Both the position numbers and the translations under genes were made by a program. From Candidatus Latescibacterota bacterium (lineage in GTDB: Bacteria; JAAXHH01), in NCBI GenBank assembly GCA_022823465.1, contig JAJEHX010000048.1:1-54416 (forward strand): a stretch of 54,416 bases of DNA. The letters run 5' to 3'. The notes under the pieces are model-generated. The model searched no databases. It was given only the letters and a program-made list of their open reading frames with translations, and had not been told where the DNA came from. Numbering within the stretch: the stretch's first letter is position 1; each line of letters starts with the position of its first letter. Below are positions 1 through 54,416 of this stretch, piece by piece.

Positions 1-456
1 AGGAGTTGGCTTACTCTATCAAACATCGCCGTCGGGCGGTTCTCCGAGGCAATTGAAGCTATACGAAATGAAGTTCGCGATCTGGATCATATGACCATCG
101 GAGCTGCCTTCAACTATGGAATGGCGCTTTGGGGAGAAAACGGACAGCTTGTTCTTGATCCCTTCAAGCGTGTTGAGGAACTTGAACGCTCCAATCCACT
201 GAACGATCCTACCCCCAACTACCTGCAATGCATGGCTGTCACATACTGGGCTCTGGGAGAGGCGAAAACGGCGCTGGGGTTTGCGAAAAGGGCCATTGAG
301 AAAACGACTGACAGTGGCAGCCATCACCTCAGTTGCTGGCGTTACTTGGAAGTAAGTAGTTCTGAATTCCAAAAAGATACCGCGGAGATTATCGAGTTGA
401 TTTTGGGTAGGAAAGCCGTGACTCCTCTTTTTATGGAATCTAACGAACGGGTATGA
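1..456 (+). CDS. TPR-like protein, 5' truncated by window edge
   Basis: The frame is open from base 1 and ends at a TGA at 454-456, so only the C-terminal part (about 151 residues) is present. The first ATG in the frame (91) is internal, because coding-like sequence continues upstream of it. The residues look like helical tetratricopeptide-type repeats: small residues recur at helix contacts (GRFSEAIEAIRNE, then ALGEAKTALGFAKRAIEK about 80 residues later). No catalytic motif is visible. Such C-terminal TPR segments occur in cyclases, transcriptional regulators and scaffolds, so the function cannot be named. Base composition is lower in G+C than the genes further right, which fits an accessory or recently acquired edge next to a transposase remnant. 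Confidence 0.6.
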   Translation, partial: RSWLTLSNIAVGRFSEAIEAIRNEVRDLDHMTIGAAFNYGMALWGENGQLVLDPFKRVEELERSNPLNDPTPNYLQCMAVTYWALGEAKTALGFAKRAIEKTTDSGSHHLSCWRYLEVSSSEFQKDTAEIIELILGRKAVTPLFMESNERV

Positions 457-469
457 AAAACGTATGTGA

Positions 470-577
470 AAACTATCTCTACACGAGTACGAATCCTTTG
501 AAGAAATCCTATCACGCATCGGCTACTTCATCGACAAATTCTACAATCGTAAGAGCTCGCACGCGGCCTTGAACTAG
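470..577 (+). pseudogene. IS3-family transposase (OrfB) C-terminal remnant
   Basis: Reading from 470 gives about 35 residues ending HAALN and a TAG at 575-577. The stretch EYESFEEILSRIGYFIDKFY followed by NRKSSHAALN matches the end of the IS3/IS2 OrfB integrase core, which usually reads as a helix followed by YNRKRxHSALG. A TGA lies directly upstream (467-469), and neither OrfA nor the DDE core is present. This is therefore a decayed scar and not a functional element. No clear terminal inverted repeat was identified. It marks past IS activity at the left edge. Confidence 0.6.
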
Positions 578-686
578 AAGCAACAGGTTGAGACCGTGCA
601 GATGATGACACGGGTTGAACAGTAGCTCAATCGGTTGTCTCGATTGGGGTGCGCTACATTACTACAACAAGATCAACGCATAAGAT

Positions 687-1439
687 CTAAATCTTGCCCT
701 CCCGTTCCCACCTGGCGAAGAGTTCCTGTCTGTAGCGTTCCGCCTTTTCCTCGTCCTTCCTGGCCCGGGCCGCGAAGTACACCAGGCCCAGCGCTGCCCG
801 GCGGCGGTCGGACTGGTTGGCGTCCGCCCGGTGTATGATCATGCTGTGATGGGCGAACAGGTCACCCGGCTTGGCGCGCATCGCCACTTCCCGTTCCAGG
901 TCCTCGTCCGAGTAGTCCGACACGCCCTGTGAAAAGCCGAGAACGTTGGACGAGCGATGGGCCCGCATGCCCCGCCTGTGCGACCCCCGCACGTACCGCA
1001 TGCAGCCGTTTTCCTCGTCGATGTCGTCCAGGGCGATCCAGAGGGTGATCGCCTCGTTGGGCTCCAGCATGAAGTAGAAACCGTCCTGGTGCGGCGGCGT
1101 GACCGCGCCTACGCGCGCCGGCTTGTTGAACCACTGGGAACTCTTTGGGACCACGTCGTCTGCCAGCAGGAAACTCGCCAGACTCGTAAACCGGTCGGCT
1201 TTGAACAGTTTCTCGAAGTAGGGATCCAGCTCAGTCATGTTCTGCAGTCGCTTTATCGACGCGGGATCGTCCCTGTCCTCGTAAAAGGCCGTCGTATCCG
1301 GCGCGACCGGCAGTATATCGTCTATGAAGCGCTGTATGTGCGTGTTGATTTCGGCCGCTTCTCCGGCGGATAGATAACCCTCTATCAGCACGAAGCCGTC
1401 TCGGTCGAAGTCTTCCTTGAGGTGGTTTTTGAATTCCAT
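687..1439 (-). CDS. phytanoyl-CoA dioxygenase (PhyH) family protein
   Basis: This 250-residue protein has the PhyH Fe(II)/2-oxoglutarate dioxygenase fold. The iron triad is visible: HQD at residues 117-119 (PPHQDGFYF) and the distal His at about 203 (HHSMIIHRADAN), followed by an Arg cluster that would hold 2-oxoglutarate. The N-terminal phrase DRDGFVLIEGYLS is typical of the family. Family members hydroxylate lipids or small metabolites in the cytoplasm; the substrate here cannot be told from sequence. The ATG at 1439 is preceded by CAGGAGT at good spacing, which supports the start. It lies downstream of the DUF481 gene on the same strand, separated by a tandem-repeat patch. Confidence 0.88.
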   Translation of the reverse strand: MEFKNHLKEDFDRDGFVLIEGYLSAGEAAEINTHIQRFIDDILPVAPDTTAFYEDRDDPASIKRLQNMTELDPYFEKLFKADRFTSLASFLLADDVVPKSSQWFNKPARVGAVTPPHQDGFYFMLEPNEAITLWIALDDIDEENGCMRYVRGSHRRGMRAHRSSNVLGFSQGVSDYSDEDLEREVAMRAKPGDLFAHHSMIIHRADANQSDRRRAALGLVYFAARARKDEEKAERYRQELFARWEREGKI

Positions 1440-1491
1440 GGAAGGGTACTCCTGTTTACCAGGTGTTCAATTCGGATCAGAAGGTGACCAG

Positions 1492-1568
1492 CGCGCTCGC
1501 TTCGCAGTTGCGCACGCGCTTTCTTAGTTTGCGCTCGTTTTCGTAGTTTCGCACGTGCTTTCGTAGTT
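1492..1568. repeat. four degenerate ~19-bp tandem copies
   Basis: Four consecutive units of 18-20 bp lie at 1492-1509, 1510-1529, 1530-1548 and 1549-1568. Each ends in a variant of TTCGTAGTT or TTCGCAGTT and begins with a GCGC-rich half. They fill the gap between the DUF481 stop and the PhyH start on the minus strand. No open frame, stem-loop or transposon end explains them. Confidence 0.75.
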
Positions 1569-1577
1569 ATGTCCGCC

Positions 1578-2348
1578 CTAAAACATAACAGCCAATCCGT
1601 TCTCCAGCACGGTATCCAGCCTGCTGACGCCTTCCGGCGGACGGCTGTCGTAGCGCATGACGAAATTCAGGGCCAGCACGAGCGGTCCGGCCAGGTCGAT
1701 TTCCAGGTTGAGTTCTCCGAGTACGCGGGTGTCGTCGATCGCGTTCCACAGTGGTTGGAAATACACTGTGCACGTAGATACCACCCGGTCGTTGACCGCG
1801 ATTCGGGATGACAGGTATTGGCTCCACCGGACAACGGTTGACCTGCCGGGATGCGCATCACCCTCCCGCAACTCGCCCAGGCGTTCGTGCTCCAGGAACG
1901 CGGAGGCGCCCTTCCATAGCTGGAAAGCACCGGATTCGACCAGGTGGAATCGAAATCCCCCGCCGGCCAGTACACGGGTGTCGAGCTGGTAGGTCGCATC
2001 GTAGTTGTACTGGGTAAATGCTTCGAGACTGATCCGCCCAAGAAGGGGGTAATGCTGGCGCAGGTGAATCAACCCCTCATCGGCAAATCGCTCGCCCTGT
2101 TCCCAGCCGAAGTCATTTCGGGCCAGAATGAATGTATTCACCTTCGGATGATCAAAATCCAGTCGACCTTCCAGACCTATTTCCTTCAGATCCGTATTTC
2201 CCGTATGCATCTCCAGGTTTAAGGCCATGGCGCCGGAGAAACCCGTGGAGCCGGCATCCCGGCGGAGTGCTTCGATGTTGACCTGAGCCGCTGCCTGTCC
2301 TGCCGACAGCAACAGAGTCAGGAATACCAGCAGTCTGAAACAGATCAA
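1578..2348 (-). CDS. DUF481-like outer-membrane protein
   Basis: This 256-residue protein has a signal peptide (hydrophobic residues about 4-21, cleavage after AQA-like AAAQ). The rest is rich in alternating aromatic/polar strands (GFSGAMALNLEMHTGNTD; FTQYNYDATYQLDTRVLAGG), as in small beta-barrels of the DUF481/YdiY class. The family is thought to sit in the outer membrane, and some members are salt-induced; the role is unknown. The start is a TTG at 2348 with AGGAGG six bases upstream, which is a strong ribosome site. A divergent Gfo/Idh gene begins 205 bases away. Mature barrel boundaries cannot be fixed by eye. Confidence 0.65.
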   Translation of the reverse strand: MICFRLLVFLTLLLSAGQAAAQVNIEALRRDAGSTGFSGAMALNLEMHTGNTDLKEIGLEGRLDFDHPKVNTFILARNDFGWEQGERFADEGLIHLRQHYPLLGRISLEAFTQYNYDATYQLDTRVLAGGGFRFHLVESGAFQLWKGASAFLEHERLGELREGDAHPGRSTVVRWSQYLSSRIAVNDRVVSTCTVYFQPLWNAIDDTRVLGELNLEIDLAGPLVLALNFVMRYDSRPPEGVSRLDTVLENGLAVMF

Positions 2349-2553
2349 TCAAGGCCTCCTGAAACGTGCGGCGAGTTCGACAAAAGAGATCGAGACAGCC
2401 CGAATTCTGTCTCCGGGCGTTTTGCAGATTGAACGCGGGTCAAATCAAAATACTTAATGCTTGCCATACCCATACGCGGCGGCTTTCATTGTCGTAATAT
2501 ATCTCAACGTCTAACGGTAGTGAAACAATATGTGAGCGATAGAAAGGCGAATC

Positions 2554-3561
2554 ATGTCCAGCATACGAGTCGGCTTGATCGGTTACGGCGGCTGGACCCG
2601 GCTGGCGTTCGTGCCCGCCCTCCGTCAGCACGAAGGGGTCCGGATCGTGTCCGCCGCGGCGTTCAGCAAGGCCTCACAGGATCGTATCCGCGAGGAACTG
2701 GGTCCCGATGTACAGGTCTACGGCGGCTTCGAGGCGTTGCTGGACGGTCCCGAGGTTGATGCCGTCATGATGGCCATACCGGATGCTATCCATGAAGCCG
2801 CCATGGATGCGGTTCTTGGCGCTGGCGTCGCCGCCTATTATGAACCGCCGCTCGCCGGCCGTCCCGACGACATACGCAAGATGCTAAAGCGGCTGGTTGC
2901 CGCGGACCAGATCACCCACGGCGACCTGGAGATCGGTTTCGCTACCGTCGTGCTTCGTACCGCCGAGCTGGTGCGGCAGGGCGCGGTCGGCGCACCGCAG
3001 ACAATTCATCTGAAACTGCGGAGCAACTGGGCGGGATTCGGTGGACCGGATCTCTGTCTCGCCCACCATCTGGGGCCGTGGTACGTGGACGGACTGAACA
3101 GCATCATAGGCCGTTCGCCCGGCCGCGTGCTCGTCATGGATGGCCACGGGCAGACCGGTCGGCGCCAGTTCCACAGCCTGGCCCAATTCGACTACGGCGG
3201 GCTCTGGGGCACGATCCATTTAAACATAGATTCGGTGGACGAGCTGGTGACCACGATTGAGGTGACCGGCGATGAAGGTGATTTGACTGTCGACTATTTT
3301 CGCAACACGATAAACCTGCGAAGCAAGTCCGATTCAGAAGGCGATGTAATCCACGTAGAACCGGCGTTGCCGGTAGTGGGCGGATGGCCCGGCGAGGCGG
3401 AAAGCGTCGCCGAGTTCCTGGGCGCCGTCGAGAATGGCACGCCAAACCGAACCGACGGCAGGATGGCCGCGCAGCTCTATCTCACGGGGCTGGCCATTGA
3501 ACGGTCGAAGGACACGGGCGGCTGGGTCGAGATTGAAGGCGTGGCCGGACTCGGCTCGTAG
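2554..3561 (+). CDS. Gfo/Idh/MocA-family oxidoreductase, atypical active site
   Basis: This is a 335-residue NAD(P)-binding protein. The N-terminal Rossmann motif is GLIGYGGWTRLAF (residues about 6-18), and DAVMMAIPDAIH follows at about 70-81. Most Gfo/Idh/MocA dehydrogenases carry an EKP motif that supplies a catalytic lysine; here the equivalent segment reads YYEPPLAG, with Pro in place of Lys. The protein may therefore have lost classical dehydrogenase activity, or act on an unusual substrate. The C-terminal alpha/beta domain is complete to IEGVAGLGS. AAAGGCG precedes the ATG. The 3' end is the first copy of a short tandem repeat that continues past the stop. Confidence 0.8.
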   Translation: MSSIRVGLIGYGGWTRLAFVPALRQHEGVRIVSAAAFSKASQDRIREELGPDVQVYGGFEALLDGPEVDAVMMAIPDAIHEAAMDAVLGAGVAAYYEPPLAGRPDDIRKMLKRLVAADQITHGDLEIGFATVVLRTAELVRQGAVGAPQTIHLKLRSNWAGFGGPDLCLAHHLGPWYVDGLNSIIGRSPGRVLVMDGHGQTGRRQFHSLAQFDYGGLWGTIHLNIDSVDELVTTIEVTGDEGDLTVDYFRNTINLRSKSDSEGDVIHVEPALPVVGGWPGEAESVAEFLGAVENGTPNRTDGRMAAQLYLTGLAIERSKDTGGWVEIEGVAGLGS

Positions 3562-3604
3562 TGGCCTAAATCGACCTGTACCTGTAGTGGCCGAACTCGA
3601 CTAT
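3541..3604. repeat. three degenerate copies spanning a stop codon
   Basis: Copies beginning GTGGCCGGACTCG (3541), GTGGCCTAAATCGA (3561) and GTGGCCGAACTCGA (3587) follow one another. The first copy is the last 20 bases of the coding region and the next two are intergenic. The sequence therefore shows a coding 3' end echoed downstream. Confidence 0.7.
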
Positions 3605-3627
3605 CAACGTTGAATTGGGAGGCCGGC

Positions 3628-4371
3628 ATGAGGGGAGTAAGAGTCGATCCTGAACGGAGGGAAACGCGGATTCTCAGGCGGCATGTGCCGTTTGCCGGTG
3701 CGCGCGTGCTCGACATCGGCTGCGGCGACGGCCGGCTGTCGAACCGGATCAGGGGATGGATTGATTCGATTGTCGGGGTAGACATGGCCGGAGAGGACGT
3801 AAGGCGCGCCCATGCCAGGAAGCGGCTGGAGGACGTTGCCCGGTTCGCCGTGGCCGACGCATCCCGTCTGCCCTTTCAGGACCGCAGTTTTGACCTGGCC
3901 CTGTTCTCCTGGTCCTTGTGATGAGTGCGACAAGAGGGCATGGGGCATGCCCTTTGCGAAGCCTGTCGCGTAGTGAAGCCTGGGGGCTGTGTCGTCGATA
4001 TACGTCCGCACTTTCCGGTAAGCGTGGGTAATCGCCGTCACGCACGACAGCAGGTGTACTGCCTGGTGGAAGATGAAGTGACCCAGGTAGCCACACTGGC
4101 CCGGGACTATGTCGACTTTCATTTCGCGGACAGGGTGGTGGCGGAAGCGATCAGGAACCGAAGCTTGATCCTGGACCTGCACACCGATTTCGTTTTTCGG
4201 CACTATTTCGAACGCCTGGACCTGTTCGACGAGTGCAGGGCAAGGTGGTGGGACAAGGCGCACATTCCCGTGACGGACCGGCGCCTCCTGGAACGGACCA
4301 TGCTTCGCCATTCCGCGGCGGTTATCCGCGTAGACACTCCGGTTCAACTCCGCGTGTTAACGAAGGTGTAA
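3628..4371 (+). pseudogene. class I SAM methyltransferase with two in-frame TGA codons
   Basis: The first part carries the SAM-binding motif VLDIGCGDGRLSNRI and the motif II/III region (VADASRLPFQDRSFDLALFSWSL). The second part continues in the same frame with MGHALCEACRVVKPGG, the standard post-motif III helix and strand. Between them lie two consecutive TGA codons (3919-3924), exactly where homologues usually have SLHHV or SLHDV; the flanking Leu and Val are kept. ATG 3628 with GGAGG upstream is the likely start; TTG 3610 is an alternative. The gene is either a nonsense pseudogene, two coupled ORFs (GTG at 3925), or a local sequence error made of compensating indels. The C-terminal domain (4020-4371) is intact. 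Confidence 0.7.
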
Positions 4372-4394
4372 TCGAATAGAAGGGAGATTCAGCC

Positions 4395-5120
4395 ATGGCC
4401 AATCCGGGCTCGCTGAAATATCGCATCCGCAACGGCGAAATCGTGAACGGTATTGGGGTATCCATGGAGTCCGGCGAGGAGGAACTGGCGCGGATTCTTC
4501 AGCAGGGTAAGATCGATTTCTTCAATGTCGACTGCCAGCATGGCCCCCAGAGCGAGGATCGGATCGTTGCCTTCTGCGCCGCCGCCGAAGCGCTGGGCGT
4601 GCCGGTGATCCTGCGCATAAAGCACACCCGGCACACTTACCTGATCGGCAATTACCTGGATCTGGGTCCCGCGGGGATTCTCGTTCCCGAAGTCAAGGAA
4701 ACGGCTACCGTGCGGGAGGCGGCCCATTTCTTTTACTATCCGCAGTTCGGAGGTAGAAGCTGGGGCGGAAGCGCGCGCCACGGCATCGGGGACCGTTCCG
4801 ACCGCCTCGAATACGCTGCCTGGTGGAATGACACCGGCGTGTTGTGGCTGCAGCTCGAGTCGGTCGACGCCGTCATCAACTGCCGGCAACTGGCCCTGGA
4901 CGGCGTGGACGTGCTCACTTTTGGTCCCAATGACCTGATGTTCGACATCGAACGGTACCGCCGGCCGCCCTTCCGGACCGTGGACGACTGCGTCCGGCAT
5001 GTCGCCCGCGAGATGGAAGGCACGTCAGTCGCCGTCAGCCTGGCGCTCCAGGACCCGTCGGAACGGGACAAGTACATCGACATGGGCCTTACGGTGCTGC
5101 AGACGCCCATGGTGGTTTGA
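4395..5120 (+). CDS. HpcH/HpaI-family aldolase
   Basis: This 241-residue protein matches the HpcH/HpaI class II pyruvate aldolases (2-keto-3-deoxy-sugar acid or 4-hydroxy-2-ketoheptanedioate aldolase type). Visible signatures are FFNVDCQHGPQSEDRI, AGILVPEVKET, the metal-site Glu in WLQLESVDAVIN, and TFGPNDLMFDI, the counterpart of the usual FIGPNDL. The family cleaves 2-keto-3-deoxy acids to pyruvate plus an aldehyde in the cytoplasm. GGGAGA precedes the ATG. It lies between oxidoreductases, which fits sugar-acid breakdown, but the substrate is not determined by sequence. Confidence 0.85.
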   Translation: MANPGSLKYRIRNGEIVNGIGVSMESGEEELARILQQGKIDFFNVDCQHGPQSEDRIVAFCAAAEALGVPVILRIKHTRHTYLIGNYLDLGPAGILVPEVKETATVREAAHFFYYPQFGGRSWGGSARHGIGDRSDRLEYAAWWNDTGVLWLQLESVDAVINCRQLALDGVDVLTFGPNDLMFDIERYRRPPFRTVDDCVRHVAREMEGTSVAVSLALQDPSERDKYIDMGLTVLQTPMVV

Positions 5121-5276
5121 CGCACATGAGGCATGGCGTGGGTCCAATGCGCCTTTGGACACGCGGCCCCCAGTCCGGATCAGACGAGCCGCGTCCCTGA
5201 TTGTGACGACGCCAATGCTTGACCATCTTGCCGGTCCATCCAATACATTGCCTGACGAACAGCGAAGGGAATTCAG

Positions 5277-6278
5277 ATGAATCGTCCGCCGGAAGCATAT
5301 ATCCATGTCCAGGAAAGCGACTTGCTGGAGTTTACGACAGACTGTTTCGAAAAAGTGGGTCTATCCAATCACCATGCCTCGATCATCAGCCGTCTGCTGG
5401 TGAACTCGGATCTTCGAGGTGTACGAAGCCACGGCGTCCGGGCGGCTTCGGGATATACGCGCGGATTCGCGGAGGGACACTTCAACGCCAGCCCCAACGT
5501 GCGGGTTATTGCCGAATCGCCTACTTCTGTGATCGTGGACGGTGACGGCACGCTTGGGTACTGGCCCATGGTGGACGCAACGGAAAAGGCAATCGCCAAA
5601 GCCCGCGAAACGGGACTGGGCATGGGATTGGCCCGGCATATCGGGCACTACGGATCGGCAGGCCACTACACCCGCATGTGCATGGAATCCGGGTGCATTG
5701 GATACTCGGTACAGGGCTACCGCAACATGGGTGATGCCCGCGGCGAGGATCCGAAGCCGCAGATCGGCTATTTTGGGAATCCACCTCTCTGCTTCGGCAT
5801 TCCAGCAGGCGAAGAGCCGCCGATTGTGCAGGACGTGGCCACCCGAATCCTGGCCGATTACCAGCATTCGCCCGAATTCGACGATCTCCTGTCCCGCATA
5901 CCGGCCGCCTTCTTCAAGAGCATTGGATACGGGGCAGTCGCCACGGTCATGGGATGCGCGCTGGCCGGCGCCGCCTTGCCGGAGGCCGATGAAGTGCAGG
6001 CTCGGTGGCCCGGGGCGAATCATGGCGGCATGGTATTGGCGGTTCACATTGAAACGGTGATCCCCGAAGGAGATTTCCGGAAGGAAGTCGATCGATTCGT
6101 AAAGGATGTAAGGGAAACCTATGAGCCCATGCCGGGATATGAAGAGGCGTTGTTACCGGGTGCGATAGAAGAAGAGCGCATGGCGCTCCACAGGAAGCAG
6201 GGGATCCGGTTCGGCGAGATCGAACAGAACACGGTACGGGAAATGGGCGAGCGGGTGGGCGTGCCGCTGCCTTTTTAA
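5277..6278 (+). CDS. malate/L-lactate dehydrogenase (Ldh2) family oxidoreductase
   Basis: This 333-residue member of the Ldh_2/YlbC/AllD family is NAD(P)H-dependent and unrelated to classical lactate dehydrogenases. The N-terminal helical segment ends in SDLRGVRSHGVRA, the family signature (DxRGxxSHG). GLARHIGHYGSAGHY matches the conserved region holding the catalytic His, and GANHGGMVLAVHIE matches the late nucleotide-loop region. Relatives reduce 2-keto acids or oxidise ureidoglycolate or 2,3-diketogulonate. Following the aldolase, it could handle a 2-keto acid product (inference). AAGGGAA precedes the ATG. Confidence 0.88.
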   Translation: MNRPPEAYIHVQESDLLEFTTDCFEKVGLSNHHASIISRLLVNSDLRGVRSHGVRAASGYTRGFAEGHFNASPNVRVIAESPTSVIVDGDGTLGYWPMVDATEKAIAKARETGLGMGLARHIGHYGSAGHYTRMCMESGCIGYSVQGYRNMGDARGEDPKPQIGYFGNPPLCFGIPAGEEPPIVQDVATRILADYQHSPEFDDLLSRIPAAFFKSIGYGAVATVMGCALAGAALPEADEVQARWPGANHGGMVLAVHIETVIPEGDFRKEVDRFVKDVRETYEPMPGYEEALLPGAIEEERMALHRKQGIRFGEIEQNTVREMGERVGVPLPF

Positions 6279-6435
6279 CGAATGGACAGGTTGTGGTTAT
6301 AGGGGTTGTTTCGGACAGTTATTCACTCGAATCGATTTCCAGGGAAGAGACAGGAGAAAATCGAGGATTAAAGCACTTGCATCAAGCCGCTCGGCAGAGT
6401 TCCGTCCGATCGATTCGGCGGTTGAGCCTCATTCT

Positions 6436-7137
6436 TTGGGGAAGTGTGTTTTCCTTCATTTGGCTCCCGGCATCGCAAACATAGCGGCGACTTTGCTGGG
6501 ATTAGCGACTTTTTGGAACCCGTCATTACCGCCGGAACTATTCATCGGCGTATTGTCGAACGTTCTCGTGCTGATTCCCATGCAGCTAGGCTACCTCTAC
6601 TACCTGGCTAAGAAGCGGCACAACCCGGGTTGGTCGCTTGAAGGCATCGTAGTATACAACCAACCAGTCTCCTGGTCTCGCTATTTCATATGGGTTCCCG
6701 CGATCCTGGTGCCAACTGCCATTATCTTTTTAGCGCTGGAGCCGATCACTCATTGGCTTGAAACTTTCGTTGGTATCAGGATCTTGGCGTTGTACCAAAT
6801 GACAGGAGTTTCGGAGGTCGCAGGGATCGTTTTATTTGCGAACATCGTGCTCACCGGCATCCTCGTTCCCATAACCGAAGAGCTCTATTTCCGTGGGTAT
6901 CTGCTCCCAAGAATGCCAAGCCAGTTCGGACGCCTGAAGCCTGTCGCACACAGCTTGCTTTTCTCCATATACCATTTTGACGCGCCCTGGATGATTCCGG
7001 TCCGCACGCTGGGCATTCTGCCACTCATCTACACAACCATCCACACGCGCAGCGTCCGCCCCGGCATATTCGCGCACTGTCTGGTCAATTTGGCAGACTT
7101 CTTCGATTCCATATCGAGACGTATTGGGAGAGGGTGA
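6436..7137 (+). CDS. CPBP (CAAX-like) intramembrane metalloprotease, N-terminus frameshifted
   Basis: This integral membrane protein of about 233 residues has the CPBP/Abi motifs: ITEELYFRGYLLPR (EExxxR), HSLLFSIYHF (first His/metal segment) and RPGIFAHCLVN (second His). Such proteins include Rce1-like proteases and bacteriocin-immunity proteins. The TTG at 6436 lacks a convincing ribosome site. An overlapping frame (from GTG 6293) ends LSLILWGSVFSFIWLPASQT, and adding one C to the run at 6466-6468 would fuse it smoothly into PGIANIAATLLGLATF. The true gene therefore probably begins near 6293 and carries a -1 shift, real or from sequencing. Codon use is AT-richer than in the neighbours. Confidence 0.72.
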   Translation: MGKCVFLHLAPGIANIAATLLGLATFWNPSLPPELFIGVLSNVLVLIPMQLGYLYYLAKKRHNPGWSLEGIVVYNQPVSWSRYFIWVPAILVPTAIIFLALEPITHWLETFVGIRILALYQMTGVSEVAGIVLFANIVLTGILVPITEELYFRGYLLPRMPSQFGRLKPVAHSLLFSIYHFDAPWMIPVRTLGILPLIYTTIHTRSVRPGIFAHCLVNLADFFDSISRRIGRG

Positions 7138-7237
7138 ATGAGCAAGTGAGGATCTTCAAGCGTTTATTGTTTTTTGAATCAAGTGCCAAATAGCGCATAG
7201 TCGACTTTGATTCAGAGATTTATCGGAGGGTAATCAC
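7138..7237. other. short intergenic region with imperfect inverted repeat
   Basis: TTGAATCAAG and CTTTGATTCA form an imperfect inverted pair upstream of the GTG-started oxidoreductase. This could be an operator or a weak terminator for the preceding gene. No T-run follows it, so a terminator reading is weak. Confidence 0.3.
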
Positions 7238-8332
7238 GTGCCAAAGTACCGGGCAGGACTTATTGGACTGGGCTGGATGGGTATGCTTTATGATCTCGCG
7301 GAACGGACGGGCGTGTGGGACGTGGATGATATCGATCGTCCCACGCCCGAGCTGAATATCCACCGGCGTTTTCTATACCACGAAAATCCCGGAACAGAGG
7401 GCCTGCCGTCCACCTACGCCGAGGCGCTGTGGGACCGTCCTGAGATCGGCCTGGTCGCGGCGGCGGATCGGGATGTAAAGCGGCTGCGGGCCTTCAGAGA
7501 GCGATACGGTGTCGTCGCCCTCTATGACGATGCCGGGGATATGCTGGCCATCGAGCGGCCGGATATCGTATCCATTGCCACGAACACCAAGCATCGCGCC
7601 GACCTGACCTGCCTGGCCGTCCATCACGGAGCGAAAGGCATTTTCACCGAAAAACCCATGGCCCATACGCTCGAAGAAGCGGACCGTATGGTGCGGACCT
7701 GCGCGGCCGCGGGCGTCCCATTGAGCTGCGGCGCCATCACCACTACCCACCCATCCTTCGAACGCGCCAGGCAACTGATACGCGATGGCACTATCGGCGA
7801 TCTGGTATCCATGGAGGCCTATGGTCCTTTTGCACAACACCAGAACTGGTCCTATTTCCTGGACAGTGATCCGGCCTGGGTGATCGGAACGGGCGACCAG
7901 CCGCGCCGGGAGTCGGGAAGCGACGAGTTCGCCGGGCAGGGCATGATGGTCACCGAGAGCGGTCTCGTCGTGCATTTCCGCAAGGGCGCGCCCGGTGTGC
8001 GCCTTACCGGCAGCAAGGGCGAGATGGCTTTTGATTTTCCGTCCGCCTGGCAGCGATGGGAGACTATGGAAGTGGAAGGTCGGCAGTACCGTGTGGAACT
8101 ACCCTGGCCGGGGCCCCAGTTCGTGCCCCCCTACGGAGGGGTTTATTCGCTGAATGATGTTATGGACTGCCTGGCAGGGAAGCTGGACGAACCAAAGAAC
8201 TCGGGCCGCAGGGTGGCCATGGCGCTGGAAGTGGAAATCGCCCTGAAACTCTCCTCGGCGAAGGGCGGCGTACGGGTGGACCTGCCCCTGGAGGATCGAT
8301 CGTTGGGTCTGAATTACGACTGGTTTCGGTAG
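7238..8332 (+). CDS. Gfo/Idh/MocA-family oxidoreductase
   Basis: This 364-residue dehydrogenase has the Rossmann motif GLIGLGWMGMLYD near the N-terminus and an intact EKP motif (GIFTEKPMAHTLEEAD, about residue 135), which carries the catalytic lysine. It keeps the residues lost in the paralogue at 2554-3561. The C-terminal domain (about 150-360) holds the substrate. The family oxidises or reduces sugars, inositols and their derivatives with NAD(P). The start is a GTG at 7238 with GGAGGG upstream. It converges on an aminotransferase gene 9 bases further on. Confidence 0.88.
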   Translation: MPKYRAGLIGLGWMGMLYDLAERTGVWDVDDIDRPTPELNIHRRFLYHENPGTEGLPSTYAEALWDRPEIGLVAAADRDVKRLRAFRERYGVVALYDDAGDMLAIERPDIVSIATNTKHRADLTCLAVHHGAKGIFTEKPMAHTLEEADRMVRTCAAAGVPLSCGAITTTHPSFERARQLIRDGTIGDLVSMEAYGPFAQHQNWSYFLDSDPAWVIGTGDQPRRESGSDEFAGQGMMVTESGLVVHFRKGAPGVRLTGSKGEMAFDFPSAWQRWETMEVEGRQYRVELPWPGPQFVPPYGGVYSLNDVMDCLAGKLDEPKNSGRRVAMALEVEIALKLSSAKGGVRVDLPLEDRSLGLNYDWFR

Positions 8333-8341
8333 GGACTCTGT

Positions 8342-9520
8342 CTAGCCCGCCGTACCCGGGCCATCGCGCTGCACCCTCCGAATTCCCGACGTCAGCCGCT
8401 CCAGGTCCGCATCCGAGTTGAATACGTGGGTCGAGACGCGGGTGCTTTCCGCCGCGAATTCGAGCGGGGAGACCAGGACCTTCTCCTGCTTCTGCAGGCT
8501 TTCCGCCAGGGGGCCCGCCTCAAGTCCGGGCACGTGGAAAGTGACGATGCCGGATGAATCTTCATAGGACGGCGGTGTTTCCAGCACCAGTTCCGGTATT
8601 TCCTGCAGCGCGGCCTTCATCCGGTCCGTGTATGCCGCTATACCCGCAAAAACATCATCCCATCCCAGTCCGTCCCATATGTCAAGGGCCTTGCCGAATC
8701 CCGCCTGGTCGGGTACGCTCCGCGTGGCGAACTCGAAACGCCTGGCCTCGTCATGCAGGTCCATGTTGCCTTCCTGGTCGAAGGACTTCTGAGAATGGGA
8801 CCCGATCCAGCTCGGCTTGAGCCATTCGATCCGGTCCTTCCGGATGTAAAGTCCTCCTGTACCCTGGGGCGCCATCGTGTACTTGTGACCGCAGAAACTA
8901 TAGAAGTCGCAGTCCAGGTCCCGGACGTCAATAGGTATGGCTCCGAAGGACTGTGCGCCGTCGTAGAGGACGGGCGTGTCTTTCCCGTGGGCCAGGTCGC
9001 AGACTTCCCTCCCCGGCAGGCGCAGGCCGGTACGCCTGGAGACGTGGCTGACGCTGACCAGCCGGGTCCGTTCATCGATCAGACGATCCATCTCTTCGAG
9101 CGTTCTGCCGTGGTCGTTATACAACGGGGCGAACCGGAGCTCCACGTCGTGCCGTCCGGTCAGGTTGTACCAGGTCAGCCGGTTTCCCGGATGCTCATGG
9201 GTGGTGAGCAGTACGTTGTCGCCCGGTTTCCAGTCGATGCCGTTGGCCACGATATTGATGCCGATCGTGGTGTTCTCCGTCATTACGATCTCGTCCGGCG
9301 TGGCGTTGATGGTCCGGGCGACTTTCCCCCTGATTTCCCGCTTCAGTTCCTCGATGCTGTCCGAGACGAAAGGCAGGGCTGGGCCCCGGCTCTGAAATTT
9401 CAGCCAGTGGACGACTTCATCGACAATTGGAGTAAGCTTGGGAGAAAATCCGCTGGTCTGAAAATAGGCGTATCCATCCAGGTCGGGCAACATGGATCGT
9501 ACGTCTGAAGTTAACGACAT
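8342..9520 (-). CDS. class V PLP-dependent aminotransferase
   Basis: This 392-residue fold type I PLP enzyme belongs to the NifS/isopenicillin-N-epimerase-like class V branch. Visible features are TENTTIGINIVANG for the phosphate-binding region, LYDGAQSFGAIPID with the Asp that contacts the pyridine nitrogen, and YSFCGHKYTMAPQGTG with the Schiff-base Lys. The frame continues 45 codons upstream of ATG 9520, but that part is not family-like. ATG 9520, with an AAGGAAA site, gives the usual start. It is clearly a paralogue of the Tat-tagged aminotransferase at 12579-13940. The substrate is unknown. Confidence 0.85.
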   Translation of the reverse strand: MSLTSDVRSMLPDLDGYAYFQTSGFSPKLTPIVDEVVHWLKFQSRGPALPFVSDSIEELKREIRGKVARTINATPDEIVMTENTTIGINIVANGIDWKPGDNVLLTTHEHPGNRLTWYNLTGRHDVELRFAPLYNDHGRTLEEMDRLIDERTRLVSVSHVSRRTGLRLPGREVCDLAHGKDTPVLYDGAQSFGAIPIDVRDLDCDFYSFCGHKYTMAPQGTGGLYIRKDRIEWLKPSWIGSHSQKSFDQEGNMDLHDEARRFEFATRSVPDQAGFGKALDIWDGLGWDDVFAGIAAYTDRMKAALQEIPELVLETPPSYEDSSGIVTFHVPGLEAGPLAESLQKQEKVLVSPLEFAAESTRVSTHVFNSDADLERLTSGIRRVQRDGPGTAG

Positions 9521-9666
9521 GGGGCAGGTTTCCTTACAGTTTTGGGTTCGGCAATGGAAGTCGGCACAGGTCCTTTTAGTAGAATCGTGAAATGAGGCGT
9601 TTCCGTGTATTCCCAATCGTCGTGAAATGGTATTGCAGCCTTCGGGACCTGTCAATTGATTTGGGC

Positions 9667-9694
9667 TTGACGCTACTCCCCGGTGGTTTAATTT
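9667..9694 (+). promoter_or_regulatory. candidate sigma70 promoter
   Basis: TTGACG at 9667-9672 and TAATTT at 9689-9694 are 16 bases apart. They lie 60 bases before the GH32-like start, in the divergent gap with the aminotransferase gene. Seen by eye only. Confidence 0.35.
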
Positions 9695-9754
9695 GCCCAG
9701 ACCTCATTCCATCGCCATCCACTACGCGCCATCTGAGACATCGGAGCACCTGCC

Positions 9755-10681
9755 ATGTTCAGACTCGAGGGACACCGTATCGGAGACGCATGGTATTACA
9801 GCGAGGGCGATACGGTCCACGCCTGGTTTCTCGCCATGCCCCTCGGCCAGAAAACGGGCTGGCGAATCGACCACTGTGTTTCCGGAGACCTGGCGCACTG
9901 GGAATACAGGGGAACGGCGCTTGAACCGGGCCCGACCGACGCCTGGGACGGCAAGTCCCTGGCGACCGGAAGCGTCATCCAGCGCGACGGGCGGTACTGG
10001 ATGTCCTACACCGGCCACAGGCACGAAACCGCCTTCGTCCAGCGCGCGGGCATGGCGGTTTCCGATGACCTGACGAACTGGCTTAAACTCCCCGAAAACC
10101 CAACGTCGGTGGCCGATCCCCCCCACTACGAGATCGAGTCGACCGGCCAGCGCCAGCTTACGCACTGGCGGGATCCCTTTCTCTTGGACACCGGCGACCG
10201 GGTCCTCCAGTACGTCTGCGCCCGGCGCACCAAGGGGGACGTGGCCACCCGGGGCAGTGTCGGCATCGCCCAGTCGACCGACATGATCCGCTGGGAGACC
10301 CTCCCGCCGCCGGAACACGACCGGATGACCGAGGAAATGGAAGTGCCCCAGGTATACTTCATCAAAGGCCGCTGGTATCTTGTCTTCTGTACCCATGACT
10401 TCTGGCTGGCGCCGTCGTTCAGGGATAGATTTCCCGGTCATTCATTCCGAAGCACCGATTATGCCATGATAGGCGATTCGCCGCTCGGCCCGTTCCGGAT
10501 CCATGGCACGGGCGAGATCATGCCGGAAGCGCCGCTTGGGCGATTTTATGCCAGTCAACTGGTCGAATTCCGCGATCAGTGGTACCTGCTGGGTACCGTG
10601 GGGCTCGACGCGGAAAGCGGCATTTCGGGCCCGCTGCCGGTCGTCGCGGACGAAACGGGGATTCACGTGACCAGCGGTTGA
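9755..10681 (+). CDS. GH32/GH43-like five-bladed beta-propeller hydrolase
   Basis: This 308-residue protein has the repeating blade pattern of clan GH-J/GH43 glycosidases: HWEYRGTALEPG, DGRYWMSYTGH, THWRDPFLL (the RDP motif that stabilises the transition state in GH32) and EMEVPQVYFIKGRWYL, where GH32 usually has the acid/base EC/ECP segment. An Asp near the N-terminus that would serve as nucleophile is not obvious; the usual WMNDPNG motif is absent, so activity is uncertain. There is no signal peptide. GGAG precedes the ATG. Its TGA overlaps a possible ATG of the kinase gene, so the two are probably translated together and may process a fructose-type sugar (inference). Confidence 0.72.
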   Translation: MFRLEGHRIGDAWYYSEGDTVHAWFLAMPLGQKTGWRIDHCVSGDLAHWEYRGTALEPGPTDAWDGKSLATGSVIQRDGRYWMSYTGHRHETAFVQRAGMAVSDDLTNWLKLPENPTSVADPPHYEIESTGQRQLTHWRDPFLLDTGDRVLQYVCARRTKGDVATRGSVGIAQSTDMIRWETLPPPEHDRMTEEMEVPQVYFIKGRWYLVFCTHDFWLAPSFRDRFPGHSFRSTDYAMIGDSPLGPFRIHGTGEIMPEAPLGRFYASQLVEFRDQWYLLGTVGLDAESGISGPLPVVADETGIHVTSG

Positions 10682-10698
10682 TGCGAGGACAGCGAAAG

Positions 10699-11667
10699 AT
10701 GGCATACGACGTTGTCGGACTGGGCTGCGCCTGCCTGGATTTCCTGGGTATCGTGCCCCACCTGCCGGACCAGGACGAGCAGGTCTGGATGAGCGACTCG
10801 ACCCAGCAGGGCGGCGGGATGGTTTCCACCGCGCTGGTGACGCTTTCCAGGCTGGGGGTGTCCACCGCCTTTGTTGGCAAGATCGGAAGCGATACGGCAG
10901 GCCGGGTTGTGAAGGAGGAATTCGATCTGTACGGGGTGGATTCGAAGCATCTGGTCACGGATCCAGTCGCCACATCTCCCGTCAGTATGATCCTCGTCGA
11001 TGAATCAACCGGCCAGCGCACCATCATGGCCGGCGGGTCGGCCGTCGAACTGCTCCCGTCGGAAGTTCCCGCCGAAATGGTCGCCTCCGCGAAGTACCTC
11101 CATCTCGACAACACCAATCGACAGGCAGCGCTGGCTGCCGCGCGGATCGCGCGAGATTCCGGTGTGCCCGTGGTCCTCGACGCGGACACCATGTCCCCGC
11201 CGGACGATCTCGAAGACCTGCTGCGCCTGACCGATTACCTGATCGCATCCAAAGTGTTCGCCGATGAGCTGACCGGCTTGGCCGATCCATCGGCGGCCGC
11301 GCAGGCCCTTGCCAGTTACGGATCGTCCGTCGCGGTCGTCACCCTGGGCGAAGAAGGCAGTTACACCCTGGCAGGCGGCCGGTCGTTCCACACACCAGCT
11401 TTTGCAGTGGACGTCGTCGATACCACGGGGGCAGGCGACGTGTATCACGGCGCCTTTATATTCGGCCTGCTCCGGGACTGGGCGCTGGAGAAGACAGCCG
11501 TATTTGCCTCGGCCGTCGCCGCCGTGAGCTGCACGCGGCTCGGCGGGCGGCAGGGCATACCCACCCTCGAAGAGGCGATTTCCTTCCTGCGGGACCGTGA
11601 CGCGGAACACTTCAACTTTGAGGAAAGTCGCCGGATCGGAACGGATGACCGGGACCGGTCCGTATAA
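10699..11667 (+). CDS. PfkB-family carbohydrate kinase
   Basis: This ribokinase-like protein has about 322 residues. Motif 1 (GGGMVSTALVTLSRLG) binds sugar near the N-terminus. The C-terminal motif DTTGAGDVYHGAF contains the catalytic Asp and anion hole. The frame is open upstream into the previous gene. ATG 10699 (MAYDVVGLGC) gives the usual family start, while ATG 10681 overlaps the previous stop codon and is possible. It transfers phosphate from ATP to a sugar or nucleoside hydroxyl; the substrate is not readable. The coupled GH32-like protein upstream suggests a sugar set free by that enzyme (inference). Confidence 0.88.
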   Translation: MAYDVVGLGCACLDFLGIVPHLPDQDEQVWMSDSTQQGGGMVSTALVTLSRLGVSTAFVGKIGSDTAGRVVKEEFDLYGVDSKHLVTDPVATSPVSMILVDESTGQRTIMAGGSAVELLPSEVPAEMVASAKYLHLDNTNRQAALAAARIARDSGVPVVLDADTMSPPDDLEDLLRLTDYLIASKVFADELTGLADPSAAAQALASYGSSVAVVTLGEEGSYTLAGGRSFHTPAFAVDVVDTTGAGDVYHGAFIFGLLRDWALEKTAVFASAVAAVSCTRLGGRQGIPTLEEAISFLRDRDAEHFNFEESRRIGTDDRDRSV

Positions 11668-11673
11668 CCCCGC

Positions 11674-12459
11674 CTATGGTTTTCTCAACTCATAAATAAT
11701 GAAATTCGGCACCCGGTACTCGTCGTCGAACGTGGGATGCTCGGCGAGTTGTGCCGCGGAGGGCGTGGGTTCCTGCAGCCCCTCCAGGACGAAACCGGAT
11801 TCGAGGAAAGCGGTGATGTAACTGGACAAGGTCCGGTGCATGCTCGTGAAGGCCTTCCCCGTCCAGCTGATCTCTTCGCGGCGCGGTCCTTCCAACGTGT
11901 AGTCGTCGACCGCGTAAAAGAGTTTCCGGTTCCCCTGCCGGATCCAGCCGTTGACCTTCGCCATGCGCATCGGATGTATGTTACATACGATGAAACGGCC
12001 TCCAGGTTTCAAAACGCGGAAAGCGGACCGAATGGCCTCCTGGTAGTTAAACAGGTCGACCATGACAATGTAGGAAACGGCAAGGTCGAAGCTTTCGTCG
12101 TCGACACCGGCCAGGTCGTGGGCGTTGCCGGCCAGGTAGGTTCCCACGCCTTCCGATAGCGCCCGGGCACGCTCCACCAGTCCTTCGGTCAGGTCTATGC
12201 CTGTGATCTCGGCGCCGAGACCGGCCAGCAGGCGGCAAAACCGTCCCTCGCCGCAGCCGATGTCCAGTACGCGCCGCCCTTCGACGTCGCCCAGGGCCCC
12301 GAGCATCCAGGCGTCAAGGAACCCCGTGCGGACGGCCTGATCCTTCTGAATCCACGTCCCGGTATTTTCGATCCACTGGTCGCGAAGCTGCTTTTCCAGC
12401 TCGTGATCGCTTGAGGACTCGGATGAGGGGAGGCCTTCCGCCTGGTGATCGGATGGCAT
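11674..12459 (-). CDS. class I SAM-dependent methyltransferase
   Basis: This 261-residue cytoplasmic methyltransferase has motif I VLDIGCGEGRFCRLLA (about 82-97), the acidic end of beta2 (ITGIDLTEGLVERAR), and AFRVLKPGGRFIV after beta5. The N-terminal 35 residues are Ser/Glu-rich and probably disordered. The acceptor is unknown; the fold is close to UbiG/Methyltransf_11 proteins. It converges with the kinase gene with only 6 bases between stops. A 15-16 bp tandem repeat lies just upstream of its ATG. Confidence 0.85.
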   Translation of the reverse strand: MPSDHQAEGLPSSESSSDHELEKQLRDQWIENTGTWIQKDQAVRTGFLDAWMLGALGDVEGRRVLDIGCGEGRFCRLLAGLGAEITGIDLTEGLVERARALSEGVGTYLAGNAHDLAGVDDESFDLAVSYIVMVDLFNYQEAIRSAFRVLKPGGRFIVCNIHPMRMAKVNGWIRQGNRKLFYAVDDYTLEGPRREEISWTGKAFTSMHRTLSSYITAFLESGFVLEGLQEPTPSAAQLAEHPTFDDEYRVPNFIIYELRKP

Positions 12460-12463
12460 CGAA

Positions 12464-12525
12464 AGGTCGCCTTTCTTGAGGTCGGCTTTCTTGGGGTCGG
12501 CTTACGCCAAGTCGCCGCTGGGACG
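12464..12525. repeat. degenerate ~15-bp tandem repeat before methyltransferase start
   Basis: Units AGGTCGCCTTTCTTG, AGGTCGGCTTTCTTGG, GGTCGGCTTACGCCA and AGTCGCCGCTGGGAC follow in order. The first unit touches the ribosome-binding region of the minus-strand methyltransferase, so copy changes could alter its leader. Confidence 0.6.
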
Positions 12526-12578
12526 GAAGACCGGGTATCTCGGTATGTCTGGAGCGTTGCGCCGCGGAGGAAGATGCG

Positions 12579-13940
12579 TTACGAAAGAACGTCCGTCAAC
12601 ACCTCGATCAGGCGATCGATTTCCCCTGGCGTGTTGTAGAAGTGCGTGGACACCCGGACCAGGTCGTGGGTACGTCTCTGGTCACGGCTTAAGACGATCC
12701 CGGCCTTACCCTGAAGAATCCCCCGAAGAAGCGTGGAGTCCCATCCCTCCACGCCGAAGGAGGTAATCCCCGGACTCGACAGCGCATGGTCCGTGGAAGT
12801 CCCCAGGCTTACTCCCGGCATTTCCATGAGTTGTGCCTTCAAATAGTCGGACAACATGCGGTCACGGGCGTAGATTGCGTCCATTCCAATGGTATTCAGA
12901 AAGTTCAACGCGGTCTTTATCGCGGCCCTGATGGGTCTTTCGTACGTGCCATGGGGACCGATGCGCCAGAGTGCCTGCTCCCGGTCGTCCCACGGACCGT
13001 TGCCGTCCGAGGTGGGCCAGAAGGTTTCCTGGAATCCTTCCCGAACGTACAGACACCCGGTGCCTGACGGGGTCAGCGCCCACTTGTGCAGGCTCGTGGC
13101 GAAGAGATCGCACCCCATTTCATGGAGATTGACGGGGGTCATTCCGGGCGTCTGGGCGCCGTCCACGGCCGAAACGATACCCTTGTCGCGGGCCAGGTCG
13201 CAGAGTTCCCTGACGGGGTAGAGCAGGCCGGGACCCCGGGTGACGTGGCAGAAGAAAACCACTTTCGTCTTTGGCGTAAGTGCTTTCTCGAAAAGGTCCA
13301 CTACTTCCTGTTTGCTCTCCGGCGGACTGGGAATCTGAACCTGGCTGACCTGTATGCCGAACCGCCGGGCGCGCCGCGTCCATGGCTGGATGCCCGCGAT
13401 GTGCTCATCCGTGGTCATGAGTATTTCGTCCCCGGGATCCATGCGGATTCCGTTCGCGATGACGCTCAGTCCCTGCGTCGCGTTGCGGGTAAGCACCATT
13501 TCCTTCTCGTCCGCCCCCAGAAACCGGGCGGCCGTCTTCCGGCTTTCCTCCACTTCGTCCCAGAGTTGGGACCTCCCTTCGCTGCCGGTTTCCGCAAGAT
13601 ACACGTACCCATCGTAGACCGCCTGCGTGACCGGTTTGGGACACAGCCCGAGGGTCCCGTTATTCAGATATATGGTATCCGGTTTCAAATGAAACTGCGC
13701 GCGGACCTTCTCCCAGTAGGCTTCGTCGTCGATCCTGTCGGGCGGGCCGGAAGGAGGTTTTTCGTCTTCCTGCGCGAACGCCGTCGTAGCGTCCCACATC
13801 GACGTCGCCGCGACACCGGCGGCCGCCGCGAGGCTCCCCTTGAGAAACTGGCGCCTGCTTCCAGGTTCATCCCGTGCTGTGCCGTTCGATTCCATCCGGT
13901 CTAGTGGCGCTTCGTTTGCGTGGTCGGTATCGCGATTCAT
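12579..13940 (-). CDS. Tat-exported class V PLP aminotransferase
   Basis: This fold type I PLP enzyme has about 453 residues and an N-terminal twin-arginine signal: RRQFLKGSLAAAAGVAA near residues 28-45. The mature part has TRNATQGLSVIANG, SAVDGAQTPGMTPV (cofactor Asp) and ATSLHKWALTPSGTG (Schiff-base Lys). It resembles the cytoplasmic paralogue at 8342-9520 over its whole length. Tat export moves folded, cofactor-loaded proteins, so a periplasmic PLP enzyme is plausible. ATG 13940 with GGAG upstream is preferred over an ATG at 13958 that would overlap the previous stop. It is co-directional with, and 4 bases from, the LamG gene. Confidence 0.82.
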   Translation of the reverse strand: MNRDTDHANEAPLDRMESNGTARDEPGSRRQFLKGSLAAAAGVAATSMWDATTAFAQEDEKPPSGPPDRIDDEAYWEKVRAQFHLKPDTIYLNNGTLGLCPKPVTQAVYDGYVYLAETGSEGRSQLWDEVEESRKTAARFLGADEKEMVLTRNATQGLSVIANGIRMDPGDEILMTTDEHIAGIQPWTRRARRFGIQVSQVQIPSPPESKQEVVDLFEKALTPKTKVVFFCHVTRGPGLLYPVRELCDLARDKGIVSAVDGAQTPGMTPVNLHEMGCDLFATSLHKWALTPSGTGCLYVREGFQETFWPTSDGNGPWDDREQALWRIGPHGTYERPIRAAIKTALNFLNTIGMDAIYARDRMLSDYLKAQLMEMPGVSLGTSTDHALSSPGITSFGVEGWDSTLLRGILQGKAGIVLSRDQRRTHDLVRVSTHFYNTPGEIDRLIEVLTDVLS

Positions 13941-13944
13941 GCCG

Positions 13945-15357
13945 TTACTCCAGTGCATCTTTGAAAAGGGATTCGATTTCCTGTTGACTCAGTGGCCGGT
14001 TATACAGCCTTACGTCGTCGAGGTCCATGGGTTCTTTATCGAAACCGCTCCCGAATGAAGCAAAGGTCAGCCACATGCGGCCCAGTTCGATGTACCGGTA
14101 CGGATTCTCGGTAACCTGTTCCACGGCAAGTACACCGTTGAGGTAGATTTTCTGATCCATGAGTCCGTCCGACCGGGTATTCAGCGTCGCCGCCACGAAC
14201 GTCCACGCGTCCGGTTCGGGCTTCGATTCGGTCATAAGTTCCCATTGCGTCGCCACGTCGTCCACGCGGAACCCGATCTGCCCTTCCTGTATAGACATGG
14301 AATAGGGATCCTGTCCCCAGGCGCCGTCGCCATACCAGAGTACCTGGCTGTACTGGCTTTCGGTGTCGAACCCCCTGATCCAGCAGGTAATCGTCAGGTA
14401 GTGCAGCAGATCGAGCGATGGATTCTTGACCACCGCCCAGTCCTCGTCGCCGTCAAATCGAAGCGCCCCACCCATTCGGCCCGCTATGGCTTCCGGCTGT
14501 CCCATGACGATAGACTTCAATCCGCTTCCCGACACGTCGCGCATTTCGGCGGTCTCCATAGGCCAGTGGGCGACGAGGGCCTCTTCGAGGGACGACTCCG
14601 GCGGATCCGGCACCTCGATTCCCGCCAGGGCCGGAGGCTGCCATCCGTTCTCCCGGGTCAGAGCCAGGATGGCCTCCGGAGAGAGCGTTTCCGTGTAGAT
14701 ACGCACGTCGTCGATGGCGCCCTTAAAATAGAAATCCGGTTCGCCCGAACCCTTGCGACCGACGTAAACAGGTTCTTCCGGATGCGGCGGGAAGGGGGCT
14801 TCGGCTTGATCGTGCAGTACCCCGTCCATGTACAGGCGGTGCACCTTGCCGTCGTGGGTGACGGCCAGATGCCGCCAGACGGAGGTCCCGACGGGGCGGG
14901 TTATGAGCGGGTCGCGTCCGCGGCCCATGATGTGCCACGTGGGCAAAGGCCCGAAGGCGCTGAGTTGAAAGACGCGTCTTCCACCACCGCCGCCGTCGTC
15001 CTGCGTAATCACCCCGTTGGTCCAGTATCTGGAGAACGCGCCGTCGTCGTATTTTACCCAGACCGAGAGCGTGAACCCTTCGGCAGACAGCGCCGGCGGC
15101 GGCGCGACGCGGATATAGTCGTTCTTGCCGTCGAAGGCAAAGGCCGCGTCCGGCCGCCCGAACCGGTCGTCCGCGGGCACCGCGCCGAATACCTCTCCGT
15201 GATGCCCGCCGCCGCTCGTATCCCGAGCGTCTCCGTCGAACAGCAGCTCGAGTACCAGGTTAGAACGGTCAGTCGCCGGCGATTGGGCCGCGGTTGCACC
15301 CGGGTGCGTCAGGAGCAGAGAGAGCCCCGCGAACACAAAAATGGCACGGCTGATCAT
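13945..15357 (-). CDS. secreted protein with two LamG-like domains
   Basis: This 470-residue protein has a signal peptide (hydrophobic 3-18, cleavage near TAAQ). Two concanavalin A-like/LamG_3 jelly rolls follow: about 30-225 (LELLFDGDARDTSGGGHHG to GAIDDVRIYTETLS) and about 265-465 (VAHWPMETAEMRDVSGSG to MDLDDVRLYNRPLSQQEI). Each ends in the family hallmark DDVRxYxxxLS. Such domains bind glycans or other surface ligands; no catalytic domain is attached. It precedes the Tat aminotransferase in an apparent two-gene operon. AAGGAAG precedes the ATG. Confidence 0.85.
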   Translation of the reverse strand: MISRAIFVFAGLSLLLTHPGATAAQSPATDRSNLVLELLFDGDARDTSGGGHHGEVFGAVPADDRFGRPDAAFAFDGKNDYIRVAPPPALSAEGFTLSVWVKYDDGAFSRYWTNGVITQDDGGGGGRRVFQLSAFGPLPTWHIMGRGRDPLITRPVGTSVWRHLAVTHDGKVHRLYMDGVLHDQAEAPFPPHPEEPVYVGRKGSGEPDFYFKGAIDDVRIYTETLSPEAILALTRENGWQPPALAGIEVPDPPESSLEEALVAHWPMETAEMRDVSGSGLKSIVMGQPEAIAGRMGGALRFDGDEDWAVVKNPSLDLLHYLTITCWIRGFDTESQYSQVLWYGDGAWGQDPYSMSIQEGQIGFRVDDVATQWELMTESKPEPDAWTFVAATLNTRSDGLMDQKIYLNGVLAVEQVTENPYRYIELGRMWLTFASFGSGFDKEPMDLDDVRLYNRPLSQQEIESLFKDALE

Positions 15358-15367
15358 CCGTTACTTC

Positions 15368-15409
15368 CTTCCAGGCCGGCTCGGCCCGCTTCCAGGCCGA
15401 CTCGGCCCC
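15368..15409. repeat. two 21-bp direct copies
   Basis: CTTCCAGGCCGGCTCGGCCC at 15368 and CTTCCAGGCCGACTCGGCCC at 15389 are head-to-tail units of 21 bp differing at two positions. They lie just upstream of the LamG start codon. Confidence 0.75.
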
Positions 15410-15667
15410 CTAAATCTGACACTGTGGACACACTACGGATACACGGACGCGGATGCACCGCGCCTAAAAACGCCGTGCGCGAAGTGCCGGGGAAGTCCCT
15501 CTTGTACGATCCATGATCCGCTTGACGGTGTGCGAACTTGAACATATCTTTTTGCTAGATCTCTATGAATAGAACGAGAACGTAAATGCAGTCAGTTCAA
15601 TAAATTAGCCTGTCGCACAGATCGACCGGCCGGTTCGGGTCCGGAACCGGCACAGCACCGCGAAGCC

Positions 15668-15695
15668 GACTATTGTAACTACTTCTACAATAGTC
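15668..15695. promoter_or_regulatory. perfect dyad, probable operator
   Basis: GACTATTGTA and TACAATAGTC form 10-bp arms with no mismatch, separated by 8 bases. They lie 46 bases before the ATG of the 582-residue protein. No T-run follows, so a transcription-factor site is likelier than a terminator. The half-site ATTGTA/TACAAT recurs at 35956-35967. Confidence 0.5.
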
Positions 15696-15740
15696 AATCT
15701 CACAACATTCATTCTAAAGCAACACACCAGGATTCCATTC

Positions 15741-17489
15741 ATGCCCAGCCGCATCAGAATCGACATCAATACCCCCAAGGCGCCGCCGCAGTGGGCCTTG
15801 CTGGAGTGCGCGCTCATCCGCTCCATGACGCAGGCCCTCGAACTGTTCTACGACAAGTACTTCGACGAGAAGGGATACCTGGAATGCGTGCCCCGCTGGG
15901 GCGCCCTCGACGGTCCGGACGATGCCATCGAGAACCTGGCCCACTGGCCCGTCGTCTACCTGCTCGGCGGCGGAGACCGCATCCTGGACATGTGCAAGAC
16001 CGCACAGGACGGCCACATCCGCCAATACACGGAGGCGAAGACCGTCGACGTGCCTTTTGCCCGGGACGGGATGTACTACAAGGAATTCCCGGTACACAGC
16101 GACTGGGCTCATCACGCCGAGGGCCTGGTGGTGTTCAATATGCTGGGCAACTGCGATCCGGACGACGAGAACCACATCCGCCGGGCGAGAAGGTTCGCCG
16201 GTTTCTACATGGACGAGGATCCCGGGGCGAAGAACTACGATCCGGAGCTTCGGCTGATCCGGAGCATGTTCAACGGCAGCCGGGGGCCGATGCTGCGCAA
16301 GACCACGGCCCTGGACTGGGTCGGCGACCCCATGGAGGACGGCCGGTTCGATCTGCTGCACGGCCAGCGGGACTATGCGGAAATGTGCGAACGATTCGAG
16401 ACCTACAACGACGTGGCCGGAGACCATCCGTTGAACTTGATTTGCACGGGCCTGGCATTCAACGCTTACGCGCTCACCGGAGAAGCCAAGTACCGGGACT
16501 GGATCATCGAATACGCGGACGCCTGGGTGGAACGCACCTATGCCAACGGGGGCGTGGTCCCGTCGAACGTGGGCCTGGACGGTGTCATCGGCAGCGCCTG
16601 CGAGGGAAGGTGGTGGGGCGGCGTATATGGATGGAACCACAAAGTCTACGCCCATCGCCACGGCCGGCTCGACAATTTCACCCTGAACGCCGTGGCCCAC
16701 GCGATAGACGGATTCGGCAACGCCCTGCTGCTCACCGGCGACCAGAAGTACGTGGACGTCTGGCGTACCGTCCTCGAGTCGGTCAACGCCAACAAGAAGA
16801 CCGTGGACGGCGTCACCATGTATCCCCACATGCACGGCGACGACGGCTGGTACGATTACGCGCCCGAACCCTATGACCGGGGCGCCGTCGAGGTGTATGA
16901 CTGGTCCATGAACCCGGGTGACCGCGCTTTGACCGGAGATCATCCCTGGCTGAATTACCTGGACGGGTCGAACCCCGGCTTTCCCGTGGACGCGTTAAGG
17001 CAGGATTTCGACGATCTGCGGGGCCAGGTGGAGAAGATCCGCAACGATACGTCGACGCCCGATACGCGGCTGTCGGACAACCCCAATCCCTTCAACCCGG
17101 CGCGGATCGAGACCCTCGTGAACCTCATGACCGGTGGCGCCAGGCCGGCCTATGCCCGTCCGGTCCATTGCCGGCTCTGGTATTTCGACCCGCAGCGTGG
17201 CCGGCCGGGCATGCCTGAAGACGTGGCGGCGCTGATCGACCGGATCGATCCGGATGGGCTCGACGTGCACCTGGTGAACGTCAACCCGGTCGACGCGAGG
17301 GTCGTGACCGTGCAGGGCGGCGCCTACGGGGAGCACCGTGTGAGCACGGTCGAGTACGATGGCCGCCGTGTTTCCGTGGACGACACCGATTTCACGGTGC
17401 GTCTGGAGCCGGGTTGCGGCGCGCGACTGACGCTGGGTCTCCAGCGCTACGTCAATCAGCCGACGGCCCGGTTTCCGTGGAGCAGGTAG
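15741..17489 (+). CDS. conserved hypothetical protein, six-hairpin glycosidase-like
   Basis: This 582-residue cytoplasmic protein has no signal peptide. It is rich in helical hairpins with Trp, His and Asp clusters ([55 protein letters not shown]), as in alpha/alpha toroids of glycoside hydrolases and unsaturated glucuronyl hydrolases. The last about 100 residues form a beta-rich domain ([14 protein letters not shown]). I do not recognise the family and cannot assign catalytic acids. The ABC transporter ATPase begins 17 bases after its stop, so it may be co-transcribed with the exporter. AGGATT precedes the ATG. Confidence 0.55.
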
Positions 17490-17506
17490 AGCCAGGAGGA
17501 TACAGC

Positions 17507-18226
17507 GTGACCGTAGACCAGGCGAGTCCTGTATTCCGCGCGCGGAGCATATCCAAGGTCTACCGCATGGGCGAGGTGGACGTTACCGCCCTCCGTGGGG
17601 TCGATCTGGACCTGTACGCGGGTGAACTGGCCGTCTTCCTGGGGGCATCAGGAAGCGGAAAGTCGACACTGCTCAACATCTTGGGTGGTCTCGACGTGCC
17701 CTCGGGCGGCAAGGTCTACTATCGGGAGAGAGAGATAACGGGGGCGGACGAGAGTGAAAGGACGGGTTTCCGTCGGAAGTCCGTGGGTTTCGTCTTCCAG
17801 TTCTACAACCTGATCCCGAGCCTCACCGCATTGGAAAATGTGGAACTGGTCACCGAGATCGCCGGGGAACCGATGCCGGCGGAAGAAGCCTTGCGCCTCG
17901 TGGGTCTCGAATCTCGTATGCACCATTTCCCGGCCCAGATGTCTGGCGGAGAGCAGCAGCGCGTAGCCATCGCACGGGCCATCGCCAAACGCCCGGAAGT
18001 GCTCCTGTGCGATGAGCCTACCGGCGCCCTGGACTACGCGACGGGCAAACGGGTGCTGGAGGTTATCGAGAAGGTCAACAGCACGCTGGGCACCACAACC
18101 GCGGTCATAACCCACAACGCGGCAATCGCCGACATGGCCGACCGGGTCATCCGCCTGCGCAGCGGAGAGATCATCGATGTATACGCCAATCCGACGAAGA
18201 AACGGCCGGACGAATTGAGCTGGTAG
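17507..18226 (+). CDS. MacB/LolD-type ABC transporter ATP-binding protein
   Basis: This 239-residue nucleotide-binding subunit has Walker [10 protein letters not shown] (46-54), a Q-loop in [18 protein letters not shown], signature MSGGEQQR, Walker [13 protein letters not shown] and an H-loop His in VITHNAAIA. The phrase [12 protein letters not shown] is characteristic of the MacB/LolD/FtsE group, whose ATPases work with FtsX-fold permeases as mechanotransmission exporters. The start is GTG 17507 with AGGAGGA upstream; the frame is open further upstream but overlaps the previous gene. With the permease and HlyD adaptor it forms one transport unit. Confidence 0.92.
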
Positions 18227-18279
18227 CCTGGATCGGCCGAACGCGCCAGCACTAGGACGTGGCCGAACGAGCCACGACG

Positions 18280-18339
18280 TACCCAGACGCGCCCTGACGC
18301 GCCCACGCTTACCCAGGCGCGCGAGTACGCGCTCACGCC
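18280..18339. repeat. two degenerate 30-bp copies before the permease
   Basis: Copies at 18280-18309 (starting TACCCAGACGCGCC) and 18310-18339 (starting TACCCAGGCGCGCG) are head to tail. GGCCGAACGCGCC-type copies lie just before them at 18236-18275. Together they fill the gap between the ATPase and permease genes. Confidence 0.6.
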
Positions 18340-18379
18340 GCCCGAGTCGAACCGTTTCATTCCGCGGAGCGTAACTGCC

Positions 18380-20746
18380 ATGACCATTCTGAACCGCAAG
18401 GTGTTCCGTGAACTGGCGCGCATGCGTGGCCAGGTCATCGCCATCACCTTGGTGATGGCCTGCGGGATCATGCTTTACGTCTCGTCGCGCCATACCTATA
18501 TCTCCCTGCTGAAGTCCCAGGAATCCTACTACGCGACTTACCGTTTCGCCGATGTATTCGCCGGCATGAAACGGGCGCCGGCGTCCACCGCGGAGGAAAT
18601 CGCCAGGATCCCCGGCGTCTCCAGGGTCCGCACCCGGATCGTGATGGATGTGAACCTGGACGTGCCCGGTCTGGATGAACCCGCCACCGGGCGGCTGGTC
18701 TCCATGCCCGAACGACGCAGGCAGGTGCTCAACGATGTGGCAATCCAGAGGGGCCGCTATCCAGCGATCGGCAGGCCGGAGGAGGTCATCATCAGCGAAG
18801 CCTTCGCGGTGGCCAATGGCTTGGTGCCGGACGACTGGATAGGAGCGGTCATAAACGGCCGGCAGAAAGCGCTTCGCGTCGTCGGCATCGGCCTGTCGCC
18901 CGAGTACGTCTACGAAGTACAGGGCACCGGGTCCATTTTCCCCGACAACCTCCGCTTCGGCGTGATCTGGATGGCCAGGGACGCCCTGGGAGCGGCATTC
19001 GACATGGAGGGCGGGTTCAACGACCTGTCCGTCGCCCTGTCGTCGGAGGCGCGCGAGCGGGACGTGATCGACCGGATGGATCTCGTACTCGAGCCCTATG
19101 GCAGTACGGGCGCCTATGGCAGGGACGGCCAGATCTCCCATCGGTTTCTGATGGATGAAATCATCGGCTTGAGCGTATCCAGCAATTTCACACCGGCCGT
19201 TTTTCTCGGGATCGCGGCGCTCCTGCTGCACATCGTATTCTCCCGCATGGTACGGGCCCAGCGAGATCAGATCGCCATCATGAAGGCTTTCGGATATAAT
19301 AACCTGACGATCGGGTGGCATTACCTCAAATTCGCCTTCCTGGCGATTTCCGGCGGCACCCTCCTCGGCATCGTGGGCGGCTTCCTGATCGGCAGGCCGC
19401 TTACCGCGCTGTACCAGGACTATTACCGATTCCCCGACCTGGTCTACGAGTTGAATTTCGAGGTCATCGCCCTCGCCGCGATCATCAGCGTTTCCGCCGC
19501 GTTCCTCGGCACGCTGCACGCGCTGCGGTCGGCCATGTCCCTGCCTCCCGCCGAAGCGATGCGGCCGGATGCTCCCGCCCACTTCAGACCGCTGTCGATG
19601 GAACGCCTGGGCGTGCACCAGATGCTCTCTCCCGTCTGGAGAATGATCTTCCGCAACATGGAACGGAAGCCGGTCAAGACGCTGCTTTCCGCCTTCGGCA
19701 TCGCCATGGCGGTGGCCATCCTGGTCATGGGGCGGTTTACCTTCGATTCGATAGAGTACCTGATCGATTACCAGTTCCGTACCGTCCAGCGCGATGATGC
19801 CGCGGTCGTTTTCGCCGGACCGCGTCCCGCAAGGGCCCGGTTCGAACTGTCCCATCTGCCCGGGGTCGTCCGCTCCGAACCCTACCGCGCCGTTCCCGTC
19901 AGGCTCCGGTCGGGGCATCGCATGAAGCAGACGGCCATCAACGGCCTTGATCCGGCCGGCGAGTTGAGACAGCTGATCGACCGCGACGGACAGACCCAGT
20001 CCATGCCGCCTGAGGGCGTCGTTTTGACCAGGACGCTGGCCGACCTGCTGGCGGTCCGGGAGGGCGACATGGTCGCCGTCGAAGTCCTGGAAGGATCGAG
20101 GATGCAGGGCCGGCTGCCGGTATCCCTGCTCGTCGACGAATTGATCGGCATATCCGCCTACATGGACAATCGTGCGCTGAACCGTTTCCTGGGCGAGGGC
20201 AGTACGATCTCCGGCGCGTATCTTTCCGTTGATCCGCTCCGAGCGGACGCGTTGTATGCCACGTTGAAAGAAACGCCGGCCGTGGCGGGCGTCGCCGTCC
20301 GCGAGGCGGTGATCCGGGGATTTGAGGACTCCATCGCCGAAAGCACGAGCGCCACCACGTTCACGCTGACCGTATTTGCCTGCATTATCGCATGCGGCAT
20401 GGTGTACAACGGCGCCCGCATCGCCCTGGAAGAACGAAACCGCGAAATGGCAAGCCTGCGCGTGCTCGGCTTCACGGAAAGGGAGATTTCGGTGGTCCTC
20501 CTGGGCGAACAGGCCATCGTGACCCTCCTTGCGATACCGATTGGGTTTCTAATCGGATGGGGTTTATGTTATCTTGCGGTGAACGCTACCGCCCAGGAAC
20601 TCTATAGGATGCCCCTGGTCATCACCGGCAAGACCTACGCGTTCGCCTTCCTGGTCGTTTCAGCGGCGGCCGTGGTGTCCGCGTACGCGGTCCACAGACA
20701 ACTGCGCCACCTCGATATGATCGGCGTGTTGAAGATTCAGGAATAA
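18380..20746 (+). CDS. FtsX/MacB-fold ABC transporter permease
   Basis: This 788-residue inner-membrane protein has two FtsX core domains. Transmembrane segments are visible near 15-33 (GQVIAITLVMACGIMLYVS), 273-292, 320-345 and 360-385, then a second set near 430-450 and 660-785. Two extracytoplasmic stretches resemble the MacB_PCD region. With two full FtsX units it is closer to the LolC/E-like duplicated permeases than to E. coli MacB. Its role is probably export or extraction of a hydrophobic substrate across the envelope with the neighbouring ATPase and HlyD protein (known for the family; substrate unknown). Confidence 0.88.
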   Translation: MTILNRKVFRELARMRGQVIAITLVMACGIMLYVSSRHTYISLLKSQESYYATYRFADVFAGMKRAPASTAEEIARIPGVSRVRTRIVMDVNLDVPGLDEPATGRLVSMPERRRQVLNDVAIQRGRYPAIGRPEEVIISEAFAVANGLVPDDWIGAVINGRQKALRVVGIGLSPEYVYEVQGTGSIFPDNLRFGVIWMARDALGAAFDMEGGFNDLSVALSSEARERDVIDRMDLVLEPYGSTGAYGRDGQISHRFLMDEIIGLSVSSNFTPAVFLGIAALLLHIVFSRMVRAQRDQIAIMKAFGYNNLTIGWHYLKFAFLAISGGTLLGIVGGFLIGRPLTALYQDYYRFPDLVYELNFEVIALAAIISVSAAFLGTLHALRSAMSLPPAEAMRPDAPAHFRPLSMERLGVHQMLSPVWRMIFRNMERKPVKTLLSAFGIAMAVAILVMGRFTFDSIEYLIDYQFRTVQRDDAAVVFAGPRPARARFELSHLPGVVRSEPYRAVPVRLRSGHRMKQTAINGLDPAGELRQLIDRDGQTQSMPPEGVVLTRTLADLLAVREGDMVAVEVLEGSRMQGRLPVSLLVDELIGISAYMDNRALNRFLGEGSTISGAYLSVDPLRADALYATLKETPAVAGVAVREAVIRGFEDSIAESTSATTFTLTVFACIIACGMVYNGARIALEERNREMASLRVLGFTEREISVVLLGEQAIVTLLAIPIGFLIGWGLCYLAVNATAQELYRMPLVITGKTYAFAFLVVSAAAVVSAYAVHRQLRHLDMIGVLKIQE

Positions 20747-20759
20747 GCGAGAGGCCGAA

Positions 20760-21941
20760 ATGAAACTACGACGCAAACACGTTGTGCTCTTTGTAATTCT
20801 CGCGGTCGTCCTGGTACTCCTCGTCCGCGCCTTCATGCCTACCCCGATGCTGGTCGATGCGGGCACCGCGGAACTTGGCCCCATGCGCGTGACGATCAGC
20901 GAAGAAGGCAGAACCCGGGTAAAGCAGCGCTACCTGATCACGGCGCCGGCGTCCGGGCGGCTCGCCAGGCCGCAGTGGAATGAAGGCGACCGGATCGGCC
21001 GAGGTGACGTGCTGGTGCGCATTACGCCCTCGCCCCTGGGGTCCCGCGAGTCCGCGGAGGCCCGGGCCCGGATCGAAACGGCCGAAGCCCTGGTCCGCGA
21101 GGCCGAGGCGAATGTCGCCCGCGCGCGCGTCGAGCAGGAAGAAGCGGTCAGCGGACGCGATAGAGCCGAGAAGCTCGCAGCCAGCGGCAGCATCTCCAGG
21201 GAGCGGCTGGAGCGCGCCGTGCACGCGGCGACAATCAGCGAACGGTCCCTTGAATCCGCGCTCTTTCGCCACCGCGCCGCAATCTCCAGCCTTGAAGTTG
21301 CCCAGGCGGCCCTTCTGGCCCTCCGGGAAGAGCGCGGTGACGCGAAGGCCATTCTCTCCGTCGCCTCACCGGTAGACGGACAGGTGCTGCGCCTCTTCGA
21401 AGAAAGCGAGCGAGTCGTCGCCGCGGGTGCGCCTTTGCTGGAAGTGGGAGATCCGGGTGAGATGGAAGTGACGATCGATGTGCTGTCCACCGATGCCATC
21501 AGGGTCGACGTGGGACAGGCGGTGTGGATCGAAGAGTGGGGTGGTCCCGAGCCGCTGTCCGGCAGGGTGAGCCGCGTTGAACCGGCCGCGTTCACGCGGG
21601 TTTCCGCGCTGGGCGTGGACGAACAGCGGGTGAACGTTATAGTGGACCTCGACGAAACCCCTCCGGAACTGGGAGACGGTTACCGGGTCACTGGACGCAT
21701 CGTCGTCTGGGAGAAACCGGACGTGCTCAAGGTCTCTTCCAGCGCCCTCTTCAGGGTCGATGAAAACTGGAATGTATTCGTCATTGAAGACGGGGTGGCC
21801 AGGACCCGCGGGGTGACCGTCGGACAACAAAACGGTATCGAGGCCGAGATTCTCGAAGGCATCGCGGCGGGGGCTTTGGTCATTCTGCATCCGAACCCAC
21901 GCATCGCGGACGGAATCGGCGTCGAGCCCAGGGTGAACTGA
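20760..21941 (+). CDS. HlyD-family periplasmic adaptor subunit
   Basis: This 393-residue membrane-fusion protein has one N-terminal transmembrane helix (VVLFVILAVVLVLLVRAF, 8-25) and a split biotinyl-lipoyl domain (VTISEEGRTRVKQRYLITAP... and later ILSVASPVDGQVLRLF). A long alpha-helical hairpin lies between them (about 95-200, rich in Ala/Glu/Arg), and beta-barrel segments follow. It links inner-membrane transporter to outer membrane. It starts 13 bases after the permease, with GAGAGG upstream, which completes the three-gene exporter. No outer-membrane TolC-type gene is nearby. Its final bases are the first copy of a downstream repeat. Confidence 0.9.
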   Translation: MKLRRKHVVLFVILAVVLVLLVRAFMPTPMLVDAGTAELGPMRVTISEEGRTRVKQRYLITAPASGRLARPQWNEGDRIGRGDVLVRITPSPLGSRESAEARARIETAEALVREAEANVARARVEQEEAVSGRDRAEKLAASGSISRERLERAVHAATISERSLESALFRHRAAISSLEVAQAALLALREERGDAKAILSVASPVDGQVLRLFEESERVVAAGAPLLEVGDPGEMEVTIDVLSTDAIRVDVGQAVWIEEWGGPEPLSGRVSRVEPAAFTRVSALGVDEQRVNVIVDLDETPPELGDGYRVTGRIVVWEKPDVLKVSSSALFRVDENWNVFVIEDGVARTRGVTVGQQNGIEAEILEGIAAGALVILHPNPRIADGIGVEPRVN

Positions 21942-22030
21942 GGTTGCGGAGAACCTCAGGTGGTGAACTGAGTGCGCGTCGAGCCCCGGTGAACTGCAGG
22001 CGCGGATACTGAGGGCGCGGAGAGGATTCC
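21921..22030. repeat. stop-codon-containing degenerate repeats
   Basis: GTCGAGCCCAGGGTGAACTG (21921, the coding end including TGA) recurs as GTCGAGCCCCGGTGAACTG at about 21979. A third partial GGTGAACTGAG copy lies at 21962, and GCGCGGA segments follow. The hydrolase leader is built from these copies. Confidence 0.65.
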
Positions 22031-22035
22031 AGACA

Positions 22036-22845
22036 TTGGAAAAACGCACCGGTCTTGTCAAAGCCAACGACGGCGTCCGGCTGAACTACGAAGACACGGG
22101 CCGGGGCAAGCCCATCGTCCTGATCCATGGCGGTGGATTGAGCAAGGGCTGGTGGAGCAAACAGATCCCTGTCCTGGGCCGACGCTTCCGGGTCATCGCC
22201 GCCGATACCCGCGGCAACGGCCGGTCGGACAAGACGTCGTGGGGCCATCGCACGGCCCGGTACGCCATGGACGTGCGGGAGATCATCGAAACCCTCGGCC
22301 TCCACGAAGTCACGCTCGTGGGCTGGTCCATCGGTGCCCGTACGGTCCTCTCCTACATCGAACTCTTCCGGGATTATCGGCTGAAAGGCGTCGTGCTGGT
22401 GGACGAAGTGCCCAGTATCGAAGTGCACGATTCCCCGGACGATCCACCGGAACCGGAGACCGGCCCCCCGCCGGCAGACGAGACAGAGCGCAAGCGCCGG
22501 CAATTCAGGAGTATGTTCGTCTCCCTCGACGTCTCAGACGAAGAGCTGGACATCCTGCTGGAGGAGAGCAGGGATAACACGCCCGCCCAGGGCGTCACGC
22601 TCGGTCCCGACTACCGCGCGCAGGACTGGCGTCCGCTGCTGCCATCCATCGACCTGCCGGTCCTGATCACCACGGGCGGCAAGAGCGGCGCCTTCCCGGG
22701 CTGCAAGTACATGTGCGAACACATACCGGGCGCGCGCATGGAGGTCTTCGAACGGAGCGGCCACGTGCTTTTCTATGAAGAGCCCGACCGGTTCAACGCC
22801 GTCGTCGCCGAGTTCGTGGACTCGCTACACGCGGATTCGGCCTGA
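22036..22845 (+). CDS. alpha/beta-fold hydrolase
   Basis: This 269-residue cytoplasmic hydrolase has the oxyanion segment IHGGGLSKGWW, the nucleophile elbow GWSIGA (Ser about residue 98) and the catalytic His in RSGHVLFYEEPDRF near the C-terminus. DTRGNGRSD is typical of the haloperoxidase/epoxide hydrolase-like branch. A Pro/Glu-rich insert (DSPDDPPEPETGPPPADETE) sits in the cap region. The start is TTG 22036 with AGAGGA upstream. The substrate cannot be inferred. Confidence 0.85.
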   Translation: MEKRTGLVKANDGVRLNYEDTGRGKPIVLIHGGGLSKGWWSKQIPVLGRRFRVIAADTRGNGRSDKTSWGHRTARYAMDVREIIETLGLHEVTLVGWSIGARTVLSYIELFRDYRLKGVVLVDEVPSIEVHDSPDDPPEPETGPPPADETERKRRQFRSMFVSLDVSDEELDILLEESRDNTPAQGVTLGPDYRAQDWRPLLPSIDLPVLITTGGKSGAFPGCKYMCEHIPGARMEVFERSGHVLFYEEPDRFNAVVAEFVDSLHADSA

Positions 22846-22885
22846 ACCGGCGGGATGAGCAACCGGCAATAATCGCCAAAACCCG

Positions 22886-24082
22886 TTATCTCATTGCTGC
22901 CCTTCGCGTTTCGGGTATGTACCGCCATATGAGATACCCCATGGCGAGCATGCCTGTGCCTCCGATGATCGAGCTGAACACGTAGCCCAGCTCGATGTAG
23001 ACGATTCCCGCCAAAGCACTGCATACACCCATGGCCAGTTGGCCCGTCGCGATACTCAGGCTCATCAGCGAACCACGCTGTTCCGCAGGCACGATTTCTG
23101 ACAGCAGCGCCTGAAAGGGTCCCATCCGGGCGGATACGAGCACCATGATGGTGAAGAAGAGCGGATAGGCGATCCAGAACTCCGTCATGATAATCGTCGT
23201 CAGGGCCATGAGTACAAAGAGCCCGAGACAGGCGCCCACGATCATGGCCTTCCGGCCGATCCGGTCCGACAGGCGGCCCGCCCAGGGTCCCACGATGACA
23301 CTGGCTATGCCGGAGATCACGAACAGGGACGCCACGTCGCCGCCCGTCACCCCGAAGGTCTCCTTGATCCACACGACCAGGTAGATGACGTAAAAGGCGA
23401 TCCCCATGAACATCGTGCTGTAGGCGCCGATGGCCGCCGCGGTCGCCGGCGTCGTGAACATGGACGCGTACCGTTTGACGGTCGACCCGATCGAGGTCAG
23501 CCGTGCCCGCGCGACGACGGGCTGCCGGGCCAGCGTGCAGACCAGGACGAAGGAAAGCGCCATGGGTATGGAGAAAGACATGAAGGCCGCGGCGAAGTCG
23601 AATCGGTCGGCCAGAATCGTGCCACCCGGGATTCCCACGATCTGTCCGAATGCGATGGCGGTCATGACCACGCCGTTGGCCCAGCCCCGTCTTTCGGAAG
23701 GGAAGTGATCGCCGATATAGGCCGGCGCCACCCCGCTCAGCACGCCGGCGGCCATCCCGGACACCGCCCGGACCAGCAGGAGCGACAGGTAGTCCGTAAC
23801 GAAGCTGTGCAGAAACAGGGTCCCGCACATTGCGCCCGTGCCGATCATGAGGATCCGGCGCCTGCCGACCGCATCCGACAGGGGGCCTGTGATCAGGGCG
23901 CAGATTCCAAGCGTGACGGCGTAGGCGGAGACCAGGGTGCCCAGGTATTCCGGAGGCACCTCGAACTGCTCCTGTACGATGGGCATCAGCGGCGTCATGA
24001 TCATCGTCTGGCTGCTCGCGGCAAACATCATGAGCCAGAGAGCCAGAAGGATGCTATAGTCGGCGAAGGTACTTGATCGCAT
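22886..24082 (-). CDS. MFS transporter
   Basis: This 398-residue protein has twelve hydrophobic segments. It carries the major-facilitator motif after TM2 (GPLSDAVGRRRILMIG) and the equivalent after TM8 (GRLSDRIGRKAMIVG). It looks like an inner-membrane drug/H+ antiporter or metabolite carrier of the DHA1/YdhP type; the substrate is unknown. It converges with the hydrolase gene. No good ribosome site precedes ATG 24082. Confidence 0.88.
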   Translation of the reverse strand: MRSSTFADYSILLALWLMMFAASSQTMIMTPLMPIVQEQFEVPPEYLGTLVSAYAVTLGICALITGPLSDAVGRRRILMIGTGAMCGTLFLHSFVTDYLSLLLVRAVSGMAAGVLSGVAPAYIGDHFPSERRGWANGVVMTAIAFGQIVGIPGGTILADRFDFAAAFMSFSIPMALSFVLVCTLARQPVVARARLTSIGSTVKRYASMFTTPATAAAIGAYSTMFMGIAFYVIYLVVWIKETFGVTGGDVASLFVISGIASVIVGPWAGRLSDRIGRKAMIVGACLGLFVLMALTTIIMTEFWIAYPLFFTIMVLVSARMGPFQALLSEIVPAEQRGSLMSLSIATGQLAMGVCSALAGIVYIELGYVFSSIIGGTGMLAMGYLIWRYIPETRRAAMR

Positions 24083-24386
24083 CGGTGCAGATCGGGTTTG
24101 CGTAGCGTTTGGTGGCAGGGAAGGGTTGGTTGTACCTTACGTCGGCGGGCCGGTTGCTGGCGCGTCGGTACTTCGTCGAGGACTACCTTCAGCAACGGAT
24201 ACAGGATAGAATCGGTATTTCAGGAAGTCAAGGCAGGAGACGGTAAACCTCAATTGCCAGGGGTTAGATCATTGACCTGTTTCCCACAGACGGCTTATTG
24301 TAAATTTGAAGCTACTGCTGTTTTGAACGCTGTCCGTTGTGTTGCAGACCGTACTTTACATAACCTCATGCTTGGTGGGCGGGGCA
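24083..24386. other. 304-base divergent intergenic region
   Basis: An open frame of 98 codons (24098-24394) has unusual composition for a protein (Arg/Cys/Trp-rich) and no ribosome site, so it was not called. Apart from the candidate promoter at 24272-24301 nothing else is evident. Confidence 0.5.
24272..24301 (+). promoter_or_regulatory. candidate sigma70 promoter
   Basis: TTGACC and TATTGT are separated by 18 bases. They lie 86 bases before the pyrophosphatase ATG. Confidence 0.35.
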
Positions 24387-24743
24387 ATGAATGAATCCAG
24401 ATCTTTCATAGGTAAAACCGTCCTTGTCCGAATAGACCGGCCCTTGGGTTCCAGACATCCTGAGCATGACTTCGTTTATCCGGTGAACTACGGGTTTGTT
24501 CCCGGTGTGGAGGGGCTGGATGGCGAAGAGCTGGATGCCTACGTGCTGGGCGTGGACGAACCGGTCGAATGTTACAAAGGCCGATGTATCGCGGTAATTC
24601 AGAGATCGGATGACGCGGACGACAAGCTCGTGATCGTGCCGGAGGGCGAGGGTTTCACCGATGAGCAGATCCGCGTCCTCACGGCGTTCCAGGAACAGTT
24701 CTTCGAGTCGTCCATAACACGAGACGGTTTAGAATCCCAATGA
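24387..24743 (+). CDS. small family I inorganic pyrophosphatase-like protein
   Basis: This protein of about 118 residues matches the short pyrophosphatase variant common in Bacillus-like genomes: VRIDRPLGSRHPEHDFVYP, NYGFVPG, DGEELDAYVLGVDEP (two metal Asp) and SDDADDKLVIVPEG (third acidic cluster). It is shorter than the 170-residue classical enzyme. The expected reaction is PPi to 2 Pi with Mg2+, but short homologues are little tested. ATG 24387 was chosen over an upstream in-frame ATG (24339) because the family homology begins there. It borders the AT-rich ABC island. Confidence 0.78.
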   Translation: MNESRSFIGKTVLVRIDRPLGSRHPEHDFVYPVNYGFVPGVEGLDGEELDAYVLGVDEPVECYKGRCIAVIQRSDDADDKLVIVPEGEGFTDEQIRVLTAFQEQFFESSITRDGLESQ

Positions 24744-24813
24744 GCGAGATCTCCGCCAAGCCACCCGTACCATAACCACCAGAAATGGAATATCGGTAAT
24801 ACTGAGGAAGATT

Positions 24814-26628
24814 ATGGGTTTTTGGGTGAAAGCGAAAAGACTGGTTAGGTGGTTTAAGGAATCATATAACGCCAACCCGGTTATGTTCGTTCTCTTTATC
24901 GTGGCAGTCTGTACACAGGGGCCCCTTCTGGCTACGATTACTGTCTGGACCGGCCGCTTGGTAGACGCTGCTCCTCCCTACCTAACAGGTAGCATGCCGG
25001 TCGATAACATCCTTCAGATAGCAGTGACTATACTCGTCATGGGCCTGGTTCTTATTGGAGGTAGCTACATTAGAACGCTAGCCGAGGGTCGACTGCAAGA
25101 CAGCCTAATACTCACAATAAAGCGACGGTTACTCCACGCCTCAATCGAAACGGAATACCTGGCGTTTCTTTCTTCGGTCAAACAAGACCAATTGACACGA
25201 ATCACGAGTGGTTTCAATATGTATCTCACGTTTCTACTACGAGAAACGGTTTCATCATTGGGAAATACCTGGGTTATCATCTCGTATTTAACCGTTATCG
25301 GGCTTTCATCAGGTTGGTTTGTGGCTTTAACCGGATTAATCCTTTTCGTGCCGGTCACCATAGTCAATATGAGATTAGCACGAAAGGAGTTTCTGTTCTA
25401 TCGCCAGACGTCAACCGAAGACCGGCGAGTTCGATATACTGAGGGATTGCTTACAAATACGGAAACGGCAAAGGAGGTAAAGCTATTTGGCCTGGGAAGT
25501 TATCTGATGGATAAGTGGGAATCTACTTACCGTGAGGTAAAAAGAGCACGGTCTAGTCTGGAGTTAGTTCAACAAAACTGGAAATCAGGCACCGAGATGC
25601 TCGCACTTGCGGTATCCGGCGGACTATTGGTTCTGATCATCAGCCAGGGAGACATCACTCCAGGTGTTTTTCTAGTGGTGTTAACTGCGCTGATCTCAAT
25701 ACACGGAAGCCTGTTTGATATTAGTCAGTCCATATCTCAACTAACTTCCAGTTTAGACAGACTGGATGAGATCGATACGTTTCTCCAAGATATACAGCCT
25801 TATCGGATTCCTCCAAAGGTTGGAAGTCAGAGGGGTTCCAAGAATGTATCCCTTCGTCCACTCAGTATCGCGATTGAGGGTTTGTCTTTCTCCTTTGACG
25901 GCGGAGATACTTTTGTGCTGGAGGATATCAACCTGGATATTCCGCCAAGCAGCCATGTTGCACTTGTCGGTGAGAACGGTGCCGGTAAGTCCACCCTGAT
26001 TCACCTGCTTATGGGACTGTATCGGCCTACCAGGGGAAGTGTTTTAATTAACGGGGTTAGACCAAGTGATCTTGGTCCCGAGGAGCGTCATCAGATAATA
26101 ACCGGTATTTTTCAGACTTTCGGTAGATATCACGGACTGACGTTGAAGGAGAATATCACTATGAGTTCCTTCAATAAATCAGACCTGCATCTACCTTCTT
26201 TTCTGGAAGAAACGGACCTGCTTCCAAATATGGACGACAAGTTGGACCTTATCGTGGGTAAAGAGTTCGATGGAGTGGAGTTGTCGGGTGGTCAGTGGCA
26301 ACGTGTTGCCCTAGCTCGCGCGATGCTGATGAACACGCCTCTCGTCGTGTTGGATGAGCCGACCGCCTCATTAGATCCTTTGGCGGAAGCTGGACTTTTT
26401 CAACGGTTTATGGACATACTGAAAGGTAGGACATCAATCGTTGCCACCCATCGCTTAGGGTCCATCAAATCGGTAAACGATATCATCGTATTAAAGGAAG
26501 GCCAAGTGGTGGAACGTGGGTCACATACGCAGTTAATGCAAAGTTGTGGCTACTACTGGCAAATGTTCGAAGCCCAAGCTGAATGGTATCGGGATAGCCA
26601 AGATGGAAATCAGACGAAGCCAGGATAA
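24814..26628 (+). CDS. ABC exporter half-transporter (TMD-NBD), peptide type
   Basis: This 604-residue protein has about five to six transmembrane helices within residues 20-310 and an ATPase domain in 350-600. The ATPase has Walker A GENGAGKST, signature LSGGQWQR, Walker B LVVLDEPTASLD and an H-loop (ATHRLGS). AKEVKLFGLGSYLMDKW in the cytoplasmic coupling region is typical of exporters found with ribosomal peptide or lanthipeptide clusters. The G+C content is clearly below that of the flanks. It is followed 24 bases later by a related half-transporter, so the functional unit is probably a heterodimer. GAGGAAG precedes the ATG. The cargo is unknown. Confidence 0.88.
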   Translation: MGFWVKAKRLVRWFKESYNANPVMFVLFIVAVCTQGPLLATITVWTGRLVDAAPPYLTGSMPVDNILQIAVTILVMGLVLIGGSYIRTLAEGRLQDSLILTIKRRLLHASIETEYLAFLSSVKQDQLTRITSGFNMYLTFLLRETVSSLGNTWVIISYLTVIGLSSGWFVALTGLILFVPVTIVNMRLARKEFLFYRQTSTEDRRVRYTEGLLTNTETAKEVKLFGLGSYLMDKWESTYREVKRARSSLELVQQNWKSGTEMLALAVSGGLLVLIISQGDITPGVFLVVLTALISIHGSLFDISQSISQLTSSLDRLDEIDTFLQDIQPYRIPPKVGSQRGSKNVSLRPLSIAIEGLSFSFDGGDTFVLEDINLDIPPSSHVALVGENGAGKSTLIHLLMGLYRPTRGSVLINGVRPSDLGPEERHQIITGIFQTFGRYHGLTLKENITMSSFNKSDLHLPSFLEETDLLPNMDDKLDLIVGKEFDGVELSGGQWQRVALARAMLMNTPLVVLDEPTASLDPLAEAGLFQRFMDILKGRTSIVATHRLGSIKSVNDIIVLKEGQVVERGSHTQLMQSCGYYWQMFEAQAEWYRDSQDGNQTKPG

Positions 26629-26652
26629 CAGCGGTTTTGAATTGAGAAAGAT

Positions 26653-28419
26653 ATGCTAAGAGATCTCTACAATCGTTCGTATCTGTTGAGAATGCTGGTG
26701 ATTCTTTTCAGAATCGACGGACTAAGGGGTGTCCCTCTTTTACTGCTTGCTGTTGTTCGCGGCGTAATACCGGCCGTTGATCTGTGGATTATCGCCCGTA
26801 TTGTTGACGAATTGGTCAATTGGAACGGCGACCTGATTTCTACTCTGGGATTTTGGCTTGTTTTGATGATAGGCCTGCGAATAGTCGGTGAACTCGTGTC
26901 CATGTTAATCGCAAACTTGGGAGTGCGAATTCGGGATCGTACAGATATTCATCTCAAACGCGTAGTCTTCGATCATATAGGTAAAGTAGGGTTGATAGAA
27001 CGTGAATCGTCGGAGTATGCCGATCGCGTGAAGCGAGCTAATGCTGCGACGGATCCAGCTCGTATTACCCAATTGCTGGAAAGTATTCCTCAGACTATAT
27101 CGGAAATGGCAGGCATGGTTTCCGTGATTGGGTTGTTGTTTTATATCTTCTGGGTTATCCCGCTTTTGAATATCATTGTTTTGACCGTGTGCCTTGTAGG
27201 ACAAACCAGGGCTGCGAACCTGTTTTTTGCGAGTTTTCGAAGTCAGACGAAGGAAGAGCGCCTTCTTGAGACGTTCGAGCAGACGCTGTTCAGTAAAGAT
27301 CGAGCCGGAGAAGTCAGATTCTTTGGATTTGGGAGATGGCTTATAGCGAAATGGGAGACGCTGTTTGTTACTTTCTCCAATCAGCGAAGGAATATAACTA
27401 ACCAGAAGGCACGAACCGGAAGAGTGTCTGAGTGGGCAATAGTATCTTTCCTGCCCACGGTCTCGGCACTAGCTCTTATCGTTCTATCGGAGAATGTTAC
27501 TATAGGTAACGTCGTATTAGCGCTCCAGTCTACTCAGCATTTGTCTTCGAAGTTCTATTTCCTCGCCTTCCAATTCCAGGCGTTTATTGATACCCGCCAG
27601 ACACTTAGAGAACTTTTTCTTTTTCTTGATGAGATTCCACATGATAACCGTTTTTCGGAGGTACAGGTAAAGTCCAAGGCTTTGCGAATTGAATGTAACG
27701 ATGTGAGTTTCACATACCCTAACCAGTCTTTGCCAGCCTTAAAACACGTCAGCCTGGATATTGAATCTGGAGAACATATTGCTATTGTGGGTGAGAACGG
27801 TGCGGGAAAATCCACGCTTGTAAAACTGATCATGGGTATGTACACCCCTTCAAACGGTTGGATTAAAGTGACCGACGTCGAAGATGCTGGCGATTTAACG
27901 GATGCCTATCGAATGTCCTCTCTCTTTCAGGATTATGTAAAATACCAATACACGCTACGTGAAAACATTGGCTTTGGAGATCTGCCTCACATACATGATT
28001 CGCAAAGATTGATGAGGACAGTAGCAAGTGTGGAACTTACAGATGTTGTGAGTGAGGTTGGCTTGGACAGACAGATTGGCAGAGAGTTCGATGGAATAGA
28101 GTTTTCAGGGGGCGAATGGCAACGAATTGCTCTGTCTCGGGCTCTTTTCCGGGAAGACTGTGGTTTAATAGTGCTGGATGAACCAACCGCCGCTCTCGAT
28201 GCATTCAGTGAGGCGAAAATACTCAGAGGATTCCTGCAAATTGATCCTGGTCGAACCTGTCTATTTGTGTCTCACCGTTTGGCTTCAGTTCGCCTGGCAG
28301 ATAGAATAGTTGTCTTAAAGGATGGACAGGTTGTAGAGACAGGTACACATCGTGATCTTCTGGAATACGATGGAGAGTATAAACGTCTATTTCATTCGCA
28401 AGTAACACCATACATGTGA
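26653..28419 (+). CDS. ABC exporter half-transporter (TMD-NBD), partner subunit
   Basis: This 588-residue protein has the same architecture as the preceding one. It has membrane helices in 1-310, the coupling segment GEVRFFGFGRWLIAKWE, Walker A GENGAGKST, signature FSGGEWQR, Walker B LIVLDEPTAALD and H-loop SHRLAS. Both ATPase sites keep their catalytic Glu, so neither subunit shows the degenerate site seen in some heterodimers. Codon use is AT-rich like its partner, consistent with joint transfer. Two tiny ORFs follow (28468-28580) and could matter for cargo. Confidence 0.88.
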   Translation: MLRDLYNRSYLLRMLVILFRIDGLRGVPLLLLAVVRGVIPAVDLWIIARIVDELVNWNGDLISTLGFWLVLMIGLRIVGELVSMLIANLGVRIRDRTDIHLKRVVFDHIGKVGLIERESSEYADRVKRANAATDPARITQLLESIPQTISEMAGMVSVIGLLFYIFWVIPLLNIIVLTVCLVGQTRAANLFFASFRSQTKEERLLETFEQTLFSKDRAGEVRFFGFGRWLIAKWETLFVTFSNQRRNITNQKARTGRVSEWAIVSFLPTVSALALIVLSENVTIGNVVLALQSTQHLSSKFYFLAFQFQAFIDTRQTLRELFLFLDEIPHDNRFSEVQVKSKALRIECNDVSFTYPNQSLPALKHVSLDIESGEHIAIVGENGAGKSTLVKLIMGMYTPSNGWIKVTDVEDAGDLTDAYRMSSLFQDYVKYQYTLRENIGFGDLPHIHDSQRLMRTVASVELTDVVSEVGLDRQIGREFDGIEFSGGEWQRIALSRALFREDCGLIVLDEPTAALDAFSEAKILRGFLQIDPGRTCLFVSHRLASVRLADRIVVLKDGQVVETGTHRDLLEYDGEYKRLFHSQVTPYM

Positions 28420-28467
28420 TTACCTTGCAGACACTTGAACACCATAGTCCCTTAGTTGGAGAATGAA

Positions 28468-28509
28468 ATGGATAGTTCAAGTGATGCGAGTCTGGGTATT
28501 TTTAGATGA
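28468..28509 (+). CDS. candidate 13-codon micro-ORF
   Basis: ATG 28468 has GGAG six bases upstream and reads MDSSSDASLGIFR before TGA. That stop overlaps the ATG of the next micro-ORF as ATGA. A leader peptide or a chance ORF are both possible. Confidence 0.25.
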   Translation: MDSSSDASLGIFR

Positions 28510-28580
28510 GTCCAAAAGGTTTGACATTGGATGACTTACTGTATTCACCAGAGATCTTAACATTAGAAACAACAAAGTAA
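28506..28580 (+). CDS. candidate 24-codon micro-ORF
   Basis: It begins MSPKGLTLDDLLYSPEIL and ends in TAA at 28578-28580. It overlaps the previous micro-ORF by an ATGA junction, suggesting translational coupling. It lies 86 bases after the ABC exporter pair. The acidic-amphipathic character resembles RiPP leader peptides, but no core or modification enzyme is seen, so function is not claimed. Confidence 0.3.
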   Translation: MSPKGLTLDDLLYSPEILTLETTK

Positions 28581-28641
28581 GATTCTAGATGGTTTTTTTA
28601 AGTGTCAACTAAGTGTACGGTAAAATTTGGATATTAAAAGG

Positions 28642-29079
28642 TTGACCAATAAACCACCCGTACTCTACCACGGCAGTGCCGAAAAACTCGCCCGCTTAGA
28701 ACCATGACCAGCACGCGGGGTAGGACCGGACGAAGACCAACTGACCGCGGTCTATGCCACCCACCTGCGGAATATCGCCATCGCCTTTTCGCTCCCTATT
28801 ATTCCGGATGAAAACGACGGGCTCAGTTTCGAAGTAGATCTTGAGGTTGAAAACCCTGAGGATCTGAACGACAGATTTGAGCCTTGCATTGACTTGGAGG
28901 TCGGTTCGATCGACCTGAACAGGCCGGGCTACGTGTATGTCCTTCCTTCCCATACCTTCGATCAGGTCGACCCGTGGCAATGGGCTTCCAGTGAACCCGT
29001 CAAGCCGGTCGACGTGATCGAGATCGACCCGAATCACTACGCCCACTGGATACGCGACAGGAGGCCGGGCAGGTCCTGA
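28642..29079 (+). pseudogene. YHGS-motif protein (ADP-ribosyltransferase-like?) with in-frame TGA
   Basis: One reading frame from TTG 28642 (or 28627) gives VLYHGSAEKLARLEP, then a TGA (28705-28707), then PARGVGPDEDQLTAVYATHL and on to a TGA at 29079, about 145 codons in all. The pattern YHGS ... VYAT ... AIAFSLP is reminiscent of small proteins with an ADP-ribosyltransferase-like fold (Arr or toxin type); this link is an inference. The TGA sits where a CGA (Arg) would continue the sequence, so a single C-to-T change may have broken it. The downstream part is well kept, suggesting recent loss. Confidence 0.5.
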
Positions 29080-29096
29080 GCAGCGTCGCTCCCAAC

Positions 29097-29123
29097 AAAA
29101 AACCCGCATGAACTCATGCGGGT
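29097..29123 (-). terminator. intrinsic terminator of tRNA-Leu
   Basis: An 8-bp perfect stem (CCCGCATG / CATGCGGG, loop AACT as read on the plus strand) is followed, on the minus strand, by a run of six T. It lies 13 bases after the tRNA 3' end. Confidence 0.85.
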
Positions 29124-29136
29124 CCGCCATGCTGCA

Positions 29137-29220
29137 TGCCGAAGGAGAGATTCGAACTCTCACGGGCAAAAGCCCACTGCGCCCTGAACACAGCGTGTCT
29201 ACCAGTTCCACCACTTCGGC
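29137..29220 (-). tRNA. tRNA-Leu (anticodon CAG)
   Basis: The 84-base minus-strand sequence folds as a class II tRNA. The 7-bp acceptor stem pairs GCCGAAG with CUUCGGC, with discriminator A. The anticodon stem pairs CUGUG with CGCAG around loop UUCAGGG, giving anticodon CAG. A long variable arm (GUGGGCUUUUGCCCGU) is present, and the T-arm contains GUUCGAAUC. CCA is not encoded. It is flanked by a strong promoter and an intrinsic terminator, so it is a single-gene unit. Confidence 0.95.
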
Positions 29221-29253
29221 ATCATATACCATTTGTCACAAAACAGCCTGATT

Positions 29254-29282
29254 AATATATTCCAATAGACGCTTGTTGTCAA
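29254..29282 (-). promoter_or_regulatory. sigma70 promoter for tRNA-Leu
   Basis: Read on the minus strand, TTGACA and TATATT are separated by 17 bases. The predicted start is near 29247, 27 bases before the mature tRNA. This is the closest match to consensus in the window. Confidence 0.75.
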
Positions 29283-29330
29283 GCAGCGCCTGTGGAGTCA
29301 ATGGATTGTCCATGCCGATTCGAGGCAGTT

Positions 29331-29828
29331 ATGGCCAGAGCATCAGATCGCCCTATCGCCGAAGCCAACGGGTCCGACCGAATCAAGGTCATCGTGACCA
29401 ACCGGAAGGCGCGGCACGATTACCATTTCCTGGAGACCTGGGAGGCGGGTATCGTCCTGACGGGCACGGAAGTGAAATCGCTCCGCGCGGGCAAGATCAG
29501 CCTGACCGACAGCTACGCCGCCGTCGATAACAGCGAGGTATACCTGTACAACGTCCACGTCTCGCCTTACGAGCAGGGAAGCCACTTCAACCACGAGCCG
29601 ACCCGCCGGCGCAAGCTGCTCCTGCACCGGTCTGAAATCCGCAAGTTGATCGGCCGGGTCGTGGAGAAGGGTCTCACCCTTATCCCGACGAGGTTCTATT
29701 TCAAACGGGGACGCGCCAAGGTGGAGATCGCCCTGGCCAAGGGGAAGAGGGATTACGATCGCAGACGCACCATCATGGAACGTGACGCCCAGAGGGACAT
29801 GGAACGTACGTTGAAAGGGCGTCCATGA
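29331..29828 (+). CDS. smpB: SsrA-binding protein SmpB
   Basis: This protein of about 165 residues rescues stalled ribosomes together with tmRNA. Diagnostic segments are [71 protein letters not shown], and the basic tail [20 protein letters not shown] that enters the mRNA channel. ATG 29331 with GAGG upstream was chosen; an earlier ATG (29292) would add 13 unconserved residues. It is translationally coupled (ATGA) to the following membrane gene. No tmRNA gene is visible in the window. Confidence 0.95.
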
Positions 29829-30382
29829 CGGAGCGTACGACCGGCACCCCAAACAGGTTGCTCTCTGTAGCCGGCCTGACCTGGGGGCTGTCCTTTATCT
29901 GCGCAGTCCTGCTTTACGCCATCGTCAGGTTGTCCTCCGTCACCATCGATGCGTTAAACAATTTCCCCTTCGACTGGTACCACTGGGTGACGCTGGCCGT
30001 CGTGGTGGTATTCATGGCGCATTCGGAAGGGTACGAGGGCTTTCAGCGGAACTTCTCTCCCCGCGTGGTCGCCCGGGCCTGGTTCCTCTACCACAACCCC
30101 CGACCGGTGCTGATCGCGCTGGCGCCGCTGTTCCTTGCCGGCTACATACATATCCATTCCGGTCGCCGGAGAAACATCCTGTTGCTGACCATCGGGATCG
30201 TAGTCCTGATCATCCTGATCGGTTACCTGCCCCAGCCGTGGCGCGGAATCGTCGACGCGGGCGTGGTGGTGGGGCTCACGTGGGGTCTGGTCTCTCTGGC
30301 GTTCTACGGCATCAGGGTCCTGGGGTCGCGGCCCTTCGCCTACTCTCCCGAGGTTCCCGGGGAAAGCGAGGTGAATTCATGA
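29825..30382 (+). CDS. hypothetical integral membrane protein
   Basis: This 185-residue protein has four to five transmembrane helices (about 13-35, 48-65, 95-112, 117-135 and 145-165). It is most alike in character to small uncharacterised inner-membrane proteins; no family motif was recognised. The start overlaps the smpB stop (ATGA) and its own stop overlaps the lipoprotein start in the same way, so three genes form a coupled unit. Confidence 0.7.
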
Positions 30383-31326
30383 AACGGTACATTACGAGAC
30401 TGCTGGTCGGTTTGATGGCCGTGCTGGCCGTGCTGATCGGGCTGACCAGCGGGTGCGGGCTGGTCGGGGATGGTACCGACGCCGACCGGGACAGTCCCGT
30501 CACCTTCGGCGACTACTGGTACCAGGGCAAGGCGGAGATAACGAGCTACAATCTCAAGCAGGCCCGTTACGGCGAACTCCACGACGGAGACGCCGTGCTC
30601 ATCTTCGTGACGGAGGATTTCTCGGCACAGAAGCAGGTCAAACTGGACCGGCCGGACGAAGCCGGCGATGACGCCGTCAAGGTCCTCAAGTTGAACGCGC
30701 TCAGGAACTTCAATACGGGTGTGTATCCGTACACGGTCATGACGTCGGCCTTCAGCCCGGTGGACCGGGACCGTTATCCGAGGACCCTGAAGATCACGAC
30801 TTCCGTCCAGGAGTGGTGCGGTCACGCCTTCGTGCAGTTGAACCTCCAGGACGATCAATACCGCATTCAGCAGTATTCCTATTTCGAAAGTGAAGGCGAT
30901 CGCGTTGCGGAACTTGAAGGCGCCATTACCGAGGACGAAATCTGGACGACCATCCGGCTGAATCCGGATGACCTGCCGACCGGCGAAGTCACCATGATAC
31001 CCGGTACGCTGTATCAGCGGTTCGACCATACGGCCTGGCGGACCGTCAACGCCACTGCCATCCTGATGCCGGATGCGCGAGAGCCCGAAACGATGGTCTA
31101 CAACCTGGTGTACTACCCGGACCTGAACCGCACCCTGACCATCCGGTTCAGGCGGGACTTCCCCCACGAGATAGAATCCTGGGAGGAGGTCGAATTCGCG
31201 TCGGATGGCACGACAGAGGAACGCGTCACCACGGCCGTACGCAACAAGCGCCTGATGCTCGATTACTGGACGAAGAACAGCGTGGTGGACGTGAAACTGC
31301 GCGGAGATCTCGGACTGGGTGATTAG
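30379..31326 (+). CDS. putative lipoprotein
   Basis: This protein of about 315 residues begins [20 protein letters not shown] and has a lipobox-like LTSGC with Cys at about residue 26, indicating lipid attachment. The mature part is beta-rich (YWYQGKAEITSYNL; NATAILMPDAREPETMVYNL), with FRRDFPHEIESWEE. Similar proteins appear in Bacteroidota-like and related phyla as septum or surface-associated lipoproteins, but no function is known to me. The start overlaps the previous stop (ATGA). A 10-bp tandem repeat begins immediately at its 3' end. Confidence 0.72.
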   Translation: MKRYITRLLVGLMAVLAVLIGLTSGCGLVGDGTDADRDSPVTFGDYWYQGKAEITSYNLKQARYGELHDGDAVLIFVTEDFSAQKQVKLDRPDEAGDDAVKVLKLNALRNFNTGVYPYTVMTSAFSPVDRDRYPRTLKITTSVQEWCGHAFVQLNLQDDQYRIQQYSYFESEGDRVAELEGAITEDEIWTTIRLNPDDLPTGEVTMIPGTLYQRFDHTAWRTVNATAILMPDAREPETMVYNLVYYPDLNRTLTIRFRRDFPHEIESWEEVEFASDGTTEERVTTAVRNKRLMLDYWTKNSVVDVKLRGDLGLGD

Positions 31327-31354
31327 GCGTTGCCAGGCGTTGCCAGGCGCTTGC
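31325..31354. repeat. 10-bp tandem repeat after lipoprotein stop
   Basis: AGGCGTTGCC occurs twice exactly (31325, 31335), then as AGGCGCTTGC (31345). The first copy begins inside the TAG stop codon of the lipoprotein gene. CAAGTGTTT variants follow to about 31395. Confidence 0.65.
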
Positions 31355-31473
31355 AAGTGTTTCCCGCTAACTTCCAAGTGTTTACGCAAGATTACAAACA
31401 TTGCGTGCGCTTCCGGGTGCCTGGCGCACACTACTCCCAAGCGCTTCCGCACGGGAACTAAAGGGATCACGCC

Positions 31474-31944
31474 ATGGACGACAATTCGAACTGGCGCGAT
31501 GACGGGGTGAAGGTCATCCCCGGGAACCAGCTCGACACGAACACCCCGCAGACGCCGGGCATGTCACGGGCCGCGGCGATCACTCACGCGCGGACCGGGG
31601 CGAGCAAGCTTTGGGCCGGTACCGTGACGATTCATCCGGACGCGAAGACCGGCGCCCATCATCATGGCGAGCTGGAGAGCGTCATTTACGTGGTGAAAGG
31701 CAGGGCGAGGATGCGCTGGGGCGACCGGCTGGAATTCGTGGCGGAGGCGGGACCGGGCGATTTCATCTACGTGCCGCCGTACGTGCCCCACCAGGAGATC
31801 AACGCCAGTACCGACGACCCCCTGGAATGCGTGCTGTGCAGAAGCGGTATGGATCCGGTCGTAGTCAACCTGGACATCGAACCGGTGGAGAAGCCGGAGG
31901 ACGTGTACTGGGTCGACTCGATCCACCCGGATCCGAATGGTTGA
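31474..31944 (+). CDS. cupin-domain protein
   Basis: This 156-residue single-cupin protein has motif 1 GAHHHGELESVIYVVKG (His, His, Glu metal ligands) and motif 2 PGDFIYVPPYVPHQ with the last His. The usual single-cupin core lies at about 50-125. It binds a divalent metal and could act as an isomerase, dioxygenase or sensor; the reaction is not evident. AAAGGGAT precedes the ATG. It converges with the mannonate-dehydratase-like gene. Confidence 0.82.
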   Translation: MDDNSNWRDDGVKVIPGNQLDTNTPQTPGMSRAAAITHARTGASKLWAGTVTIHPDAKTGAHHHGELESVIYVVKGRARMRWGDRLEFVAEAGPGDFIYVPPYVPHQEINASTDDPLECVLCRSGMDPVVVNLDIEPVEKPEDVYWVDSIHPDPNG

Positions 31945-32022
31945 CGGACTGCTGCCCACAAACCGGCAGGCCGGCACCGCGTTCATCCCGGACGGACGCC
32001 GCCGTCCACCTGTTCGCAGCTT

Positions 32023-32991
32023 TCAGTCTTCCCGGTAGACCGCCTCTCTCAACCCCCTGATATATCCGACGGCATAGAGCCGGCAAAGGGCCGAGTAACC
32101 CGGATGGTCGTTGTCCTCGCCGGCCAGGGTAGGCACGTGATCAGGCCGCAGCACGCCCTCGAACCCGATGTCCCGGTACGCCCTCAGGCAGGCCATCATG
32201 TCGGTAGGGCCGTCGTCGTGAAAGGTCTCCACGTAGTTCTCCACGTCCCCCCGGACGTCCCTGAAATGGACGAAGAAGAGCTTGCGCTGGGCGCCGAAGT
32301 GGCGTATGGCCCCGGGCTGGTCGTCGGTCATGAGCGCGAAGTTGCCCTGGCAGAAGGTGATCCCGTTCATGGGACTCGGCACCAGGTCCAGCAGCTTCTG
32401 GAAATTGTCCACCGAACGCATGATCCGGCCAATGCCCCGCAACGGCGAGAGGGGTGGGTCATCAGGATGCATGGCCATTTCCACGCCGTACTGCTCGGCC
32501 ACGGGCGTCACGCGCTCCAGGAATTCGTGCAGCGTCTCCCACAGCTGGTTTTCGGATACTTCGCCCGCTTCGGTCAGCGGCGCGTTCTTCATCATGGCAT
32601 GGTCGTAGCCGGTGACGAAGGCGCCGCCCCGGGATGGGACCGTCGAAGAGGTGCGCGTCCAGTTCAGAATCGCCATCCAGTTGTAGCACCATGTCTTGAT
32701 GCCAACACGCCCCATGCTCTCGACGAAGGTGCAGACGTTGTCCAGTTCCTCTTCCCGGCCCTCCACGCCCAGCTTGATGCGGTGCATCGGGGGCGTGCTT
32801 TCGATGACGGCCACGTCGAAGCCGGCGTCGTTGAAATTGTTCTTCATCCGTAGCATGGGCATGTACTCCCAGCCCTTTTCATTGCCGAAGGCCGGCGGCA
32901 TGCTCGTGACCACGTGATCGACACCGATCTGCTTGACCTGGTCCCAAAGCGTGTTTCGTCCCGTGCTAAGAATTTCAGCGATTTTAATCAT
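32023..32991 (-). CDS. mannonate dehydratase-like protein (UxuA family)
   Basis: This 322-residue TIM-barrel protein of the xylose-isomerase-like/UxuA group has AMHPDDPPLSP, the hallmark metal-site segment of D-mannonate dehydratase, plus ITFCQGNFALM and FFVHFRDVRGD. Classical UxuA is about 350-395 residues, so this is a short version; activity on D-mannonate (to 2-keto-3-deoxygluconate) is likely but not certain. Its product would suit an HpcH/HpaI- or KDG-type route; both classes occur in the window. GAAGGAA precedes the ATG. It lies downstream of the mandelate-racemase-like gene on the same strand. Confidence 0.83.
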   Translation of the reverse strand: MIKIAEILSTGRNTLWDQVKQIGVDHVVTSMPPAFGNEKGWEYMPMLRMKNNFNDAGFDVAVIESTPPMHRIKLGVEGREEELDNVCTFVESMGRVGIKTWCYNWMAILNWTRTSSTVPSRGGAFVTGYDHAMMKNAPLTEAGEVSENQLWETLHEFLERVTPVAEQYGVEMAMHPDDPPLSPLRGIGRIMRSVDNFQKLLDLVPSPMNGITFCQGNFALMTDDQPGAIRHFGAQRKLFFVHFRDVRGDVENYVETFHDDGPTDMMACLRAYRDIGFEGVLRPDHVPTLAGEDNDHPGYSALCRLYAVGYIRGLREAVYRED

Positions 32992-33000
32992 GGATTTCCT

Positions 33001-33103
33001 TCTCCTGTAGGATCCCCCTCTCCTGTAGCCTCCGCGTGCTTAGTTTCAAGTCGGACCTGAGCCGGGCCGCGCACTGCCTGCTCGGCGCGCTTAGATTGAA
33101 GTC
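33001..33103. repeat. paired degenerate direct repeats
   Basis: TCTCCTGTAG occurs at 33001 and 33019. GCGTGCTTAGTTTCAAGTC (33034) recurs as GCGCGCTTAGATTGAAGTC (33085). They occupy the leader between the enolase-superfamily gene and the mannonate-dehydratase-like gene. Confidence 0.6.
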
Positions 33104-33145
33104 AGATGCCCGGCGCGCCTCTTCCGGCGCCGCATGCCCTGGGAT

Positions 33146-34432
33146 TCAGGCCCCACCCCGGCTGCGCACCGGATGCTCGAGCGCCCGTTCGTAGAGATCC
33201 GTCCAGTCCTTCGAACCGTCGTCGTGTGCGATCTCGAGGTAGACCCCATCGGCGTGGGCGGGCCCGTTGCCCTGGATGAAATACCCATAAGCCCTGTTCA
33301 TGGGCGCGATATGTATCCGGGTGTCGTCAGGATAGACCACGGTATTGATGATACGCGGTTTGGGCTTGTCGTATAATTCACCCTTTTCCCTCAGCCCCAG
33401 CACGGTATCCTCGGGTACCTTCCACCTCTCCACCGCTTCCTCGTCCACCGTTACGCCCAGGCCCGGCTCCTCGGGGACCCGGTGATAGCCGCCTGCGACC
33501 TCCACGGGTTTCGTGAGGAGGTGATGGCTGTAGAGGTTGATGCAGGTGATAGCCGGCCAGGTGGCGTGACTCAGCACCGCCCCGAGGTGGGCGGCCCAGG
33601 TCGTGGTCAGCCCGTTGCCAACCAACTGAAGCCAGAAGGGCATGTTGACCTCGGCGCTCAACTGGCCCTGGCGCATCACCTCGGATTTCCCGGCGCAGAT
33701 GACGAACCCGTCGCAGACCTCCTCGCGGACGGCCGTCATGTAGGGCGGCGAGCCGAAGTGCATGGCGATGGGCCGGGGGATGACCTGCCTCAGCTGGCGG
33801 TTGCCCAGGATGTCGGTCTGCGGGATGGGGGATTCGAACATGGCCACGTTTTCGTGCTGTGCCAGCTTCTGCATGACGGGCATGGCCGCGGCGGCGTTCT
33901 GCATCGTGGCATTGGCGTCGAGATCCAGCTTGAAGGAACCGGGGATGCCCGTTGCGACGGCGTCCACCTGGGCGAAGATGTCCCACCAGGGCCGCTGCTT
34001 GATCTTGAAGCTGGTATACCCCAGGGCCACCGCGTCGCGGGCCTCGGCCAGCCAGTCCGCGGGCGACGCGTCGATGGACCACCAGGAGATGGGCGACCAG
34101 TCTCGCACCTTGTTCCCAAGCAGTTTGTAGCAGGGCACGCCCAGCGCTTTACCCACCACGTCGAAGAGGGCCATCTGCAGCCCGGCGCCAAGCGTATCGT
34201 CATTCATCACGTCGGCCGGGCTCTTCCCGATGACCCGATTCACCGCGTCGTCGGTAACCCGCGCCCAGGTGTAGTGTATGACCGTCTCTCCCCAGCCGGC
34301 CAGCCCGGTGTCCGTGGTTACCCGGCACAGTTCCAGGATCGACCAGTTGTAGACTTCCCGCTCGGTAATCCTGGCCTGACGTTCGGTGAATGGCACGTCC
34401 ACCACGATTCGTTCCACATCGACAACCTTCAT
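33146..34432 (-). CDS. mandelate racemase/muconate lactonizing-type enzyme
   Basis: This 428-residue enolase-superfamily protein has the N-terminal capping domain (TGLAGWGETVIHYTW) and a barrel with the KxK base pair (FKIKQRPWW). Metal-ligand segments KLDLDANATM (Asp) and MFESPIPQ (Glu) are present. The third ligand position reads PIAMHFGSPPY, where most members have Asp or Glu. This and the C-terminal tail (NRAYGYFIQGN...) suggest an atypical subgroup of sugar-acid dehydratases or epimerases. GGAGGA precedes the ATG. It follows the ECF S component by 28 bases, so co-transcription is likely. Confidence 0.83.
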   Translation of the reverse strand: MKVVDVERIVVDVPFTERQARITEREVYNWSILELCRVTTDTGLAGWGETVIHYTWARVTDDAVNRVIGKSPADVMNDDTLGAGLQMALFDVVGKALGVPCYKLLGNKVRDWSPISWWSIDASPADWLAEARDAVALGYTSFKIKQRPWWDIFAQVDAVATGIPGSFKLDLDANATMQNAAAAMPVMQKLAQHENVAMFESPIPQTDILGNRQLRQVIPRPIAMHFGSPPYMTAVREEVCDGFVICAGKSEVMRQGQLSAEVNMPFWLQLVGNGLTTTWAAHLGAVLSHATWPAITCINLYSHHLLTKPVEVAGGYHRVPEEPGLGVTVDEEAVERWKVPEDTVLGLREKGELYDKPKPRIINTVVYPDDTRIHIAPMNRAYGYFIQGNGPAHADGVYLEIAHDDGSKDWTDLYERALEHPVRSRGGA

Positions 34433-34460
34433 GACGCGAATTCCTCCAGTCGCGGCAGGT

Positions 34461-35279
34461 TCAAATCAACAGACAGGCGATCACAAGCAGGACCATCACG
34501 GGCAAAAGTCCCATTCCGACGCTGGCGCCAACCGGCATGAGCAGGCTCTCGGGCGCGGTGATTTCGAGTCCGAACAGCAGGGGAATCGTCCGCGCCGCTT
34601 CCTCGTTCATGCCCAGCGAAATGGATACACCGGCGTACAGGCTGCCGAAGAGAGCCACCACCAACAGCACGTGGGCGACATGGGGCAGCCGGCCCCTGGA
34701 GAGATCGGCCGGGTCCATGATGTCCTGATAGCGCAGGCCCCATTGCTTTACCCGGTGATAGAGTACGGGCAGCAGCAGGGGTCCCAGAATCGCCGCGGTG
34801 ACGAAATTGTTGACGGAAATCAAAGGCGCCAGCACGTGGAAGGGCACGAGCCCTAGCGTATCCAGCCCCCAGCCGACCGTCACGCCGCAGGCGATGCTCG
34901 CCAGCAGCGTCACGTAGAGGTATCGCACGAGCATGCCGGGGGACCACGCGCCCGGTTCTTTCGTGGTCAGAATGCGCCAGATCCGGTAGGGAATGTAGCC
35001 CAGCAGGAAATTGCCGAGCATGCCGAAGTAGCTGCCCAGTCCGTAGGTTCCGCCCATCAGGTCTCCGATGAGGTTGCCGAAGGCCGCGCCCCACGCGCCG
35101 GCGGGACCGAACATGAGCGAACAGATGACCGGGAATACGTTCGCCGGCCGGAGCTCGGTGATGCCGGGAATTATGGGCAGGAGTTTAAAGGGAATGAGGA
35201 CGGCGGCATACATGGCTGCCGTCAGGGCTACCAGGACGACCATCCTGGTATACTTCCACATCGTGATGGCTTCTCGCAC
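34461..35279 (-). CDS. ECF-transporter S component-like membrane protein
   Basis: This 272-residue protein has six or more helices. The segment ELRPANVFPVICSLMFGPAG followed by AWGAAFGNLIGDLMGG is characteristic of the QueT-like/ECF S-component fold, in which small substrate-binding membrane proteins share an external ATPase module. No EcfA or EcfT gene is in the window, so it may use a module encoded elsewhere or act alone. The likely start is GTG 35279, 9 bases after the bifunctional-nuclease gene; ATG 35261 is an alternative. The substrate is unknown. Confidence 0.72.
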   Translation of the reverse strand: MREAITMWKYTRMVVLVALTAAMYAAVLIPFKLLPIIPGITELRPANVFPVICSLMFGPAGAWGAAFGNLIGDLMGGTYGLGSYFGMLGNFLLGYIPYRIWRILTTKEPGAWSPGMLVRYLYVTLLASIACGVTVGWGLDTLGLVPFHVLAPLISVNNFVTAAILGPLLLPVLYHRVKQWGLRYQDIMDPADLSRGRLPHVAHVLLVVALFGSLYAGVSISLGMNEEAARTIPLLFGLEITAPESLLMPVGASVGMGLLPVMVLLVIACLLI

Positions 35280-35288
35280 GCTGCCCCT

Positions 35289-35957
35289 TTAGGCGCTCTG
35301 TTCCAGGCGGTTGATCTCGTCGCGCAGACGGGCGGCGTCCTCGTACCGTTCTTCATCTATGGCGGCCTGAAGCTTCTGACGCGCCGTCTCGAGCGGGGTG
35401 CGTGGCTGACTCTTGAACTCCACCGCTTCCATCAATTCTTCGGCGGCCACCTGCGCCGCGGGAACCTTGCCCTCTTCGGCCGCTTCCGCTTCCAGTTCCT
35501 CGATGGACGCCGCGATGTCGTCGTCTCCGTTCTCGTCCTTGTTCCTGGGCATCCGCTTGCCTGCCACGCGCATGACCTCTTCCTCGACGTAGATCGGCGC
35601 GTCGGCGCGAAGGGCCAGGGCAATGGCGTCCGTGGGCCTCGAGTCGATGGTCATGGTCTGTCCATTGGCCTTCACGTGAATTTCCGCGATGTAGAACTGC
35701 TGCTCGCGCAGTTCGGAGATGAGCACGAACTGTATCTCGGCGTCGAAGTGTTCGAAGACGGACTTGAGCAGATCGTGGGTCATGGGCCGCGGCGGCGATT
35801 CTTCGCTGGAATCGATCTGGCTCTTTATTGCGAAGGCTTCCGCGATGCCGATCAAGAGGATCAGGACCTGTTCTTCCTCTTCGTCGGCCAGCCAGAGTAC
35901 CGGGGTGGCGTGGAGGGGATAGGGAGGCCCGACATCATATACTTTGAGACGAATCAT
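35289..35957 (-). CDS. bifunctional nuclease (DUF151) with C-terminal UVR motif
   Basis: This protein of about 222 residues has an N-terminal DUF151/BFN domain (VLWLADEEEEQVLILLIGIAE ... MTIDSRPTDAIALALRADAP) and a charged linker. It ends with a UvrB/UvrC-type helical hairpin (ERYEDAARLRDEINRLEQ). BFN proteins were described as nucleases with dual RNase/DNase activity; in many bacteria this fusion is conserved without known function. The start is ATG 35957 or TTG 35966; both lie inside a 12-bp palindrome. It leads an apparent operon with the S component and the enolase-type gene. Confidence 0.88.
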   Translation of the reverse strand: MIRLKVYDVGPPYPLHATPVLWLADEEEEQVLILLIGIAEAFAIKSQIDSSEESPPRPMTHDLLKSVFEHFDAEIQFVLISELREQQFYIAEIHVKANGQTMTIDSRPTDAIALALRADAPIYVEEEVMRVAGKRMPRNKDENGDDDIAASIEELEAEAAEEGKVPAAQVAAEELMEAVEFKSQPRTPLETARQKLQAAIDEERYEDAARLRDEINRLEQSA

Positions 35958-35967
35958 TGTATACAAT
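35956..35967. promoter_or_regulatory. palindrome overlapping a start codon
   Basis: ATTGTATACAAT is a perfect 12-bp palindrome that covers the start codon of the bifunctional-nuclease gene. A regulator or RNA structure acting at translation start is possible. The half-site matches the dyad at 15668-15695. Confidence 0.35.
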
Positions 35968-36104
35968 CTTTCTACCTGACCGGGATCAGCCTGGCGTCTT
36001 TATCGCGGGTGGCCACATGAGCGATGACGTAATTACGCCGGCTGAAAGGAGCCGGTCCGCCTGGAGAAACGATCGTCATCGTTGTGGATGTTCGGTATAC
36101 CGGT

Positions 36105-36134
36105 ATAATAAACCGGTCCCTCAAAACAGGTCAA
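36105..36134 (-). promoter_or_regulatory. candidate sigma70 promoter for the nuclease operon
   Basis: On the minus strand TTGACC and TATTAT are 18 bases apart. The predicted leader to the nuclease gene is about 140 bases. Confidence 0.45.
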
Positions 36135-36223
36135 GACAAAATGAGCGAGGGTCTGTGATTTTCATCTCGAAACCTTTATCTCGAGCCGCCTGTCTCGGGC
36201 CGTTATCTTGACGCCGCTTATGA

Positions 36224-36754
36224 TCAGCGCCGTTGATCAAGGAAGACGCCGCGCGCCCGGGTAAAGAAGGCGAGCGCTTCATCTGTACGATAGTCCCGGT
36301 AGGTCCAGGGCAGCGGGTTAAAGGCGCCCCGGGCGTATAACAGGGTCAGTTCGGCATAGATCCCGTTCCCCAGATAGATGCGATGGCTGTAGTTCTTGGT
36401 GGTCGCCAGGACGAGTTGTCCACCGTTTACGTAACCCGGATCGATGTTCACGCCCCGCCCCGGCAGGCCGTCGGCCCGCGCCACCCCGGCTTCGAGGTCA
36501 TTGCTCGTCCGCTTTATATCGGCAAGATCCGCCGGGTCCACGAGCGGCCCGAATCCGAGGAACTGCTTGACCAGCCCGGCCCCCATTTCCGGTTCATAGT
36601 AGGACGTGAAGGAAAAGTCGAATACCGGACTCGCCAGTTCCGCCTCGCCGTACTGTTCGCCCATGAGATCGCGGCCGCGGTTCAGCATCGCTTCGTCCCG
36701 TCCCATGACGGCGCAGACCAGCTTTACTGGCTCGGAAAATCCAGGTTTGCCCAT
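36224..36754 (-). CDS. DUF4416-family protein
   Basis: This protein of about 176 residues matches the DUF4416 pattern: PVKLVCAVMGRDEAML, DFSFTSYYEPEMGAGLVKQF, VNIDPGYVNGGQLVLATTKN, YSHRIYLGNGIYAELTL and FNPLPWTYRDYRTDEALAFF. The family is cytoplasmic, widespread in anaerobes and deep-branching phyla, and of unknown function. The frame is open to 36925, but that extension is encoded by direct repeats; ATG 36754, with GGAGG upstream, is the likely start. Confidence 0.82.
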   Translation of the reverse strand: MGKPGFSEPVKLVCAVMGRDEAMLNRGRDLMGEQYGEAELASPVFDFSFTSYYEPEMGAGLVKQFLGFGPLVDPADLADIKRTSNDLEAGVARADGLPGRGVNIDPGYVNGGQLVLATTKNYSHRIYLGNGIYAELTLLYARGAFNPLPWTYRDYRTDEALAFFTRARGVFLDQRR

Positions 36755-37071
36755 GCCGCGGTTCGCCTCCCATGCCTGTGCTTGTGTCATTGCCCCGAAG
36801 CGAGCCTTACTATTCGTCGACTTACCCAGAAACAGCGCGTGGTGGTCGCGCTTGTGCCATTGCCCCGAAGCGTGCCTTGCTGTATATTGACTCGCCCGGC
36901 GCCAAATGATCTGCCGGCGTCGCATGTTGGACCGCCAGGAAACAGATACCGGTTCCGGTCGTCCGCGACCACAGCGTCACCGATGAGCATCGCATGTTTG
37001 GCCGACAGGAAACAGATACCGGTTCCGGGCGGTCATTGTCAACTGATTACGGCAAACGCACAGGAGTGCAG
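36755..37071. other. 317-base divergent intergenic region dominated by direct repeats
   Basis: The gap between DUF4416 and the SDR gene contains two pairs of direct repeats described separately. No promoter was clearly identified. Confidence 0.6.
36781..37030. repeat. two pairs of direct repeats with 70-bp period
   Basis: CTTGTGTCATTGCCCCGAAG (36781) recurs as CTTGTGCCATTGCCCCGAAG (36851). A 41-bp copy at 36920-36960 (core AGGAAACAGATACCGGTTCC) recurs at 36990-37030 with four mismatches. Both pairs are offset by exactly 70 bases. Copies extend into DUF4416 upstream sequence and the SDR leader. Confidence 0.8.
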
Positions 37072-37836
37072 ATGAATCTCGAGCGGTTTTCACTCAAGGG
37101 CAAGGTGGCGATCGTAACCGGCGCGGGAACGGGCATAGGCCGGGGGATCGCCACGGCCATGGCCGAATCGGGCGCCCGGGTCGTCCTGGCGGGCCGGACC
37201 CGGTCCAGACTCGAAGAGACGGAAGAGACCATCAGGGATTTCGGCGGCGAAGCGCTGGTCGCGGAAGCGGACATCGCGAAAGGCGAAGACCGGGAAGCCC
37301 TGGTTACCTCGGTCCTGGACACGTGGAAACAGATCGACATCCTGGTCAACAACGCGGGGGTGAACGTGCGCACGCCGCCGGAGGACTACCGCGAGGAGGA
37401 CTGGGACCGCGTCGTGAACACCAACCTGAAGGGGACCTTTTTCCTCACCCAACTCGTGGCACGGCACATGATCGAGCGGAAATACGGCAAGATCGTCCAC
37501 ATCGCCTCGCTGGCCACGATCACGGGTATCCCCCATATTCCCGCCTACACCGCAGCCAAGGGAGGCATCGGTTCGCTGACCTATCAGCTGGCGATCGACT
37601 GGGCCCGGTACAACATCAACGTGAATTCCATTTGCCCGGGCTACATCCGGACTCCGCTGACCCGGCCCGTCGAAGAAAGCGAGCGCGGAGCCTACATCCT
37701 GAACCGCGTGCCGGCCGGCCGCTGGGGCGAACCGGAGGATATCGCGGGCACGGCGGTGTTCCTGGCCTCTCCGGCTTCCGATTTTCTTACGGGACAACTG
37801 ATCGTCGTGGATGGCGGCTGGATGGCCGGCGGTTAA
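37072..37836 (+). CDS. short-chain dehydrogenase/reductase (SDR)
   Basis: This classical SDR has about 254 residues, with cofactor motif TGAGTGIGRG (19-28), NNAG at about 94, the catalytic Ser region HIASLATITG and YTAAKGG with Tyr/Lys. VVDGGWMAGG closes the C-terminus. Classical SDRs with this ending often act on 2-keto-3-deoxy-sugar acids, gluconate or polyols. ATG 37072 has AGGAG five bases upstream; the longer frame from 36994 is made of repeat sequence and was not used. Confidence 0.9.
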   Translation: MNLERFSLKGKVAIVTGAGTGIGRGIATAMAESGARVVLAGRTRSRLEETEETIRDFGGEALVAEADIAKGEDREALVTSVLDTWKQIDILVNNAGVNVRTPPEDYREEDWDRVVNTNLKGTFFLTQLVARHMIERKYGKIVHIASLATITGIPHIPAYTAAKGGIGSLTYQLAIDWARYNINVNSICPGYIRTPLTRPVEESERGAYILNRVPAGRWGEPEDIAGTAVFLASPASDFLTGQLIVVDGGWMAGG

Positions 37837-37889
37837 TAACGTTTGCGGTAGCCCAAACCAGAATGACGGGGTCGCCTGCCGATCTCCCC

Positions 37890-39101
37890 TCAGCCGGCGG
37901 CCTCTGCCTGGCTCACCCGGCCCGAACCCGGTCGGGGCACGGTAATGAAACCGGTGGCTACCAGCGTCAGGACGGCGACGACCGCCGCACCGACGAAGAC
38001 GTGCTGGTAGCCGTACATGACCCATACCAGCCCGCCCAGGGTGGGGATGGACATGGACACCGCGTGGTCTATGGTGACGCCCAGGGACAGGGTCGCCGTG
38101 AGATCGTCCTTCCTGGCGACGATTTTGCTGGCGTAGGTGGTCCGCGCGATACTGACGTTGAACAGCACCAGGTCAAGCACGAAGCTGGCGTAGATCAGGT
38201 CCACCGCCCATTCTCCCAACCCCATTTCAGCCGCGAAGCCATAGCCGAGACACACCCCGATGAGCAGCACGGCGTCGATCATCAGCACGAGGCGCTCTCC
38301 GAACCGATCGATCAGCTTGCCGAGTTGCGGCGCGAAGAACACGCCGATGACGGAGGCCACCAGGTGGAGCGAGGCGATGGTGGATACCGGCTTGTCGAAG
38401 ATGCTGATCAGCACCCAGGGACCGAAGGTGATGAAGATCTGCTTTCTCGCGCCGAACAGGATGTTCAGCAGGTAGAACAGGGTGTAGCGCTTCCGCATGA
38501 TGAAGGTGGGACGGTTGCCCGTGTGTCCCTTGATGGGCCGCATGGCCAGGTAGCAGTAGGTGCCCCCGAGGGCGACCAGCGCGGCGAGTGCGAAAACGGG
38601 CAGGTAGCCCAGTGAAGTGCCGCCCAGTCCCATCCAGAGCAGGATGGCGCCCACGATGGCGGCGCCGGTCTGGATGCCGCTCAGGCGCCCCAGCATGGTG
38701 GCGCCCCGGCCTTCGCGGGCCAGGTGAAGGGCGATGGTCCGCGTCACGGGCATCTGCAGGTGCATGCCGATGCTCCAGATGATCATCGAAGTGAGCATCA
38801 GCCCGTACAGGTCGCCGTAGTATCCGAGCCCGATAAAACCTACGGCCATCAGCGCCATGGACAGGGCCGCCATCTTCAGCTCGGACCAGAAGAACAGGAT
38901 ACCGGCAAAGGCGGCCACGAGGAAGCCCGGCAACTCGCGGGGAAACTCGAGTTCGCCCCGGCTCATCGCGTCCATGTGGTAGGTGTCGCTGAGGAAATTG
39001 TTGAAGCTGACTTCCGCCAGGCCCATCGAGAGGCCCATGCTGACCGCGCCAAGCACGAAGAGGATGAGTTGACGGTCGGCGGATCTGATCCAGGAAAGCA
39101 A
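37890..39101 (-). CDS. MFS transporter
   Basis: This 403-residue protein has about twelve hydrophobic helices. It resembles MFS carriers with weak signature motifs (YGDLYGLMLTS; GKLIDRFGERLVLMID after the middle loop). It starts with TTG 39101 and GGAG upstream, 13 bases after the UVR protein stop, so it belongs to a uppP-UVR-MFS set. The substrate is unknown. Confidence 0.82.
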   Translation of the reverse strand: MLSWIRSADRQLILFVLGAVSMGLSMGLAEVSFNNFLSDTYHMDAMSRGELEFPRELPGFLVAAFAGILFFWSELKMAALSMALMAVGFIGLGYYGDLYGLMLTSMIIWSIGMHLQMPVTRTIALHLAREGRGATMLGRLSGIQTGAAIVGAILLWMGLGGTSLGYLPVFALAALVALGGTYCYLAMRPIKGHTGNRPTFIMRKRYTLFYLLNILFGARKQIFITFGPWVLISIFDKPVSTIASLHLVASVIGVFFAPQLGKLIDRFGERLVLMIDAVLLIGVCLGYGFAAEMGLGEWAVDLIYASFVLDLVLFNVSIARTTYASKIVARKDDLTATLSLGVTIDHAVSMSIPTLGGLVWVMYGYQHVFVGAAVVAVLTLVATGFITVPRPGSGRVSQAEAAG

Positions 39102-39114
39102 GGAGGGCTCCGGT

Positions 39115-39873
39115 CTAGGGCAGGTCGAACTTCTTCAGTTCGTCCCGTATTTCGGCGGCCCGTTCGAATTCCTCGTTCTCGACGGCCTCCGTCAGTTCCG
39201 CCCGCAACTGGTCTTCCTCGGAACGGGGCTGTTGTTTTCGGATCTCCTCGGCCATCTCCCTCAATACTTTCAGCTCCTGGCTTTCCTTTACCAGGTCGTC
39301 CCGGTCATAGGACCGATAGAAGGTCTCGATCTCTTCTATGCCCTCTTCGATATGGTGCAAAGCCCTGTCGTTATCGCCCGTACCCGTGGCAATCAGGCTT
39401 CTCGCCCGGGTGCGGTGCATGATGACGAAGGGCCGGTACTGTTCGAAGGAAAGGCGGTCGTCGTCGTTTTCGGCGTGGGTCCGTACGATATCCATGATCT
39501 GCAGATTGTGCTCGGCGTCCCTGCAGGCCTCGTGATAGGATTCCAGTTCGAACATGCAGATGCGCCGGTAGTAATACTGAAGCGATTCCGACTGCAGGCT
39601 CACGCAGTCCTCGTGGGATAGATTGAGCTGCGCGTCCGGCCCCTTGTCCGCCTTTTGTTTCTCCAGTTGGTCCTGGAAATGATCCAGCAGGGAGGTTTTC
39701 CCGTGGGGCCTGCTGCCGTCCGGGCGGTCGGACCACTCCATCTGCAGGATACCGAGATCCACGCGCATCTGAATCCTGGTCCGGCCGTCTTCTCCCTTGA
39801 TTTTGCGCACGATGAGCTTGTCGGGTCCCGTGTAATCCCATTCATCGAGCAGCCTGCCGATGTCTCGATTCAT
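39115..39873 (-). CDS. UVR-motif protein of unknown function
   Basis: This protein of about 252 residues begins MNRDIGRLLDEWDYTG. A mixed alpha/beta N-terminal part (KLIVRKIKGEDGRTRIQMRV) is followed by TPR-like helices rich in Tyr and Glu (LQYYYRRICMFELESYHEA). It ends with a UvrB/UvrC hairpin (NEEFERAAEIRDELKKF) like that in the DUF151 protein at 35289-35957. Homologous UVR-tailed proteins are widespread in deep-branching phyla without a known role. ATG 39873 was preferred to an upstream in-frame start. Confidence 0.75.
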   Translation of the reverse strand: MNRDIGRLLDEWDYTGPDKLIVRKIKGEDGRTRIQMRVDLGILQMEWSDRPDGSRPHGKTSLLDHFQDQLEKQKADKGPDAQLNLSHEDCVSLQSESLQYYYRRICMFELESYHEACRDAEHNLQIMDIVRTHAENDDDRLSFEQYRPFVIMHRTRARSLIATGTGDNDRALHHIEEGIEEIETFYRSYDRDDLVKESQELKVLREMAEEIRKQQPRSEEDQLRAELTEAVENEEFERAAEIRDELKKFDLP

Positions 39874-39931
39874 GTGCCTGGCTCCCGTCTGTTGTGAGTG
39901 AAGCGCCGGGGGAGGTGAAAACAGGCCTTCA

Positions 39932-40789
39932 TCAGAACGCGCCGGACAGCACACCGCCCAGCGTCAGCAGCCCGATTCCCCAGCAATAGTACGAAAACCT
40001 GGACAGATTGCCGGCAATGACGATGCGAAGAAGCAGCCTGAGCGCGACGTAACCGCTTACGGCCGCCATGACCGTGCCCGCGGCTATCGCAGCCCACTGA
40101 TCGGCGGGAATGCCGCCCGTATCGCCGATCTGGACGGCAACCGCACCCAGGATCGCGAGGACCGCCAATAGAAAAGAGTAACGTGCAGCCAGCCGCCGGT
40201 CAAGTCCCAACAACAGGGCGATAGAAATGGTCGTGCCCGACCGGGAAACGCCGGGAATCAGCGCCAGCGCCTGGCCCAGACCGATCAGCAGGGCATCGAT
40301 CCAGGTTGTGCCGCCGAGGTCCTTCGCGCGCCGGCCGGATCGACCGGGCCGGCCGGAGAACCGGGACAGCCACAGCACCGAACCGGTAACCAGAAACGCG
40401 AAGCCGACGTAGATCGGGGCGGCAAACAGGCGCTCCAATTCGTCTTTCCATCCCAGCCCGAAGACCGCCGCCGGAACCGTGCCCACGGCGAGCAGGAGCA
40501 GGAGGCGAAGAGACCCGCGGTCCGCCTGGTCCGCGCCCGCCTTTCCCGTTGCCGCGCGGCAGGCGCTCGAGACCAGCAGGGCGATATCGGACCGGAACAC
40601 GATCAGAACGGCCAGCAGGGTCCCGAGGTGCACCATGACGTCGAAGAGCAACTGGGTTTCATCCGGTCCGCCTGGTCCGCCTGGTCCGAACAGACGCTGG
40701 TATACGACGAGATGGCCGGAACTGCTGACCGGCAGGAACTCGGTCACGCCCTGCAGGAATCCGAGGATCAACGCGTGGTGCAGTTGAAT
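39932..40789 (-). CDS. uppP: undecaprenyl-diphosphatase UppP (BacA)
   Basis: This inner-membrane enzyme of about 285 residues recycles undecaprenyl pyrophosphate for peptidoglycan and surface-glycan synthesis. Family motifs are GVTEFLPVSSSGHL near the N-terminus and IPGVSRSGTTISIALLLG in the middle, with the remaining helices intact. ATG is absent. A TTG lies at 40771, but the family N-terminus and a GGAG site point to an ATT at 40787-40789 (reading IQLHHALILGFLQG), or CTG 40783. A TGA lies just upstream, so the choice is limited to these. Glycan-related genes follow upstream on the same strand. Confidence 0.9.
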   Translation of the reverse strand: MQLHHALILGFLQGVTEFLPVSSSGHLVVYQRLFGPGGPGGPDETQLLFDVMVHLGTLLAVLIVFRSDIALLVSSACRAATGKAGADQADRGSLRLLLLLAVGTVPAAVFGLGWKDELERLFAAPIYVGFAFLVTGSVLWLSRFSGRPGRSGRRAKDLGGTTWIDALLIGLGQALALIPGVSRSGTTISIALLLGLDRRLAARYSFLLAVLAILGAVAVQIGDTGGIPADQWAAIAAGTVMAAVSGYVALRLLLRIVIAGNLSRFSYYCWGIGLLTLGGVLSGAF

Positions 40790-40812
40790 GGGTCAAGCTC
40801 CCGGGCTTGCCT

Positions 40813-40919
40813 GGTCAGGAAGACCGACACATGGCCAGCCGTGTCAGGAAGACCGAAACGCGGGCCACCCTTTACGCGGGCTACCTCTTAAGCGGCCACC
40901 CCTTGTCAGGAAGGCTGGC
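40813..40919. repeat. short degenerate direct repeats
   Basis: GTCAGGAAGACCGA-type copies (near 40814 and 40843) and GTCAGGAAGGC (40905) alternate with GCGGGCCACCC-type copies (40860, 40877, 40893). They lie between the uppP leader and the glycosyltransferase 3' end, overlapping the latter's last codons. Confidence 0.5.
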
Positions 40920-42165
40920 GCCTGGGCCGGCGCGAATAACGCCGCCGCGGCCTCCTGCCCTGGGTCCGCCCATTTCCGGTCTCTGTCCGCTTCTGGTCCT
41001 TCGGCTGCGCGTTCTCTGGCCTGGAAGGCCTGGAAGTGAAACAGGATTTGACGGACTGCCAGATCAGGATGAGTGGAAGAGTCGGCAATGCGGCGTACGC
41101 CAGGACCGGGGCGCGCATCTGCCCCAACCGGAAAACCACGAAAACAGCCAGGCTCGCGATCAGGGCGATCCACCCCATGGCGATGGCCGAAGCGACGCCG
41201 TGCAGGTACGCGGCAAGACCGAAGAACAGCAGCGCCGTGACCAGCATCGTGTTGTACGTGGGCAGGAAGAGGTTGAAGCCGCCGATAACCTGGGCCGCGC
41301 TGCGCCATTTCAATCCATCCCGGATCAGGGGCAGTCCATCGGCGCGGGCACGACGCCACCTGGACCTCAGGCGGCTGAACGTGGAGCCGACGGGCTTGAC
41401 GGCTCTCGTGCGGTCGTATACCCATGCCTGGTCGGTATACTGAATGACTACGTCGTGGCGAAGCAGTTTGGTTTGAAACGCCAGCACATTGTCCACCCGG
41501 GGCCTTTTTATGCCGTGCTTTTCGACCAGCCGGCGGGAGATGCACAGACCGGTTCGATGAATCCCCCCACCGAGACGGAAATCCAGCGACCAGCTTGTCA
41601 GCCAGCCGGGTTTCAGGGTGCTCAGCAAAGCCCGGCTGGCCGTATTCCATGCCCACTTTCTACCCGAAACACAGTAGCCGGATTGGACAGCCAGGGCGCC
41701 CTTGGACAGTCTGTCGCTCATCACCGCCAGGTAGTTGGGGGAAATCCTGGATCTGACGTCCAGAATGATGTACGCGTCATACCGGTCTTTGGCGGATAGC
41801 CGTTCCAGTACGCCTGTTATCGCATCGTCCCGGTCGCGCCAGCGCTGCTTCCCGGGGCCGTAGACTACGGCGCCCTTGCGGCGCGCTATGGTCGACACCT
41901 GATCCGTGCCGCTCACCGGGGCGACGATCACGTCGAACATGCCGCGCGGGTACTTGTTCCTGCGCAGATGCTCCACGGTCCTGCTGATCGAGTTTTCGTC
42001 GTTCCCCGCGACGGGCACCACCAGGGCGAAGACGTGCCGGGGATAGATCAGCGGCGTCTTGCTTCGTCCTCGCATCCGGCCGATGAAACTCAACACGAAA
42101 CCGTAGCCAACGACACATATCCATCCGGCCAAGACGACAGACTCAATCAGAGTCAGGTACATCAC
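40906..42165 (-). CDS. family 2 glycosyltransferase, membrane-bound
   Basis: This 419-residue protein has an N-terminal transmembrane helix (LIESVVLAGWICVVGYGFVL). The GT-A domain follows (FALVVPVAGNDENSISRTVE; AYIILDVRSRISPNYL, where most relatives have a DxD). The RLRSRWRRARADGL segment is equivalent to Q/RxxRW, then two or three membrane helices, then an unusual Arg/Pro-rich tail of about 40 residues. It probably adds a sugar to a lipid or polymer at the inner membrane. The start GTG 42165 or ATG 42162 has GGAGG upstream. It is in line with the dTDP-glucose dehydratase gene. Confidence 0.8.
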   Translation of the reverse strand: MMYLTLIESVVLAGWICVVGYGFVLSFIGRMRGRSKTPLIYPRHVFALVVPVAGNDENSISRTVEHLRRNKYPRGMFDVIVAPVSGTDQVSTIARRKGAVVYGPGKQRWRDRDDAITGVLERLSAKDRYDAYIILDVRSRISPNYLAVMSDRLSKGALAVQSGYCVSGRKWAWNTASRALLSTLKPGWLTSWSLDFRLGGGIHRTGLCISRRLVEKHGIKRPRVDNVLAFQTKLLRHDVVIQYTDQAWVYDRTRAVKPVGSTFSRLRSRWRRARADGLPLIRDGLKWRSAAQVIGGFNLFLPTYNTMLVTALLFFGLAAYLHGVASAIAMGWIALIASLAVFVVFRLGQMRAPVLAYAALPTLPLILIWQSVKSCFTSRPSRPENAQPKDQKRTETGNGRTQGRRPRRRYSRRPRRQPS

Positions 42166-42206
42166 GTCTCAACCTCCATGCGTGTGTTGGTAAATCCATA
42201 GGAATG

Positions 42207-43211
42207 TCATCGTTCATGGTATTGCTTCCGATAGTAAGACCTGTAACTGTCCTCGTTACGGATCTCCTGCCACCACGGCTGGTGGTCCACGTACCATTGC
42301 ACCGTCCCCTTCAGCATCGTGTCGAAGTCGAAGGCGGGACGCCAACCCAGGGACTGTACGCGGCCGCAGTCCAGGGCGTACCGCAGATCGTGCCCGCTGC
42401 GGTCCGGAACGAACTCGCGCAGGTTCGCCGGGCGGTCGAGAATTTCGAGGACCCGGTCCGCAAGGTCGCGTCCGCTCACCTCGCAGTTCGTGCCCACGTT
42501 GTAGGCGCTCCCCGGTTGGCCGTTCCTGAGCACCCGGTCGATGGCCGAACAGTGATCTTCCACGTACAGGTAGCTGCGAACGGCGCTTCCGTCGCCGTAG
42601 ACTGGAAGCGGCTTGTACTCCAGCGCGTTCGTGATGAAGAGGGGCAGGACCTTCTCAGGGTACTGATAGGGGCCGACCGTATTCCCGCCCCGCGTGATCA
42701 GTACGGGCAGCCCGTAGGTGATGTAATAGGATTGGGCCAGCAGCTCCGCGGCGGCCTTGCTGGCGGCATAGGGGTTGCGGGGCGCGAGGGGGTCGCCTTC
42801 TGCCGAAAGGCCCGCGGGAACGTGGCCGTACACTTCGTCCGTAGAAACCTGGAGGAACCGTTTTACCTCCAGGCGCCGCGCGGCTTCGAGCAGAACGTTT
42901 ACTCCGTTGTAGTTGGTTTCGATAAACGAGGAGGGATCGAGGATAGACCGATCGACATGGGATTCTGCGGCGAAGTTGACGACGGCCTCCACCCCGCGCA
43001 TTGCCTCGTCGACCTGGCTCCGGTCCCGGATATCCCCTTGAATGAAACGGAGCCGGTCCGAATCTTTGCTGTCGTCGAGATTGGACAGGTTCCCGGCGTA
43101 GGTCAGGGCGTCGAGCACGACGACCTGGGTGTCGGGATAGCGGTTCAATGCGTATCGAACGAAGTTACTGCCGATGAACCCGGCTCCACCGGTGACCAGC
43201 ATGGCATCCAT
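42207..43211 (-). CDS. rfbB: dTDP-glucose 4,6-dehydratase
   Basis: This 334-residue extended SDR has TGGAGFIGSNFVRY, the catalytic Asp/Glu pair region STDEVYG, YAASKAAAE (Tyr/Lys) and TRGGNTVGPYQYPEK, all diagnostic of RmlB/RfbB. It converts dTDP-glucose to dTDP-4-keto-6-deoxyglucose, the first step to rhamnose and other deoxysugars. It is followed by a glycosyltransferase, but RmlA, C and D are not in the window. An ATG three codons later is an alternative start. Confidence 0.93.
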   Translation of the reverse strand: MDAMLVTGGAGFIGSNFVRYALNRYPDTQVVVLDALTYAGNLSNLDDSKDSDRLRFIQGDIRDRSQVDEAMRGVEAVVNFAAESHVDRSILDPSSFIETNYNGVNVLLEAARRLEVKRFLQVSTDEVYGHVPAGLSAEGDPLAPRNPYAASKAAAELLAQSYYITYGLPVLITRGGNTVGPYQYPEKVLPLFITNALEYKPLPVYGDGSAVRSYLYVEDHCSAIDRVLRNGQPGSAYNVGTNCEVSGRDLADRVLEILDRPANLREFVPDRSGHDLRYALDCGRVQSLGWRPAFDFDTMLKGTVQWYVDHQPWWQEIRNEDSYRSYYRKQYHER

Positions 43212-43226
43212 TGAAAGCCTGGCTCC

Positions 43227-43868
43227 TCAGGGTTTGATCCGGCCGTCGTCCGAATAGCCGCGCTGCTCCCAGTATCCCTTGTGGTTCTTGCGGGTGACCT
43301 CGATCCGGGTCAGCCACTTGACCTGCTTGTATCCGTACATGCCGGGCAGTACGAGCCGCACGGGCGATCCGTGCTTGGACCATAACGGCTCGCCGTTCAT
43401 CTGGAGGGCGAGCATGCTGCTCTCCTTCATCGCCTCGCCGACGGGAACGCTGCTCTCGTACTCGTCCGCCCCGTAGAAAATGACGTCCCGGGCGTCCGGG
43501 GCCACGCCCGCCTTCTCCAACAGATCCCGCAGCCGTACGCCGACCCATCCGGCTTTGCCCTGGGCGCCGCCGACGCAACGCAGGATGCTCTTCTGCGTAT
43601 GCTGGGGCCATTGGTGCAGTTCCTCATATCGCAGGGCGAGTGGAGCCGTTACGGCGCCTTCGATTTCAAGCCGTTCGTTTTCTGTGTCGATTTTAGGTGG
43701 AAAGGAGACGATGGCTACGGCGAAAAACCGGCGCAGCGGCGTCAGATCGTCTTCATCTTTCTCAACTGGAACGTAGAGGGGACCAGCCACGGACTGAAGC
43801 GTGGGAAGCACGGCTCCACCGATAACGAGTCCGGCCGCGAGGGTTTCAAGGAAATGACGCCGGTCCAT
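43227..43868 (-). CDS. molybdopterin-dependent oxidoreductase (sulfite oxidase-like), Tat signal
   Basis: This 213-residue protein has RRHFLETLAAGLVIGGAV, a Tat-type signal (residues 3-20), and the oxidoreductase molybdopterin fold. ILRCVGGAQGK carries the Moco cysteine. GSPVRLVLPGMYGYKQVKWL and GYWEQRGYSDDG are typical of MsrP/YedY-like and sulfite-oxidase-like catalytic domains. It lacks the C-terminal dimerisation domain of sulfite oxidase. It probably acts in the periplasm; no membrane partner (MsrQ) is adjacent. AGGATT precedes the ATG. Confidence 0.85.
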   Translation of the reverse strand: MDRRHFLETLAAGLVIGGAVLPTLQSVAGPLYVPVEKDEDDLTPLRRFFAVAIVSFPPKIDTENERLEIEGAVTAPLALRYEELHQWPQHTQKSILRCVGGAQGKAGWVGVRLRDLLEKAGVAPDARDVIFYGADEYESSVPVGEAMKESSMLALQMNGEPLWSKHGSPVRLVLPGMYGYKQVKWLTRIEVTRKNHKGYWEQRGYSDDGRIKP

Positions 43869-44038
43869 GAACGAATCCTGTCGGGGACGTGACGGGTCGA
43901 ATGTAACCCGGTACAGGTTGGTTGGCTGCTGAACCGGATTCTCGGGATCGGCGCGCCCGCCGTCTTCGCAACTGCAATCCCAGCGCCTGCAAACTTTGCA
44001 CCCGCTATCGGCGCGCCTGCGATCTCAGCACTGCCCTA

Positions 44039-44067
44039 AGGTTACCAACGTGAAGCGCACATGTCAA
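44039..44067 (-). promoter_or_regulatory. candidate sigma70 promoter for the molybdopterin-rfbB-glycosyltransferase set
   Basis: On the minus strand TTGACA and TAACCT are separated by 17 bases. Confidence 0.5.
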
Positions 44068-44128
44068 GGCATTTGGGGGTGTGCAGATGGGATGGAAGCG
44101 GCGCCGGAGGCGGCATTTCTTATTGGGT

Positions 44129-44157
44129 TTGATAATTAAGCGGCCAGGGATTAGAAT
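44129..44157 (+). promoter_or_regulatory. candidate sigma70 promoter for the SDR gene
   Basis: TTGATA and TAGAAT are separated by 17 bases, giving a leader of about 165 bases that contains the GCGTAT repeats. Confidence 0.5.
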
Positions 44158-44258
44158 ACCCGGGGGGATTGACATCCAGTCGTCGGAACGCGGGCGTATC
44201 CCGGAGGCGCGACTCACGATATCCCGCGGGTAGATCCCGGCGAACCAATGTGAACCTG

Positions 44259-44300
44259 CGTATCTCGCGCGTATCTCGCGGGCGTATACGGCGTATACCG
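44259..44300. repeat. GCGTATCTC/GCGTATA short tandem repeats
   Basis: GCGTATCTC occurs at 44259 and 44269, followed by GCGTATA at 44283 and 44291. They lie in the untranslated leader of the SDR gene. Confidence 0.55.
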
Positions 44301-44327
44301 CGAACCCATAGATGGAAGGATCGTGAC

Positions 44328-45074
44328 ATGTTGCTCGAAAACAAGACGGTCGTCATAACCGGAGCGGCGATGGGCATCGGACGGGCCGCGGCCCTGTGCT
44401 GCGCGGAGGCCGGGGGGCGCACCGTCCTCGCCGATATCGATGAAGCCGGGTTGAAAGAGACCTTTCGCGATATACACGCCGCGGGCGGCGAGGCGTCATA
44501 CCAGGTGGTGGACGTTTCGGACGCCGGCCAGGTCGAAGCGCTGATGGCCGGGGCGGTCGAAGACTTCGGCCGTATCGACGCACTCGTCAACTGCGCGGGT
44601 GTGCTCGAGGGCGCCTGCGTTCCCGTGGACGAACTGGACGAGGCCGTATGGCAGCACGTGATGGACGTCAACCTGAAAGGTTCCTTCCTGACTTGCAAGT
44701 ACGCGGCTGCGGTGATGAAGGAACAGAAAAAGGGCGTGATCGTCCTGCTTTCGTCCGGGGCCGGCGTCAGGGGAGGCAGTTCATCGGTGGCCTACGGGAC
44801 CAGCAAGGGCGCCGTGCACGGCCAGGCCGTCGTCCTGGAGAGTCAGCTGGCACCCTTCGGCATACGCGTGCACGCGGTGTGTCCGGGCGGAATCGCCACG
44901 CCCATGAAGCTGAGAAACATCGCCCAGGCGGCCGAATCCCGGGGTGAGTCGGTGGAAGAAGCGCTGAAGCAGGCGGCCGAATACCTGGGCGACCCCGAGG
45001 GCGTGGGCAGGATCCTCGCCTTTCTCGTATCCGACCATGCCGCTCATCTGCGCCAGACCGTCTTTACCCGCTGA
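44328..45074 (+). CDS. short-chain dehydrogenase/reductase (SDR)
   Basis: This classical SDR has about 248 residues, with TGAAMGIGRA (cofactor), NCAG near 85-88, SSGAGVRGGSSSVAYGTSKGA with Ser, Tyr and Lys, and VHAVCPGGIATPM. The N-terminus MLLENKTVVITG is a normal family start; ATG 44328 has GGAAGGA upstream. The usual C-terminal VDGG motif is replaced by LVSDHAAHLRQTVFTR. NAD(P)-dependent oxidation of a secondary alcohol is expected; the substrate is unknown. Confidence 0.88.
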   Translation: MLLENKTVVITGAAMGIGRAAALCCAEAGGRTVLADIDEAGLKETFRDIHAAGGEASYQVVDVSDAGQVEALMAGAVEDFGRIDALVNCAGVLEGACVPVDELDEAVWQHVMDVNLKGSFLTCKYAAAVMKEQKKGVIVLLSSGAGVRGGSSSVAYGTSKGAVHGQAVVLESQLAPFGIRVHAVCPGGIATPMKLRNIAQAAESRGESVEEALKQAAEYLGDPEGVGRILAFLVSDHAAHLRQTVFTR

Positions 45075-45082
45075 GCATGGGT

Positions 45083-46171
45083 CTATGCGGACGTGAAGGC
45101 GTAGCCCACCTCGTGATGATATGCCTCGCCCGGATTCAGGACGACCGGAGGCCAACCCGGCGTACCCTGGCGATTGACCGCATCGGGGAACACCTGGGTT
45201 TCCAGGCAGAAGGCATGGTGCCTGTCGTAGACGGCGCCCCCCTTTCCCGTCAGGGTCGTGGACAGGTAATTCCCCGTGTAGAACTGCACGCCAGGTTGAT
45301 TGGTCCGTACTTCCATGGAGAGGCCGGACTGCAATGACGCCACGCGTGCGGCCGGCCTCACCCGCCCGTCGGCGTCGCGCAGGACGAAGTTGTGGTCGTA
45401 TCCGACGGGATCTCCGGATCCTTGCGCACCAGGCGGAGCAATGCCGTCCATCTCCGCGGCGATGGTCCTGGGTTGCGTGAAGTCAAAGGGCGTCCCGGCG
45501 ACTTCCCTGATCTCGCCCGTGGGGATGAGATGGCTGTCGACGGGTGTGTAGGCGTCGGCAAACAGGGCGACCTCGTGGTCCAGCACCGGGCCGGACTGGT
45601 GGCCGTTCAGGTTCCAATAGGAGTGGTTGGTCAGGTTCACCGGGGTGGATTGGTCAGTCCGCGCCTCCATGGAAACCCGCAGTTCGTCCTCTCGTGTCAG
45701 GGTATAGGTAACGGTCGCTTCCACGGTACCGGGATATCCCTCCTCCCCATCCGCGCTCGTGTAAGCCAGTACGACGTAGGTTCCCTCGCTGTGCTGGCCG
45801 AAGTCCCTTGGTTCCCAGACCTGCTTGTCGAATCCCCCCGGGCCTCCGTGGATGTGATTGGGGCCGGCACTGTCGTTGACCGCCAATTGATAGGTCCTGT
45901 CCTTGAGCGTAAACCGTCCTCCGCCGATCCGGTTGGCGCAACGGCCCACGGTGGCGCCGAAGAACGGATGGTCGCCCAGGTATTCGTCGAAGGAATCGAA
46001 ACCCAGCACGACGTCCACGAGATTCCCGTCGGCGTCCGGGATCTCCAGGGATTGCAGTATCCCACCGTAGTTCGTAACGCGCGCGGCCGCGCCGGTCGTC
46101 CCGTTCAGCGTGTACAGGAAAACGGGACGCGAACGGAAAGCGCCCCATACGATCTCTTCCACGGCGCCCAT
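45083..46171 (-). CDS. galM: aldose 1-epimerase (galactose mutarotase)
   Basis: This 362-residue beta-sandwich enzyme interconverts alpha and beta anomers of galactose or glucose. Diagnostic segments are ATVGRCANRIGGGRF, NHIHGGPGGFDKQVW (first catalytic His), NLTNHSYWNLNG (second His) and TNQPGVQFYTGN. The catalytic Glu lies in CLETQVFPD. AGGAGGTGAG precedes the ATG, a strong ribosome site. It has no signal peptide. It fits hexose use; GalK/GalT are not nearby. Confidence 0.92.
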   Translation of the reverse strand: MGAVEEIVWGAFRSRPVFLYTLNGTTGAAARVTNYGGILQSLEIPDADGNLVDVVLGFDSFDEYLGDHPFFGATVGRCANRIGGGRFTLKDRTYQLAVNDSAGPNHIHGGPGGFDKQVWEPRDFGQHSEGTYVVLAYTSADGEEGYPGTVEATVTYTLTREDELRVSMEARTDQSTPVNLTNHSYWNLNGHQSGPVLDHEVALFADAYTPVDSHLIPTGEIREVAGTPFDFTQPRTIAAEMDGIAPPGAQGSGDPVGYDHNFVLRDADGRVRPAARVASLQSGLSMEVRTNQPGVQFYTGNYLSTTLTGKGGAVYDRHHAFCLETQVFPDAVNRQGTPGWPPVVLNPGEAYHHEVGYAFTSA

Positions 46172-46347
46172 ATGCTCACCTCCTTAAGCAAATTACCGAC
46201 AAACCGAAAATAACCGGCAGCGCAAGTTCCATCAATGGATAGTGCGGGCCTGTACCTCTCTATCGTCTCGAGAGTGAGCTCATCACGCCGACTGTAAGGA
46301 ATACAGGTCCTGCTTCCCATTCATGCGGATTCCGGTCTGCTTCCAGT

Positions 46348-46410
46348 GTGTTCCACCGGGCCACATGGTGTTCCCACCGGGGGCACATGGTGTTCCCACC
46401 GGGCCACATG
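46348..46410. repeat. three tandem ~21-bp copies
   Basis: GTGTTCCACCGGGCCACATG (46348, 20 bp) recurs at 46368 (22 bp) and 46390 (21 bp) with small indels. It lies between galM and the helicase gene. An open frame through it would add an unlikely Cys/His/Pro-rich N-terminus to the helicase. Confidence 0.8.
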
Positions 46411-46447
46411 GTTCAATAGATGTCCGCGCGTTCCGCACGGAAGAAAG

Positions 46448-49400
46448 ATGCCCCCAACGCACCCGCCATCGGCGGCCAGGGTCCAGTCAGCGAAACCAAC
46501 TCTTCCCGTTCGTCCGGCCCTGCTTACGGAAGGAGAACTTTCCTGGCGGGAACGCAAGGGCCGAGGACTCGCCGTTTTCGGATGTCCCGATACGTTTTCT
46601 CTGCCCGACATCGAGTCCAGGCCGGGCACTGTCGTTCTTGGCGACCCGCATGAAGGACAGGACATTCCGGGAGAGCCCGACCGCCTGGTGCTCAAGCTGT
46701 CGTCCCGGTACGCGCCCCACCTGAACAGCCTGGTGAACCTCATCGTGCTTCCGGCGTACAGGCGGTACATCCCCCTGTATCTGTATGCGTCCTGGGATCA
46801 ATGGGACCTGGAAACCGGCTCGGTCGAAATGCCTGCCAGGGACCGGATCGAGGAGGTGATGGTCCCTCTCCTGAAGGAGCAACTCGGGGCGCTTCTGGCG
46901 CACACCTGCGCATTGTTTCCTTCTCCTGACGCGCTGGCCTCTTCGCAGAAACCCTGGTTGACGCCCGTGGAAAGGGCGATGCACGAGGGACTCACCCAGG
47001 GTGGCCTATCGCACAGGCTTCATGCCCGTGTGGGACCGCGTTTCGTCGATGCACTCGTCGAGGACACCCATGGAAACGTAGTGGCCGTGGAGATCGACGG
47101 CAGGGAGTTTGTCCCCGAAGATCAGATCCGGAGGGACACGGCGCTTATCGAAGCGCATGACGTTCGGGACGTGGTCCGGTTCAGTGGGTGCGAGGTCGTG
47201 AACGATCTCGAAGCATGCGTTGAAAGGGTACGTTCGGCCCTGGCCGGCCGAGGACACGGTACCGAACGCCAGATGCCGGAACCGAATCCCGGCCTGGCCG
47301 AGGAACAGGCCAGGTGCCTTACGCCCCGCGCCGGCGTGGTGCTTACCCTCGCGCCCGCGGGCTCGGGAAAGACCCGGGTGCTGACGCGGCGTGTCGTGGA
47401 AGCCGTCCGCGGCGGCGTCGACCCCGGCCGGATCCTGTGCGTGGTCTTCAACAAGGCGGCGAGCGAGGTGATGTCCGAGCGCATACACGGGGACGCCGGG
47501 ATTCCTGACGTGCACATCCGTACGCTGCACAGCCTCGGGTACGAGATCTGCAGACAGGCGCCGGACAGTCCGTACGCGGGCCGCGAGGTCGTGACGGAAC
47601 AATCCCTGCCGGGTGGATTGACGGATCTGTACAGAAGGGCGCTAAAGAATGACTTCGAGCGGTATTTCCAGACTGTCCCCTATCCCTTTCCCGAACATCT
47701 CGTCGTTGCGTACGAGGAAGCGGTTTCCCGGTACCGGAGGACATTGATCCCCGTCGACGGCAACGGTACACGCGAGGCGTTCGAGGGCTACGACAGGGAC
47801 CAGGTCCGCAGGATCTATGTGGAAATGGAGCGCCGCATGTGCGAGAAGAACTTGATGACCTTCGACGAGCAATTGTTCCGCGCCGTGGAAGTCCTGCTCG
47901 CCAACCCCCGGGCGCGCTCCGTCTACCAGCACCGCTTTGACGCGGTCCTGGTGGACGAGGTCCAGGACCTCACTCCCGTCCAGTTCCTTATGCTCCGGCT
48001 GCTCTCCCTGCCGCTGAACAACCTGTTCGCCGTGGGCGATGACGACCAGATGATAAACACCTTCACCGGTGCGGACCCCGAGAACATCCGCTCGTTTCAG
48101 CGGTGGTATCCGGGCGCGGTGATCCGCACCCTGGGTGAGAACTACCGGTGCAGGCCGCAGATCGTAAAGCAGTCCGCCGGCGTCATTTCCAACAACGTGA
48201 ACCGTTTCGAAAAGCCGATCCGTCCCGTGCAGGTTCAGGCTGGTCCGGGCGGGGACGCCATCCGGATCAACAAATGCCCGTCGCTGGAAGCCGAAACGGA
48301 GGCCGTGGTGCGCACGATACGCCGGTGGAGAAAACTGGGGTATGCCTACGGGGACATGGCCGTGCTGGTCCGGGTGCAGTCCATCGCGGCGCCCCTGCAG
48401 TCCGCGCTCGGGGAGGCGGACCTGCCCTTCGACTCGATCGATGAAGGGGCGCTGTACCAGTCCCATGCCGGGCGGACCGTCGGCGCCTGGTTCGATGTCG
48501 TAGCCCATGGCGAACGGGCCGATCCCGTGTCGCATGCCATCAGCCTGTCCTTCCCGTCCAGGCGACTCTCCAATGAACAACTGCGTGAATCGGCCGCGCT
48601 CGGCCACCTTTTCTTCGAGCGTATGGAGGGTCTGCCGGGTGATGTGATCGCCAGAGTGGAGGCGTACCTAAGATGCATTGAGATTCTGCGTGGCGTCTAC
48701 CAGTCGCCGGAAGCCCTGCCTGTCGACTTTCTCGACGCGTTGCTGAAACACTCGGGCCTTGGCGCCTACTACCGGAGAAGGGACGAGACGAGCAGGCGGC
48801 GGATGGCCGCGTCGAATATGGAATCCATCGGCATGATCAGGCTGATGGCCGCCCGGTATCCTGCGACGGATTCATTCGTGGAGTCCTATCTCAAGTCCAT
48901 GGCTGCCGAAGCGGATGCCGAATCTGATGCCGACAGGGAAGATCTGGAAGGACACGTCCATCCCGGCGCGTCTCAGGCAGCGGCGCCTGGCGACGACAGG
49001 CGCGAAGGAGCGACTGCCGATGACGCCGCCCGTGAAGGAGCGGCCGGTGAGGAGATGCAACAGGAAGAAACGACAGGCGACGACAGGCGAAGTGCCGACC
49101 GGATCACCGTTACCACGATTCACCGAAGCAAGGGGGACGAATTCAAGGGGGTGATCCTGTTCCACGTGGTCGAGGATATCCTCCCCCATCGCCGCATGTC
49201 GGGCTCGGCCGAAGACATCGAAGAAGAGCGGCGCGTCTTTTACGTTGCCCTGACGCGGGCCGAAGAAAGGCTTTGCATAACGACGCAGCGCAAGCAAGCC
49301 TCCCGGTTCCTGGCCGAGATGAAGCCTTCGCGAGAAGGAAATGGACTGACGCGCATCCGTGACGGTCTAAAGCGCATCCGTGACAGGCTGACGCGCATCC

Positions 49401-49456
49401 GTGACATGCTGTCCGCGCGGTCCCTTGCAGATCGGTTCCGCCGTTTTCTACCTTGA
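46448..49456 (+). CDS. DUF559-type nuclease fused to UvrD/Rep SF1 helicase
   Basis: A protein of about 1002 residues. Residues about 168-270 form a DUF559/Vsr-like PD-(D/E)xK nuclease domain (TPVERAMHEGLTQGG; RFVDALVEDTHGN; AVEIDGREF; VRFSGCEVVNDLEACVE). A UvrD-type helicase follows: Walker A APAGSGKTRVL (about 301), VLVDEVQDLTPVQ (about 501), VGDDDQMINTFTGAD, TLGENYRC, TIHRSKGDEFKGVIL and VALTRAEERL (about 933). An N-terminal domain of unknown kind (about 20-160), an acidic insert (817-884) and a 7-residue triplicate near the C-terminus are added. Such fusions suggest DNA repair or anti-phage defence; no partner gene is adjacent. ATG 46448 is a provisional start. It converges, overlapping 9 bases, with the next gene. 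Confidence 0.83.
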   Translation: MPPTHPPSAARVQSAKPTLPVRPALLTEGELSWRERKGRGLAVFGCPDTFSLPDIESRPGTVVLGDPHEGQDIPGEPDRLVLKLSSRYAPHLNSLVNLIVLPAYRRYIPLYLYASWDQWDLETGSVEMPARDRIEEVMVPLLKEQLGALLAHTCALFPSPDALASSQKPWLTPVERAMHEGLTQGGLSHRLHARVGPRFVDALVEDTHGNVVAVEIDGREFVPEDQIRRDTALIEAHDVRDVVRFSGCEVVNDLEACVERVRSALAGRGHGTERQMPEPNPGLAEEQARCLTPRAGVVLTLAPAGSGKTRVLTRRVVEAVRGGVDPGRILCVVFNKAASEVMSERIHGDAGIPDVHIRTLHSLGYEICRQAPDSPYAGREVVTEQSLPGGLTDLYRRALKNDFERYFQTVPYPFPEHLVVAYEEAVSRYRRTLIPVDGNGTREAFEGYDRDQVRRIYVEMERRMCEKNLMTFDEQLFRAVEVLLANPRARSVYQHRFDAVLVDEVQDLTPVQFLMLRLLSLPLNNLFAVGDDDQMINTFTGADPENIRSFQRWYPGAVIRTLGENYRCRPQIVKQSAGVISNNVNRFEKPIRPVQVQAGPGGDAIRINKCPSLEAETEAVVRTIRRWRKLGYAYGDMAVLVRVQSIAAPLQSALGEADLPFDSIDEGALYQSHAGRTVGAWFDVVAHGERADPVSHAISLSFPSRRLSNEQLRESAALGHLFFERMEGLPGDVIARVEAYLRCIEILRGVYQSPEALPVDFLDALLKHSGLGAYYRRRDETSRRRMAASNMESIGMIRLMAARYPATDSFVESYLKSMAAEADAESDADREDLEGHVHPGASQAAAPGDDRREGATADDAAREGAAGEEMQQEETTGDDRRSADRITVTTIHRSKGDEFKGVILFHVVEDILPHRRMSGSAEDIEEERRVFYVALTRAEERLCITTQRKQASRFLAEMKPSREGNGLTRIRDGLKRIRDRLTRIRDMLSARSLADRFRRFLP
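49343..49405. repeat. three 21-bp copies inside helicase C-terminus
   Basis: Units of 21 bp at 49343, 49364 and 49385 share GCGCATCCGTGAC. They encode GLTRIRD, GLKRIRD and RLTRIRD, an in-frame heptad repeat just before the end of the helicase. Confidence 0.8.
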
Positions 49457-50584
49457 CCCGCCCGCGGCGTCCACCGGCCAGGATTCGATCCCGTCCGGGG
49501 TAAGGACGACGTACGATCGCGCCAGGTTCGCCACGGGGCAGCTGTGTACCGGCACCACGCGGATCTTCGATCCTATGGACAGATCGAATCCATTGCGGCC
49601 GACCATGCCGTGCTCTTCCGAGACCTTTTCCACGATCATTTCGCGATTGGAATCCAGGAATCCCGACGCGGGGTAGGCGAGGCCGAAGCCCTGGTTGCCC
49701 GTCATACCGTGCACACCCGTATCCGAGGTCAGGGTCTTCGATCCGGCGTCGGTCACGAAGTAGCCTTCGTTTTTGCTGATCACCGTGGCCAGCACGGACA
49801 GGGCGACATCGGAAAGCTCAGCTACGCCTACGCGTACGGGGAGCAGGTCGAGAAAGACGTAGTTCCCCGGCCTGATCTCGGTAATGCCTTCGAAACCCTC
49901 GGTGGCCAGGACGGCCGGTGTGGCGCCCACGGAGACCTCCGGTACCGGAAGGCCGTCGGCCACCAGGGCGTCGCGCACCGCAACCATGGTGCGGCGCTCC
50001 GATTCCGCGACCCCGGAGGCATCCAGCTGTGATTTCGACGCGTACACGTGGCCGGCATGGGACAGGATGCCGCGGAATTCCAGGTCCCGGTGGTCATGGA
50101 TCATCCCGGCCAGTTGCCCGATGTGCGGATCTTCAGGCAGCAGCCCGCACCGGTGCAGTCCCACGTCGATCTTCAGGAACATCCCGACGGCCAGCCCATG
50201 GGCCGCCGCCCGTTCGCCCGCCACCCGTATGCCTTCTTTCGAGTCGGTCACCACGCGCACCTCGGCGCTTCGATCCTTAGTCGCGGACAGCAGCCGGTCC
50301 CATTTCGATGAAGATACCACCGGCCGGGCGATGGTTATGGACCTGAATCCTCCCCCGAGGAAGACCAGCGCTTCGTCCACCGTGGCCACGGTGATGCCCG
50401 AGGCGCCCAGTTCGATCTGTCGCCGGCCGATCTCCAGAGACTTGTGGGTCTTGGCGTGGGGACGCAGCGCGACGCCGTGTCGATCCGCGAGCCCTTGCAT
50501 GGCGCGTAGATTGCCCATCAACCTGGTCTCATCCAGCAAAACGGCGGGCGTTTCCACTTCATTGAAAAATGTGTCTGTTTTCAT
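49448..50584 (-). CDS. DSD1-type PLP enzyme (D-serine dehydratase/D-threonine aldolase-like)
   Basis: This 378-residue fold type III PLP enzyme has the alanine-racemase-like barrel with the Schiff-base Lys in RPHAKTHKS near the N-terminus. ILSHAGHVYAS is in the barrel, and the C-terminal metal-binding pair EEHGMVG and VVPVHSCPVAN (HxC) is that of D-serine dehydratase/D-threonine aldolase. Expected reactions are breakdown of D-serine or D-3-hydroxy amino acids to a keto acid or to glycine plus aldehyde. A threonine dehydratase gene lies 800 bases further on, suggesting local interest in hydroxy amino acids (inference). Confidence 0.87.
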   Translation of the reverse strand: MKTDTFFNEVETPAVLLDETRLMGNLRAMQGLADRHGVALRPHAKTHKSLEIGRRQIELGASGITVATVDEALVFLGGGFRSITIARPVVSSSKWDRLLSATKDRSAEVRVVTDSKEGIRVAGERAAAHGLAVGMFLKIDVGLHRCGLLPEDPHIGQLAGMIHDHRDLEFRGILSHAGHVYASKSQLDASGVAESERRTMVAVRDALVADGLPVPEVSVGATPAVLATEGFEGITEIRPGNYVFLDLLPVRVGVAELSDVALSVLATVISKNEGYFVTDAGSKTLTSDTGVHGMTGNQGFGLAYPASGFLDSNREMIVEKVSEEHGMVGRNGFDLSIGSKIRVVPVHSCPVANLARSYVVLTPDGIESWPVDAAGGSR

Positions 50585-50808
50585 GGTTTGATCCGTCAGA
50601 GGTAGGCGAGGTCAGGGAACAGTCTGAATGCTTCTTAGATTATACGCATCAAGTCAACCCTTCGAGGCGGATGGGTGGCCCACGCTTTCCAGGCGTCCGC
50701 CCCGTGGTTTTCCAACTTGACACGGGGCCGGAAGGAACGACACATTTTCCCGTGTAACGACCAACACCTGGTATACTCTTGGTATACACTTCACCGCGGA
50801 GCCCATGC

Positions 50809-51177
50809 ATGGATGGCCGAAAAGCGGCGGACCTGGCACGGCTCTATGTCGAGCGATCGAACCGCCACGAACTGGATGAAGTCTTTCCCATGTTCGACGC
50901 GAACGCAACCTACCGGTCGTCGCAGTTCGGTCTCTTCGAGGGGCTGGAACAGATCCGCGAGATGATGACCGGCTTCTTCACCTCCTTTCCGGACGTGCAC
51001 TGGACCGTGGATGACTACCGCGCGGATTCCGATGACACGGCCTCCTTCGATTTCACGATGCGGGCCACGAATGCCGAAACGGGGCAGGCCGTGGCGCGCC
51101 GGGGACTCGAAACGATCACCTTCACCGATGAAGGAAGGATCCGTCACGTCGAGGTCGAAGTCACGCAGTCGGGCTGA
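50809..51177 (+). CDS. SnoaL-like (NTF2 superfamily) protein
   Basis: This protein of about 122 residues has the cone-shaped NTF2-like fold: helix AADLARLYVERSNRHELDE, MFDANATYRS, FEGLEQIREMMTGFFTSFPD, VHWTVDDYRAD and the final strand HVEVEVTQSG. Such proteins include polyketide cyclases, isomerases and many with no known function. ATG 50809 with GGAG upstream is preferred over a TTG at 50779. Its stop codon is the first copy of a repeat array. Confidence 0.8.
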   Translation: MDGRKAADLARLYVERSNRHELDEVFPMFDANATYRSSQFGLFEGLEQIREMMTGFFTSFPDVHWTVDDYRADSDDTASFDFTMRATNAETGQAVARRGLETITFTDEGRIRHVEVEVTQSG

Positions 51178-51324
51178 AGGGGCCGCCGCGATAGAGTAGC
51201 CGCGCTGAAAGGCCTGACTGAAAGGCCCGCCGCAATCGCCCGGCCGCGCTGAGGAGCCTATTGCAGTCGCCCTTTCGAACTGAAAGGCTCGCCGCAATCA
51301 CCCAGCCGTGCGGAGGAGCTTATT
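51174..51324. repeat. stop-codon-containing 45-bp repeat array
   Basis: The end of the SnoaL gene (GGCTGAAGGGGCCGCCGCGA) is followed by two better copies of 45 bp at 51218-51262 and 51280-51324, starting CTGAAAGGCCCGCCGCAATC and CTGAAAGGCTCGCCGCAATC and both ending GAGGAGCYTATT. The array reaches to within 42 bases of the next start. Confidence 0.8.
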
Positions 51325-51365
51325 CCCGACGTCCGACCTTACTGAACAACCAGTTGAATTGATCC

Positions 51366-52325
51366 ATGCATCCTATTCTCCCCGAAATACTTAGCGCGGA
51401 AGAACGTATCCGGTCCCATGTCCTTCAAACGCCCCTGATTCACTCCATGCCGCTCTCGGCTATGGCGGGGGCGGATGTCCATCTGAAGATGGAAAGCGAG
51501 CAGCATACCAATTCCTTCAAGGCCCGCGGGGCCATGAACAAGGTACTCTCGCTTACCGGCGAGGGACGGTCCCGCGGCGTGGTGACGGCCTCGACGGGAA
51601 ACCACGCGCAGGGCGTGGCCCGGGCCTGCATGATCGCCGGCTGTCCGGGCACCATCTATCTGCCCCGGCGTGTGGATCCATCCAAGGCGGAAGCGATCGG
51701 TCAGTACCCCGTCGACCTCGTCTTCCACGAAGGAAACGCGCTGGAAACGGAATTGCACGCCAAGCACCAGGCCGACGTCCTGGACCGGGTGTGGATATCG
51801 CCTTACAACGATCCGCAGATCATCGGCGGCCAAGGCACCATCGGTATCGAACTGTCGCGTCAGTTGCCGTCCATCGACGATGTCTTCGTCACCGTCGGAG
51901 GCGGGGGCCTGATCTGTGGGATCGCCGTCTACCTGAAGGAAAAGATGCCCGGCACGCGGATCATCGGCTGCCAGCCCGAACGGTCGGCGGCCATGTACCA
52001 CTGTGTGCGCGCCGGGCGGATCGTAAGCACCGAGCACCGCGAAACGCTGTCGGATGGTTCGGCGGGCGACGTGGAACCGGGGTCGATCACCTTCCCGATC
52101 TGCCGCGACCTGGTGGACGACTACATCCTGGTCTCGGAGGAAGAAATCGGCGAGGCCATCCGGTTCATGGTCGAAACGCATCACAAGATCGTCGAGGGCG
52201 CCGCCGGCGTTTCCGTGGCCGCGTTGCTGAAGCGAAAAGACGTATTCCGGGGACGCACCGTGGCCATCGTCATCTGCGGCGCCAACATCGCCGCGTCGAC
52301 GCTCTCGGCCGTGCTGGCTGGTTGA
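51366..52325 (+). CDS. threonine/serine ammonia-lyase (PLP)
   Basis: This 319-residue fold type II PLP enzyme has NSFKARGA (Schiff-base Lys52), STGNHAQGVA (phosphate and carboxylate contacts), the GGGGL glycine loop and VEGAAGVSVAAL. It lacks the C-terminal ACT domain, so it is of the short, catabolic TdcB/serine racemase-like type. It yields 2-oxobutyrate or pyruvate plus ammonia. The ribosome site is weak. The last bases are duplicated after the stop. Confidence 0.9.
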   Translation: MHPILPEILSAEERIRSHVLQTPLIHSMPLSAMAGADVHLKMESEQHTNSFKARGAMNKVLSLTGEGRSRGVVTASTGNHAQGVARACMIAGCPGTIYLPRRVDPSKAEAIGQYPVDLVFHEGNALETELHAKHQADVLDRVWISPYNDPQIIGGQGTIGIELSRQLPSIDDVFVTVGGGGLICGIAVYLKEKMPGTRIIGCQPERSAAMYHCVRAGRIVSTEHRETLSDGSAGDVEPGSITFPICRDLVDDYILVSEEEIGEAIRFMVETHHKIVEGAAGVSVAALLKRKDVFRGRTVAIVICGANIAASTLSAVLAG

Positions 52326-52361
52326 ATCCAACTCTCGGGTGTATTGACTGGTTGACTCCAA
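52313..52361. repeat. stop-codon echo after threonine dehydratase
   Basis: GCTGGCTGGTTGAATCCAA (coding end plus stop) is followed by TTGACTGGTTGACTCCAA near 52344. It is a two-copy degenerate repeat containing the stop codon. Confidence 0.6.
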
Positions 52362-52411
52362 TAAAAACGCACTGGTAATCATGACAGCCTCTCAATAAAC
52401 GGAAAGGTACC

Positions 52412-53824
52412 ATGTCCCAATCACGCCCGAACATCCTGTTCATCATGTCCGACGATCACGCGGCGCACGCCATTGGCGCCTATGGCAGCCGGATAAACAC
52501 GACGCCTCACATCGACCGCATCGCGGCGGAAGGCATGCGGTTCGACAACTGCTTCTGCACCAATTCCATCTGCACGCCCAGCCGGGCGGCCATCCTTACG
52601 GGCACGTACAACCATGTAAACGGGGTCACCACTCTGGATACGCACCTGGACGGCCGTCTGCTGAACTATCCAAAGGTGCTGCAGGAGCGCGGGTACCAGA
52701 CGGCGGTGATAGGCAAGTGGCATCTCGGCCACGGCGGCATCCACGATCCCACGGGCTTCGACTACTGGGACGTGCTCCCCGGTCAGGGTCTGTACCACGA
52801 TCCCGAGATGATCAGGATGGGGGAACGGACGAAACGAAGCGGGTATGCCACCGATCTCATCACGGACTATTCCCTGGACTGGCTGCGGGACCGCGATCCG
52901 GCACGCCCTTTCTGCCTCATGGTGCATCACAAGGCGCCACACCGTTCCTGGGAGCCCGACGACAAGCACGCGGACATGTACGAGGACGAGGACATTCCGG
53001 AGCCTGCGACCTTCGACGACGACTACTCGAACCGCGCCCAGGCCGCCGCGGCCGCCCGGATGCGGGTCGAAAGCGATCTAAACGCCGAGGACCTGAAGGT
53101 GCCCGTCCCGGAGCACCTGACCCCGGAAGAGGAGAAAAGCTGGAAGTACCAGCGGTATATCAAGGACTACCTGCGGTGCATCGCCTCGATCGATGACAAT
53201 GTGGGCAGGTTGCTGGACTACATCGATGAGGAAGGAATCGCGGACGACACGATCGTGATCTACACGTCCGACCAGGGGTTCTTTCTCGGCGACCATGGCT
53301 GGTACGACAAGCGCTTCATGTACGAAGAGTCCCTGCGCATGCCCTTCCTGATCCGCTACCCGAGAGAAGTGGCCCCGGGAACCGTGAACGGAGACATGAT
53401 CCTGAACGTCGACTTCCCGGCTACCTTCCTGGACTGCGCCGGCGTTGACGTGCCGCCGTCATTCCAGGGACGTTCGTTCCGGCCCCTGCTGCGTGGCGAG
53501 ACCCCGGCCGACTGGCAGACGTCCATGTACTACCGGTACTGGATGCACGGCGCCCACCACAACGTCTGCGCCCATTACGGCGTCCGGACCCTGCGGCACA
53601 AGCTGATCTACTACTACGGCGACCCACTCGGCCAGGAAGGCGCGGTTGGACCGAATATGGAACCGGAGTGGGAGCTCTTCGATCTGGAAAAGGATCCCTG
53701 CGAGTTGAACAGCGTTTATGCGGATCCCGATTACGCGGATGTGGTTGCGGAGTTGAAGGCGGAATTGAGGCGGTTGCAGGAACGCGTGGGCGATAAGCCG
53801 TATGACGACAAGCAGAATTCTTGA
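52412..53824 (+). CDS. sulfatase (formylglycine-dependent, type I)
   Basis: This 470-residue arylsulfatase-family enzyme has N-terminal RPNILFIMSDDH (metal Asp pair 14-15) and the formylglycine site CTPSRAAILTG with Cys54. GKWHLGHGG carries the conserved Lys/His, and IYTSDQGFFLGDHGWYDK completes the metal site. No signal peptide is seen, unlike many secreted sulfatases. It likely hydrolyses a sulfate ester of a sugar or small molecule. The Cys-type site needs a formylglycine-generating enzyme, which is not in the window. GGAAAGG precedes the ATG. Confidence 0.92.
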   Translation: MSQSRPNILFIMSDDHAAHAIGAYGSRINTTPHIDRIAAEGMRFDNCFCTNSICTPSRAAILTGTYNHVNGVTTLDTHLDGRLLNYPKVLQERGYQTAVIGKWHLGHGGIHDPTGFDYWDVLPGQGLYHDPEMIRMGERTKRSGYATDLITDYSLDWLRDRDPARPFCLMVHHKAPHRSWEPDDKHADMYEDEDIPEPATFDDDYSNRAQAAAAARMRVESDLNAEDLKVPVPEHLTPEEEKSWKYQRYIKDYLRCIASIDDNVGRLLDYIDEEGIADDTIVIYTSDQGFFLGDHGWYDKRFMYEESLRMPFLIRYPREVAPGTVNGDMILNVDFPATFLDCAGVDVPPSFQGRSFRPLLRGETPADWQTSMYYRYWMHGAHHNVCAHYGVRTLRHKLIYYYGDPLGQEGAVGPNMEPEWELFDLEKDPCELNSVYADPDYADVVAELKAELRRLQERVGDKPYDDKQNS

Positions 53825-54016
53825 TTCAGTACAATATACTTCTCAAGTACACAGTAATAAAAGGCGAGAGTTTTTGTGCATCGTATACTGATCAAACAGG
53901 GAGTGAATAATGTAATTAACCACCACGGAACTGAACTCTTGGTCGAGAAGATACATAACTGCTTGTCACGGCCAAAGGTGCATTAGTTTGTTCTGCACTG
54001 ATATCGTAATCTTGGA
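53825..54016. other. AT-rich intergenic region
   Basis: The sequence becomes AT-rich after the sulfatase, as at the left edge. No gene, hairpin terminator or clear promoter was recognised. Confidence 0.4.
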
Positions 54017-54295
54017 ATGATCCTGTCATTTGCAGATAAGGATACCGAGGAACTTTTCGAATCGGAAAGTAACCTTCGCTTTGCCGCTATTTCCCGTGTC
54101 GCGCTATGAAAACTGATTCAGCTGAATCAGGCCAATGAGCTCCGAGACCTCGCGACTCCGCCCGGTAACCGCCTTAAATCCCTCGAAGGTCGGCTCACGG
54201 GTCTTCATTCTATTCGCATAAACGAACAGTGGCGTATCACTTTCAGGTGGACGAACTCTGGCCCGAAAAAAGTTGCGATAACTGATTACCATTGA
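54017..54295 (+). pseudogene. higB: HigB/RelE-type toxin with in-frame TGA
   Basis: One frame of 92 codons reads MILSFADKDTEELFESES to [12 protein letters not shown] and ends ITDYH, the complete HigB killer-protein pattern and length. Codon 31 (54107-54109) is TGA, in the segment VAL[15 protein letters not shown], where relatives read VALRKL with Arg. A single CGA-to-TGA change would explain it. HigB cleaves mRNA on the ribosome, so truncation should abolish toxicity. The antitoxin gene follows 31 bases later. Confidence 0.75.
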
Positions 54296-54320
54296 CAATA
54301 CCCCTGTAACGTTATAGGAT
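54292..54320 (+). promoter_or_regulatory. candidate higA promoter
   Basis: TTGACA overlaps the toxin stop codon and is 17 bases from TAGGAT (54315-54320). The implied transcription start falls at or next to the higA ATG, which would make a leaderless message. Confidence 0.4.
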
Positions 54321-54326
54321 ATAACT

Positions 54327-54416
54327 ATGAACGATCCCATAACCCCAGGTGAGATTCTACTTGAGGAGTACCTCAAGCCGATGGGTATTTCACAAAACGC
54401 CATGGCACGTGCGATC
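54327..54416 (+). CDS. higA: HigA-type antitoxin, cut by window end
   Basis: Thirty codons are visible: [20 protein letters not shown] then [10 protein letters not shown]. This is the N-terminus of HigA/VapI-type Xre antitoxins, whose helix-turn-helix binds the operon promoter and whose body neutralises HigB. The gene order (toxin first) is that of higBA. The rest lies beyond the window. Confidence 0.85.

Follow-up and report, generated by a model that had tools for sequence, protein, structure and literature searches.

One gene in the window, the whole stretch of 54,416 nucleotides from a Latescibacterota bacterium that was analyzed, encodes a protein that joins a conserved N-terminal domain (NTD), a Vsr/DUF559-type nuclease, and a UvrD/PcrA-type SF1A helicase in one chain. 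Judging from domains recognized by sequence, we see about an even chance that this protein is a single-polypeptide, nuclease-coupled 3′–5′ DNA helicase with a predicted nick-and-unwind activity. Our confidence falls somewhat short of even for the wider proposal that it represents an undescribed family of one-protein nick-and-unwind enzymes, in which a UvrD motor and a nuclease of the Vsr-like kind, joined to a new α/β domain for substrate recognition, would form a self-contained short-patch excision machinery (or an immune nuclease in lineages where the gene is patchy).

The gene spans positions 46448..49456 of the forward strand, to which all window coordinates below refer. Its 1002-residue open reading frame is genuine, with members in 12 genomes of the genus and conserved synteny, and comprises three conserved blocks. 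The reading frame starts with an ATG codon just preceded by GGAAG; initiation from a GTG at 46346 would lengthen the protein by 34 residues, but in relatives the start lies near the ATG at 46448 instead. The upstream neighbor, an aldose 1-epimerase gene, is divergent, and the downstream neighbor, which encodes an alanine-racemase-like/D-serine-dehydratase-like protein, is convergent and overlaps the fusion gene by 9 bp. The fusion gene is monocistronic and stands alone among these metabolic genes, in keeping with its first-pass annotation as a stand-alone gene without an adjacent partner. The domain order given there (unknown domain, nuclease, SF1A helicase) likewise proved right. Searches around the gene turned up neither a promoter nor a terminator nor an RNA family. 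Immediately upstream of the start codon (46348–46412) lie 3.1 copies of a 22-bp tandem repeat (GTGTTCCCACCGGGCCACATG), most of which is missing in the close relative at locus L009.

The helicase motor (residues 284–958; 47297..49321) was delimited with Pfam and solved relatives, the best of which are PcrA and UvrD. In the window protein, the Pfam model UvrD-helicase scored 155.7 bits (cut-off 23) and UvrD_C scored 124.1 bits (cut-off 25.6), the two together covering residues 284–948. The Walker A motif, APAGSGKT (residues 302–309; 47351..47374), is invariant in a 16-sequence alignment, and the Walker B motif (motif II), VDEVQDL (residues 502–508; 47951..47971), is invariant in 13 sequences. 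The set of SF1A motifs is complete and kept across the family; motif III is unusual (GDDDQMINTFTGAD). Pairwise dN/dS in the helicase region is 0.05–0.26. The helicase portion of the full-length AlphaFold model is partly of low confidence. With both Pfam domains far above their cut-offs and the motifs invariant, the protein belongs to the UvrD/PcrA-type SF1A helicases, as had been claimed for it from the sequence. It is not an ortholog of either PcrA or UvrD, as the NCBIfam equivalog models gave 230 bits versus 911 for PcrA and 186.6 versus 1144 for UvrD. The best PADLOC matches to the motor were GajB-type DNA helicases; membership in Gabija (GajAB) was rejected because the GajB models match the motor only, the neighbors are metabolic, and a gajA-like ATPase is absent.

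The nuclease (residues 170–268; 46955..47251) is of the PD-(D/E)XK class and was recognized by Pfam matches in homologs, Foldseek, alignment, and a profile search. E175 in the first nuclease helix (46970..46972), D201 (47048..47050), and E215 and D217 of an EID motif (E215-x-D217; 47090..47098) form the E...D...ExD pattern of Vsr-like enzymes and show no variation across 16 sequences with identities as low as ∼23%; D201 and E215-x-D217 are predicted to be catalytic. The window protein itself was below the Pfam cut-offs (MTES_1575 (PF18741), 22.4 versus 38.2; DUF559 (PF04480), 13.4 versus 20.6), and homologs of the same architecture passed: G012 with DUF559 (26.0), G342 with both DUF559 (45.3) and MTES_1575 (39.4), and G130 with both MTES_1575 (45.1) and DUF559 (40.9). 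AlphaFold modeled this segment with confidence (most blocks >70). The structure that Foldseek matched best to the model was 3r3p, the catalytic domain of the Vsr-like homing endonuclease I-Bth0305I (probability 1.00, E 1.4e-3), with NucS/EndoMS also among the matches. A family profile searched against the PDB retrieved the endonuclease-like protein 3hrl (E 3.8e-5). The DG motif reads DGREFV in the window protein, without the histidine seen in G342 and G130 (DGKDFH and DGREYH), and pairwise dN/dS of the nuclease is well below 1. Because homologs pass Pfam, the acidic residues are invariant, and the modeled fold is Vsr-like, we assign the domain, as first proposed, to the Vsr/DUF559 type at the family level, with DNA cleavage as its predicted activity.

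The NTD (residues 24–165; 46517..46942) is α/β by prediction and is conserved as far as G342 and G130, with G40, F44, L82, V100, P102, A103, L141, E144, and Q145 invariant. Its pairwise dN/dS of 0.16–0.38 indicates purifying selection. Searches of Pfam, PADLOC, and, by profile, PDB sequences returned no credible match. AlphaFold built an α/β unit (block pLDDT mostly 64–88) from 16 sequences that included divergent ones; the model made from 13 close sequences was poor. Foldseek lists for the model containing the NTD were filled by helicase and nuclease matches. Because the fold is without an assignment, the claim of a new N-terminal domain (residues 1–160) stands as a conserved domain unmatched in these libraries, and "new" means unmatched rather than proven to be a new fold. 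Such a domain may reveal a new way to choose DNA substrates.

Two further elements, included in the order listed in the first-pass annotation, are present in the protein and do not behave as domains. Both the acidic insert (residues 820–882; 48905..49093) and the C-terminal "heptad triplicate," which is encoded by 3.1 copies of a 21-bp tandem repeat (49346..49411), differ in both length and sequence from one close relative to the next, and pairwise dN/dS of the insert and tail is mostly 0.4–1.8, compared with 0.05–0.26 in the helicase. We therefore rejected them as functional domains: they are length-variable and weakly constrained, and the heptads are a DNA minisatellite. A second repeat, which encodes (PHDGD)n, has expanded as 15-bp arrays inside the nuclease hairpin, between the strands that carry the catalytic D201 and E215, in seven relatives (L014:6626-6741, L039:8823-8929, and L015:6607-6670; also L012, L013, L037, and L038). 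These arrays differ in length, are confined to one clade of the genus, and are absent from the window copy. The heptad and (PHDGD)n repeats look like lineage-specific minisatellites.

Each of the 12 genus members has the fusion gene, and all 11 genus contigs that were compared carry it at the same metabolic locus, between the aldose epimerase gene upstream and the racemase-like gene downstream. Across these contigs, it evolves faster than the neighboring genes. One of two other genera of the family also has it (G012), at a different locus beside dapH- and larA-like genes; three further genomes of the phylum (G013, G014, and G015) are without it. Beyond the family, 386 genomes sampled across the domain and 347 from a single large phylum were searched; the NTD–nuclease pair was found only in G342 and G130, and the first-look filter used on these samples may overlook some carriers. 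Its occurrence there is patchy (one of nine genomes in the phylum of G342 and one of three in the genus of G130). The G342 homolog is full length (1043 residues, with NTD, nuclease, and motor), and G130 has two near-identical copies at contig ends, each cut within the motor, with NTD and nuclease present. The architecture is thus common to three lineages at ∼27% identity, and the combination is rare, being confined to these three in the samples searched.

A small tree, which carried long-branch warnings, placed the G342 helicase with the family of the window protein and apart from PcrA and the helicases of phages and plasmids (100/99). The same architecture in two unrelated genomes, together with this grouping of the helicases, favors one fusion event behind all three lineages, as far as sequences tell. 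Among viral contigs, only relatives of the nuclease domain were found, and phage and plasmid collections gave helicase-only or nuclease-only matches, none covering 80% of the query. Five phage or plasmid helicases that were inspected begin at or near the motor. Among phage families, phrog_1967 matched the motor best, but the phage helicases inspected lack both the NTD and the nuclease. By sequence, all three blocks are co-inherited and under purifying selection. In G009, an in-frame TAG (L009:3178-3180) lies at the position of window residue K37 in a gene that is otherwise open; it is either a recent inactivation or an assembly error, and the other genus members are intact. Apart from its two fusion-gene copies, G130 contains many scattered frames of 64–87 residues (contigs C10, C44, C55, C117, C163, and C181; L084–L087, L089, and L090) that match only the last part of a DUF559-type domain.

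The genome that carries the window (G000) also encodes a PcrA-like helicase on contig C24, which scores 851 bits where the PcrA model requires 911, an AddA-like/AddB-like pair on contig C53, away from the fusion gene, two MutS-family genes, and three canonical Vsr-family genes on contigs C47, C49, and C22 (L143–L145). The three Vsr genes suggest either that very-short-patch repair is active or that several restriction-modification systems have left remnants. Because PcrA, AddAB-like, Vsr, and MutS genes are already present, the fusion protein would supplement the usual machinery and not substitute for it. Its vertical, syntenic inheritance favors resident genome maintenance in the genus, so that a role accessory to PcrA, AddAB, and MutS/Vsr is more likely there than island-type phage defense.

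Nucleases of the Vsr type nick one DNA strand, and motors of the UvrD type start from nicks or single-stranded stretches and unwind 3′–5′; in very-short-patch repair, the nick, the helicase, and Pol I are supplied by separate proteins. In the mechanism that we propose, the NTD would recognize or position the DNA substrate, the Vsr-like domain would nick one strand, and the UvrD motor would load on the nicked or single-stranded DNA and displace the cut strand, leaving a gap for resynthesis. One chain would then unite the nick-then-helicase step that very-short-patch repair divides among separate proteins. We favor this reading because that repair pathway follows the same order of nick and helicase and because a DUF559 protein (VsrA) was identified as the Vsr-like protein of Caulobacter (PMC12907096). 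The invariant helicase motifs and catalytic residues, the purifying selection on all three domains, the presence of the gene in 12 of 12 genus members at one metabolic locus, and the recurrence of the architecture in two unrelated genomes support it further. Against it stand the sub-threshold score of the window nuclease and its lack of a histidine after DG, the TAG in G009, the fast evolution of the gene relative to its neighbors, the patchiness of distant copies, and the Vsr, MutS, PcrA, and AddAB-like genes already in the genome.

A serious rival, although with clearly less than an even chance, is a single-protein anti-phage or anti-plasmid effector, in which the NTD or the motor would sense foreign or odd-structured DNA and the nuclease would cut while the helicase moves. 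Proteins with a known or proposed role in immunity include fusions of Vsr and helicase (ARMADA, PMC12458937; the giant MTES_1575 proteins, PMC3710099), and UvrD–Cas4 fusions are located in defense contexts (PMC5704561). The faster evolution of the gene relative to its neighbors and the patchiness of its distant homologs would also suit defense, and one of the two G130 copies lies ∼7–10 kb from a MutH-type nuclease/methylase pair, near AAA_15/TerB_N genes. However, in the genus the gene is fixed at a single locus, syntenic among metabolic genes, and under purifying selection, which leaves defense unsupported there; the contexts in G012 and G342 are not defense-like, and no PADLOC model is specific to the NTD–nuclease part. 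Neither a defense context nor a model match beyond the generic motor was found, with one G130 copy as a possible exception. Of the suggested single-protein DNA-processing or defense enzyme, the second half is thus unsupported in the genus and stays a possibility for the distant, patchy homologs. A survey of homologs for defense-island context, which the first-pass annotation had proposed, turned up the metabolic locus in all 11 genus contigs compared. Fixation as a housekeeping gene in all relatives, which it had named as speaking against its reading, was found by half: the gene is fixed in the genus and missing in G013, G014, and G015.

We consider it improbable that the protein processes double-strand breaks by resection, as Dna2/Bad or AddAB do, with the helicase acting on DNA ends and the nuclease trimming a strand. 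An N-terminal nuclease followed by an SF1 helicase is indeed the arrangement of Dna2 and bacterial Bad (PMC7430649), and the GajB-type matches of the motor are compatible with it, but the nuclease is Vsr-type and not RecB-type, the four-cysteine iron-sulfur pattern is absent (only C257 is invariant), the motor is SF1A and not SF1B, and an AddAB-like pair is already in the genome. Hardly credible is a decaying gene, a helicase with an inactive nuclease kept by chance in the genus, as might be read from the TAG in G009, the minisatellites expanding in linkers and nuclease hairpin, and the sub-threshold nuclease score, because the same architecture recurs in three lineages at ∼27% identity and because the invariant catalytic residues and the low dN/dS of all three domains (well below 1) have already largely refuted it.

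The fusion is of interest because nicking of the Vsr type and unwinding of the UvrD type are normally divided between separate proteins; their natural union predicts sequential action on one substrate and offers a single protein for testing nick-coupled unwinding. It is also a further case in which a Vsr-like nuclease is paired with a helicase, as recurs in both repair and immunity. Several other genes with related domains were noted. L069:8329-12522 (−) encodes 1397 residues in which a protein kinase is joined to an SF1 AAA_11/AAA_12 helicase, with an MTES_1575-like (Vsr) nuclease at the C terminus. In L071:7882-12336 (+), a frame of 1485 residues, two DUF559 stretches and a match to intein splicing accompany an N6/N4 DNA methylase. 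On Acinetobacter plasmids, L107:1768-6498 (+) is a 4.7-kb AAA-domain gene that immediately follows the brxL gene in a BREX system, and its terminal region resembles the nuclease of the window protein.

Compared with known systems, the protein shares a complete core with the UvrD/PcrA/Rep SF1A helicases, whereas its extra 280-residue N-terminal half and scores far below the equivalog cut-offs set it apart. It shares the nuclease fold and the E...D...ExD pattern with Vsr-like DUF559 proteins (Caulobacter VsrA, PMC12907096) and MTES_1575 nucleases; those relatives are mostly small single-domain proteins or lie C-terminally in giant SF1 helicases, whereas here the nuclease is N-terminal to UvrD. 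AddAB/RecBCD also combine an SF1A motor with a PD-(D/E)XK nuclease, but theirs is C-terminal and RecB-type and acts with partner subunits, neither of which applies here; with an N-terminal, Vsr-type nuclease, metabolic neighbors, and the AddAB-like pair elsewhere in the genome, membership in AddAB/RecBCD (RecB included) was rejected. The contrast with AddAB/RecBCD that had been drawn from the sequence is therefore correct and too narrow, since Dna2/Bad share the order of nuclease and helicase in one chain (PMC7430649) and PADLOC lists a NERD+UvrD protein. Dna2/Bad pair a RecB-family Fe-S nuclease with an SF1B motor, unlike the Vsr-type nuclease and SF1A motor found here, and membership was rejected because the four conserved cysteines are lacking (only C257 is invariant) and the motor is SF1A. 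The PADLOC protein (C3a187) resembles ours in joining a nuclease-type domain to UvrD, but that domain is NERD, not Vsr. UvrD–Cas4 likewise joins a UvrD-type motor to a PD-(D/E)XK nuclease, which is Cas4/RecB-like (pfam12705) and not Vsr-like, and the available part of that source reports no NTD of this kind (PMC5704561). ARMADA combines Vsr with a helicase, but the helicase is an SF2 YprA protein and the nuclease is C-terminal (PMC12458937). In the literature and libraries searched, the NTD–DUF559–UvrD combination is undescribed, and no paper with both DUF559 and UvrD was found. An N-terminal nuclease before an SF1 motor (Dna2/Bad) and fusions of Vsr with helicases (ARMADA and MTES_1575) are already known; what is new, in the sources searched, is the combination of NTD, DUF559, and UvrD in one protein.
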